Shown in pieces: positions 1-41,387 of a stretch of DNA of 41,387 bases. This DNA is from an uncultured Bacilli bacterium (lineage in GTDB: Bacteria; Bacillota_I; Bacilli_A; RFN20; CAG-826). The position numbers were made by a program, and so were the translations under genes. Below the pieces are notes generated by a model, which worked only from the letters and a program-made list of their open reading frames with translations, made no database searches and was not told the DNA's origin. Numbering within the stretch: position 1 is the stretch's first letter; the number at the start of each line of letters is the position of its first letter. The stretch covers positions 1-41,387 of the forward strand of contig CALVSI010000003.1 in NCBI GenBank assembly GCA_944358985.1, given 5' to 3'.

Positions 1-72
1 ATACGGAAGACCGTACGTAGGGTGGTGTGAGAGGGAGCGGAAATGTTTACAACTTTTCTCTCTCTACTCGAT
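1..72 (+). mobile_element. 3' end of a group II intron (domains V-VI, truncated by window edge)
   Basis: The first bases form a hairpin like the distal half of domain V: TACGG (2-6) pairs with CCGTA (11-15), followed by a CG two-base bulge (16-17). The segment GGTGGTGTGAGAGG follows, then a second stem (GAGAGGGAG with CTCTCTCTACTC) that resembles domain VI. An unpaired A at 66 lies seven bases from an end in AT (71-72), matching the branch-point A and the AY 3' end of group II introns. The intron-encoded protein and the 5' part would lie upstream of the window. Whether the intron is intact cannot be seen. The identification rests on remembered family consensus, not on a covariance-model search. 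Confidence 0.68.
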
Positions 73-85
73 TAAATGTTAATTT

Positions 86-637
86 TTACTTTTTAAATAT
101 AAAACTTATCCAATCATTACCGCGATTTAATGTATCTTTGCTTATGTGCATGTCAATGATATTAAGATTATATTTTTTTAGCTTTTCTTTTGTTAAATAA
201 GTGTAGTATTTTTCTGCAATATATCCTTCATAATCGCCATACTTAAAAGAGACATACGCAACGCCATCATCTTTTAATAATGATTTGATTTTCTTAAACA
301 CATTTTCTAAATCATCACTAGTAAAATGAATCAATGATGAGCACGCCCAAATTCCATCAAATTTGTCACCACTGTTAAAATCCATAATATTAACTTTTTC
401 GCAGTTTAAACCCAATCCCTTTGCATGCTCAACAAATTCATCTTCAATATCAATGCCATATACATCATAACCATTGTTTTTGAAATAAAGCATGTCGCGT
501 CCAGAACCAAAACCAATCTCTAAAATTTTTCCTTTTGGTTTTAAATGTTGTAGATAAAAGCGATATTCATTACTCATATCCGCTTTAAAAGTCGCTTTTA
601 TGTATTCCTGCGGATTTAAATGATAAAAGTTTTCCAT
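86..637 (-). CDS. class I SAM-dependent methyltransferase
   Basis: A 183-residue protein with the Rossmann-fold methyltransferase motif I LEIGFGSGRD (residues 39-48), an acidic motif II end (GIDIED) and a motif IV-like stretch near GIWACSSLIHF. It would transfer a methyl group from S-adenosylmethionine to a small molecule or other acceptor in the cytoplasm; nothing visible fixes the substrate. The protein is short, essentially one methyltransferase domain (type 11/25-like). The ATG at 635-637 has no Shine-Dalgarno. A TATAAT box ends six bases before it, so the mRNA is probably leaderless. The gene is monocistronic and ends 13 bases from the intron end. Confidence 0.85.
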   Translation of the reverse strand: MENFYHLNPQEYIKATFKADMSNEYRFYLQHLKPKGKILEIGFGSGRDMLYFKNNGYDVYGIDIEDEFVEHAKGLGLNCEKVNIMDFNSGDKFDGIWACSSLIHFTSDDLENVFKKIKSLLKDDGVAYVSFKYGDYEGYIAEKYYTYLTKEKLKKYNLNIIDMHISKDTLNRGNDWISFIFKK

Positions 638-643
638 AATCTA

Positions 644-670
644 ATTATAAACCTTTATTTTATAAGTCAA
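644..670 (-). promoter_or_regulatory. promoter of the methyltransferase gene (leaderless type)
   Basis: On the minus strand a TTGACT -35 box (665-670) and a perfect TATAAT -10 box (644-649) are separated by 15 bases. Only TAGATT lies between the -10 box and the ATG. Transcription would start at or within a base or two of the start codon. Confidence 0.7.
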
Positions 671-785
671 AAATAATTTAATTTTCCGTAATTGATAATT
701 GTGAATTTGTGTCTTTTGCTATGAAAAATATTTAATTTTCTTTATACTATTAATACGGACTAATAGAAAGGTTGGCTTTTATCAT

Positions 786-3038
786 ATGAAAAACAAAAAT
801 AGATTATTATTTGCTAGTATTATATTTCTTGGAGTGTTAAGTTTATCATCTTGTACATTTTTAATGACTAATTCTTCTTCAACAAGCAATACTTCCATTT
901 TTGAAACTTCCAGTGGATCAGATTCATCCACTACATCAAGTAGCACCTCAACAACTTCTTCAAATACTACGACAACATCTATTTCTAGCGATAAAACTTT
1001 AATAGATATTGAAGTTACTGATTTATCTAGCGAATATTATATCGGAAAAACATTTGATCAAAGTTCTAAATTAAGATTTAAAGCTTTTTATGATGATGAT
1101 ACATCAAAAGATGTTACCGATTTAATAGATTATACCGCTGTTGTGATTGATTTATCTAATAATACCAGATATTCTAGTGATTACTATATTCACAAAGCAG
1201 GGGAGTATAAAGTTGAAATAACTTATGCTTATGAACATCTTGATGGCGTATATTCATATGAAATTAATTTTCAATCTGGAATTAGTTTGAATAATCAAAT
1301 AACTAAAATAAACATCGAAGATTGCAAGGTCGAATATCAAGAAGGCGATATTTTTGATAAATCTTCCGTGGAATTTAAAGTTGTTTATGACAACAATGAA
1401 GAAGGATACGAATTAATTAAATATAGTGATGATGTTGCTAAAAGAATTTCTTTAAATTTAAATTTAGGAAATAACAAAACCAATATAATTAATAACACCC
1501 TTTTAGGAAGCGATGAAACTTACTATTTATTTGCAGTAGCAAATAATGTAAAGAGTAATGCTATTACATTTAATATAGAGATTATAAATGAAGAGCGTGG
1601 ATACATAATTGCAGATTCAATGTCGATTGTGTCAAGCGATTTTAATCACACCTACGCTCCTAGCCTTGGTGAAGTAAAAGTTTTAGTTATACCTATTTCA
1701 TTAGATGCTGGTTATTCTGGCATAACTGAAGAAACTTGGACAAGCCAAGATTTAGCAAATCTAAATACTTATTATTTTGGCGAAAAGACAAACACACCGA
1801 ATAGATGGAATTCGTTTAAATCATATTATGAAACAGCTTCATTTAATAAAATGACAGTCACAGGAATGGTAAGTGAAGTTTATTATGAACAAGATTTAAC
1901 AATGTCGGATGTGAATAACGATAGTTCTTTTGAAAAATTATTCCAATTAATTGATAATGCGGTTGATCATATTATAAATAATAATCCAGATATCGATTGG
2001 TCTGAATATGATTCTAATGATGATGGATGTTTTGATTCTATTCATTTAATTACTAATGCTGGTAATCAAGTTGATTGGTCTGATCCTCTTTGGCCACACA
2101 TGTACTCTAGAGGCGGACAAGGAACCATTGATAAACCTGGTGTAAATGTTTATTCAATTTCTAAAATTTCTTCTGTTGAAGACGCTCGTACATCAATCCA
2201 TGAGCAAGGTCATATTTTTGGTTTAGATGATTATTATGACTACACTCAACAATATAACGGATATAGCACCTATATTGATTATGTTGGTTACGCAGATATG
2301 CAATCTTTCAATATGTTTGATTGGAACTCATTTTCAAAATTATCAATGGGGTGGGTTAATCCATATGTTATAGATGGTAAAAAAGATAGTGTGACGCTTA
2401 CTCTTAATGCTGCATCTTTAACTGGAGATTGTCTTATTATTCCTGCTAATTTTGCAACATGGAATGGATCGGCATTTGATGAATATTTTTTAATTGAACT
2501 CTTTTCACCATATAACAACAACAAAGATGATTGGCAACAATATGAAAATGACGCTAGTTATTATGATAGTGGTTTTACTACCCTTGGAGATTATGGTGTA
2601 AGAATGTATCATGTCGATGCTCGTCTAGCAGGTTTAGAAGCCAATTTATATGATTATTATTATGATGGTAATCCGATAAATAGCAAAGAAGACATCGCAA
2701 AATATGATACCGTTGTAACAGGCGCTAACAACTCACGTGTTTCTAGCGATTATGGTTACGATATAAGACAATTTGAAGATTTTAAATTATTGACAGTAAT
2801 TCAAAAAGGCAAACAAGATACTTTTTCTAGCACTAATACAAGCTATTATCGACACTTTTTAAGTGAAGAAGATTTATTTAAAGAAGGCGATGTGTTTACT
2901 TTTGCAGATTATTCTCATTTCTTATCTAAGACAGGAAAAACTAGTTCCACAACAAACGAAGGAGAAGTGTTTCCTTATACAATTAGATTTGATAGTATGA
3001 GCAGTGAAAAAGTAACGATAACAGTTTCAAAAAATTAA
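786..3038 (+). CDS. secreted M6-family metalloprotease lipoprotein
   Basis: A 750-residue surface lipoprotein. A signal peptide ends in the lipobox LSSC with the lipidated Cys at residue 23. A Ser/Thr-rich linker follows (about 28-68), then two Ig-like segments (about 72-165 and 172-270) and a zinc protease domain. The metzincin-type signature HEQGHIFGLDD starts at residue 472, giving His472, His476 and probably Asp482 as zinc ligands and Glu473 as catalyst. This is the pattern of M6 (immune inhibitor A-like) peptidases. It probably degrades extracellular protein at the cell surface. The start is the ATG at 786; a GAAAGG lies rather far upstream (about 14 bases). The gene appears monocistronic. 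Substrate is unknown. Confidence 0.88.
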   Translation: MKNKNRLLFASIIFLGVLSLSSCTFLMTNSSSTSNTSIFETSSGSDSSTTSSSTSTTSSNTTTTSISSDKTLIDIEVTDLSSEYYIGKTFDQSSKLRFKAFYDDDTSKDVTDLIDYTAVVIDLSNNTRYSSDYYIHKAGEYKVEITYAYEHLDGVYSYEINFQSGISLNNQITKINIEDCKVEYQEGDIFDKSSVEFKVVYDNNEEGYELIKYSDDVAKRISLNLNLGNNKTNIINNTLLGSDETYYLFAVANNVKSNAITFNIEIINEERGYIIADSMSIVSSDFNHTYAPSLGEVKVLVIPISLDAGYSGITEETWTSQDLANLNTYYFGEKTNTPNRWNSFKSYYETASFNKMTVTGMVSEVYYEQDLTMSDVNNDSSFEKLFQLIDNAVDHIINNNPDIDWSEYDSNDDGCFDSIHLITNAGNQVDWSDPLWPHMYSRGGQGTIDKPGVNVYSISKISSVEDARTSIHEQGHIFGLDDYYDYTQQYNGYSTYIDYVGYADMQSFNMFDWNSFSKLSMGWVNPYVIDGKKDSVTLTLNAASLTGDCLIIPANFATWNGSAFDEYFLIELFSPYNNNKDDWQQYENDASYYDSGFTTLGDYGVRMYHVDARLAGLEANLYDYYYDGNPINSKEDIAKYDTVVTGANNSRVSSDYGYDIRQFEDFKLLTVIQKGKQDTFSSTNTSYYRHFLSEEDLFKEGDVFTFADYSHFLSKTGKTSSTTNEGEVFPYTIRFDSMSSEKVTITVSKN

Positions 3039-3067
3039 ATTTTATATTTTTAATATTTATAAGTAAG

Positions 3068-3073
3068 TTATAA
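3068..3073 (+). promoter_or_regulatory. -10 box of the first zinc-ribbon gene
   Basis: A TATAAT sits 20 bases before the start codon of the gene at 3094, followed by a strong Shine-Dalgarno (GGGAGG). This gene therefore has a normal short leader, unlike its paralogue at 3878. Confidence 0.5.
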
Positions 3074-3093
3074 TAAAAACGGGAGGAAAAAAT

Positions 3094-3480
3094 ATGAAAA
3101 AATGTCCATATTGCAATGCTGAAAATATTGATGAAGCAGTTGTTTGTCAAAATTGTGGCGCATCTTTAGACAATGTCGGACCTAGTGTGTCAACACAAAC
3201 TACTAATAATACCGCTAATAATTATGCACCAGCGGAAGAAGGTGCTATTGGCTGGGGTTTTTTAGGATTTTTCATACCAATCGCTGGTTTGATTTTATTC
3301 ATTGTTTGGCGTAATGATAAACCAAAATCTTCAAAAGCAGCTGGTATAGGAGCTTTAATTAGTGTAATTGTCGGAGTTGTAGGTCTCATATTTTACATTA
3401 TTTTTGCTGTAGCTTTGGCAGGCCTTATGATTGGTGAATTTGGTTCTTCTGCAGTTCCTTTTTATTTATTATTAATGTAA
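3094..3480 (+). CDS. zinc-ribbon membrane protein (paralogue 1)
   Basis: A 128-residue protein. The N-terminus is a zinc ribbon with two CxxC pairs (CPYC at 4-7, CQNC near 19-22). A polar linker follows, then two hydrophobic helices (about residues 50-70 and 84-110). The architecture matches the widespread zinc_ribbon_2 plus transmembrane small proteins of unknown function. A strong GGGAGG precedes the ATG. Its middle section is nearly identical at the DNA level to the gene at 3878, although the rest has diverged. It converges on the TM2 gene with a hairpin terminator between. No function is assigned. Confidence 0.75.
   Translation: MKKCPYCNAENIDEAVVCQNCGASLDNVGPSVSTQTTNNTANNYAPAEEGAIGWGFLGFFIPIAGLILFIVWRNDKPKSSKAAGIGALISVIVGVVGLIFYIIFAVALAGLMIGEFGSSAVPFYLLLM
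3241..3360 (+). repeat. 120-bp near-identical segment, copy 1
   Basis: This stretch matches 4013-4132 at 118 of 120 positions; the differences are at 3258 (T versus C) and 3346 (A versus T). It encodes the motif GAIGWGFLGFFIPIAGLILF and the basic loop WRNDKPKSSKAAG. Sequence on either side is clearly diverged. Confidence 0.95.
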
Positions 3481-3515
3481 AATACAAAATAAGATTAATA
3501 ATTGCAAACAATAAA

Positions 3516-3544
3516 AAAAGAATCCATCTGACGTGGATTCTTTT
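3516..3544. terminator. bidirectional intrinsic terminator
   Basis: An 11-bp perfect stem (AAAAGAATCCA with TGGATTCTTTT) surrounds a 7-base loop. T-runs form on both strands. It lies between the convergent zinc-ribbon (3480) and TM2 (3567) genes and should stop transcription from both sides. Confidence 0.85.
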
Positions 3545-3566
3545 AAATTTAGATAGTTTTATTAAA

Positions 3567-3776
3567 TTACCACTTTTCTAATTTATTGCCTTCTTTGTCT
3601 TTAAAATTGCCACAAAGAATCACAATCCAGTCAACTAAGACACCAACACCAAGCACTCCACCTGTGAGTAGCCAAATGACACCGGTACCAATTTTGCCAA
3701 CATAGAAACGATGAATTCCTAAAACGCCTAAAAAGAAAGCTAATAGGAAAGCAACTAATCTTGATTTATTTGACAT
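3567..3776 (-). CDS. TM2 domain membrane protein
   Basis: A 69-residue protein matching the TM2 domain: a first helix ([13 protein letters not shown]), the conserved turn [11 protein letters not shown], a second helix with glycine-rich packing ([16 protein letters not shown]), and a short polar tail. TM2 proteins are widespread integral membrane proteins whose biochemical role in bacteria is not settled. A good Shine-Dalgarno (AGGAGG) lies 8 bases before the ATG. It is transcribed away from the zinc-ribbon gene at 3878, with about 100 bases between them. Confidence 0.85.
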
Positions 3777-3877
3777 ATCTAAATTCCTCCTGCTATTAGG
3801 ATAAAAAATATTAAAGTAAAAATCAACAAATAAATTGCTATTGTTGAATATTTTTGTGTGATAAAATACTAGTTATT

Positions 3878-4228
3878 ATGAAAGTTTGTCCTTATTGTCA
3901 TTCTTATAATCTTGACACTGACTTAAAATGTTCGACATGTGGTTTGGATATTAGCAATGTTCAGCCAACAAATTTTAACACTACCGCAAAACAATCTAAT
4001 CCAGATGATAGCGGTGCTATTGGCTGGGGCTTTTTAGGATTTTTCATACCAATCGCTGGTTTGATTTTATTCATTGTTTGGCGTAATGATAAACCAAAAT
4101 CTTCAAAAGCAGCTGGTTTAGGAGCTTTAATTTCTTTTATCATTAATGTAATTTCATCTTTCTTATATGCTTTTATAGTTTATTTGCTTCCTGTTTTTGG
4201 TGTAACTATTGGATTATTTTTTTTCTAA
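3878..4228 (+). CDS. zinc-ribbon membrane protein (paralogue 2)
   Basis: A 116-residue paralogue of the gene at 3094: CPYC and CSTC zinc-ribbon pairs at the N-terminus, a linker, a hydrophobic helix shared almost exactly with paralogue 1, and a divergent second helix. The ATG at 3878 is preferred over an upstream in-frame TTG at 3854. The bases between them carry an extended -10 element (TG-A-TAAAAT, 3859-3867), and the zinc-ribbon consensus begins at MKVCPYC. There is no Shine-Dalgarno, and transcription would start about 4 bases before the ATG. Function unknown. Confidence 0.72.
   Translation: MKVCPYCHSYNLDTDLKCSTCGLDISNVQPTNFNTTAKQSNPDDSGAIGWGFLGFFIPIAGLILFIVWRNDKPKSSKAAGLGALISFIINVISSFLYAFIVYLLPVFGVTIGLFFF
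4013..4132 (+). repeat. 120-bp near-identical segment, copy 2
   Basis: Second copy of the segment at 3241-3360 (118 of 120 identical, in the same reading frame). The spacing between copies is 772 bases in direct orientation. The boundaries of identity fall inside the coding regions, which suggests recent recombination or gene conversion rather than whole-gene duplication. Confidence 0.95.
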
Positions 4229-4274
4229 GATTAAAAATATCTTTTAAAATCATAAAATCGATATATAATCATTT

Positions 4275-4352
4275 TTGGGAGCTTGGTGAACAGGCTGAGA
4301 GGAGTTTAGTCTAACTCGACCATACCTGATCTAGATAATGCTAGCGGAGGAA
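4275..4352 (+). promoter_or_regulatory. TPP riboswitch (THI element)
   Basis: The conserved THI-box blocks are present in order: GGGAGC, then GGCTGAGAGG (from 4293), then ACCTGATCTAGATAATGCTAGCGG (4324-4347). A TATAAT (4264-4269) lies just upstream as a likely -10 box. By family knowledge, thiamine pyrophosphate binding turns downstream expression off. Here a short terminator hairpin follows the aptamer and precedes a ThiT-like transporter gene. Confidence 0.93.
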
Positions 4353-4369
4353 TTTTTTTAAGTCAGTTT

Positions 4370-4390
4370 CTACCCTAGCGGTAGTTTTTT
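4370..4390 (+). terminator. riboswitch expression-platform terminator
   Basis: A CTACC/GGTAG stem with a CTAGC loop is followed by six T residues. It sits between the TPP aptamer and the Shine-Dalgarno of the transporter gene, the expected place for ligand-dependent attenuation. The stem is only 5 bp. CTAGCGG occurs both in the aptamer's 3' end and in this hairpin, so alternative pairing is plausible but not shown. Confidence 0.65.
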
Positions 4391-4409
4391 ATTTTAAGGA
4401 GAGCATATT

Positions 4410-5498
4410 ATGGAAAAATTAAAAAAAGTATTTGCTAATTTTGGCGGTGAAATTTTATTAACGGTTTTTGTAATTATAATTTTTGGATGTTTACCAGTTT
4501 CATTTTTAATATTTGAATTTCCTGATGAATCTATTATCAATGTTAGTTATTTGGATTTAATGATTGGCCATAATTTTTCAATGGTAGATTTAAAACCTGA
4601 TTTTGTTGTTATTTTTATACTTTCTTCAGCTGGTATTTCTTTAATTTTATGTTGGATTTACAAAGTTTTAGCAATATTTTGCAAGAAAAATAAATTTGAT
4701 ATTTTTAACATTATCAATAGTTTGCTGCTAATAATTTCAATAATTTGTTTATGTGTTTCATCTTTGATTATTGGAAACTACCTTTATATTTCAGAAGCTA
4801 GTATTTCTGTTGAATTCAATGATTTAGGTTTTATTATTTATCTTATTTGTTTGGGTGGCATGTTATTAGTAACATCAAGAAACTTTTTTGCAAAAGTAAA
4901 ATTTCAAACAAGGGAAATGGTGGAAATTTCCATGCTGATTGCTCTTGCAATTATTTTGGATAAATTTGTATCTATAGATATAGGTGCAACCGGAGGAAGT
5001 TTTAATTTTTCTGGTATACCTTTGTTGTTAATCGCTATTCGATATGGATTCACAAAATCACTTATCTCAAGCTCAGTTGTTTTTAGTGTAATTACATGTT
5101 TATTAGATGGATATGGATTACAAACTTTACCATTTGATTATATGATCGGATTCAGCGGTTATGCATTAGCAGCACTTGCTTATTCCATCGTTAAAAAATT
5201 ATTAAAAAATAAATTTAAGACACAAACTAGAAACGACATTGCGTGCATATGTATCGCAAGTGTTTTTGGAGGCATTGGTGTATTTATAACACGCATGATT
5301 GGTTCTAGTATTTCTTCAATGATTTATTATGACTATAGTTTGGTTGATGCTTTGATTTATAATGTAATATATGTAGGTCCTAGTGCAGGTATATGTGTGG
5401 CTGCATGTTTAATTTTAAGTTCACCGCTTGCACTAATTAATCGTTTATATCCTGTTAAAATAGTAAAAGTAGAAGAAATTCAAGAGGTTAAAAATTAA
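4410..5498 (+). CDS. thiT: ThiT-like thiamine ECF transporter S component with N-terminal extension
   Basis: A 362-residue membrane protein. The C-terminal half (from about residue 165, VEISMLIALAIILDKF) is an ECF S component. GGSFNFSGIPLLLIAIRYG and the loop LDGYGLQTLPFDYMIGFSGYALA resemble ThiT (YuaJ). With the TPP riboswitch directly upstream, thiamine uptake is the natural call. The energising EcfA/A'/T module is not in this window. The N-terminal 160 residues add about four hydrophobic helices not found in the usual ThiT of roughly 180-200 residues. A strong AAGGAG precedes the ATG. Specificity is inferred from the riboswitch and the motif. Confidence 0.82.
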   Translation: MEKLKKVFANFGGEILLTVFVIIIFGCLPVSFLIFEFPDESIINVSYLDLMIGHNFSMVDLKPDFVVIFILSSAGISLILCWIYKVLAIFCKKNKFDIFNIINSLLLIISIICLCVSSLIIGNYLYISEASISVEFNDLGFIIYLICLGGMLLVTSRNFFAKVKFQTREMVEISMLIALAIILDKFVSIDIGATGGSFNFSGIPLLLIAIRYGFTKSLISSSVVFSVITCLLDGYGLQTLPFDYMIGFSGYALAALAYSIVKKLLKNKFKTQTRNDIACICIASVFGGIGVFITRMIGSSISSMIYYDYSLVDALIYNVIYVGPSAGICVAACLILSSPLALINRLYPVKIVKVEEIQEVKN

Positions 5499-5594
5499 AT
5501 ATAAATTTTTGTCTATTTTCTACTTGCTTTAAGAATATTTATTGCTTATTTTTCAATAGTTAAATATTATTATATTTATCTAGGAGGTCATTTT

Positions 5595-6698
5595 ATGTTA
5601 GAAAATAACGATAAATTGAATAATGAAGAAGTAGAAAATGTATCAAATGAAACAAGTCAAAATTCTGAAAATGTTATTGCTGGTTTAGGAAAAGAAGAGG
5701 TCCAACGAGCTTTATATAGCATTGATAAAGATTTTAATCCTTCTAATTTTGAAAAAGACATAGAGGAAAAACGATTAGAATATTTTACAAAATCTGACAA
5801 ATTAAATTTGATATCCAAAATTGTTAGACCAATCATTATGGTTTTAGCTATTGCTGGTGCAATAATGGCTTTTTTAGGAATTGATATTGTTAATTATGTT
5901 GGATATGGTCTTATTGGATTTGCGGTCGTGGCTTTGATTGTTTATACCTTAGTTATGAGGAAATTGCGTCCAAATGGAAAAGTGTATAGTGAATATGTCA
6001 CAAAACAATTTAATAATTATACCTACCATGATGCCCGCTACAGCAATGTGTTTGCTGATAATGAAGAAAGAATACAATTATCCCAAGTATCTTCCGATCG
6101 AGTATATTCTGGTGTTAAAGATCTTGGTTCTAGAAATGTATGTAAAGGATTATTTAATAAATTTTCTTTTTTATCTTGTGATTTATCTGTTCAAGGTGGA
6201 GAAAAAAATAATCGTGTCGATTTATTCTTTGGCAAATATATTACTTATGAAAACCGATTAAAATTTGATGGTAGAATTGTTATAAATGTTTGTTTAAGTA
6301 ATGATAATAGCGTCAAAAATTATGATCTTCCTAACGATGTATTAGATTTAAAAGAAGTGTTAAAAGATGGAACGCTTACAGTTTACGCTAGTGAAGGACT
6401 TCATTATGAAAATGTTATTACCGATGAATTTTTAAATAAACTATCACAATTAAAGGTAGCCAAGGAAACTCACCTAATTAATGTAAACGTTGTTATTTGG
6501 GGTGGACATAGCGCCATTTATTTATCATATGATGACGAATCATTAACTCTTCCTTATAAGAATGTCTTTGTAAAAGACAATATTGAGATATTAAAAAACA
6601 ACCAACTAAACGCCTTAGAGCTTTTAGAAATTGTAAACAAAGATAAACACATCAAAACAGATAAAATTGAAACAAAAGAGACCGAAGTTTCTGAATAG
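5595..6698 (+). CDS. membrane protein of unknown function (DUF3137-like)
   Basis: A 367-residue protein. It starts with an acidic, Asn/Ser-rich disordered tail (1-45) and has two adjacent hydrophobic helices (about 76-96 and 99-118, split by a short VNYVG turn). A long soluble C-terminal region of mixed alpha/beta character follows. The order (helix pair, basic YSEYVTKQF segment, then a beta-rich domain around DRVYSGVKD and LFNKFSFLSCDL) recalls DUF3137 proteins, but this is a weak visual match. A good AGGAGG precedes the ATG. It lies 13 bases upstream of the NtdP-like gene and probably shares its transcript. No function is proposed. Confidence 0.6.
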   Translation: MLENNDKLNNEEVENVSNETSQNSENVIAGLGKEEVQRALYSIDKDFNPSNFEKDIEEKRLEYFTKSDKLNLISKIVRPIIMVLAIAGAIMAFLGIDIVNYVGYGLIGFAVVALIVYTLVMRKLRPNGKVYSEYVTKQFNNYTYHDARYSNVFADNEERIQLSQVSSDRVYSGVKDLGSRNVCKGLFNKFSFLSCDLSVQGGEKNNRVDLFFGKYITYENRLKFDGRIVINVCLSNDNSVKNYDLPNDVLDLKEVLKDGTLTVYASEGLHYENVITDEFLNKLSQLKVAKETHLINVNVVIWGGHSAIYLSYDDESLTLPYKNVFVKDNIEILKNNQLNALELLEIVNKDKHIKTDKIETKETEVSE

Positions 6699-6711
6699 TT
6701 AAAGGGGAAAT

Positions 6712-7275
6712 ATGTCTTTAGTTTTTAACTGGATAGAAATAAAGTCTTTTAAACACGATGGAACGAGTCACAGATTTTGGGATCGTGGTTTTGTTTTGCA
6801 TGAAGATAACAATTACATAATTGTTGCAAGTAAGCAAACGAAAGTCGTGGAAACTAATGGGAGAAGTTGGTTTACAAAAGAACCCGCGATATCAATATTT
6901 TCTAAAAAAGATTGGTTTAATGTTATTGCAATGATTAAAAATGATGGAATATCTTATTATTGTAATATTGCTTCACCATGTTTGGTTGAAAAGAAGACTA
7001 TCAAATACATCGATTATGATTTAGATATAAAATATAACGAAAAAAAGCAATTAAAATTACTTGATCGTAATGAATATGAACTTCATCGCAAACAATATAA
7101 TTACAGCGATGATTTAAATCTTGTTTTATGGAACCAAATTTTAGAAATTAGTGTCATGATACAAAAAAACAAATTTCCTTTTAACGATAAACAAATTTGT
7201 GATTATTACGAAATGTTTAAAAAGAAAGTAATGGTGAAAAAAGATGAACAAAACTCTGACTCTAATAGCAAATAA
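6712..7275 (+). CDS. ntdP: NtdP-like nucleoside tri/diphosphatase (DUF402)
   Basis: A 187-residue protein strongly resembling Bacillus YgaC and staphylococcal NtdP. Characteristic stretches are IEIKSFKHDGTSHRFW, WFTKEPAISIFSKKDWFN, SYYCNIASPC and KYIDYDLDIK. By family knowledge these DUF402 enzymes hydrolyse nucleoside tri- and diphosphates using metal ions bound by acidic residues such as those in the YIDYDLDIK loop. The C-terminal 20 residues are a charged extension. An AAAGGGG precedes the ATG. The 3' end overlaps the start of tsaE by 32 bases, which implies translational coupling into the t6A genes. Confidence 0.88.
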   Translation: MSLVFNWIEIKSFKHDGTSHRFWDRGFVLHEDNNYIIVASKQTKVVETNGRSWFTKEPAISIFSKKDWFNVIAMIKNDGISYYCNIASPCLVEKKTIKYIDYDLDIKYNEKKQLKLLDRNEYELHRKQYNYSDDLNLVLWNQILEISVMIQKNKFPFNDKQICDYYEMFKKKVMVKKDEQNSDSNSK

Positions 7276-7720
7276 CGAACAACAAACCATTGATCTTGCT
7301 ATACAAGTTAGTAAATATTGTTATCCGGGGTTAGTGATTTGTTTAACTGGTGATTTAGGTGCTGGAAAAACTACATTTGTTAAAGGACTTGCTAAAGGTT
7401 TAGATATTAAAGAAAAAGTTTTATCTCCAACGTTTAATATTTTAAAATGCTATTTTAATAAGACTTTAAATTTATATCATATAGATGCTTATCGTTTAGA
7501 AGACACTAATAAAGACATAGGATTAGAAGAATACATTGATGGAGATGGTGTGTGTGCAATCGAATGGCCTCAATACATTGAAGAATATATACCTAGTCAT
7601 ATTTTAACTATTGAGTTATTATCTCTTCCTAACAACAGTAGGCAAATTACATTTACAACAAACATCGAAAAACTTTTTATAATGTTTGATAATTTGACCA
7701 TAAGAAAGGATGATGATTAA
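7244..7720 (+). CDS. tsaE: TsaE, ATPase of tRNA t6A synthesis
   Basis: A 158-residue P-loop ATPase. The Walker A GDLGAGKTT (residues 36-44), the following SPTFNILKCY and the LYHIDAYRLED segment are diagnostic of TsaE (YdiB). It works with TsaB and TsaD to make threonylcarbamoyladenosine at position 37 of ANN-decoding tRNAs in the cytoplasm. The start overlaps ntdP, and the gene stops two bases before tsaB begins. TsaC/Sua5, also needed for the pathway, is not seen in this window. Confidence 0.93.
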   Translation: MNKTLTLIANNEQQTIDLAIQVSKYCYPGLVICLTGDLGAGKTTFVKGLAKGLDIKEKVLSPTFNILKCYFNKTLNLYHIDAYRLEDTNKDIGLEEYIDGDGVCAIEWPQYIEEYIPSHILTIELLSLPNNSRQITFTTNIEKLFIMFDNLTIRKDDD

Positions 7721-7722
7721 AA

Positions 7723-8304
7723 ATGTATGATTTAATTTTAGATTCATCAGATAAAGAACTTCTTGTCGCTGTTGCAAAAGATGAAACAATTGTTGATAAA
7801 ATTGAATATGAAGCATGGCAAAAACAATCAGAATTAATGGTTCAAGAGTTGGACAATTTATTTAAAAGAAATAATATTAATAAATTAGACATATCTTCTA
7901 TCTTGTTAACTATTGGTCCTGGTTCTTATACTGGTATCCGTATAGCGTTAACAATTGCAAAAGTCATTGCATATTCTTTAAATATTAAAATCTATCCTTT
8001 TTCTTCTTTGCAAATACTACAATTTGAAAAAAAACCTTCGATTTGCTTAATTAACGCTAGAAGTTGCAGGTCTTATATTGGAGTTTATGATGGAAATAAT
8101 ACTATTTTAAAAGATCAAGTAATGAAAAATGAAGATGTTCTTGAATATATCAAAAATCATAAAGAATATGTTATATGTGGTGACTGTGGATACTTGAATT
8201 TAGAAGGTTATAAAAATGATAAATGTTTAAATATGTTAGCATTAAAATCTTTTATAAAACCAACAGATTCGTTTCATGTAAAACCTATATATTTAAAGGA
8301 TTAA
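7723..8304 (+). CDS. tsaB: TsaB, tRNA t6A synthesis scaffold protein
   Basis: A 193-residue member of the ASKHA fold with an N-terminal DLILDSSDKELLVAV strand-turn and the conserved TIGPGSYTGIRIALTIAKVIAY block (near residues 62-85). TsaB is the inactive paralogue of TsaD and forms the TsaB-TsaD-TsaE complex. It lies between tsaE and rimI in the usual Bacillota order, with gaps of two bases on each side. An AAGGATGATGATT precedes the ATG. Confidence 0.92.
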   Translation: MYDLILDSSDKELLVAVAKDETIVDKIEYEAWQKQSELMVQELDNLFKRNNINKLDISSILLTIGPGSYTGIRIALTIAKVIAYSLNIKIYPFSSLQILQFEKKPSICLINARSCRSYIGVYDGNNTILKDQVMKNEDVLEYIKNHKEYVICGDCGYLNLEGYKNDKCLNMLALKSFIKPTDSFHVKPIYLKD

Positions 8305-8306
8305 AA

Positions 8307-8780
8307 ATGGATTTAATTTACGAAATAAAGTTATTAAATAAAAATCAAATAGAAGACGTTATCAATCTTGAAAAAAAACTTTTGCACAAAGAGAATGCAA
8401 AAGAATATATCTTATACGAAGCAAATGAAAACCCAGTGAGTTACTTCTATGTTGCGTGTAATAAAAATACTATTTTAGGATATATTGATTTTTGGATTAC
8501 TTTTGATTCAGCAACAATTTCAACATTCGCTGTTGATTTGCCATATCAAAACAATCATGTCGGAACAACTTTATTAAAAGAAATGTTTAAACAATTAATT
8601 AGACAAAATATCAAATATGTAACATTAGAAGTCCGCACATCAAACGCTCAAGCTATTAATTTATATAAAAAATTTAATTTTAAAATTGAAACAATTAAAA
8701 AGAACTATTATAAAGATGGCGAAGATGCATATTATATGGTATCGGAGGTTGATTATGTCAAAAATTATTTTAGCAATTGA
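8307..8780 (+). CDS. rimI: RimI-type ribosomal protein alanine N-acetyltransferase
   Basis: A 157-residue GNAT-fold acetyltransferase. The ATG at 8307 follows AAAGGATTAAAA and gives the standard RimI length; an upstream in-frame start at 8223 would lie inside tsaB. Recognisable parts are ISTFAVDLPYQNNHVGTTLL (acetyl-CoA loop), VTLEVRTSNAQAINLYKKFNF and a C-terminal YYKDGEDAYYM. RimI acetylates the N-terminal alanine of ribosomal protein bS18 in E. coli. In Bacillota it usually sits between tsaB and tsaD, as here. Its 3' end overlaps tsaD by 26 bases. Confidence 0.9.
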   Translation: MDLIYEIKLLNKNQIEDVINLEKKLLHKENAKEYILYEANENPVSYFYVACNKNTILGYIDFWITFDSATISTFAVDLPYQNNHVGTTLLKEMFKQLIRQNIKYVTLEVRTSNAQAINLYKKFNFKIETIKKNYYKDGEDAYYMVSEVDYVKNYFSN

Positions 8781-9771
8781 ATCAAGTTGTGATGAAACTG
8801 CATGTGCCATTATTAAAAACGGTAACCTTCTTGCTAATGTTATTTCAAGTCAAGTTGATGTACATGCAAAATATGGTGGAGTCATGCCTGAAATAGCATC
8901 CAGACTTCATAGTGAAAATATTATACCTGTAATAGATGCAGCACTAAAAAAAGCAAATTTAACTTTAAATGATATCGATGCTTTTGCCATAACGAGAGGG
9001 CCTGGATTAATTGGAGCTTTGCATGTTGGCTTGCAAGCCGCTAAAACATTAGCCTGGCTATATAATAAACCACTAATTCCTGTTCATCATTTAGCAGGAC
9101 ATATATATGCAAATAGTTTCGTTAAAGAATTTAAATTCCCGTTACTTGCTATTGTTGTAAGTGGGGGGAATACTGAATTAGTTTTAATGAATAAAGATTT
9201 AGATTTTCAAATAATTGGTCAAACAAAAGATGACGCTGTTGGTGAATGTTTTGATAAAGTAGCCCGCGTTTTGGGTTTACCATATCCTGGTGGTGTTCAT
9301 ATTGATAATCATGCAAAAAATGGCAAACACACTTATCACTTACCATCACCACTCCACGATAGTTTGTATGATTTTTCTTACAGCGGATTAAAAACTAATG
9401 TTATAAATTTAGTTCATAAATTAAGACAAAATAATGAGGAAATAAATATTGATGATATGGCTAAATCATTTCAAGATACTGCGATCGACATGATTATAGA
9501 AAAAACTAAGCATGTTTTAAAAAACTATAAAATAAATCAAATTCTTGTCGCCGGTGGTGTATCTGCTAATTCTTATTTAAGAGAAAAAATAACTCAATTA
9601 GCAAATGATAAAAACGTTGATGTAATTATCCCACCACTATGGTGTACAACTGATAATGCTGCGATGATTGCTAAAGTAGCCGATTTATTATTTGATAAAA
9701 ATGTTTTCGCACAGTTAGATTTATCTTGCGATCCTAATTGGGAAATTCAAGATTATTTAAATTTTAAATAA
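8755..9771 (+). CDS. tsaD: TsaD, tRNA threonylcarbamoyltransferase
   Basis: A 338-residue Kae1/TsaD protein. The ATG at 8755 (after ATCGGAGG) begins MSKIILAIESSCDETACAI, the family's standard start; a longer in-frame start inside rimI is rejected. It contains TRGPGLIGALHVG, the metal-binding HHLAGH, and the nucleotide loops VSGGNTEL and VAGGVSANS. It transfers threonylcarbamoyl from its adenylate to A37 of tRNA, with TsaB and TsaE. Length is normal and no residue is missing. Confidence 0.95.
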   Translation: MSKIILAIESSCDETACAIIKNGNLLANVISSQVDVHAKYGGVMPEIASRLHSENIIPVIDAALKKANLTLNDIDAFAITRGPGLIGALHVGLQAAKTLAWLYNKPLIPVHHLAGHIYANSFVKEFKFPLLAIVVSGGNTELVLMNKDLDFQIIGQTKDDAVGECFDKVARVLGLPYPGGVHIDNHAKNGKHTYHLPSPLHDSLYDFSYSGLKTNVINLVHKLRQNNEEINIDDMAKSFQDTAIDMIIEKTKHVLKNYKINQILVAGGVSANSYLREKITQLANDKNVDVIIPPLWCTTDNAAMIAKVADLLFDKNVFAQLDLSCDPNWEIQDYLNFK

Positions 9772-9818
9772 ACTTAATATTTTAAGTGTGATAAACTTTT
9801 AAAATAGAGGAGAATTTT

Positions 9819-11198
9819 ATGGAATATTTAAAAATTGATAACGACATTTTATTTAAAAAAGTACAAAACCATGAAGATGTAACTAATGTTTTGCTAAATG
9901 GTTGGGTTAGAACAAATCGCGACAACGGCTCTATTGGTTTTATTGAATTTAATGACGGAACATATTTTTTAAATATTCAATTGGTTTATGCCGCTGATCA
10001 TTTAAACGATAAATATAATATGCTAAAAGCAATTAAAACCGGCGAGGCAATTTCAGTTAAAGGAAAAGTTGTCTTAACTCCAGAAAACAAACAACCATTT
10101 GAAATTCATGTTGATGATATAAATATACTAGGTGAAGTTAGTGACGATTATCCTTTGCAAAAGAAAAGACATAGTTTTGAATTTTTAAGAGATATTGCTC
10201 ATTTAAGACCAAGAGCTAATACTTTCTATGCTTTATATCGCGTACGTTCTATTTTATCTATGGCTATTCATGAATTTTTTCAAAGTCATAACTTTGTTTA
10301 TGTTCATACGCCAATAATAACCGCTAACGACTGCGAAGGAGCGGGGCAAGTTTTTGATGTAGTTACCAAAGGCAAAGATCCTAATGCTTTTTTTAAAAAA
10401 GCAGTAAATTTAACTGTTTCTGGTCAATTGCATGTTGAACCATTTGCTTTGTCCTATAAAAAAGTTTATACATTTGGTCCAACTTTCCGTGCTGAAAATT
10501 CTAACACCACTCGTCATGCCGCGGAATTTTGGATGATTGAACCAGAAATTGCTTTTGCAGACTTGCACGATGATATGAATCTTATCGAAGAATGTATTAA
10601 ATTTTGTATAAAATATGTTATGGATAAATGTCCAAACGAAATGAATTTCTTTAATATAATGATAGATAAGACTTTATTTGAAAGATTGAATCATGTTTTA
10701 AATAGCGAATTTAAAATAATTACATATACCGCTGCGATTGACTTATTAACTAAAGCAGTTAAAGAAGGTCATAAATTTGAAAACAGCGATATTAAATGGG
10801 GTATGGATTTACAAAGTGAACACGAACGTTATATTACCGAACAAGTATTCAATGCGCCAACTTTTTTGATTGACTATCCAAAAGAGATCAAAGCTTTTTA
10901 TATGAGATTAAATGATGATGGTAAAACTGTTGCTGCTTGCGATTTGCTCGTTCCTTATGTCGGCGAGTTAGTTGGTGGTTCTCAGCGTGAAGAAAGATAT
11001 GATTATTTAAAAAATCGCATGGACGAACTTAATTTATCTGAAGGTTTACAATGGTATCTTGATACAAGAAAATTTGGAGGATGCAAACACGCAGGATTTG
11101 GTATTGGATTTGATCGATTATTAATGTATTTAACTGGTATGAATAATATTCGTGATGTTCAACCTTACCCACGTACCGCAAATAGTATAAAATATTAG
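9819..11198 (+). CDS. asnS: asparaginyl-tRNA synthetase
   Basis: A 459-residue class IIb synthetase. An N-terminal OB-fold (LLNGWVRTNRDNGSIGFIEF) is followed by the catalytic core with motif 2 (GPTFRAENSNTTRHAAEFWMIEPE) and motif 3 (GFGIGFDRLLMYLTG). The NTTRH and MIEPE wording is AsnRS-type rather than AspRS. It charges tRNA-Asn directly. GatCAB downstream is therefore expected to serve mainly Glu-tRNA-Gln amidation. Its own promoter is suggested by an extended -10 (TGATAAACT near 9789) and GAGGAG before the ATG. Confidence 0.95.
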   Translation: MEYLKIDNDILFKKVQNHEDVTNVLLNGWVRTNRDNGSIGFIEFNDGTYFLNIQLVYAADHLNDKYNMLKAIKTGEAISVKGKVVLTPENKQPFEIHVDDINILGEVSDDYPLQKKRHSFEFLRDIAHLRPRANTFYALYRVRSILSMAIHEFFQSHNFVYVHTPIITANDCEGAGQVFDVVTKGKDPNAFFKKAVNLTVSGQLHVEPFALSYKKVYTFGPTFRAENSNTTRHAAEFWMIEPEIAFADLHDDMNLIEECIKFCIKYVMDKCPNEMNFFNIMIDKTLFERLNHVLNSEFKIITYTAAIDLLTKAVKEGHKFENSDIKWGMDLQSEHERYITEQVFNAPTFLIDYPKEIKAFYMRLNDDGKTVAACDLLVPYVGELVGGSQREERYDYLKNRMDELNLSEGLQWYLDTRKFGGCKHAGFGIGFDRLLMYLTGMNNIRDVQPYPRTANSIKY

Positions 11199-11199
11199 T

Positions 11200-11316
11200 A
11201 TGGACGAAAATCAAAAGAAACTTCTATCTAAAAAACGCATATATTATTTTCTAATAATTTTTAATATTTTATTAGTTGCATATATTGTTTTTCAAATTAT
11301 TTATTTGATTATATAA
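11200..11316 (+). CDS. 38-residue single-helix membrane peptide
   Basis: A small reading frame starts one base after the asnS stop. The peptide begins MDENQKKLLSKKRIYY and continues as an unbroken hydrophobic helix to its end. Such a polar, basic N-terminus plus one helix gives a Type II (N-in) topology. Its position is consistent with translational re-initiation after asnS; no separate Shine-Dalgarno is seen. Function is unknown and coding status is plausible but unproven. Confidence 0.5.
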   Translation: MDENQKKLLSKKRIYYFLIIFNILLVAYIVFQIIYLII

Positions 11317-11467
11317 AATTGTGATATTTTCATTTTAATAATCTAATATATATACTTTTGATTTGCACAATTTTTATTTAAATAGAAAAATAAACATGTT
11401 TTTTTATACAGAAATGTAAAAACTGTATAAATAAACAACACTTTTAATAAAAATGTTGAATAAGTTC

Positions 11468-11495
11468 TTGATATCATATTTTTAAAGCCTATAAT
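11468..11495 (+). promoter_or_regulatory. promoter of the Ser-rich surface protein gene
   Basis: TTGATA (11468-11473) and TATAAT (11490-11495) are spaced by 16 bases. Seven bases (TGAAACC) separate the -10 box from the ATG at 11503, so the transcript should begin at or beside the start codon. No Shine-Dalgarno is present. Confidence 0.75.
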
Positions 11496-11502
11496 TGAAA
11501 CC

Positions 11503-13071
11503 ATGAAAAAGAAGGCAATAATCATTACTTCTGCTCTGACCGTGGCGGTTGTATGCATAGGATTAGTATCAGGTCACTTCATTTACAAAGCGTTAAATAG
11601 CGAATCAAGTCAAACTAGTTCAAGTTCAACAACTAGTTCGTCAAGCCAAACAAGTTCGAGCTCATCTAGTCAAACTAGTTCAGGCACTACTAGTCAAAAT
11701 AATTCTAAAATTAATTTTAATTTTGAAAACAACAATGATTATGGAAATATAATTTTTGAAAATAAAGATTATCAAATAGGTGATATGTTTAGTTTTGAAG
11801 TAGAGGAAAAAACTAATAATAACAAACTAACATATATCGAATTTGAAAATCAAAAATATGTAACCAATAGTGACAACTATTTTACTTTCCAAATTTTGGA
11901 TACGCAAATCGATATAGTAACACATTATCAAGTTGAAAATAATAATAGTGAATTAGTGGATATTTCATTCACTAACAATTATGGTGTGGCACTTACTAGT
12001 CCAAGTGTTTCATCACAAGGAAAAGTTAACATTAATTCTTTTGTAAAAATTGATTGTTCATTAGATAGTAATTTGCTAATCGAAAGTTTATTTTTAAACG
12101 AAGAATATAATATAACTAAAAATTTAAATAACGAATATGAATTTAAAGCTTTTACTCCTAAAATCGATGTAACCACCATTACCAAAGTATTAGCAAACGA
12201 AAATACTGATCAAACTTACATAAAATTCTTAAATTATGTAAATAATAGACAAATTGAAAATATTGATTTTTCAAGTGTGGAAGTTTTAAACAATTTCACA
12301 CCTATTGAAATAGCAAGAATTTCACTTTATTTGTTAAATAAAGAATCTAATTTCTACACCCTTAGTTTTAATAAAGCTGTCAGCAGTGTCTTATTTATAA
12401 CTAATACACAAAAAACAAACTCAATTCATATTAAAAATCTAAACAAAATTTTTAAAGAAAACATTGCCGTCGGCGATCAATTAAAAATGGCAGAAAGATT
12501 TGTTTATAATGATAGTTTTATTAAACATTATCAGGTCAGTGGCGATAGTGTTATTGATAATCAATCCGCAAATTACAATAGTCAGTCTTTTAAAGAATAC
12601 AATCAAGAACAATATATTAATAATTTTGGAATCAGCATTTATGATACTTTCCACTACAAACTTAACGATGAATATTCACTCGCTGATAAAGTTACTATTG
12701 ATGATATGTCTTTTGAAAATTCAATCGTTAAGGAAAATAACAATTATGTTATAACTTTAAATTTGTCTCCACAAAGTGCTGATGATTATGGAAAATATAT
12801 GATGACAACAACAAATTTTGAAGGTGCACCAAGTATTGCTTATCAAACATCTGCACCGACATTCAAATCGATTGGAGTTAAAATTGTCGTGGATTCTTCC
12901 TTGATGATGAAAGAATACATCTCAAGAGAAAATTATGATATTAATACACAATTCTTCGCGGTTAATACTTTAAGTTATTCAAAATGTCAAATTTATTATG
13001 ATGAATTATCTTTTCCAACTTTTAATGATAAAGTTGATTATAGTTCTATATTTGACAATATAACCTTATAA
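11503..13071 (+). CDS. surface protein with Ser/Thr-rich linker, unknown function
   Basis: A 522-residue protein. A basic start and one hydrophobic helix (about 5-30) form a signal anchor without a lipobox cysteine. A low-complexity Ser/Thr/Gln linker (35-65) follows, then a large Asn-rich extracellular region with predicted beta character. No catalytic motif is recognised. The start codon has a strong promoter immediately before it and no Shine-Dalgarno. The last six bases overlap the 3' end of the minus-strand gene at 13066. Similar low-complexity stalks occur in the protease lipoprotein at 786, suggesting a shared style of surface display. Confidence 0.75.
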   Translation: MKKKAIIITSALTVAVVCIGLVSGHFIYKALNSESSQTSSSSTTSSSSQTSSSSSSQTSSGTTSQNNSKINFNFENNNDYGNIIFENKDYQIGDMFSFEVEEKTNNNKLTYIEFENQKYVTNSDNYFTFQILDTQIDIVTHYQVENNNSELVDISFTNNYGVALTSPSVSSQGKVNINSFVKIDCSLDSNLLIESLFLNEEYNITKNLNNEYEFKAFTPKIDVTTITKVLANENTDQTYIKFLNYVNNRQIENIDFSSVEVLNNFTPIEIARISLYLLNKESNFYTLSFNKAVSSVLFITNTQKTNSIHIKNLNKIFKENIAVGDQLKMAERFVYNDSFIKHYQVSGDSVIDNQSANYNSQSFKEYNQEQYINNFGISIYDTFHYKLNDEYSLADKVTIDDMSFENSIVKENNNYVITLNLSPQSADDYGKYMMTTTNFEGAPSIAYQTSAPTFKSIGVKIVVDSSLMMKEYISRENYDINTQFFAVNTLSYSKCQIYYDELSFPTFNDKVDYSSIFDNITL

Positions 13072-13875
13072 ATTAGTTTTATTATCATTATTGGTACTGC
13101 TATTATTTATATTAGTAATGTCTGTAGTTTGATTTTGTGAACTATTATTATTTTGAATATTATTATTAATCGTATTCATCATTTGATTGATTCTTGCTTG
13201 ATTTATTGCTTGTTGATTAGCTCTAACTTGCTGCATATTTTCTTCATTCAAATTGAAAGTCTCTAAATTCTTGTCATAAATTGAACTACTTAATTTATAC
13301 ATTTTTATTGTTCTTGCAATCAAAGCTTGTAAATCAATTAAATACCATATAGCACCCACTAAAAATATAGGAACAAAGAAATAAGAAAATAATGCCTCAA
13401 CTTCAAAATGCGGTTCGTTAAGAAGAGGTGGCCAACTACTAATAATTTCTACTCCAAAGAAATTAACATGTTCCGCATTATCAAAATCAAACAAAAATAA
13501 TAATGTCGTAAATCCTTGTTTTTGATAATCAAAAATATTGTAGTTAAAATCATTTACACTTTGTGCGATAAATAGCAAAATAAAAGCAAAAATTAAAATT
13601 ATAAGCGGAATATACGCGGTTTTGAAAAAATATCGCCAGTTTTTCTTTCTTGCAACATTTAAAAATTCTTTCTTATTTGTTACCACTCTTGTGATGACTA
13701 TATCATGCATCATCGTGTCCATTTTTTTACCTTGATGTTTCATGATTCTAGTAATAAGAAGGCCTAGATAACCTGCGACCACAAATAAGAAAATTAGCAC
13801 AAAACATAATGCAATAATTACTCTTTTATCTGTTTCACTTAATGCAATCAAAATATTATTTATCATCTTCATCAT
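13066..13875 (-). CDS. membrane protein with Asn/Gln-rich tail, unknown function
   Basis: A 269-residue protein with three clear hydrophobic segments (about 18-40, 84-108 and 163-190) and a basic loop between the first two. A C-terminal tail from about residue 210 is dominated by Asn, Gln, Ser and Thr and looks disordered. It is the last gene of a three-gene minus-strand operon and overlaps the preceding gene by 20 bases, so translation is coupled. Its stop overlaps the convergent gene at 11503. No family was recognised. Confidence 0.7.
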   Translation of the reverse strand: MMKMINNILIALSETDKRVIIALCFVLIFLFVVAGYLGLLITRIMKHQGKKMDTMMHDIVITRVVTNKKEFLNVARKKNWRYFFKTAYIPLIILIFAFILLFIAQSVNDFNYNIFDYQKQGFTTLLFLFDFDNAEHVNFFGVEIISSWPPLLNEPHFEVEALFSYFFVPIFLVGAIWYLIDLQALIARTIKMYKLSSSIYDKNLETFNLNEENMQQVRANQQAINQARINQMMNTINNNIQNNNSSQNQTTDITNINNSSTNNDNKTNL

Positions 13876-14440
13876 ATCCTTCTATTGTAACGCCACTATC
13901 GTCGTCATCTTCATCATATGATTCGTCATTGTAAGATGTATGGCTATTATCTTTTGTTGATTCAATAGATATTTCTTCAATATGTTTATTAATATCGTCT
14001 TCTATAAGTCTATCTTGGATAATATTATCTTCATGTTCAGGTTCTTCTCCTGGTTCTAAAATATTTATTGTTTTTTCTTGAACATCAGGTTGGTTTTTTA
14101 TTGTTGAGTTTTCAATTGTGCTTGTTAATTCTGGATATTTATTTTCTTCATGTTGTTCAATTATCACATTGCTAACAACTTCTTTAGTAACAGGAGGTTC
14201 TTGTTTTTGCAAAGCACCAATTGGATCCATCAAAATTTCCATGCGTTTTTTTGCTTCGATATCTTCTTTTAAATCGCCTACAATACTTTCTCCTTTAAAA
14301 AACAAAATTAAACCTTTTATTGATAAAAATATAAAAGAAAATAAAGAAAACACAAAATATATTGCTAATCCGACAATTAGCAATGGAAATGTAACTACGT
14401 ATAATATTCCTTTTAAAAATGTTTTAAAAAAATTTGCCAT
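13856..14440 (-). CDS. membrane protein with long acidic tail, unknown function
   Basis: A 194-residue protein. The N-terminus has a hydrophobic hairpin (about 10-47, LYVVTFPLLIVGLAIYFVFS then FIFLSIKGLILFF). A long soluble, Glu/Asp-rich tail ends in runs such as DEDDDD. It begins three bases after the stop of the upstream gene and overlaps the downstream one by 20 bases, placing it in the middle of a tight operon. No Shine-Dalgarno is visible, consistent with coupling. The acidic tail is presumably cytoplasmic. No function is proposed. Confidence 0.68.
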   Translation of the reverse strand: MANFFKTFLKGILYVVTFPLLIVGLAIYFVFSLFSFIFLSIKGLILFFKGESIVGDLKEDIEAKKRMEILMDPIGALQKQEPPVTKEVVSNVIIEQHEENKYPELTSTIENSTIKNQPDVQEKTINILEPGEEPEHEDNIIQDRLIEDDINKHIEEISIESTKDNSHTSYNDESYDEDDDDSGVTIEGYDEDDK

Positions 14441-14443
14441 ATC

Positions 14444-15358
14444 TTATGAGTTTATTTTATCTTTTTTTATTCTTATTAACAATTGATAGTTAATAAGATA
14501 ATCAAATACGCTTATAAAAGTGAATCCATCTAAAACCAATAATGATTTTTCTTTATCCATGTATTGGTACAACGATAGAAATATAAATATATTAATAGCC
14601 AGTGCACTTAAATAAATAACAGAATAAATTTTAGGATTTTTAATAATTTGATAAATGATGTAATCAAGAAAAAATATCATGGATATAATCATCATAAGAT
14701 ATGCAAAATCTAAATAATAAAAACATAGAATGGTTTTTAAAATTAAAAAGAACGCACCAAAAACGATGTCTAGATAAATATATTCATCATTAATTTTAAT
14801 ATCATATTTAAATTTAATTAATTCGTCTTTAATAATTAAAAAAGATAACAAAGCTTGAATAAAAGAAAATATAAATAAAATACTTGGTACAATTAAATTG
14901 AAATATTCAAATGTTGTTAAAAATAACAATTGCTGTAAAGTATTTAATACATCTTGCCCATAAAAATAATTAATAAACGGAATAGCAAGATAATTAAAAA
15001 GTAAATTAATTATTGCCGGAACAATTATAAGAAATATTTTTGGAAATTTTATCTTAACAAAAATTGAAAAACAAAAGCCACTTAACAAGGCTGGAAAAAC
15101 ATAAAACAAAGTATTAATAGGATCATATATTGTTACTAAATAGCATAAAAGCAATGAACAAATTATGTATAATGGGTAATATCTTTTTTTACAATAAAGA
15201 CCTACTAAAACGGATGTGAGAGGTAATATTAATATTAAAACGATAGCCAAATACCATAAAAAACATGTTAATAGTGTGACTACAACATTTATCGCACTCA
15301 TCAGCGCCATGAATGTCATATTTTGAATCGGTGTTTCTTTTTTTTGAAAAAAATTCAT
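14444..15358 (-). CDS. polytopic membrane protein, YybS/ECF S-component-like
   Basis: A 304-residue, very hydrophobic protein with eight or so helices. The N-terminus (IQNMTFMALMSAINVVVTL, then LILPLTSVLVGLYCKKRYYPLYI) resembles DUF2232/YybS and ECF S-component folds, which share this opening. The match is weak and the substrate cannot be read. It is the first gene of the minus-strand operon and diverges from the thioredoxin-like lipoprotein gene with 53 bases between starts. No Shine-Dalgarno is seen. An AT-rich -10-like element (TAATATAAAT) lies within ten bases of the ATG. Confidence 0.6.
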   Translation of the reverse strand: MNFFQKKETPIQNMTFMALMSAINVVVTLLTCFLWYLAIVLILILPLTSVLVGLYCKKRYYPLYIICSLLLCYLVTIYDPINTLFYVFPALLSGFCFSIFVKIKFPKIFLIIVPAIINLLFNYLAIPFINYFYGQDVLNTLQQLLFLTTFEYFNLIVPSILFIFSFIQALLSFLIIKDELIKFKYDIKINDEYIYLDIVFGAFFLILKTILCFYYLDFAYLMMIISMIFFLDYIIYQIIKNPKIYSVIYLSALAINIFIFLSLYQYMDKEKSLLVLDGFTFISVFDYLINYQLLIRIKKDKINS

Positions 15359-15411
15359 ACATTTATATTAACATTTTTAGATAAAATCTGCTTTTAAACC
15401 TATTAGTAATT

Positions 15412-15852
15412 ATGAAAAAGATTTTAATGAAATTGTTTTTTATAATTCAAGTGCCTATATTTTTGATTTCTTGTAGTGCTAGTAACAATAGTTCAACGAT
15501 TGCAAATTATGAATACGATATGGTTGCAAATCTACATTTAGATTTTAAAAACATTTTTAATGTTGATAAAAAAGAATATTACGTTTATTTCTATTCTAAA
15601 AATTGTTTGCATTGTCTTTTATTAAAAAATGAAATAATTCCTTTAGCATTAAAAAAAGATAATTTATTTTTTGTTGAATATGTGGATGAAATACCAATAG
15701 GAAGCAATGTTATTGCCACTATTGGAGTAACTTCTATAGATGAATTTTTTATTGTGGGAACACCAACCCTTATTTATATAAATGACCAAAGAGTAGAAAT
15801 TAACACCTGTGACGAGGATATAATTTTGTCATTATTAAAAGGCGATACTTAA
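15412..15852 (+). CDS. thioredoxin-fold lipoprotein
   Basis: A 146-residue protein. The signal peptide ends in LISC with the lipidated Cys at 21. A thioredoxin-like domain carries a CLHC redox pair (Cys65, Cys68) after YYVYFYSKN, and a GTPTLIYIN segment that supplies the usual cis-Pro. It probably acts as a membrane-tethered thiol oxidoreductase outside the membrane. No partner such as CcdA or DsbD is next to it. The start lacks a Shine-Dalgarno; a TATTAG sits five bases before the ATG, so a leaderless transcript is possible. Confidence 0.8.
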   Translation: MKKILMKLFFIIQVPIFLISCSASNNSSTIANYEYDMVANLHLDFKNIFNVDKKEYYVYFYSKNCLHCLLLKNEIIPLALKKDNLFFVEYVDEIPIGSNVIATIGVTSIDEFFIVGTPTLIYINDQRVEINTCDEDIILSLLKGDT

Positions 15853-15881
15853 TTGAAAAACACCAAGAAAAATGCTATTAT
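15853..15881 (+). promoter_or_regulatory. promoter of pcrA
   Basis: TTGAAA (15853-15858) and TATTAT (15876-15881) are separated by the ideal 17 bases. The -35 box begins directly after the stop of the previous gene. Transcription would start near 15888, leaving a leader of about 7 bases without Shine-Dalgarno before the ATG at 15896. Confidence 0.7.
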
Positions 15882-15895
15882 ATTGCTTGCAATAT

Positions 15896-18118
15896 ATGAA
15901 TTATAAAAATGAATTAAATGAAAAACAATATTCGGCAGTAGTTACTCAAAAACAGCACGTAAGAGTAGTAGCGGGTGCTGGCAGTGGAAAAACTAGAGTT
16001 TTGACTTATAGAATTGCCTATTTAATGGATGTAATGAAAGTTTATCCTGACGAAATTTTAGCTTTCACTTTCACAAATAAAGTTGCTAAAGAAATGCATG
16101 ATAGAGTGGTTTTGTTATTAGGAGAAGATATCCCTAATTTAAAAATTAAAACTTTCCACAGTTTTGCCGCTTATTTTTTAAGGTTAGAAATCCATAATAT
16201 TAATTTTCCATCCGCTTTTACAATTTTAGATGAAGATGATAGGGATCACATTATAAAAGATTGCGCTACCAAATTAGGATATAGTAAAAGACACGAAATT
16301 GTAAATTTTGCCACTAACTATATTTCCAATAAGAAATTAAAAGAGCAATATCCTAGTGATATTAGCGATCCAACTAAAGAAGAATTCAAATATGAAAAAG
16401 ATTGTTTAAAAATATATCAAATGTATGAAGAAACCAAAAACAGAATGTATGCATTAGATTTTGATGATTTGTTGCTTTATACAATTTATATTTTAAAAAC
16501 ATTTCCACGAATTCAACATAAGTGGAAAAGCAAATTTAGACATATTTTAGTGGATGAATTTCAAGACACAAATGACACCGAATTTAAAATGCTAATGCTT
16601 TTAAAAGATGAAGATACATCATTATATGTTGTTGGTGATCCAGATCAGACAATTTATACCTGGCGAGGTGCAAATCAAGATATAATTTTAAAACTAGATA
16701 GCACATTTAAAGATATTGAAACAATTATTTTGAATCAAAATTATCGTTCAACACAAAAAATACTAAATAGTGCAAATAGCCTAATATCACACAATCGTTT
16801 TAGAATAAAAAAAGATTTGTTTACAAATTTATTAGGCGGAGACGCAATTATATGCAAAGGGTTTAATTCATATTCAAGCGAAGCGGAATATGTTGTAAAA
16901 GAAATATTACGATTAAAAAATTCTGGTCGTTACGCATATAAAGATATTGTCATTTTATATCGTTCTAATTATGTTTCATTAGATTTTGAAAAAGCACTTA
17001 TGTCTAGTCATATTCCTTATAAGATTTTTGGTGGACTTAAATTTTATCAAAGAAAAGAAATTAAAGATGTTTTAGCCTATATGCGTCTATTAGTAAATAT
17101 AAGGGATGACAGTGCGTTTGAAAGAGCAATCAATGTTCCTAAAAGAGGAATAGGCGAAGTTAGCATTGCAAAATTAAAAAACGAAGCTTCCAACGAACAT
17201 TTAAGTTTATATGAATATGTACAAAAAGCAGATTTTGAGCATAGCGAAGTAAGCAAGAAAGTGCTTAACACTTTAAAAGTTGTTGTCGAAAGAATTGACA
17301 TGACAAGAAAAGATGTTGAAAAAAATCAGGAAGCATATTCGTCTTTGATTGAAAATATGATATTAGATTTAAATTATTATGATGAAGTTTTGAAATTAGA
17401 AGATGGCGAAGAAAGAATGGAAAATATCAAAGCCTTATTCCAAGATATGCGTAACTACTTAAGAAAAAATCCAGATTCTAGTTTTGCCGATTATTTGCAA
17501 GAAACAGCTTTATTAAGTTCTCAAGATGAAATAGTGGATACGGAAAGCGTGACGCTTATGACCGTACATACCGCGAAAGGATTAGAATATTCTGTTGTTT
17601 TTGTCGTTAGATATAATGAAACAGTTTTCCCAAGTTATCGCAGTATGGAAAGCGGTGGATATGATAGTTTGGAAGAAGAAAGACGACTTGCTTATGTTGC
17701 GATGACTAGAGCAAAAGAAAAATTATATATTACGTTTAATTCTTCTTATTCATATTCCGCTAAAGATTTTTTGTCTCCTTCTCAATTTATAAAAGAGGCA
17801 AATATTGAAATTAATTCTTATAATCAAACAAAGAAATCTTATCATTTTGATGATGATGGTTTCTTTATTAACCAAGATAATGTTTATGAACCACCAAAAG
17901 TATTTGTGGATAAAAATAAATTTTATAAAGAAGAGATTCCTCCTGCTACTAACAACATCAATTGGAAGGTGGGCGATCAAGTGATGCATAAAAACTTTGG
18001 ACTAGGTGTTGTTACAAAAGTCGAAGGAGATGGCATTATTGAAGTAGATTTTGAAAAAGAAGGAATCAAATCTTTAGTCGGAAATCATCGTTTTTTAAGC
18101 AAGGTTGGGAAATCTTAA
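15896..18118 (+). CDS. pcrA: UvrD/PcrA-type ATP-dependent DNA helicase
   Basis: A 740-residue superfamily 1A helicase with all core motifs: Walker A GAGSGKT (27-33), TFHSFAAYFLR (Ic region), VDEFQDTN (motif II), GDPDQTIYTWRGA (III), NQNYRST (IV), TVHTAKGLEYSVVFV (V) and AYVAMTRAKE (VI). The C-terminus has a Tudor-like PcrA domain (KVGDQVMHKNFGLGVV). It unwinds DNA in repair and replication restart. The ATG at 15896 is chosen over one at 15872 because the latter lies within the promoter's spacer. Gene order pcrA-ligA matches Bacillota. Confidence 0.95.
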   Translation: MNYKNELNEKQYSAVVTQKQHVRVVAGAGSGKTRVLTYRIAYLMDVMKVYPDEILAFTFTNKVAKEMHDRVVLLLGEDIPNLKIKTFHSFAAYFLRLEIHNINFPSAFTILDEDDRDHIIKDCATKLGYSKRHEIVNFATNYISNKKLKEQYPSDISDPTKEEFKYEKDCLKIYQMYEETKNRMYALDFDDLLLYTIYILKTFPRIQHKWKSKFRHILVDEFQDTNDTEFKMLMLLKDEDTSLYVVGDPDQTIYTWRGANQDIILKLDSTFKDIETIILNQNYRSTQKILNSANSLISHNRFRIKKDLFTNLLGGDAIICKGFNSYSSEAEYVVKEILRLKNSGRYAYKDIVILYRSNYVSLDFEKALMSSHIPYKIFGGLKFYQRKEIKDVLAYMRLLVNIRDDSAFERAINVPKRGIGEVSIAKLKNEASNEHLSLYEYVQKADFEHSEVSKKVLNTLKVVVERIDMTRKDVEKNQEAYSSLIENMILDLNYYDEVLKLEDGEERMENIKALFQDMRNYLRKNPDSSFADYLQETALLSSQDEIVDTESVTLMTVHTAKGLEYSVVFVVRYNETVFPSYRSMESGGYDSLEEERRLAYVAMTRAKEKLYITFNSSYSYSAKDFLSPSQFIKEANIEINSYNQTKKSYHFDDDGFFINQDNVYEPPKVFVDKNKFYKEEIPPATNNINWKVGDQVMHKNFGLGVVTKVEGDGIIEVDFEKEGIKSLVGNHRFLSKVGKS

Positions 18119-18125
18119 TTAATAG

Positions 18126-20126
<2,001 letters not shown>

Positions 20127-20192
20127 ATTTTTATTTAATTTAATTTTGAAAAAGATTAATATTTATAATATGCATAAATCAAGGGGGTAAAG

Positions 20193-20489
20193 ATGGAAAA
20201 AGTTACATTAGAAATATTAAAAAAAGCCGCTAATAACTTAATGTTTGATATGTCTAGTGAGCAATACAATACTTTGCTTAATGAATTTGATGTTATTTTA
20301 GAACAAATGAACATTATAGGTACATTACAAGGCATTGATGAAGTTGAACCTATGACATTTCCATTTGATGTTTCTATCGATTATTTGCGTGAAGATATTC
20401 CAAGTGAGCCATTAAGCCAAAACGAAGCATTAAAAAACGCTCATGATGTAGTTCTTGGTCAAATTAAATTGCCGAAGGTGGTGCATTAA
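20193..20489 (+). CDS. gatC: Asp/Glu-tRNA amidotransferase subunit C
   Basis: A 98-residue GatC: an N-terminal helix, the MSSEQYNTLLNEFDVILEQM helix, the VEPMTFPFD belt segment and LREDIPSEPLSQNEALKNA. It wraps around GatA and stabilises the GatCAB complex that converts Glu-tRNA-Gln to Gln-tRNA-Gln. A strong AAGGGGG precedes the ATG, and gatA follows after one base. The CamS/YerH lipoprotein gene found between ligA and gatC in many Bacilli is absent. Confidence 0.93.
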   Translation: MEKVTLEILKKAANNLMFDMSSEQYNTLLNEFDVILEQMNIIGTLQGIDEVEPMTFPFDVSIDYLREDIPSEPLSQNEALKNAHDVVLGQIKLPKVVH

Positions 20490-20490
20490 G

Positions 20491-21963
20491 ATGTCATATT
20501 TAGATTTAACTTTACAAGAAATACATATTGCTTTGGTCAATAAAGAAGTTACCCCTCTTCAATTGGTGAAAGCCGCTATTAGCAGAGCAAAATCTGATAA
20601 GAATAATTGTTTTGAATATATTTGTGAAAAGGAAGCTATCGAAAAAGCTACTTCATTAGTGGAACCAACAAATAATTTGTTTTGGGGGATTCCTTATGTT
20701 GCAAAAGATAATTTTTCCACTAAAAACATTCCAACGACAGCATCTAGTGATATTTTAAATGGATATATTCCATTATTTGACGCAACTGTAATAAAAAAAC
20801 TTGATGAAGCTGGTGCTATATTAATAGGAAAAACCACTCTTGATGAATTAGCTATGGGTGGTACAGGAACAAGCGGTCATAAAGGTATAACTTATAATCC
20901 ATATGATTTAAACAAAAAACACTTAACTGGCGGTTCTTCGTGTGGAAGTGCTAGTGCGGTAGCAGCTGGTATCGTTCCATTTTCTTTGGGTTCTGATACA
21001 GGAGATTCAGTTAGAAAACCCGCTAGTAATGTCGGATTAGTGGGATATAAACCAACTTGGGGATTGATTTCTCGTTATGGTTTATTTCCTTTTGCGCCTT
21101 CGTTAGATCACGTTGGTTATTTTACAAGATCAGTATATGATTCTGCTGCTCTTTTAACTTTATTATCTGGTCACGATGATAATGATATGACTTCTTCTTT
21201 GAAAGAAAAAGTCGATTATTGCAACGATATTAATGTTGAAAATGCAAACTTTAAAATAGCTGTAATTAATCCAATTTTTAAAGAAGTTGAAAATGTCCTC
21301 ATTAGACATTCTTTTGGCATTTTAGTGGAGAAATTGCAAAAGAAAGGATTCAAAGTCGATTATGTTGATTTTGACATTAACTTATTAAAAGCTATTTATC
21401 CTACATATATTATTCTTTCTTGTGCAGAAGCAACTTCTAATAACGCTAATCTTGATGGAATTAAATTTGGTCCTAGATATGAAGGAAATACTTACCAAGA
21501 AGTAATGGTCAAAGCTAGAACAAATGGTTTTAGTGAGTTAATAAAAAGAAGATTTGTTATTGGCTCTTATGCTTTGATGAAAGATAATCAAAAAGAATTA
21601 TTTTTGCGTGCTAAAAAAGCTAGACGCTTAATTGTTGATGCTTTTAATAAATTATTTGAAACATATGATTTTATTATGCTCCCTGCTAGTAAAAATACTG
21701 CTCCAACAATCGAAAACGCCAGCGAAGCCATCAGAAAGAAATATGATATTATTGATGATTATTTAGCCTATGGTAATTTTGGAGGCTATCCTTCTATTAC
21801 AATGCCATTATCTATGTCTAATAATCTTCCTTATGGCATTAATATTTCAAGCAAACCATTTAATGATAAAAATTTATTTAATTTTGCTAATAGCATAGAA
21901 AAAATCACAGGTCTTAGAAATCTTGTTGCACCATTAGCAGAGAAAGGAGAAGAAGATGAGTAA
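20491..21963 (+). CDS. gatA: Asp/Glu-tRNA amidotransferase subunit A
   Basis: A 490-residue amidase-signature enzyme that releases ammonia from glutamine. The Ser-cisSer-Lys triad is seen as Lys72 (VAKDNF), Ser149 (GGSSCGS) and the nucleophile Ser173. The nucleophile loop reads SDTGDSVRKPA where most bacteria have TGGSIRQPA. The ATG at 20491, with AAGGTGG before it, gives the standard length; an upstream in-frame start at 20455 lies inside gatC. It overlaps gatB by 8 bases. Confidence 0.94.
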   Translation: MSYLDLTLQEIHIALVNKEVTPLQLVKAAISRAKSDKNNCFEYICEKEAIEKATSLVEPTNNLFWGIPYVAKDNFSTKNIPTTASSDILNGYIPLFDATVIKKLDEAGAILIGKTTLDELAMGGTGTSGHKGITYNPYDLNKKHLTGGSSCGSASAVAAGIVPFSLGSDTGDSVRKPASNVGLVGYKPTWGLISRYGLFPFAPSLDHVGYFTRSVYDSAALLTLLSGHDDNDMTSSLKEKVDYCNDINVENANFKIAVINPIFKEVENVLIRHSFGILVEKLQKKGFKVDYVDFDINLLKAIYPTYIILSCAEATSNNANLDGIKFGPRYEGNTYQEVMVKARTNGFSELIKRRFVIGSYALMKDNQKELFLRAKKARRLIVDAFNKLFETYDFIMLPASKNTAPTIENASEAIRKKYDIIDDYLAYGNFGGYPSITMPLSMSNNLPYGINISSKPFNDKNLFNFANSIEKITGLRNLVAPLAEKGEEDE

Positions 21964-23386
21964 ATTTCAAGCAGTTATTGGTTTAGAAATTCATGTTGAA
22001 ATGAAAACTTTATCGAAAATGTTTTCATCCGCTCCTAACACTTATGGTGCATATCCCAATTGTGAAGTTGCACTTTTAGACATGGCATTTCCTGGTACAA
22101 TGCCTACTGTAAATAAACAAGCAGTCATAAATGGTATTAGGGTAGCGCATGCTCTTCATATGGAAATTGATAATGTCTTGTGGTTTGATCGTAAAAATTA
22201 TTTTTATGCTGATTTACCAAAAGGATATCAAATTACTCAAAACGAAAGACCAATTGGAAAAAATGGGTATTTGACAATTAAAGTTGACGGGCAAGAGAAA
22301 AAAATTAGAATTGAAAGAATTCATCTTGAAGAAGATACTTGTAAACAACTTCATTTTAGCGATTATACTTTGATTGATTATAATCGTGCTGGTATTCCTC
22401 TTGCTGAAATAGTTTCTTATCCAGATATGTCAAGCGGTGAGGAAGCTATGCGTTATGTAGAAAAAATTCGTTCTATCGTTTCATATTTAGATGTTTCTGA
22501 TGGAAGGATGGAAGAAGGTTCATTAAGATGTGACGTAAATGTTTCTTTAAAAGAAAAAAACAGCGACATATTAGGAACTAAAGTTGAAATTAAAAATCTA
22601 AATAGTATATCCAATGTTAAAGCCGCGATAGATTATGAAATTGCTAGACAGGAAAAATTGCTATTAAATAATGAAAAAGTCATTCAAGAAACACGCAGAT
22701 ATGATGAAACAACAAAAACAACTGTTTTGATGCGTGTTAAAACTGACGCAGTTGATTATAAGTATTTTACTGAACCAAATATTCCTCCAATTAAGTTAAG
22801 CAAGGATTTTATTCAAAAAGCTATTGAAACATCTAACGAATTAGCGGATAGCAAAATGGAAAGATACTTAAAATTAGGTTTAAGCGAAAGCAGTGCTTCC
22901 GTATTAGTGTCCAATCGTGAAAACGCGGATTATTTTGATGAAACACTTAAATATAATTGTGATAGTAAAATTGTGGCTAATTGGATAATTGTTGATGTTC
23001 AATCTTATTTAAATAAAGAAGAAATTTCAATTAAAGATTTTCCAATTTCTCCAGAAAGATTATGTTCTTTAATTAAACTTATTGAAAATAACACTATTTC
23101 TAATAAACAAGCTAGAGAAGTTTTTAATGAAATGTTAAAAGATTTAAATACATCTCCTAAAGATATCGCAACAAAATTAGGTCTTGTGTTAATAACAAAT
23201 ACCGATGAATTAATTAAAATAATTGATGATGTCATTAAAAACAATCAACAATCAATAATCGATTATAAAAACGGAAAAGATCGAGCTTTAGGTTATTTAT
23301 TAGGTCAAGTAATGAAAGCTAGTAAAGGACAAGCTAATCCAAATTTAGCAAAACAAATTGTATTAGAAAAAATAACAAAGGAGTAG
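21956..23386 (+). CDS. gatB: Asp/Glu-tRNA amidotransferase subunit B
   Basis: A 476-residue GatB. It has the N-terminal IGLEIHVEMKTLSKMFS, the metal/ATP cradle (FYADLPKGYQITQ, IRIERIHLEEDTCKQ), DYNRAGIPLAEIVSYPD and RCDVNVSLKEK. A helical and YqeY-type C-terminus engages the tRNA. It phosphorylates the misacylated tRNA and receives ammonia from GatA. It overlaps gatA by 8 bases with GGAGAAGAAG as Shine-Dalgarno. galE begins two bases after its stop. Confidence 0.95.
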   Translation: MSKFQAVIGLEIHVEMKTLSKMFSSAPNTYGAYPNCEVALLDMAFPGTMPTVNKQAVINGIRVAHALHMEIDNVLWFDRKNYFYADLPKGYQITQNERPIGKNGYLTIKVDGQEKKIRIERIHLEEDTCKQLHFSDYTLIDYNRAGIPLAEIVSYPDMSSGEEAMRYVEKIRSIVSYLDVSDGRMEEGSLRCDVNVSLKEKNSDILGTKVEIKNLNSISNVKAAIDYEIARQEKLLLNNEKVIQETRRYDETTKTTVLMRVKTDAVDYKYFTEPNIPPIKLSKDFIQKAIETSNELADSKMERYLKLGLSESSASVLVSNRENADYFDETLKYNCDSKIVANWIIVDVQSYLNKEEISIKDFPISPERLCSLIKLIENNTISNKQAREVFNEMLKDLNTSPKDIATKLGLVLITNTDELIKIIDDVIKNNQQSIIDYKNGKDRALGYLLGQVMKASKGQANPNLAKQIVLEKITKE

Positions 23387-23388
23387 AA

Positions 23389-24402
23389 ATGTCAATACTC
23401 GTAACAGGTGGATGTGGTTACATCGGTTCACATACAGTATGTGAATTATTAAAGGATAATAATAAAGTAATTATCGTTGATAATTTATGTAATTCAAAAA
23501 AAGAAGTTTTGAGTCGAATTGAAAAAATAACTGGCAAAAAGCCAATATTTTACGAGATTTCTATTTTAGATGAAAAAAAATTAGAAGAAGTATTTAAAAA
23601 AGAAAACATTACATCTATCATCCATTTTGCTGGATTAAAATCTGTTAAAGAATCGGTTCTTCATCCAGAAATGTATCATCATAACAATGTTGATGGCTCA
23701 ATCATATTATTTAATTTAATAATAAAATATCATGTAAAAAATATTGTCTTTTCTTCTTCTGCGACAGTTTATGGAAAGCCAAAAACAATACCAGTTAATG
23801 AAGATGCAGAAATTGGTGAGTGCTTTAGTCCATATGCTTATAACAAAGTAGAAATTGAAAATTGTCTGATTGACCTGGCAAAAAAACATCCCTGGCTTAA
23901 TGTTATTATATTAAGATATTTTAATCCAATCGGCGCACATCCTAGCGGATTAATTGGTGAAGATCCAAACGGAATACCAAATAATCTAATGCCATATATT
24001 AGCCAGGTAGCAATTAAAAAACTTGATCATTTAGATATTTTTGGTAATGACTATAATACAATTGATGGAACGGGAGTTCGTGATTATATTCATGTGATGG
24101 ATTTAGCAAAAGGTCATATTTTATCTTTAAATAAATTATTAAATAAAACAGGTGCACACATTTATAATCTTGGTCGAGGAGAAGGCGTCAGTGTTTTACA
24201 ATTAGTTCACGCTTTTGAAAAAGCAAATAATATTAAAATTCCTTATCAATTTAAACCAAGAAGACCGGGAGATATTGATATTTATTACGCTGATGTAAGA
24301 AAAGCACATCAAGAATTAGGCTTTCAATGTAAATACGATATAATAAAAGCATGTAAAGATTCTTTCCATTGGCAATCTTTAAATCCAAACGGCTATAATT
24401 AA
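23389..24402 (+). CDS. galE: UDP-glucose 4-epimerase
   Basis: A 337-residue extended short-chain dehydrogenase/reductase. It has GGCGYIGSHT at the NAD-binding N-terminus, FAGLKSVKESV, SSSATVYG with the catalytic Ser/Thr, and YAYNK supplying Tyr and Lys. RRPGDIDIYYADV lies near the C-terminus, as in GalE. It interconverts UDP-glucose and UDP-galactose for galactose use or surface glycans. AAAGGAG sits just before the ATG. Close spacing suggests read-through from gatB, although the functional link is not obvious. Confidence 0.93.
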   Translation: MSILVTGGCGYIGSHTVCELLKDNNKVIIVDNLCNSKKEVLSRIEKITGKKPIFYEISILDEKKLEEVFKKENITSIIHFAGLKSVKESVLHPEMYHHNNVDGSIILFNLIIKYHVKNIVFSSSATVYGKPKTIPVNEDAEIGECFSPYAYNKVEIENCLIDLAKKHPWLNVIILRYFNPIGAHPSGLIGEDPNGIPNNLMPYISQVAIKKLDHLDIFGNDYNTIDGTGVRDYIHVMDLAKGHILSLNKLLNKTGAHIYNLGRGEGVSVLQLVHAFEKANNIKIPYQFKPRRPGDIDIYYADVRKAHQELGFQCKYDIIKACKDSFHWQSLNPNGYN

Positions 24403-24422
24403 TAATATTTAGGAGGCAAATT

Positions 24423-25343
24423 ATGGTAATTAAAAAACAAAGAGTGGAACTTATTTTAAAAGATCGTTCTAAATTGTATGGTTTATCATGGACTAATGAT
24501 GAACCAATTAAAGGAAATGTAATTATCGTGACAGGAATGGAAGAAACTTCATCGCGTTATCATGATTTCGCTATGTTTCTTTGTAAAAATAATTTTAATG
24601 TTTATTGCATCGATATGTTTGGACAAGGTGAGAATGTTAATAAAGATAAGTCTAATCTAGGTATTTGGCCAACTTCTGGTTTTAGAAAAATGGTTCAAGC
24701 AATTGATGATTTAGTTGCTCTTTTGCGTTTATCAATGGTGCCTATTTACATTTTTTCCCATTCAATGGGTTCGTTTATTTGTCAAGATTTTATTCAACGC
24801 TATCCAGAACATGTTAGTAAGGTTGTTTTATGTGGAAGCGGAAGCAAAAATCCCGCTGTTCCATTTGGATTTATGTTATCGAAAATGATAGTCAAAGCTA
24901 AAAATAGAGATAAAAAATCTAAAATTTTGGCTAAATTAATGTTTGGTGGTTTTAATAAGAAAATTGAAAATCCAAGAACTGAATATGATTGGTTAAGTTA
25001 TAATCAGGCTAATGTTGATAGTTATATTGCTGATCCATTATGTGGATTTGGTCCAAATAATGGTTTTTGCTATGAATTTTTAAAAGGATTAAATCGTTTA
25101 TACAAGGATAAATTTTTGAAAAAAGTTAATAAGAAATTAAAGTTATTCATAATCGCAGGTGAAGATGACCCTGTCGCGGGTTATGGCAAAGCACCTGAAA
25201 AGTTAAAAACAATGTACGCTCATTATCAAATTAATGATGTTGAAACCAAAGTTTATAAAAATGCTCGTCATGAAATATTAAATGAAAGTGACGAGATTAA
25301 AAATGAAGTTTACAATGATATTTTAAATTTCTTTTTAAAATAA
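24423..25343 (+). CDS. alpha/beta hydrolase (serine lysophospholipase/monoacylglycerol lipase-like)
   Basis: A 306-residue alpha/beta hydrolase. The nucleophile elbow SHSMGS places Ser114. An oxyanion-region GMEETSSRY, the YCIDMFGQGE strand-turn, an acid-bearing AGEDDPVAGYG loop and a C-terminal NARHEIL histidine complete the triad. This pattern fits the Hydrolase_4 family (PldB, monoacylglycerol lipases), which acts on lipid esters in the cytoplasm. The substrate is inferred only from the family. AGGAGG precedes the ATG, 20 bases after galE, so it is likely the last gene of the operon. Confidence 0.85.
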   Translation: MVIKKQRVELILKDRSKLYGLSWTNDEPIKGNVIIVTGMEETSSRYHDFAMFLCKNNFNVYCIDMFGQGENVNKDKSNLGIWPTSGFRKMVQAIDDLVALLRLSMVPIYIFSHSMGSFICQDFIQRYPEHVSKVVLCGSGSKNPAVPFGFMLSKMIVKAKNRDKKSKILAKLMFGGFNKKIENPRTEYDWLSYNQANVDSYIADPLCGFGPNNGFCYEFLKGLNRLYKDKFLKKVNKKLKLFIIAGEDDPVAGYGKAPEKLKTMYAHYQINDVETKVYKNARHEILNESDEIKNEVYNDILNFFLK

Positions 25344-25350
25344 ACTTTTA

Positions 25351-25426
25351 GGCCTTCTAGTGTAAGGGATAACACATCGATCTCCTAAATCGAAAACTAC
25401 GAGTTCGATTCTCGTGAAGGCCGCCA
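25351..25426 (+). tRNA. tRNA-Arg (anticodon CCU)
   Basis: The cloverleaf is complete. Acceptor stem GGCCTTC pairs with GAAGGCC, the D stem is GTGT/ACAC, and the anticodon stem TCGAT/ATCGA has loop CTCCTAA with anticodon CCT at 25384-25386. The T arm is ACGAG-TTCGATT-CTCGT, with discriminator G and an encoded CCA. It reads AGG codons. It lies 7 bases after the hydrolase stop and marks the left edge of the accessory island. Confidence 0.97.
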
Positions 25427-25437
25427 TTTTGGAAACC

Positions 25438-25468
25438 ACCTATAATGTTATATATTATAGGTTTTTTT
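25438..25468 (+). terminator. intrinsic terminator after tRNA-Arg
   Basis: A 9-bp perfect stem (ACCTATAAT with ATTATAGGT) and a 7-base loop are followed by a run of T. It ends the tRNA and the upstream operon transcript. Confidence 0.85.
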
Positions 25469-25600
25469 ATCAAATCGTATACGTCGTTAATTAACACCCA
25501 TTTAAAAAATAAATAAAGTTTAGTGATGAAAAATTAATATTAAACTTAACTTAATCTCATATCGTGGGTTGAAATCTCTCATCACGGAAAATCACGAAGT
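25469..25600. other. non-coding flank of the IS66 remnant
   Basis: No gene is seen. The stretch from about 25555 to 25600 (CTCATATCGTGGGTTG, then CTCATCACGG) repeats CTCAT twice and could be the worn 3' non-coding end of the insertion sequence. No terminal inverted repeat could be matched to a partner. Confidence 0.35.
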
Positions 25601-25768
25601 TTAAATTAATTTTGCAATATCTTTTGAATAAGGTAATAATTCATCTATTGGTTTAGTTTTTATATTTGTAAGAACATATTTTAAGTATCGATATGGATCT
25701 AGACCATTGATAATTGCAGTGTTAAAGGAGCAGTATAGGGTCTCGTTCCCATGGTTCCATTTTCTGAT
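25601..25768 (-). pseudogene. IS66-family transposase, C-terminal remnant
   Basis: The minus strand reads ETLYCSFNTAIINGLDPYRY, followed by LKYVLTNIKTKPIDELLPYS, and ends in a stop at 25601-25603. NGLDPYRYL and the (I/L)D-LLP ending are the hallmark of the IS66 transposase C-terminus. The frame is closed by an in-frame stop at 25769-25771, leaving 55 sense codons, and the catalytic DDE region is missing. It marks past transposition next to the tRNA. Confidence 0.85.
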
Positions 25769-25921
25769 TTAATTATTACTTATCAAACTAAAATCAACTT
25801 TTTGGTATAAAACGGCATTTGCTTTAAGAATTAACCGATTATGAGCCAATAAACACAAGCAATTGATTTTAGTCCCCAAAAGTTATATAATTGACGAGAA
25901 AACAGTTAGAGTGGTGAGAAA
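25769..25921. other. non-coding leader region of the Fic gene
   Basis: No further transposase homology or gene is seen. AT-rich sequence near 25886-25900 (TTATATAATTG) offers a possible -10 box, followed by GTGGTGAG as a modest Shine-Dalgarno before the Fic start. Confidence 0.35.
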
Positions 25922-26968
25922 ATGAAGAAATTTAATTACTCAAATTTAAAAAATAAAACATGGGATATTAAGATAATTAATTATTTGACTCAAATTCATG
26001 AAAAAAAAGGCAAAGAGCAATTGTTTTTAAAACAAAAGCCTGAAGAATTAGAAAAATTAGTTATTATTGCAAAGATACAAAGTACAGAATCATCTAATGA
26101 AATTGAAGGCATTAGAACTACTAATACTAGATTAAAACAACTTGTTAACGAAAAAACAACTCCTAAAAATAGAGCTGAAGAAGAAATTGCAGGATATAGA
26201 GATGCTCTAAATATTGTTCATGAAAATTTTCATTCAATACCTATCACTCCAAATTTTATTCTTCAATTACACAAAGTATTATTGTCTCATACACCAACTT
26301 CATATGGTGGAAAATATAAGAGTGTCCAAAATTATATTAGTGTGATTAATGAAAAAGGTGAATTGCATACTTTATTTACACCATTATCGCCATTCGAGAC
26401 GCCAATTGCTATGCAAGAATTATGTGATGAATACAATAGAACTCTTGGTGAAGGAATAGTAGACCCACTTATTTTGATTCCATTATTTATCCATGACTTC
26501 TTATGTATCCATCCATTTATTGATGGAAATGGAAGAATGTCAAGATTATTAACGACACTACTTTTATATCGTTCTGGTTATTATATAGGAAAGTATATTT
26601 CACTTGAAGCTAAAATAGCTAAGAATAAGGATTTATATTATAATGCATTATATGATTCTCAAATTGGATGGTATGAAAACGAAAATGATGCGACTCCATT
26701 TATAAAATACTTATTGAGTACAATTGTTAGTGCATATAATGATTTTGAGGAAAGAGTAGAATTAATATTTGATAAAAAATCTAGCATTGAAGTTGTAAGA
26801 ATGGCAGTTAATTTTAAATTAGGAAAATTTACAAAGATGGATATACTAGAACTTGTACCTTCATTATCATCAACTAGTATTGAAAGAAGTTTAAAGAAAT
26901 TATGTGACTTAGGCGAAATAAGAAAAAAAGGCGTTGGTAAGTCAACATATTATATTAGATTAAAATAA
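25922..26968 (+). CDS. Fic family protein (Fic_N - Fic - winged helix)
   Basis: A 348-residue protein. The Fic core HPFIDGNGRMSR starts at His197, with all catalytic and phosphate-binding residues present, so AMP-transfer (AMPylation or deAMPylation) activity is expected. The inhibitory motif S58-NEI-E62-G63 precedes the core, making this a class II, self-inhibited Fic protein. The C-terminal 80 residues look like a winged helix-turn-helix (FTKMDILELVPSLSSTSIERSLKKL), typical of the DUF4172/Fic-HTH group. Target is unknown. No antitoxin gene is adjacent. It sits in an accessory island with IS debris. Confidence 0.9.
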   Translation: MKKFNYSNLKNKTWDIKIINYLTQIHEKKGKEQLFLKQKPEELEKLVIIAKIQSTESSNEIEGIRTTNTRLKQLVNEKTTPKNRAEEEIAGYRDALNIVHENFHSIPITPNFILQLHKVLLSHTPTSYGGKYKSVQNYISVINEKGELHTLFTPLSPFETPIAMQELCDEYNRTLGEGIVDPLILIPLFIHDFLCIHPFIDGNGRMSRLLTTLLLYRSGYYIGKYISLEAKIAKNKDLYYNALYDSQIGWYENENDATPFIKYLLSTIVSAYNDFEERVELIFDKKSSIEVVRMAVNFKLGKFTKMDILELVPSLSSTSIERSLKKLCDLGEIRKKGVGKSTYYIRLK

Positions 26969-27061
26969 TATTAACTTGGTTTTGTATTAAAATTATTTTT
27001 GGATATTTTGTCGTATTATACCTAAGTGTCACGACAGCCATCATTAACGAGTTAAAAGAAA

Positions 27062-27119
27062 AGAATAGTTTCGTAGAAAACCAACATTTTCGACCGTTGT
27101 TTTCCAACAAAACTATTCT
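27062..27119. repeat. 24-bp imperfect inverted repeat
   Basis: The arms 27062-27085 and 27096-27119 are complementary at 20 of 24 positions around a 10-base spacer. The outermost ten base pairs (AGAATAGTTT with AAACTATTCT) are perfect. It is not followed by a T-run, so it is not a standard terminator. It may be a worn mobile-element end or a structured RNA. Confidence 0.75.
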
Positions 27120-27280
27120 GACAATTACAAAGAAGCTCAAGGTAAGAGAATCTAGCGAAGATTTGATTCACATTTTATGCACATCTTTTTTTGCTAGGCA
27201 TCAATGAATCAAAGATACAAAGTTGCAAAATGAAAATAAAAAAGTATTAAACAGATGTTAATTTGTATATTGCGGGTTTA

Positions 27281-27355
27281 ATTGTGAAAAATGTGAAGCA
27301 TAGTTTTAGCATATTCGCCTGTACATTATCTCAAATACGTAGAATATTTCACAAT
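27281..27355. repeat. palindrome-flanked 75-base element
   Basis: ATTGTGAAA (27281-27289) and TTTCACAAT (27347-27355) form a perfect 9-bp terminal inverted repeat enclosing 57 bases. With one mismatch the pairing extends to 12 bp. Miniature mobile element or structured RNA are both possible. Confidence 0.45.
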
Positions 27356-27403
27356 AATTTACTATCTTCGAATTATGTTTGTATTTTTATATTTAAAATA
27401 ATG

Positions 27404-27437
27404 TCGACAAAACTATCAGTTTGGAGAAAAATATCGA
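27404..27437 (+). repeat. 34-nt structured repeat, copy 1
   Basis: The unit begins TCGACAAAACTATCAGTTT and ends TATCGA. It matches copy 2 at 32 of 34 positions. It contains an inner hairpin AAACT-atc-AGTTT and an SD-like GGAG. In this copy the outer pairing TCGACA/TATCGA has a mismatch. A 7-codon reading frame starts at the overlapping ATG and ends TGA. Confidence 0.85.
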
Positions 27438-27478
27438 TGTTAATATTGATTTTATCATGATTATCATTATAATTATTA

Positions 27479-27512
27479 TCGACAAAACTATCAGTTTGGA
27501 GGAAAATGTCGA
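27479..27512 (+). repeat. 34-nt structured repeat, copy 2, in the ATPase leader
   Basis: This copy has a perfect outer stem TCGACA/TGTCGA, the inner AAACT-atc-AGTTT hairpin and GGAGG between them. Its end is three bases before the ATPase ATG. The Shine-Dalgarno thus lies within the stem-loop element, so folding could control ribosome access. Confidence 0.85.
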
Positions 27513-27515
27513 GAT

Positions 27516-28844
27516 ATGTTTAGCAGAGATTTATATTTAAAAAGGCTAATAGAAAAGCAAAACAACGGATTAGTAAAAATTATCACTGGAATAAGAAGAT
27601 GTGGAAAATCATTTTTGCTGAATAATATTTTTTATAATTATTTGGTAAACGAAAAACACATTAATCCAAATAATATAATCAAATTTGCTTTTGATAATGA
27701 AGAAGACATTCTAAAACTTGATAAATACGATAAGAATAGAAAAACATTGAAAAAACTTGGAAGACAAGTTCTGATTGATAGTCAAAAGTTTCTAACTTTT
27801 ATTCATGAACAAAGCAAGGATAATGATCATTATTATCTTTTGTTAGATGAAATACAAAATCTTGAAAATTTTGTGCGTGTTTTAAATTCATTTATATATA
27901 AAGGAAACTTTGATATTTATGTCACTGGAAGTAATTCAAATTTACTTTCTAGTGAAGTAGATACGGAATTTGGAGGAAGAGGAGATAGGATACATCTTTT
28001 GCCACTTTCGTTTTTAGAATATCTTTCAAATGTAGATTTAGATAAAAGAGATGCTTTGGATCAATACATTCGATATGGAGGCATTCCTTTGGTTCAACTT
28101 CAAATCAACGATGATGAAAAAACTCAACAAGCCATCTCGATTGTAAAAGAAACATATTTAAAGGATTTAAAACTAAAACATCAAAGGTTAAATCAAAATC
28201 GCTTGGATGAAACACTAAGCGTTATTGCATCGATGATATCAACACAAATAAATCCAACCAAAATCGAAAATACATTCAAAAGTGTTTATCATATTAATAT
28301 AACAAATGATACAATAGCAGACTATATCAATTGGTTTGAAGAAGCTTATTTGATTAATAAAGTACATAGATATGATGTTAAAGGTAGAAAATATATAGGT
28401 TCACCATATAAAATTTATTTTGAAGATATAGGCATCCGAAATGCAATATTAAATTTTAGAGAAATTGATGAGACAGACTTGATTGAAAACATTGTTTATA
28501 ATGAATTGCGTTATCGTGGTTTTGCGGTTGATGTAGGTGTAGTGAAAATTAAAGTCAAAACAAATTGTTTTGATAAAAATAATAAACCAATTTATGCTGA
28601 AAAAGATACTGAAGTAGACTTTGTAGCAAGAAAAGGTTTAAAAACCTATTACATACAGGTGGCTCTACAAATTGATACACCCGAAAAAAAAGATCAAGAA
28701 TATTTAGCAATAAAAAATATACCTGAATCATTTAAAAAAATAATTATTGTCAAAAATGAAGGTAAGTTTTATTACACAAAAGAAGGTTTTTTAAGAATTA
28801 GTTTATTAGACTTTTTGATGAATTTAGATTCTTTAGATTGGTAA
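27516..28844 (+). CDS. AAA-type ATPase with DUF4143 domain
   Basis: A 442-residue member of the AAA_14/DUF4143 ATPase family. The start MFSRDLYLKRL is typical, followed by Walker A GIRRCGKS (25-32), Walker B YYLLLDEIQNLENF, and the sensor-like VTGSNSNLL. A C-terminal DUF4143 region contains a nuclease-like fold core (TEVDFVARKGLKTYYIQV). The family is extremely common in anaerobes and is often duplicated. Its cellular role is not established. The ATG lies 13 bases after GGAGG; an ATG three bases after the Shine-Dalgarno opens only a 5-codon frame. It is likely horizontally mobile. Confidence 0.88.
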   Translation: MFSRDLYLKRLIEKQNNGLVKIITGIRRCGKSFLLNNIFYNYLVNEKHINPNNIIKFAFDNEEDILKLDKYDKNRKTLKKLGRQVLIDSQKFLTFIHEQSKDNDHYYLLLDEIQNLENFVRVLNSFIYKGNFDIYVTGSNSNLLSSEVDTEFGGRGDRIHLLPLSFLEYLSNVDLDKRDALDQYIRYGGIPLVQLQINDDEKTQQAISIVKETYLKDLKLKHQRLNQNRLDETLSVIASMISTQINPTKIENTFKSVYHINITNDTIADYINWFEEAYLINKVHRYDVKGRKYIGSPYKIYFEDIGIRNAILNFREIDETDLIENIVYNELRYRGFAVDVGVVKIKVKTNCFDKNNKPIYAEKDTEVDFVARKGLKTYYIQVALQIDTPEKKDQEYLAIKNIPESFKKIIIVKNEGKFYYTKEGFLRISLLDFLMNLDSLDW

Positions 28845-29013
28845 AATTAAATAAACAAAAATACAAATAAAATATATTTATGAAATATTTTTTTGCTTAA
28901 ATATAATGATTAAAAATTTTACTGCAAAATAAAAAACACACAATTAACTTTGTTAAATATAAATGCATTTTGCTTAAAAAAATCAGTAGAAGAATTTGTT
29001 AAAAAAAATTTGA

Positions 29014-29042
29014 TTGCAAAGGTTTAAAAATGCTTTTATTAT
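29014..29042 (+). promoter_or_regulatory. promoter of the glucan-binding lipoprotein gene
   Basis: TTGCAA (29014-29019) and TATTAT (29037-29042) are separated by 17 bases. The predicted start of transcription is near 29049, immediately upstream of the LacI-type operator. Confidence 0.65.
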
Positions 29043-29055
29043 GAAATTAAGAAAA

Positions 29056-29073
29056 TGCTTAAACGTTTAAGCA
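29056..29073. promoter_or_regulatory. LacI/GalR-family operator
   Basis: A perfect 18-bp palindrome, TGCTTAAACGTTTAAGCA, with the central CG typical of LacI-family operators. It lies just downstream of the predicted transcription start, where a bound repressor blocks RNA polymerase. The likely ligand is the LacI-type protein encoded at 30660-31451. Confidence 0.85.
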
Positions 29074-29101
29074 AGGCGATTAAGCTAATGGAGGAAAGCT
29101 A

Positions 29102-30604
29102 ATGAAAGCGAAAGTATTTAAATTTTTGCCACTTGTGTGTGGGCTTCTTCTTGCTGTCGGATTAGTAGGATGCGATCCGGTTGGAACAACATCTAATTCG
29201 ACAGAACCAGGCCCTAACACATCCACAACACAACCTGGTCCTGAAACACATGTTGTAAGTTATTATGATGGTGAAACTGTTATTCACACCGAAAATGTAG
29301 TTGATGGAGAAACCGCTCCTGAATGGGACCCAACTACTACAATCACCGATAAACAATTTTTTGGTTGGTTTGGTGAGCCAACATTAACACATGAGTATGA
29401 TTTTACTCTTCCTGTAACAGACGATTTATCAATATTTGGTTCGTTTGTCGGTTATCAAGATGATACACGTCATTGGGCACTTGCTGGAAGTGGTGCTACC
29501 GAATTGTTAAGACAATCAAATTGGGGTGTTGTCTATACAGATGCACATTATATGGAAGATAAATCCACTAGTGAAGAAAATATCTTTGTTATGGAAATGA
29601 ATCTTTTCGTTAATGATCAATTCCAATTTACAGATCCTGTTTATGATGAAGAAACCGAAACTTATTCATGGGGTCATCAACGTGGTGGTGGTTATTTAGT
29701 CGAACCAACTCGTGATGGTGTTGAATATTTCTCTGTCGGTGGCGGTTTAGGTTCTGATAATTATACTTCAAATATCACCGCTTTAGTGGAAGGACGTTAT
29801 AGATTTACATTAACAACTTATCCAGCTGGCGACTTCCAAAAAGATGACTCTCCAGAAACATATAATAATAGAAATTATTATGATACTCTTGAATGGGAAA
29901 GAATTGGCGAATCTACTGAAGTACAAGCCGAAACAACCACACAATTTTATTTAAAGGGTGAATTCATTACTGCCTGGGCAGATTTAAAAAATGATCATAC
30001 ATTAATGGTGGAAACTGATGGTGTCCATACATTAAACAACGTATATTTAAAAGCCGCAGATCAATTTATGTTTGCGTCAATTGTTACCGATACTGAAACT
30101 GGAGAAACAAGTGTTGGTAATGAATATATTAGAGGATCAAATTTAAGTGAAGAAAGCAAAACATTAGTAACTGGCGAATCTAATATGAAAGTTGTCGAAG
30201 ATGGTTATTATAATTTCAGTTATGATTATGATACTAAGACATTAACAGTTACTAAAAATGATTCCTATGTTCCAGCAGAAGCATCATATTATGTTGATGG
30301 TAACTTTGGTGGAAGAAGTTGGGGTATCGATGAAAATTATAAACTCGTTGCAAGTAGTGATGATCCAGAAGTGTATGAATTAAGTGCACCTATTACAGTT
30401 AGTGCTGCAGGTGAACAATTAGGTATTCAATTCTACAATGCAGAATTAACTTCTCCATATGTTGATTTCTTTGGTTCGGCATATGTTGCAGTAGAAAGCG
30501 AAGCATACGATTTAAGTGCAACAAACATTTCATTTAATACACCAGGAAGTTACAACATTTCTATTAATACATATTCACACATCATTACTATTACAGTAGC
30601 ATAA
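29102..30604 (+). CDS. carbohydrate-binding-like surface lipoprotein
   Basis: A 500-residue lipoprotein. The signal peptide ends LVGC with lipidated Cys24. A Thr/Pro/Ser linker follows (27-48). Next is an InlB-like (Flg_new) beta repeat (about 51-116, VSYYDGETVIHTENV to LSIFGSF). Three related beta domains come after it (about 124-270, 280-386 and 394-500), each with a strand of the type DQFQF or EQLGIQF and ending in a GxYxFxxxY strand. This resembles starch-binding SusE/F-like modules, a visual inference. It leads the maltodextrin module under a LacI-type operator. GGAGG precedes the ATG. It probably captures alpha-glucans at the cell surface. Confidence 0.75.
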   Translation: MKAKVFKFLPLVCGLLLAVGLVGCDPVGTTSNSTEPGPNTSTTQPGPETHVVSYYDGETVIHTENVVDGETAPEWDPTTTITDKQFFGWFGEPTLTHEYDFTLPVTDDLSIFGSFVGYQDDTRHWALAGSGATELLRQSNWGVVYTDAHYMEDKSTSEENIFVMEMNLFVNDQFQFTDPVYDEETETYSWGHQRGGGYLVEPTRDGVEYFSVGGGLGSDNYTSNITALVEGRYRFTLTTYPAGDFQKDDSPETYNNRNYYDTLEWERIGESTEVQAETTTQFYLKGEFITAWADLKNDHTLMVETDGVHTLNNVYLKAADQFMFASIVTDTETGETSVGNEYIRGSNLSEESKTLVTGESNMKVVEDGYYNFSYDYDTKTLTVTKNDSYVPAEASYYVDGNFGGRSWGIDENYKLVASSDDPEVYELSAPITVSAAGEQLGIQFYNAELTSPYVDFFGSAYVAVESEAYDLSATNISFNTPGSYNISINTYSHIITITVA

Positions 30605-30620
30605 TAAAATAAAACGAAAA

Positions 30621-30652
30621 ACGGGTGTAGTTAACCTTCTTGCTACACCCGT
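30621..30652. terminator. intrinsic terminator between convergent genes
   Basis: A 10-bp perfect stem (ACGGGTGTAG with CTACACCCGT) surrounds a 12-base loop. It lies between the lipoprotein gene and the convergent LacI gene. The A-rich flank before the stem gives the minus strand a T-rich tail, so it can serve both. Confidence 0.8.
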
Positions 30653-30659
30653 TGAATTA

Positions 30660-31451
30660 TTAATCAATTAAATATTGATGAGTATCTACATCATCGCGAT
30701 TAATAGCGAAATTTAAAGCCTTGATAATCGCATCAAATTTAAATTTATTATCGATATTTAAATAACTATGTTCAATATTGATAGATGTTAAATATTTATC
30801 TAATTCGCTATTTAAACAAACAATTGTTGTTTTGTTATTATTAATCGCATTTTGTAAAGATTGAAAACTATCTATAAAATAAACATTCGCTTTACTAGAT
30901 AAAAAATTTATTATTTTTTCATCCTTATAAGGAAGAGATAAATAAATCGTGTTGTTATTTTTTATTTCATTAAAAGAATTGTTGATTTCAAAAAATAAAT
31001 TGTCATCTATAAAACAATCAACAGAAATAAGTGGAATAAAATTTAATTCGCCTAATTGCTTAAAAGTTTGTTTATCTACCCGATAGGTTATAATTGCATC
31101 AACATAATTATATTTAGCAATCATATTATTTGGAGCAATTATGATATTGTATTTATAAGGACGCAAATAAGTGCATAGTTGATTAATAAAATTTAATACT
31201 TCAGCACGATAGATGGAAAAATCGTTATCGCCATAAAAAAATAAAATGTTATGGCTTTCGCCAGTCGCTAATGAACGAGCATAAGGATTTGATCTATACA
31301 TGTAAAGATTTGCAATTTGTAAAATTTTCTGTTTAGTGGAATCAGGAATTCGTGAATTAGCTTTATTATTTAAGACATAAGAAACAGTTGCAACGCTTAC
31401 ATTGCATATTTTGGCAATATCGAGCATAGTAATTTTCTTCTTATTATTCAT
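30660..31451 (-). CDS. LacI-family transcriptional regulator (short)
   Basis: A 263-residue regulator. The N-terminal helix-turn-helix (TMLDIAKICNVSVATVSYVLNN, about residues 9-30) and hinge helix (NPYARSLATG) are standard. The effector-binding domain is about 70 residues shorter than usual and diverged. It probably represses the glucan genes through the palindrome at 29056 and responds to a maltodextrin. It is divergent to the GH13 gene. No Shine-Dalgarno is seen; TAGAAT lies eight bases before the ATG, again suggesting a leaderless message. Confidence 0.85.
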   Translation of the reverse strand: MNNKKKITMLDIAKICNVSVATVSYVLNNKANSRIPDSTKQKILQIANLYMYRSNPYARSLATGESHNILFFYGDNDFSIYRAEVLNFINQLCTYLRPYKYNIIIAPNNMIAKYNYVDAIITYRVDKQTFKQLGELNFIPLISVDCFIDDNLFFEINNSFNEIKNNNTIYLSLPYKDEKIINFLSSKANVYFIDSFQSLQNAINNNKTTIVCLNSELDKYLTSINIEHSYLNIDNKFKFDAIIKALNFAINRDDVDTHQYLID

Positions 31452-31498
31452 TAAAAAATATTCTAACTTATTACATTAATTTATTAAAGGAAACAATT

Positions 31499-33220
31499 AT
31501 GGAAATTGCAGCATTAAAACACGTAAGTGATTCAATTTATTCTTTTCCTTTATCAAATAATGAAATCGAAATTCGACTTTTGACAAAAAAAGATGATGAT
31601 ATTAAAAAAGTCGAGCTTGTTTATAACGAAAAGTATAAATTTCATGAAGGTGTAAAACATAAAAGAATAAATAAAAAATGTGATGACGGAATTTATGATT
31701 ATTACATTACAAGAATCAAATTAAAAGATAAACGCTTTGCGTATGTTTTTAAATTGACTCTTGAAAATAACGAAGAATATTATTTTAGCGAAAGCGGTGT
31801 TAGTAAAGAATATGATATCGCAAAAGGATATTATGATTTTTTTCAAATATCTTATATAAATGAATTAGATACAATAAAAATAAATAAGAAATTACAAAAT
31901 AGAGTATTTTATCAAATATTTGTTGATCGATTCTATAAAGATAAAAATAACAATAATCCACGAATCAATATCAAATGGGGTGATAAAGTAGATTCTAAAT
32001 CCATTGCAGGTGGAACATTAAAAGGTATCGAAGAAAAACTCGATTATTTATCTAGTCTAGGCATCAATGCAATTTATTTAACTCCAATATTTTCTGCGGA
32101 TTCTAATCATAAATACGATACGATAGATTATTATAAAGTCAGTAGAGATTTTGGTGATGAATCTGATTTGCATTCTTTAATTAAAGCTATTCATGAAAAA
32201 GGGATGATTGTTTTATTAGATGGTGTATATAATCATGTTTCAAGATCATTTCCGTTTTTTATAGATGTTATCAAAAACGGTGCAAAATCCAAATATTTTA
32301 ATTGGTTTTTCATTAAAGGCAATAAAGTTTTTGAAGAAAAAATGAATTATGAGACATTTGCCTCGTGTTATTATTTGCCGCGTCTAAATCTTAATAATTT
32401 AGAAGTTCAACAATATATTTTAGATGTTGGTAAATATTATGTGAAAAATTACCAAATAGATGGATATCGATTAGACGTTAGCGATGAAATTCCACATGCT
32501 TTTTGGACTAAATTTAAAGCAGAATTAAAAACTATTAAAAATGACATAATTTTATTAGGTGAAAATTGGCATAACGCTCACGCATTTTTAAACAGCGGCT
32601 TAGAATTTGATAGCATCATGAATTATGCTTTCACCAAAGAAGTTTTAAATTATGTCGCGTACAACAACACTAATGCTTTGGATTTTAAAAATAGATTAAT
32701 TAGCAATTTATTTAGATATAAAGGAAATGTAAATTATAACTTATTGAATTTAATTTCTAGTCATGATGTAAATCGTTTTTTAGATGAATGTAATAACGAT
32801 GTCGATAAATTTTTAATTGGATATGCAATTCTTTTTACATACATTGGTGTTCCCTGTATTTATTATGGTGATGAGATAGGAACCGATGGTGGTTATGATC
32901 CTTATAATCGTGCTTGTTTTAATTGGAATGAAAGTGAATGGAATTACAAGATTTTTAACACTATTAAAAAGTTAATACAAATACATAAAGATGAATCTAT
33001 TAATGAATTAGAAATAAATATAAATGCAAAAGATGACATCTTATATTTATCTAGATTTAATAAAACAAATAACATAACTTTAATTGTAAATTTATCAAAC
33101 TCTGATAAAAAACTTAATATTTCAGACGAAATATTAGTTCAAAATAACTATTCAAATAACATTCTTCATAATAAAGGTTTTGTCATAACAAAGGAGGACA
33201 GCAATTATGAAAAATATTAA
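31499..33220 (+). CDS. cytoplasmic GH13 alpha-glucanase (neopullulanase/maltogenic-amylase-like)
   Basis: A 573-residue glycoside hydrolase family 13 enzyme. An N-terminal beta domain (about 1-120) precedes the TIM barrel. Conserved regions are LLDGVYNHV (Asp241), DGYRLDVSDE (nucleophile Asp326), LLGENWHN (acid Glu355) and SSHDVNRF (Asp423). No signal peptide is present, so it cleaves imported maltodextrins or cyclodextrins inside the cell. The domain order fits neopullulanase/cyclomaltodextrinase. AAAGGAAAC precedes the ATG. It overlaps the binding-protein gene by 14 bases. Confidence 0.92.
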   Translation: MEIAALKHVSDSIYSFPLSNNEIEIRLLTKKDDDIKKVELVYNEKYKFHEGVKHKRINKKCDDGIYDYYITRIKLKDKRFAYVFKLTLENNEEYYFSESGVSKEYDIAKGYYDFFQISYINELDTIKINKKLQNRVFYQIFVDRFYKDKNNNNPRINIKWGDKVDSKSIAGGTLKGIEEKLDYLSSLGINAIYLTPIFSADSNHKYDTIDYYKVSRDFGDESDLHSLIKAIHEKGMIVLLDGVYNHVSRSFPFFIDVIKNGAKSKYFNWFFIKGNKVFEEKMNYETFASCYYLPRLNLNNLEVQQYILDVGKYYVKNYQIDGYRLDVSDEIPHAFWTKFKAELKTIKNDIILLGENWHNAHAFLNSGLEFDSIMNYAFTKEVLNYVAYNNTNALDFKNRLISNLFRYKGNVNYNLLNLISSHDVNRFLDECNNDVDKFLIGYAILFTYIGVPCIYYGDEIGTDGGYDPYNRACFNWNESEWNYKIFNTIKKLIQIHKDESINELEININAKDDILYLSRFNKTNNITLIVNLSNSDKKLNISDEILVQNNYSNNILHNKGFVITKEDSNYEKY

Positions 33221-34709
33221 ATTTTTATCATTATTATTAGGCAGCGTCACACTTTTAACTTTAGCGGGGTGTGATCCTAATATTACAACTAGTAATCACA
33301 ACACATCTTCTAATGGACAAACAACAATAGTTGATCCATCAGAAGATGATCCCGTATTTGCAAAATTTACTGGTCAATTAGAAGAAGGCGTGACAGTAAA
33401 AGTTGTTGAAAATGATACCGCAATTAAAATGGGATATTTAGATGAACTAATCGCAGCGTTTAATGAAGAATATAAAGAATATGGAATAACCGCGGTCGAT
33501 GCAAACCAAGGTGAATTCGCTGATTTGCCAAATACAGGTCCTTATGGATATGGTCCGGATGTTGTTTATCAAGCTAATGATGTTTTAATGGGCTGGGTTG
33601 ATGATAAACATATAACTCCTATTCCCACTCATTTAATAGAAGCATATCAAAGCGAAGTCATACCAGATACCGCACATGATGCATATAAATCAGTGGTTAA
33701 TAATGTTAATTATACTTTTGGAGTTCCGGTAAATATTCAATCACCATTATTATATTATCGAAAAGATTTACTCCCCTCAGATTGGCAAGAAACTTGGGAC
33801 GATAACAATAATGATATTCCAGATATGGTAGAAAATATTGTTGATCTTTATGAATTTTCTAAACAATATCATGCAAAAGATGATACAAAATATGGTTTTG
33901 AATTTTCATTGAATGATTTTTATTTTACAAGTGGATATTTATTTAGTTATGGCGGATATTTATTTGGTAATAATAATCGTGATGACACTGATATTGGCTT
34001 ACATAAAGGCAATGCTAAATATGGTGTACAAATTTTAAGACAATTTGCAGCAGAAATGTCAGCTGCTTGTCGAGATGATAGTGCTAAACTTGCAATTTCA
34101 GGTGCGATGGCAAGCGGAAAATATTTTGCAAGTGTTACCACTCCTGATGTTAGAAGTGTTATTGTTGATGCACTAGTGGATACATATAAAAGCGAACAAG
34201 GATTATCACAAGATGAAGCAATTACAAAAGCTGAAGAAAATGTTGTTGGTGTTCCATTCCCTGATTTACCTAGCAATGGTGATTTAATTAACCCAAGCGA
34301 TGATTATATTGAATGTAAACAAATGGGCGGAATTAATGGATATGCGATGTCTAGTTACACTAAATGTCCAAATGCTTCACTTGCTTTTATTAATTTTGCA
34401 ACATCCTATAAGATGGTCAAATTAAGAGAACAAATTATTCAAATAGCACCTTGTAGAAGCGATGTCGCAGAAGAAAGCACACAATTATCACAACAATTAT
34501 TTGAAAGAACCACAAATGGAAGTATTGTTTTAATGCCATCCATAAAAGCAATTAATCAAGTTTGGACACCTGCTGGTTCCTTTATGGCGGATGTTGCTGC
34601 AGATCCAAGCCGTGGTGGAAACGCTAAATATGACACACTTGATAAAATTCAAGCAGCGTTAGAACAATTATCTAATGACATTTATGATGCAATTCATCTG
34701 CTTAATTAA
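33207..34709 (+). CDS. maltodextrin-type ABC transporter substrate-binding lipoprotein
   Basis: A 500-residue family 1 solute-binding protein. The signal peptide ends LAGC with lipidated Cys22, then a short Ser/Thr linker. The mature part shows the two-lobe pattern of MalE-type proteins: LIAAFNEEYKEYGITAV, GPDVVYQANDVLMGW, PLLYYRKDLL and INGYAMSSYTKCPNASLAFINF. It delivers alpha-glucan oligosaccharides to the permeases encoded downstream. AAAGGAGG precedes the ATG, inside the end of the amylase gene, so the two are coupled. Ligand assignment comes from context. Confidence 0.92.
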   Translation: MKNIKFLSLLLGSVTLLTLAGCDPNITTSNHNTSSNGQTTIVDPSEDDPVFAKFTGQLEEGVTVKVVENDTAIKMGYLDELIAAFNEEYKEYGITAVDANQGEFADLPNTGPYGYGPDVVYQANDVLMGWVDDKHITPIPTHLIEAYQSEVIPDTAHDAYKSVVNNVNYTFGVPVNIQSPLLYYRKDLLPSDWQETWDDNNNDIPDMVENIVDLYEFSKQYHAKDDTKYGFEFSLNDFYFTSGYLFSYGGYLFGNNNRDDTDIGLHKGNAKYGVQILRQFAAEMSAACRDDSAKLAISGAMASGKYFASVTTPDVRSVIVDALVDTYKSEQGLSQDEAITKAEENVVGVPFPDLPSNGDLINPSDDYIECKQMGGINGYAMSSYTKCPNASLAFINFATSYKMVKLREQIIQIAPCRSDVAEESTQLSQQLFERTTNGSIVLMPSIKAINQVWTPAGSFMADVAADPSRGGNAKYDTLDKIQAALEQLSNDIYDAIHLLN

Positions 34710-34730
34710 AAATAATAAGGGGGAAATTTT

Positions 34731-36083
34731 GTGAAAAGATTTTTTCGCCGACTTGGCAAAAATATTGTAGATTTATGGACTAATTTTATTAACTTTTTTA
34801 AAGTTGCAAATTTAAATGTCAAAGCGAGCATGTGTTTAATGGGTGCTGGCCAATTTATGTATCGCCAAATCGGCCGTGGAATCTTGTATTTAGGTATAGA
34901 AATATTAGGTATTTTATTTTTCTCAATATATGGATTTCAATGGCTAGTTGGGTTGATAACTTTAGGCACAGTGGAAGCCGATCCATGGACTGGATTAGAA
35001 GGCGATAATTCTGTTATATTTATGCTTTTAGGATTAATGAGTTTAGTCTTACTAATTTTATTTATTGCTTTATATATTTTAAATGTTCGTGATGTTTACA
35101 ATACTTCTAAATTAGTGCTAAGAGGTGAAAAACCCAAGACTTTTAAACAAGATTTAAAAGATTTATTAGATAAAAAATTTTATAAGACAGTTTTATTTCT
35201 TCCTATATTAGGCACTATTATTTTTAGTCTTTTGCCCATTGTATTTATGATTTTAATTGCTTTTACAAATTATGGCGAACCATATATTCCACCAGTATTG
35301 GTTGATTGGATAGGACTAGAAAATTTCATTAAAGTCTTTTCAATTGGTGATATCGGTCCAACATTTTTTAAGATTTTGGGATGGAATATTTTATGGGCTA
35401 TCGCCACAACATTGTTAAACTATGTTTTAGGATTATTATTAGCGATATTGTTAAATAAAAAGATAGTTAAAGGCAAGTTCTTTTGGCGATTATTTCCTAT
35501 TTTAGCCTACGCTATTCCTGGATTTATTACACTCACCGCTTTTAAATTTATGTTTTCACAAGGTGGTCCGATTAATTTTTATATCGAACAGGCTGGTGGA
35601 AGTGCTCTTCCTTTTTTAACTAAAGATGGTACTTGGTGGGCTAGACTTATTGGTTTATTAATTAATGCTTGGTTAACAGTTCCTAGCGTTATGCTTTTGG
35701 CAACTGGAATTTTAAGCAATATCAATAATGACTTATATGAAGCCGCTAAAATTGATGGTGCAGGAGCGTTTAGACAATTTAAAGATATTACTCTTCCTTT
35801 TGTCGTGTTTGCTACAACGCCAACACTTATCACCTCTTTTATTGGTAATTTTAATAATTTTGGTGTCTTTTATTTTTTAAGAAGTGATGTTACAAGCAAT
35901 GGTTATTTTGTTTCTAATGACACCGATCTTTTAATCAACTGGCTTTATCGTTTGTCAATTGATAATAAGTATTATTCTATAGGTGCTGCAATATCTTTAA
36001 TTATTTTTATAATTACCTCTGCAATTTCTTTAATCATTTATATTAAATCTCCAGCATATAAAAAGGAGGATACATTTAGATGA
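34731..36083 (+). CDS. malF: maltodextrin ABC transporter permease, MalF type
   Basis: A 450-residue membrane protein starting at GTG (34731) after GGGGG. It has additional N-terminal helices as in MalF/MdxF proteins, a BPD_transp_1 domain with about six helices, and the ATPase-contacting EAA loop EAAKIDGAGAFRQFKDITLP. It forms the translocation pore with the MalG-type permease. The TGA stop overlaps the next ATG by 4 bases. This TGA shows that the standard code is used. Symbol by similarity. Confidence 0.9.
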   Translation: MKRFFRRLGKNIVDLWTNFINFFKVANLNVKASMCLMGAGQFMYRQIGRGILYLGIEILGILFFSIYGFQWLVGLITLGTVEADPWTGLEGDNSVIFMLLGLMSLVLLILFIALYILNVRDVYNTSKLVLRGEKPKTFKQDLKDLLDKKFYKTVLFLPILGTIIFSLLPIVFMILIAFTNYGEPYIPPVLVDWIGLENFIKVFSIGDIGPTFFKILGWNILWAIATTLLNYVLGLLLAILLNKKIVKGKFFWRLFPILAYAIPGFITLTAFKFMFSQGGPINFYIEQAGGSALPFLTKDGTWWARLIGLLINAWLTVPSVMLLATGILSNINNDLYEAAKIDGAGAFRQFKDITLPFVVFATTPTLITSFIGNFNNFGVFYFLRSDVTSNGYFVSNDTDLLINWLYRLSIDNKYYSIGAAISLIIFIITSAISLIIYIKSPAYKKEDTFR

Positions 36084-36940
36084 GATCGTTTTCTAATAGC
36101 AAGACAATGAATCGAAAAGTCAAAAAAGTATTAGTTGCTATAGCCATCTATTGCATCTTAATAGTCATATGCGGCGTATTCTTTTTTCCTTGTCTTTGGT
36201 TAATATTATCTAGTTTTTCTTCAACTGGTTCTTTATATGATATTGAAGGATTTTTTCCATCTTCATTTTCTTTTGATGCTTTTATAAAACTATTTACAGA
36301 TACATCACAATACAACTATCCGATGTGGTTACTTAACACATTAATTATTGCAATTTGTAATTGTATATTATCAACACTATTGATTATTGGTACAGCTTAC
36401 GCTATTTCATATTTCCAATTTAAAGCAAGAAAAAGTTTAATGAAAGGTGCTTTAGTATTATCAATGTTTCCATCTTTTATGGGGATGACAGTTATTTATA
36501 TTTTGATGACTCAATTTAATTTTGTGAATAATATTTGGGGTTTAATATTAATATATTCTTGCACCGCACCACTAGGATATTTAGTTCAAAAAGGTTTTTT
36601 TGATACAATTCCCCAATCTATTTATGAAGCGGCTAAAATTGATGGTGCAACCAATGCAAGAATTTTTACAACAATTACTCTACCATTAGCAAAACCGATT
36701 ATTGTTTATACTGCATTAACTAGTTTTGCTTGGCCTTGGAGTGATTTTATATTACCTAAATTACTTCTTATCAACAAAGATAATTGGACAGTTGCCGTTG
36801 GGTTGATGCAATTACAACAAAATGAATTTGCAAGATTTGCTGCTGGCAGTGTTTTTATTGCTATTCCAATTGTTATCTTATATTTCTTTTTAGTTAAATA
36901 CATGGTTAATGGCATGACAAGTGGTGCTGTGAAAGGATAA
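36080..36940 (+). CDS. malG: maltodextrin ABC transporter permease, MalG type
   Basis: A 286-residue permease with about six helices and the EAA loop EAAKIDGATNARIFTTITLP. The final GMTSGAVKG is the characteristic MalG C-terminus, which contacts the ATPase. It pairs with MalF. An AAAGGAGG precedes the ATG, overlapping the malF stop. Symbol by similarity. Confidence 0.92.
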   Translation: MRSFSNSKTMNRKVKKVLVAIAIYCILIVICGVFFFPCLWLILSSFSSTGSLYDIEGFFPSSFSFDAFIKLFTDTSQYNYPMWLLNTLIIAICNCILSTLLIIGTAYAISYFQFKARKSLMKGALVLSMFPSFMGMTVIYILMTQFNFVNNIWGLILIYSCTAPLGYLVQKGFFDTIPQSIYEAAKIDGATNARIFTTITLPLAKPIIVYTALTSFAWPWSDFILPKLLLINKDNWTVAVGLMQLQQNEFARFAAGSVFIAIPIVILYFFLVKYMVNGMTSGAVKG

Positions 36941-36945
36941 TTATT

Positions 36946-38679
36946 ATGGCTAAAGTTAAGTTAATTGATGTTTCTAAAGTTTACAAAGGTAATGTTCGTG
37001 CAGTTTCTGATTTTAATTTAGAAATTGAAGATGGCGAATTTATTATTTTTGTTGGACCTTCTGGATGTGGAAAATCAACGACTCTTAGAATGATTGCGGG
37101 TTTAGAAGAAATAACATCAGGAAAAATATATATTGGTGATACCTTAGTGAACAACATCGAACCTAAAGATCGAGACATTGCAATGGTGTTTCAAAATTAT
37201 GCTTTGTATCCTCATATGAGTGTTTTTGATAATTTAGGTTACTCATTAAAATGCCATCACGAAAAGAAAGAAGTTATTAAAGAAAAAGTCGAAAAAGTAG
37301 CAAAACTATTAAATATTCAAGAATTATTAGACAGAAAACCACGTGAATTATCTGGTGGTCAAAGACAGCGAGTAGCGTTAGGAAGATGCTTGATAAGACA
37401 GCCTAAAGCTTTCTTATTTGATGAGCCTCTTTCTAATTTAGACGCTAAATTAAGAGTACAAATGAGAAGCGAAATATCTAAACTTCATAAACAAGTTCAA
37501 GGGACATTTATTTATGTTACACATGACCAAACTGAAGCGATGACAATGGGGGATAGAATTGTCGTCATGAAAGATGGCTTTGTTCAACAAATAGATACAC
37601 CAGTTAACTTATATGAACACCCTGTCAATATTTTTGTTGCGACATTTTTAGGTTCTCCACAGATGAATATTTTTAAAGTCAAACTTAATAAAGATAAATT
37701 ATATTTTAGTGATCATATTTATTTAAAATTAAGCGAAAAAACCAAAAATAAAATGATAGATGGTTATGATGGAAAAACATTAAGTTTAGGAATCAGACCA
37801 AGTGATTTTGATATTGCTAATAAATCTAGTTATGACTTTTGTATTGAAAAAATCGATTTAGTTGAAAAGTTAGGTAATGAGACTTTGTTATATTTAACTT
37901 TACCAGGAAGAGAAGAAAGCACAATTGTTTCTTTAAAATTAGATATGGCGGATGATTTAAAAGGTCCAATTTATTTAAAGGTTAACAAAGATAAAATTCA
38001 TTTATTTAATGAAGATGATGAATCAATATTAAAAATCAATGACTACAATTTTATTCCTAGCAAAATGTCTTTAGAAAACGACATTCTTCATATTGATAAT
38101 AAATATCAAATTGATAATTTTTCTAATAAGTGCGTTTTATCAGAAATAAAACAACTTGACAATGGATATATTCGTATTGCATCTGATGCATTTAAAACCA
38201 AAAAATTAAGTAAAGATGATTATGTTATAGAAGTGGAAGTGCGCGCAAAAGATGTACGTTCAAAATCTAATGTTTATTTTGCTAAAAAAGTAAAAGACAA
38301 TATTCGTATAACCTTTACATGTCCAAAAGATGAACATTATGAGCTAGGCGATAAAGTGAAATTATATGTCCCAATAAATGAAATAAGTATTTGTGATAGT
38401 GATAAAAATGTTTTGATGGTGGATGAAAATATTGTAAAACCAATAATCGATGCAAATATTGAGATGTATGGTAAAGAATACTATTTAGTAACACAAGATA
38501 AACAATTTTCAAAAAACAATAAATATCTACTAGTGGAAAAAATATACGATTTAAATTCTAAAATGTTATTAAGAGTCATTAATCAAAAAAACGAGACACT
38601 TACTTTAAAAATTAATAAAAATAACGATTTCTTTAATGGATTAATGATTTATACAAAATATAAAAAAGCAAAAAAATAG
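36946..38679 (+). CDS. malK: MalK/MsmK-type ABC ATPase with long C-terminal extension
   Basis: A 577-residue protein. The first 370 or so residues are a complete sugar-importer ATPase: Walker A GPSGCGKST (37-45, Lys43), Q-loop, signature LSGGQRQRVALGR, Walker B AFLFDEP and THDQTEAMTM, then MalK-type OB/TOBE domains (SLGIRPSDFDI). About 200 further residues follow, with beta-rich character resembling a second TOBE-like unit and no match recalled. Family members are usually 360-380 residues. It is the last gene of the module, 5 bases after malG. The extension could bind a ligand or regulator. Confidence 0.93.
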   Translation: MAKVKLIDVSKVYKGNVRAVSDFNLEIEDGEFIIFVGPSGCGKSTTLRMIAGLEEITSGKIYIGDTLVNNIEPKDRDIAMVFQNYALYPHMSVFDNLGYSLKCHHEKKEVIKEKVEKVAKLLNIQELLDRKPRELSGGQRQRVALGRCLIRQPKAFLFDEPLSNLDAKLRVQMRSEISKLHKQVQGTFIYVTHDQTEAMTMGDRIVVMKDGFVQQIDTPVNLYEHPVNIFVATFLGSPQMNIFKVKLNKDKLYFSDHIYLKLSEKTKNKMIDGYDGKTLSLGIRPSDFDIANKSSYDFCIEKIDLVEKLGNETLLYLTLPGREESTIVSLKLDMADDLKGPIYLKVNKDKIHLFNEDDESILKINDYNFIPSKMSLENDILHIDNKYQIDNFSNKCVLSEIKQLDNGYIRIASDAFKTKKLSKDDYVIEVEVRAKDVRSKSNVYFAKKVKDNIRITFTCPKDEHYELGDKVKLYVPINEISICDSDKNVLMVDENIVKPIIDANIEMYGKEYYLVTQDKQFSKNNKYLLVEKIYDLNSKMLLRVINQKNETLTLKINKNNDFFNGLMIYTKYKKAKK

Positions 38680-38789
38680 ACAACTTTTAAGTTTTTTTGT
38701 GCAAAAACCCATTAAAAAATTAAAATTATAATTATTCAAAAAAAGTTTTACAATAAATATAAATAATATATGTTTAAAGGAGAACAATA

Positions 38790-39407
38790 ATGAAAGTTTT
38801 AATGATTAATGGATCTAGCCATTTAAATGGTACGACAAATGGAGCATTAGAAATAATAGCAAATATTTTAAAGCAAGAAGGAATTGATTATGAAATCATT
38901 TCACTTGCTAGTCAAAATATACCTGATTGTTTAGGATGCGGTAAATGCACTACTACTGGGCAATGCATTATGGGTGATATTGTAAATGAGATAGGAATGA
39001 AAGCATTAAGTGCGGATGGATTTATTTTTGCTTCGCCTGTATATTATGCTCATCCTAGTGCTAGATTACTTGCGGTGATGGATAGATTATTTTACGCATA
39101 TGGAAATAATTTAAAACACAAAGTCGCAGCATCTGTTTTAGTTGCTAGACGTGCTGGATGTGAATCAAGTTTTGATGTAATAAATAAACATTTTACTATC
39201 AATGAAATGGTGGTTGTTTCTTCTACCTATTGGAATCAAGGATTTGGTATGAACAAGGAACAATTAAAACAAGATATTGAAGGAGTCAATACTCTTGAAA
39301 ATTTAGCCAAGAATATGGCTTGGTTATTAAAGACTATTGAATGTGGTAAAAAGAACAATATTTTGCCACCCAAAAATACTAAAAAAGGTTTTAATTTTAT
39401 TCATTAA
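38790..39407 (+). CDS. NADPH-dependent FMN reductase-like (iron-sulfur flavoprotein) protein
   Basis: A 205-residue flavodoxin-fold protein with the phosphate-binding opening INGSSHLNGTT, the cysteine cluster CLGCGKCTTTGQC near residues 48-60, and SPVYYAHPSARL. This combination marks the multimeric flavodoxin/NADPH-dependent FMN reductase group, whose cysteines can bind an iron-sulfur cluster. It probably reduces flavin-linked or quinone-like acceptors. AAAGGAG precedes the ATG and TTTACA/TATAAAT-like boxes lie upstream. It converges on cysE with 6 bases between them. Confidence 0.85.
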   Translation: MKVLMINGSSHLNGTTNGALEIIANILKQEGIDYEIISLASQNIPDCLGCGKCTTTGQCIMGDIVNEIGMKALSADGFIFASPVYYAHPSARLLAVMDRLFYAYGNNLKHKVAASVLVARRAGCESSFDVINKHFTINEMVVVSSTYWNQGFGMNKEQLKQDIEGVNTLENLAKNMAWLLKTIECGKKNNILPPKNTKKGFNFIH

Positions 39408-39413
39408 TTAATT

Positions 39414-40169
39414 TTATTTTCCATTAATTAAAATTAATCGTGGCTTTTCATTAATCACTTTGCAATTATCTGGTATAGATTCACCTAGTATAAAAACGTT
39501 AGAACCAATTACTACATTATTTCCAATTGTTACATTTCCTCCTAGTATGGAGGCATTTGAATATATAGTTACATTGTTTCCAATTGTTGGATGTCTTTTA
39601 ATGTTTTTCATCTCTTGTCCTTTTGATAACGAAAGAGCACCTAGTGTTACTCCTTGATAAAGTTTAACAAAATTACCGATAATCGTAGTTTCACCAACAA
39701 CTATACCAGTTCCATGATCAATAAAAAATGGTACGCCTATTTGTGCACCAGGATTAATATCAATGCCAGTTAAAAAATGGGCTTGTTCAGATATAATACG
39801 TGCGGCAACTTTATAATTTAAGTTATATATAACGTGGGCAATGCGATAATAAAATATAGCAATAAACCCTGGATAAGTAGTGGCAACTTCTTCAATGTTA
39901 TTACATGCAGGATCGCTATTATAAAAGAAATCTAAATCTTTGGATAAATCATCAGATATTTTGTCCATAGCGTGGCAAAATGATTCGCAATCATTGTTAT
40001 TATTTGATATATATTTTAAAAACATTTGTTTAGCTTTTTTACATTCATCATCATAAAATTCTTTATTTGAACAATATAAGGTAGGAAATATTACTTTTCG
40101 TAATTGTTCAACAAAACGTAATATTCCATATTTATTTAATATATTTTCTTTTTTTAATTCTAATTTCAT
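39414..40169 (-). CDS. cysE: serine O-acetyltransferase
   Basis: A 251-residue protein. A helical N-terminal region is followed by a left-handed beta-helix with hexapeptide repeats (GIDINPGAQIG, HGTGIVVGETTIIGN, HPTIGNNVTIYSNASILGG). Conserved catalytic Asp-His pair is visible in FIDHGTG. It makes O-acetylserine, the substrate of the neighbouring cysteine synthase. A GGAG precedes the ATG. It lies 11 bases downstream of cysK in one transcript. Sequence style is closer to the short EpsC/SatA-type enzymes of Bacillota and anaerobes than to E. coli CysE. Confidence 0.9.
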   Translation of the reverse strand: MKLELKKENILNKYGILRFVEQLRKVIFPTLYCSNKEFYDDECKKAKQMFLKYISNNNNDCESFCHAMDKISDDLSKDLDFFYNSDPACNNIEEVATTYPGFIAIFYYRIAHVIYNLNYKVAARIISEQAHFLTGIDINPGAQIGVPFFIDHGTGIVVGETTIIGNFVKLYQGVTLGALSLSKGQEMKNIKRHPTIGNNVTIYSNASILGGNVTIGNNVVIGSNVFILGESIPDNCKVINEKPRLILINGK

Positions 40170-40180
40170 AATTCACTCCG

Positions 40181-41074
40181 TTAAAAGAAAGTATAGCGAT
40201 CCCCTGAATCAGGGAAAATAATTACAATATTTTTATTTTTCAATTTATGTTTTTTTATATATTCGATGGCTCCTAATAAATTTGCACCGCTAGAATATCC
40301 GACATATAGACCTTCATTAATTGAAATTTCTTTAGCCATTTCAATCGAGTTTTTATCATCCACTAAACAAACCTCATCAACAAATTCTTTTTTAAAATTT
40401 TTAGGAACAAAGTTAGCGCCTATTCCTTGTATTAAATGAGATGAAGCATAACCTTCACTAACTAAAGGAGATTGTTTTGGTTCTAAGGCGATAATTTTAG
40501 TTTCTCTGTTTTTGTTTTTAAAATAATATCCTAGTCCAGATATAGTTCCTCCAGAACCAAAACCAGCAAAAATATAATCAATATTTTTTAATTGTTTGTC
40601 TATCTCTTTAGCGGTTCCTTTAACATGTGATAAAAAATTATTTTCATTATCAAATTGACCTAAGATGACGCTGTTAGGGATTTCACATAACAATTTATTA
40701 GCTACTTTATTTGCTTCGCTCATACCACCTTCACATAACACTAATTTCGCACCATATGATTTAATGATATCTTGTCTTTGCTTTGACATTGAACTTGGCA
40801 TAACAATTATGACATTGCATTTAAAATATTTTCCTAATGCAGCAAGCGAGATGCCTGTGTTACCAGAAGTCGCTTCTATAATTATTGAATTATTATTAAT
40901 TCTTTTTTTCTTTTTTAAATCTTTTAAAATAGCTAAAACTGGTCGATCTTTAATCGAACCAGTAAGATTAAAATATTCAACTTTTGCAAAGATTTTGCAG
41001 TTAATTTTAAATTTTTGTTCAATGTTTTTTAAACGGATAAGCGGTGTATTTCCAATTTGATTTACAATAGTCAT
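40181..41074 (-). CDS. cysK: cysteine synthase (O-acetylserine sulfhydrylase)
   Basis: A 297-residue PLP enzyme of the CysK family. It opens with VNQIGNTPLIRL, has the PLP Lys42 in TGSIKDRP, the substrate loop EATSGNTGISLA and the phosphate cup GFGSGGTISGLGYYFK. It joins sulfide to O-acetylserine. The ATG at 41072-41074 gives the family start; a longer in-frame form (from 41104) would begin in the clpB terminator. TATAAT sits six bases before this ATG and no Shine-Dalgarno exists, so the cysK-cysE message is probably leaderless. Confidence 0.93.
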   Translation of the reverse strand: MTIVNQIGNTPLIRLKNIEQKFKINCKIFAKVEYFNLTGSIKDRPVLAILKDLKKKKRINNNSIIIEATSGNTGISLAALGKYFKCNVIIVMPSSMSKQRQDIIKSYGAKLVLCEGGMSEANKVANKLLCEIPNSVILGQFDNENNFLSHVKGTAKEIDKQLKNIDYIFAGFGSGGTISGLGYYFKNKNRETKIIALEPKQSPLVSEGYASSHLIQGIGANFVPKNFKKEFVDEVCLVDDKNSIEMAKEISINEGLYVGYSSGANLLGAIEYIKKHKLKNKNIVIIFPDSGDRYTFF

Positions 41075-41080
41075 GAAACT

Positions 41081-41086
41081 ATTATA
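41081..41086 (-). promoter_or_regulatory. -10 box of cysK-cysE
   Basis: A perfect TATAAT on the minus strand, six bases from the ATG. A clear -35 box is missing; the upstream bases are the T-run of the clpB terminator. Confidence 0.65.
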
Positions 41087-41090
41087 TAAC

Positions 41091-41114
41091 AAAAAAGCGG
41101 GCAACGCCGCTTTT
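41091..41114 (-). terminator. intrinsic terminator of the clpB-type gene
   Basis: An 8-bp stem (AAAAGCGG with CCGCTTTT) with a six-base loop and a T-run on the minus strand. The hairpin overlaps the stop codon of the chaperone gene and ends only 4 bases before the cysK -10 box. Confidence 0.85.
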
Positions 41115-41387
41115 ATGCTTGTTTGATAACAATTTTATTATTGTTATTGATATCACAAATATATTTATTCTTTGAATTTATTTCTCCTTTTACTATTGCT
41201 CTTGCTAAAGGAGTTTCCACTTCATTTTGAATAAATCTTTTTAAAGGTCTAGCACCAAATTCTTCGTTATAAGCACTATCTAATATGTAGAGTTTTAAAT
41301 TGTCGGAGAAATCAAAACTATAATAATTTTCTAATAATCTTTGTTTTAATTCATTCAACATCTTATCAACAATCTTTAGTTGAACAT
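41113..41387 (-). CDS. clpB: ClpB-type AAA+ chaperone, C-terminal part (cut by window edge)
   Basis: The frame stays open to the window edge, so the N-terminal bulk of the protein is outside. The 90 or so visible residues are the D2 small domain of a Clp/Hsp100 ATPase: sensor-2 motif GARPLKRFIQNEVETPLARAI, preceded by LKIVDKMLNELKQRL and LYILDSAYNEEFG. This wording fits ClpB, a disaggregase that works with DnaK, better than ClpC or ClpE. ClpB cannot be fully confirmed from this fragment. Confidence 0.85.
   Translation of the reverse strand, partial: VQLKIVDKMLNELKQRLLENYYSFDFSDNLKLYILDSAYNEEFGARPLKRFIQNEVETPLARAIVKGEINSKNKYICDINNNNKIVIKQA

What the first reader, a model, noticed from the sequence alone, without database searches (positions are those of the whole stretch)
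27404..27515. Twin 34-nt stem-loop elements with embedded Shine-Dalgarno ahead of a DUF4143 ATPase
Two copies (32/34 identical, 75 bases apart) each combine outer TCGACA/TGTCGA pairing, an inner AAACT/AGTTT hairpin and a GGAG(G) site. Copy 2 abuts the ATPase start. Its GGAGG is 13 bases from the true ATG and 3 bases from a decoy ATG that opens a 5-codon frame. Copy 1 precedes a 7-codon frame. This looks like a translational control leader, or a repeat that travels with this mobile ATPase family. Copy 1 might mark the lost start of an earlier ATPase copy.
Basis: partly seen in the sequence, partly recalled or inferred. Interest (0 to 1): 0.62.

Follow-up and report, generated by a model that had tools for sequence, protein, structure and literature searches.

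The report
Twin operators flanking an ATPase promoter
Two matching DNA sites flank the promoter of a gene from a very common but unproven anti-phage family, and relatives across many bacteria keep the same layout in different letters, which suggests that each such gene carries its own private on/off switch.

Summary
The repeat is real: 32/34 identical copies at 27404-27437 and 27479-27512, 75 bp apart, found nowhere else in the genome at up to 3 mismatches. It is not a translational leader. A TTGATT-16-TATAAT promoter lies between the copies, so copy 1 is upstream of the promoter and copy 2 covers the predicted transcription start. RNA folding is unremarkable and the decoy ATG is not conserved.

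The same layout occurs upstream of about half of the related AAA_14-DUF4143 ATPases, in several phyla: 48/90 and 34/78 homologues against 1/259 unrelated genes. Each group has its own palindromic sequence. Copy spacing clusters at about 5, 6, 7 and 8 helical turns (52-53, 63-67, 70-77, 83-86 bp). More distant DUF4143 genes, including three others in this genome, carry 23- or 33-bp iteron-like tandem arrays. The ATPase is predicted as AAA+, winged helix and nuclease-like domain, and matches PADLOC PDC-S01, an abundant unvalidated phage-defence candidate. No partner gene is conserved.

Best reading: phased DNA operators of a self-regulated ATPase. Paired DNA sites flanking a promoter are well supported; that the ATPase itself binds them, and represses, is inferred. 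I found no earlier description in the open-access papers searched.

The parts
27404..27437 (+). Copy 1 of the 34-bp element: proposed upstream operator, upstream of the -35
   Evidence: core has 0 of 23 substitutions against sister G003; second copy recurs in homologues at phased spacing
27446..27451 (+). -35-like hexamer TTGATT
   Evidence: hexamer kept in G003
27468..27473 (+). -10 hexamer TATAAT; predicted transcription start about 27480
   Evidence: promoter between the copies in other loci
27479..27512 (+). Copy 2 of the 34-bp element: proposed operator over the transcription start; happens to contain GGAGG here
   Evidence: core has 0 of 23 substitutions against G003
27516..28844 (+). 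ATPase gene (442 aa): AAA_14 + DUF4143, PADLOC PDC-S01
   Evidence: Pfam; PADLOC E 2.3e-93; AlphaFold2 mean pLDDT 92
28194..28421 (+). Predicted winged-helix region, residues 227-302: candidate DNA-binding part
   Evidence: Helix-helix-helix-strand-strand order in the model; closest folds include Orc1/Cdc6; weak association with operator sequence
28428..28841 (+). C-terminal domain, residues 305-442, read here as PD-(D/E)XK nuclease-like; hairpin 341-370 tracks operator sequence best
   Evidence: invariant E330, E366, Q381 and near-invariant D368; partial correlation 0.30. The nuclease assignment is my reading of motif and fold, not a database match

Best explanation
The two 34-bp units are DNA operators on either side of the ATPase promoter: one upstream of the -35, one over the transcription start. 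They are spaced a whole number of helical turns apart, so proteins bound to them face the same way and can touch by looping or wrapping the promoter. The most likely binder is the ATPase itself, through its winged helix and its nuclease-like part, somewhat as Orc1/Cdc6 binds origin DNA. Bound, it would shut off its own promoter and keep a potentially harmful ATPase-nuclease low; loss of binding during infection or stress would release it. Shown here: position, phasing, palindromic make-up, matching of the two copies, recurrence across the family, absence of a conserved partner gene. Inferred: who binds, that the effect is repression, and what relieves it.
For: Twin repeats upstream of 48/90 homologues against 1/259 unrelated genes and 0/89 downstream regions, and 34/78 (38/78 at the lower threshold) in an independently fetched named set. 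Spacings of 57 non-redundant pairs fall near whole helical turns: periodicity score 27.5 against a maximum of 11.7 in 5000 jittered sets, with at least 11 changes of spacing class on the protein tree. Promoter of at least 10/12 between the copies in 26/57 loci against 2.9 in shuffles. Outer arms complementary within loci beyond chance. Core 0/46 substitutions against 27/204 upstream in sister G003. Site unique to its gene in the genome and, in 58 related genomes, found only in front of this ATPase. No conserved neighbour gene. Model with a winged helix, nearest folds including Orc1/Cdc6 on DNA. Operator similarity associates with C-terminal regions and the winged helix, not with residues 1-170.
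Against: No binding or expression data. About half of homologues show no detectable second copy, and one DUF4143 group shows no upstream repeats at all. The protein-operator association is weak for the winged helix (0.10) and may reflect shared ancestry. The jitter null for spacing ignores relatedness. One pair is at 100 bp, off phase.
Confidence: 0.62

Rival explanations
1. The sites are operators, but they are bound by a separate host regulator or nucleoid protein rather than by the ATPase.
For: Operator-like position and palindromy do not say who binds.
Against: The sequence differs by ATPase group and not by host, is unique to its gene, occurs in several phyla, and no conserved neighbour gene exists. 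A host factor would have to be dedicated to each group.
Confidence: 0.17
2. The sites serve replication, partition or recombination of a small mobile unit (iteron- or origin-like), with gene control secondary or absent.
For: Iteron-like 23- and 33-bp arrays before distant members; Orc1/Cdc6-like fold; homologues on 237 plasmid and 18 phage records; COG1373 listed among horizontally shared genes (PMC10782964).
Against: The pair is centred on a promoter. No second end or clean empty site was found: the sister comparison shows larger rearrangements. No replication or mobility gene is conserved alongside.
Confidence: 0.1
3. Translational control leader: each unit folds in mRNA and the embedded ribosome site and decoy frames tune ATPase synthesis.
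For: GGAGG and complementary arms in copy 2.
Against: Copy 1 lies upstream of the promoter; folding z-scores -0.5 and -1.3; decoy ATG and GGAGG of copy 2 lost in G003; whole-turn spacing fits DNA, not RNA; no Rfam match.
Confidence: 0.04
4. Copy 1 is the relic start of a lost earlier ATPase copy, or a chance local duplication.
For: The two copies are nearly identical.
Against: The paired layout recurs in dozens of loci at the same few spacings with unrelated sequences.
Confidence: 0.02

Closest known systems
PDC-S01 (PADLOC) / COG1373 / AAA_14-DUF4143 ATPases
   Same: The gene itself belongs here. PDC-S01 is an abundant, unvalidated single-gene defence candidate (PMC12988326).
   Different: No paper found describes conserved upstream sites for the family.
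BrxR/CapW autoregulators of BREX, CBASS and other defence systems
   Same: A DNA-binding protein of a defence locus binds repeats at its own promoter and represses (PMC9122601).
   Different: BrxR is a separate WYL-domain regulator gene; here no separate regulator is conserved and the ATPase itself is the proposed binder. BrxR repeats are two 11-bp arms; here two 34-38-bp palindromes sit at whole-turn spacing.
Paired looping operators (lac, gal, lambda type; general knowledge)
   Same: Two operators flank a promoter at whole-turn spacing.
   Different: The predicted binder is an AAA+ ATPase with a nuclease-like domain, encoded by the controlled gene; the sequence differs for each ATPase group.
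Archaeal Orc1/Cdc6 with origin recognition boxes, and plasmid Rep with iterons (general knowledge)
   Same: AAA+ plus winged helix on repeated sites (fold match); iteron-like arrays before distant members.
   Different: No evidence of an origin or replicon here; sites sit on a promoter; the C-terminal domain is nuclease-like.

Membership tests
PDC-S01 / AAA_14-DUF4143 ATPase (the protein) | Profile match over most of the protein | tested here: met
   PADLOC E 2.3e-93 over residues 1-436; Pfam AAA_14 1.1e-28 and DUF4143 3e-15, both above cut-off
PDC-S01 / AAA_14-DUF4143 ATPase (the protein) | Demonstrated anti-phage activity | not testable with these tools
   Described as unvalidated in PMC12988326
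Looping operator pair | Two like sites flanking the promoter | tested here: met
Looping operator pair | Whole-turn spacing | tested here: met
   Periodicity 27.5 against a null maximum of 11.7; at least 11 class changes on the tree
Looping operator pair | A protein bridges the two sites | not testable with these tools
   Needs binding and insertion experiments
BrxR/CapW regulator system | Separate WYL-domain regulator gene next to the site | tested here: not met
   No conserved neighbour gene; window gene itself is AAA_14-DUF4143 only
Translational leader / structured RNA | Element lies in the transcript and folds better than chance | tested here: not met
   Promoter between copies; folding z -0.5 and -1.3; no Rfam match. 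The transcript start is predicted, not mapped
Iteron / replication origin | Site bound by an initiator and drives replication | not testable with these tools
   Only the array form in distant members and the fold are suggestive
Dispersed repeat (REP/MITE) | Many copies across the genome | tested here: not met
   Only these two copies in the genome

The most novel reading that the evidence does not exclude
The paired or iteron-like sites are more than a promoter switch: they are the DNA ligand that holds this AAA+ nuclease-like protein inactive at its own gene, in an Orc- or Rep-like complex, and disturbance of that complex by an invader releases an active enzyme. Each gene would be a self-contained sensor, switch and effector with a private DNA key, which would explain how one genome can hold many PDC-S01 genes without cross-talk.
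Probability: 0.12. Interest if true: 0.9.

Novelty: new variant of a known kind. Interest (0 to 1): 0.66.

Why it matters
PDC-S01 is reported as the fourth most common defence system across prokaryotes, yet it is unvalidated (PMC12988326). A helically phased operator pair that recurs across the family gives a first concrete handle: which DNA to offer the protein, where its promoter is, and why many paralogues may coexist in one genome. It makes binding, self-repression and triggering directly testable.

Tried and rejected
RNA leader: folding, Rfam and decoy-ATG conservation. Dispersed repeat: genome-wide pattern search. Relic of a lost gene copy: family recurrence. Neat mobile element: no clean empty site in sister genomes, only larger rearrangements. 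The exact TCGACA-type motif in viral contigs: none. NCBIfam and PHROGs gave nothing for the window protein. The PDB sequence search found no close solved relative. Named plasmid and phage homologues were mixed: L275 (Roseburia plasmid) shows twins at 74 bp by eye at low identity, and L283 (gut phage contig) clear twins at 76; most others gave no repeat clearly above shuffles. One control gene (L119) has a strong unrelated tandem repeat of period 40.

Full report
Observation. The window holds two 34-bp direct repeats at 27404-27437 and 27479-27512, 32/34 identical and 75 bp apart. The 23-nt core occurs nowhere else in the 1.17-Mb genome at up to 3 mismatches.

Not a leader RNA. A promoter-like TTGATT-16-TATAAT lies between the copies (27446-27473). 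Copy 1 is therefore upstream of it, and copy 2 begins at about the predicted start of transcription. Folding of either copy as RNA is ordinary (z -0.5 and -1.3), and Rfam finds nothing. In sister genome G003, where upstream DNA differs at 27 of 204 positions, the two 23-nt cores differ at 0 of 46, while the decoy ATG and the GGAGG of copy 2 are lost and the spacing is 76. So the core is kept and the translation features are not.

A layout found across the family. Upstream DNA of homologues shows twin repeats whose sequence differs between ATPase groups: TCGACA...TGTCGA with CCTCAGTACTGAGG inside; TTGAAT..GGTGCATATGCACC..ATTCAA; TGCAAGAACTTGCA types; and others. A repeat score of 15 or more is seen in 48/90 homologues, 1/259 unrelated genes of the same genomes and 0/89 downstream regions. 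A second set from named genomes, fetched by protein only, gives 34/78 (38/78 at 13.5), and includes MAGs named Bacteroidales, Bacteroidaceae, Sphaerochaetaceae and Thermoguttaceae. A few loci occur in both sets.

Anatomy. The typical unit is an outer arm of about 6 bp, an A/T-rich stretch of 4-5 bp, an inner palindrome of about 14 bp, another A/T-rich stretch, and the second outer arm. Outer arms are complementary within loci well beyond pairing between loci (3.97 and 3.69 of 8 against about 2.5; none of 5000 shuffles as high). Whole-unit palindromy averages 22.4 of 38 against 17.8 in shuffles with the same centre search. The two copies of a locus match each other (86%) better than they match the nearest protein relative (66%) or other loci (56%). 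Part of this is by selection, since loci were chosen for having repeats.

Phasing. Among 57 non-redundant twins the spacings are 52-53, 63-67, 70-77, 83-86 and one at 100. Periodicity near 10.5 bp scores 27.5, against a mean of 2.4 and a maximum of 11.7 in 5000 jittered sets. The jitter null ignores relatedness, but spacing class changes at least 11 times on the protein tree, so several independent length changes landed near whole turns. This is expected for proteins on one face of DNA and not for RNA.

Promoter position. Promoters of at least 10/12 lie between the copies in 26/57 loci against 2.9 in shuffled spacers. In gut phage contig L283 a TACTTTTG box, which fits the Bacteroidota -7 consensus as I know it, directly precedes copy 2, so the layout seems to hold with another promoter type.

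Distant members. In 51 more distant DUF4143 loci, 22 have upstream repeats at score 15 or more (4/259 controls), mostly tandem arrays of period 23 or 32-34. Three of the four other DUF4143 genes of this genome carry such arrays (L003, L005, L006), each with its own sequence. A run of loci with the best Pfam scores (L213-L229) shows almost none.

The protein. Pfam AAA_14 and DUF4143; PADLOC PDC-S01 at 2.3e-93. The AlphaFold2 model (mean pLDDT 92) shows an AAA+ core, a winged-helix order of elements at 227-302 and a C-terminal domain that, with invariant E330, E366 and Q381 and near-invariant D368, I read as PD-(D/E)XK-like. Closest solved folds are archaeal ATPase 2fna, Orc1/Cdc6 on origin DNA and Apaf-1/CED-4 (moderate TM-scores). 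Operator similarity, corrected for the rest of the protein, associates with residues 341-370 (partial r 0.30), 196-220 (0.15) and the winged helix (0.10), not with residues 1-170 (-0.02). Ancestry may inflate this.

Mechanism. Best supported: two operators flank the promoter on the same helical face. Most likely the ATPase binds them and represses itself, because no neighbour gene is conserved, the site is unique to its gene and its sequence goes with the ATPase group. Repression is inferred from copy 2 covering the predicted start of transcription.

Known context. PDC-S01 is described as the fourth most common defence system in prokaryotes but unvalidated (PMC12988326), and as the most frequent single locus in a rumen survey (PMC13356809). 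BrxR offers the closest studied logic, with a separate regulator (PMC9122601). No paper found describes upstream repeats for DUF4143 or COG1373 genes. The library is open-access only, so priority is not proven.

Limits. Start codons were placed by alignment. A+T-rich DNA raises chance repeats, which the controls address. About half of homologues lack a detectable second site. No experiment was possible.

Noticed in passing
L003:630-730, L005:680-790, L006:670-765 (other DUF4143 genes of the same genome): Each has about three tandem ~33-34-bp repeats directly upstream, each with its own sequence.
   Followed up: partly
window 25351-25426 and 25427-38789: A tRNA-Arg(CCT) gene is followed by a ~13-kb block; in sister genome G004 the tRNA end is followed within ~170 bp by the match to 38790, so the block is absent there at this site. 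No second copy of the tRNA 3' end was found in the window.
   Followed up: partly
window 25922-26968: A Fic-family gene next to the ATPase; absent at this site in G003, which has a 72% match elsewhere. Fic genes also flank the ATPase on plasmids of Ilyobacter and Moraxella.
   Followed up: no
window 27056-27130: Imperfect hairpin (24-nt arms) with a 97% identical copy at the very start of contig G000:C17, perhaps a small dispersed repeat.
   Followed up: no
window 25766-25835: A 70-bp stretch with at least five 91-93% copies in sister genome G004 but only this one in the window's genome.
   Followed up: partly
L132 (G004:C3:69059-69220): Decayed ATPase remnant: last 163 bp of the gene (81%) together with an element-like sequence TCGAAAATAAGTTCAGTTTGGAAATATTTTTCGA (read by eye).
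   Followed up: no
L050 and L056 upstream regions: At 52-53-bp spacing there appear to be three copies rather than two.
   Followed up: no
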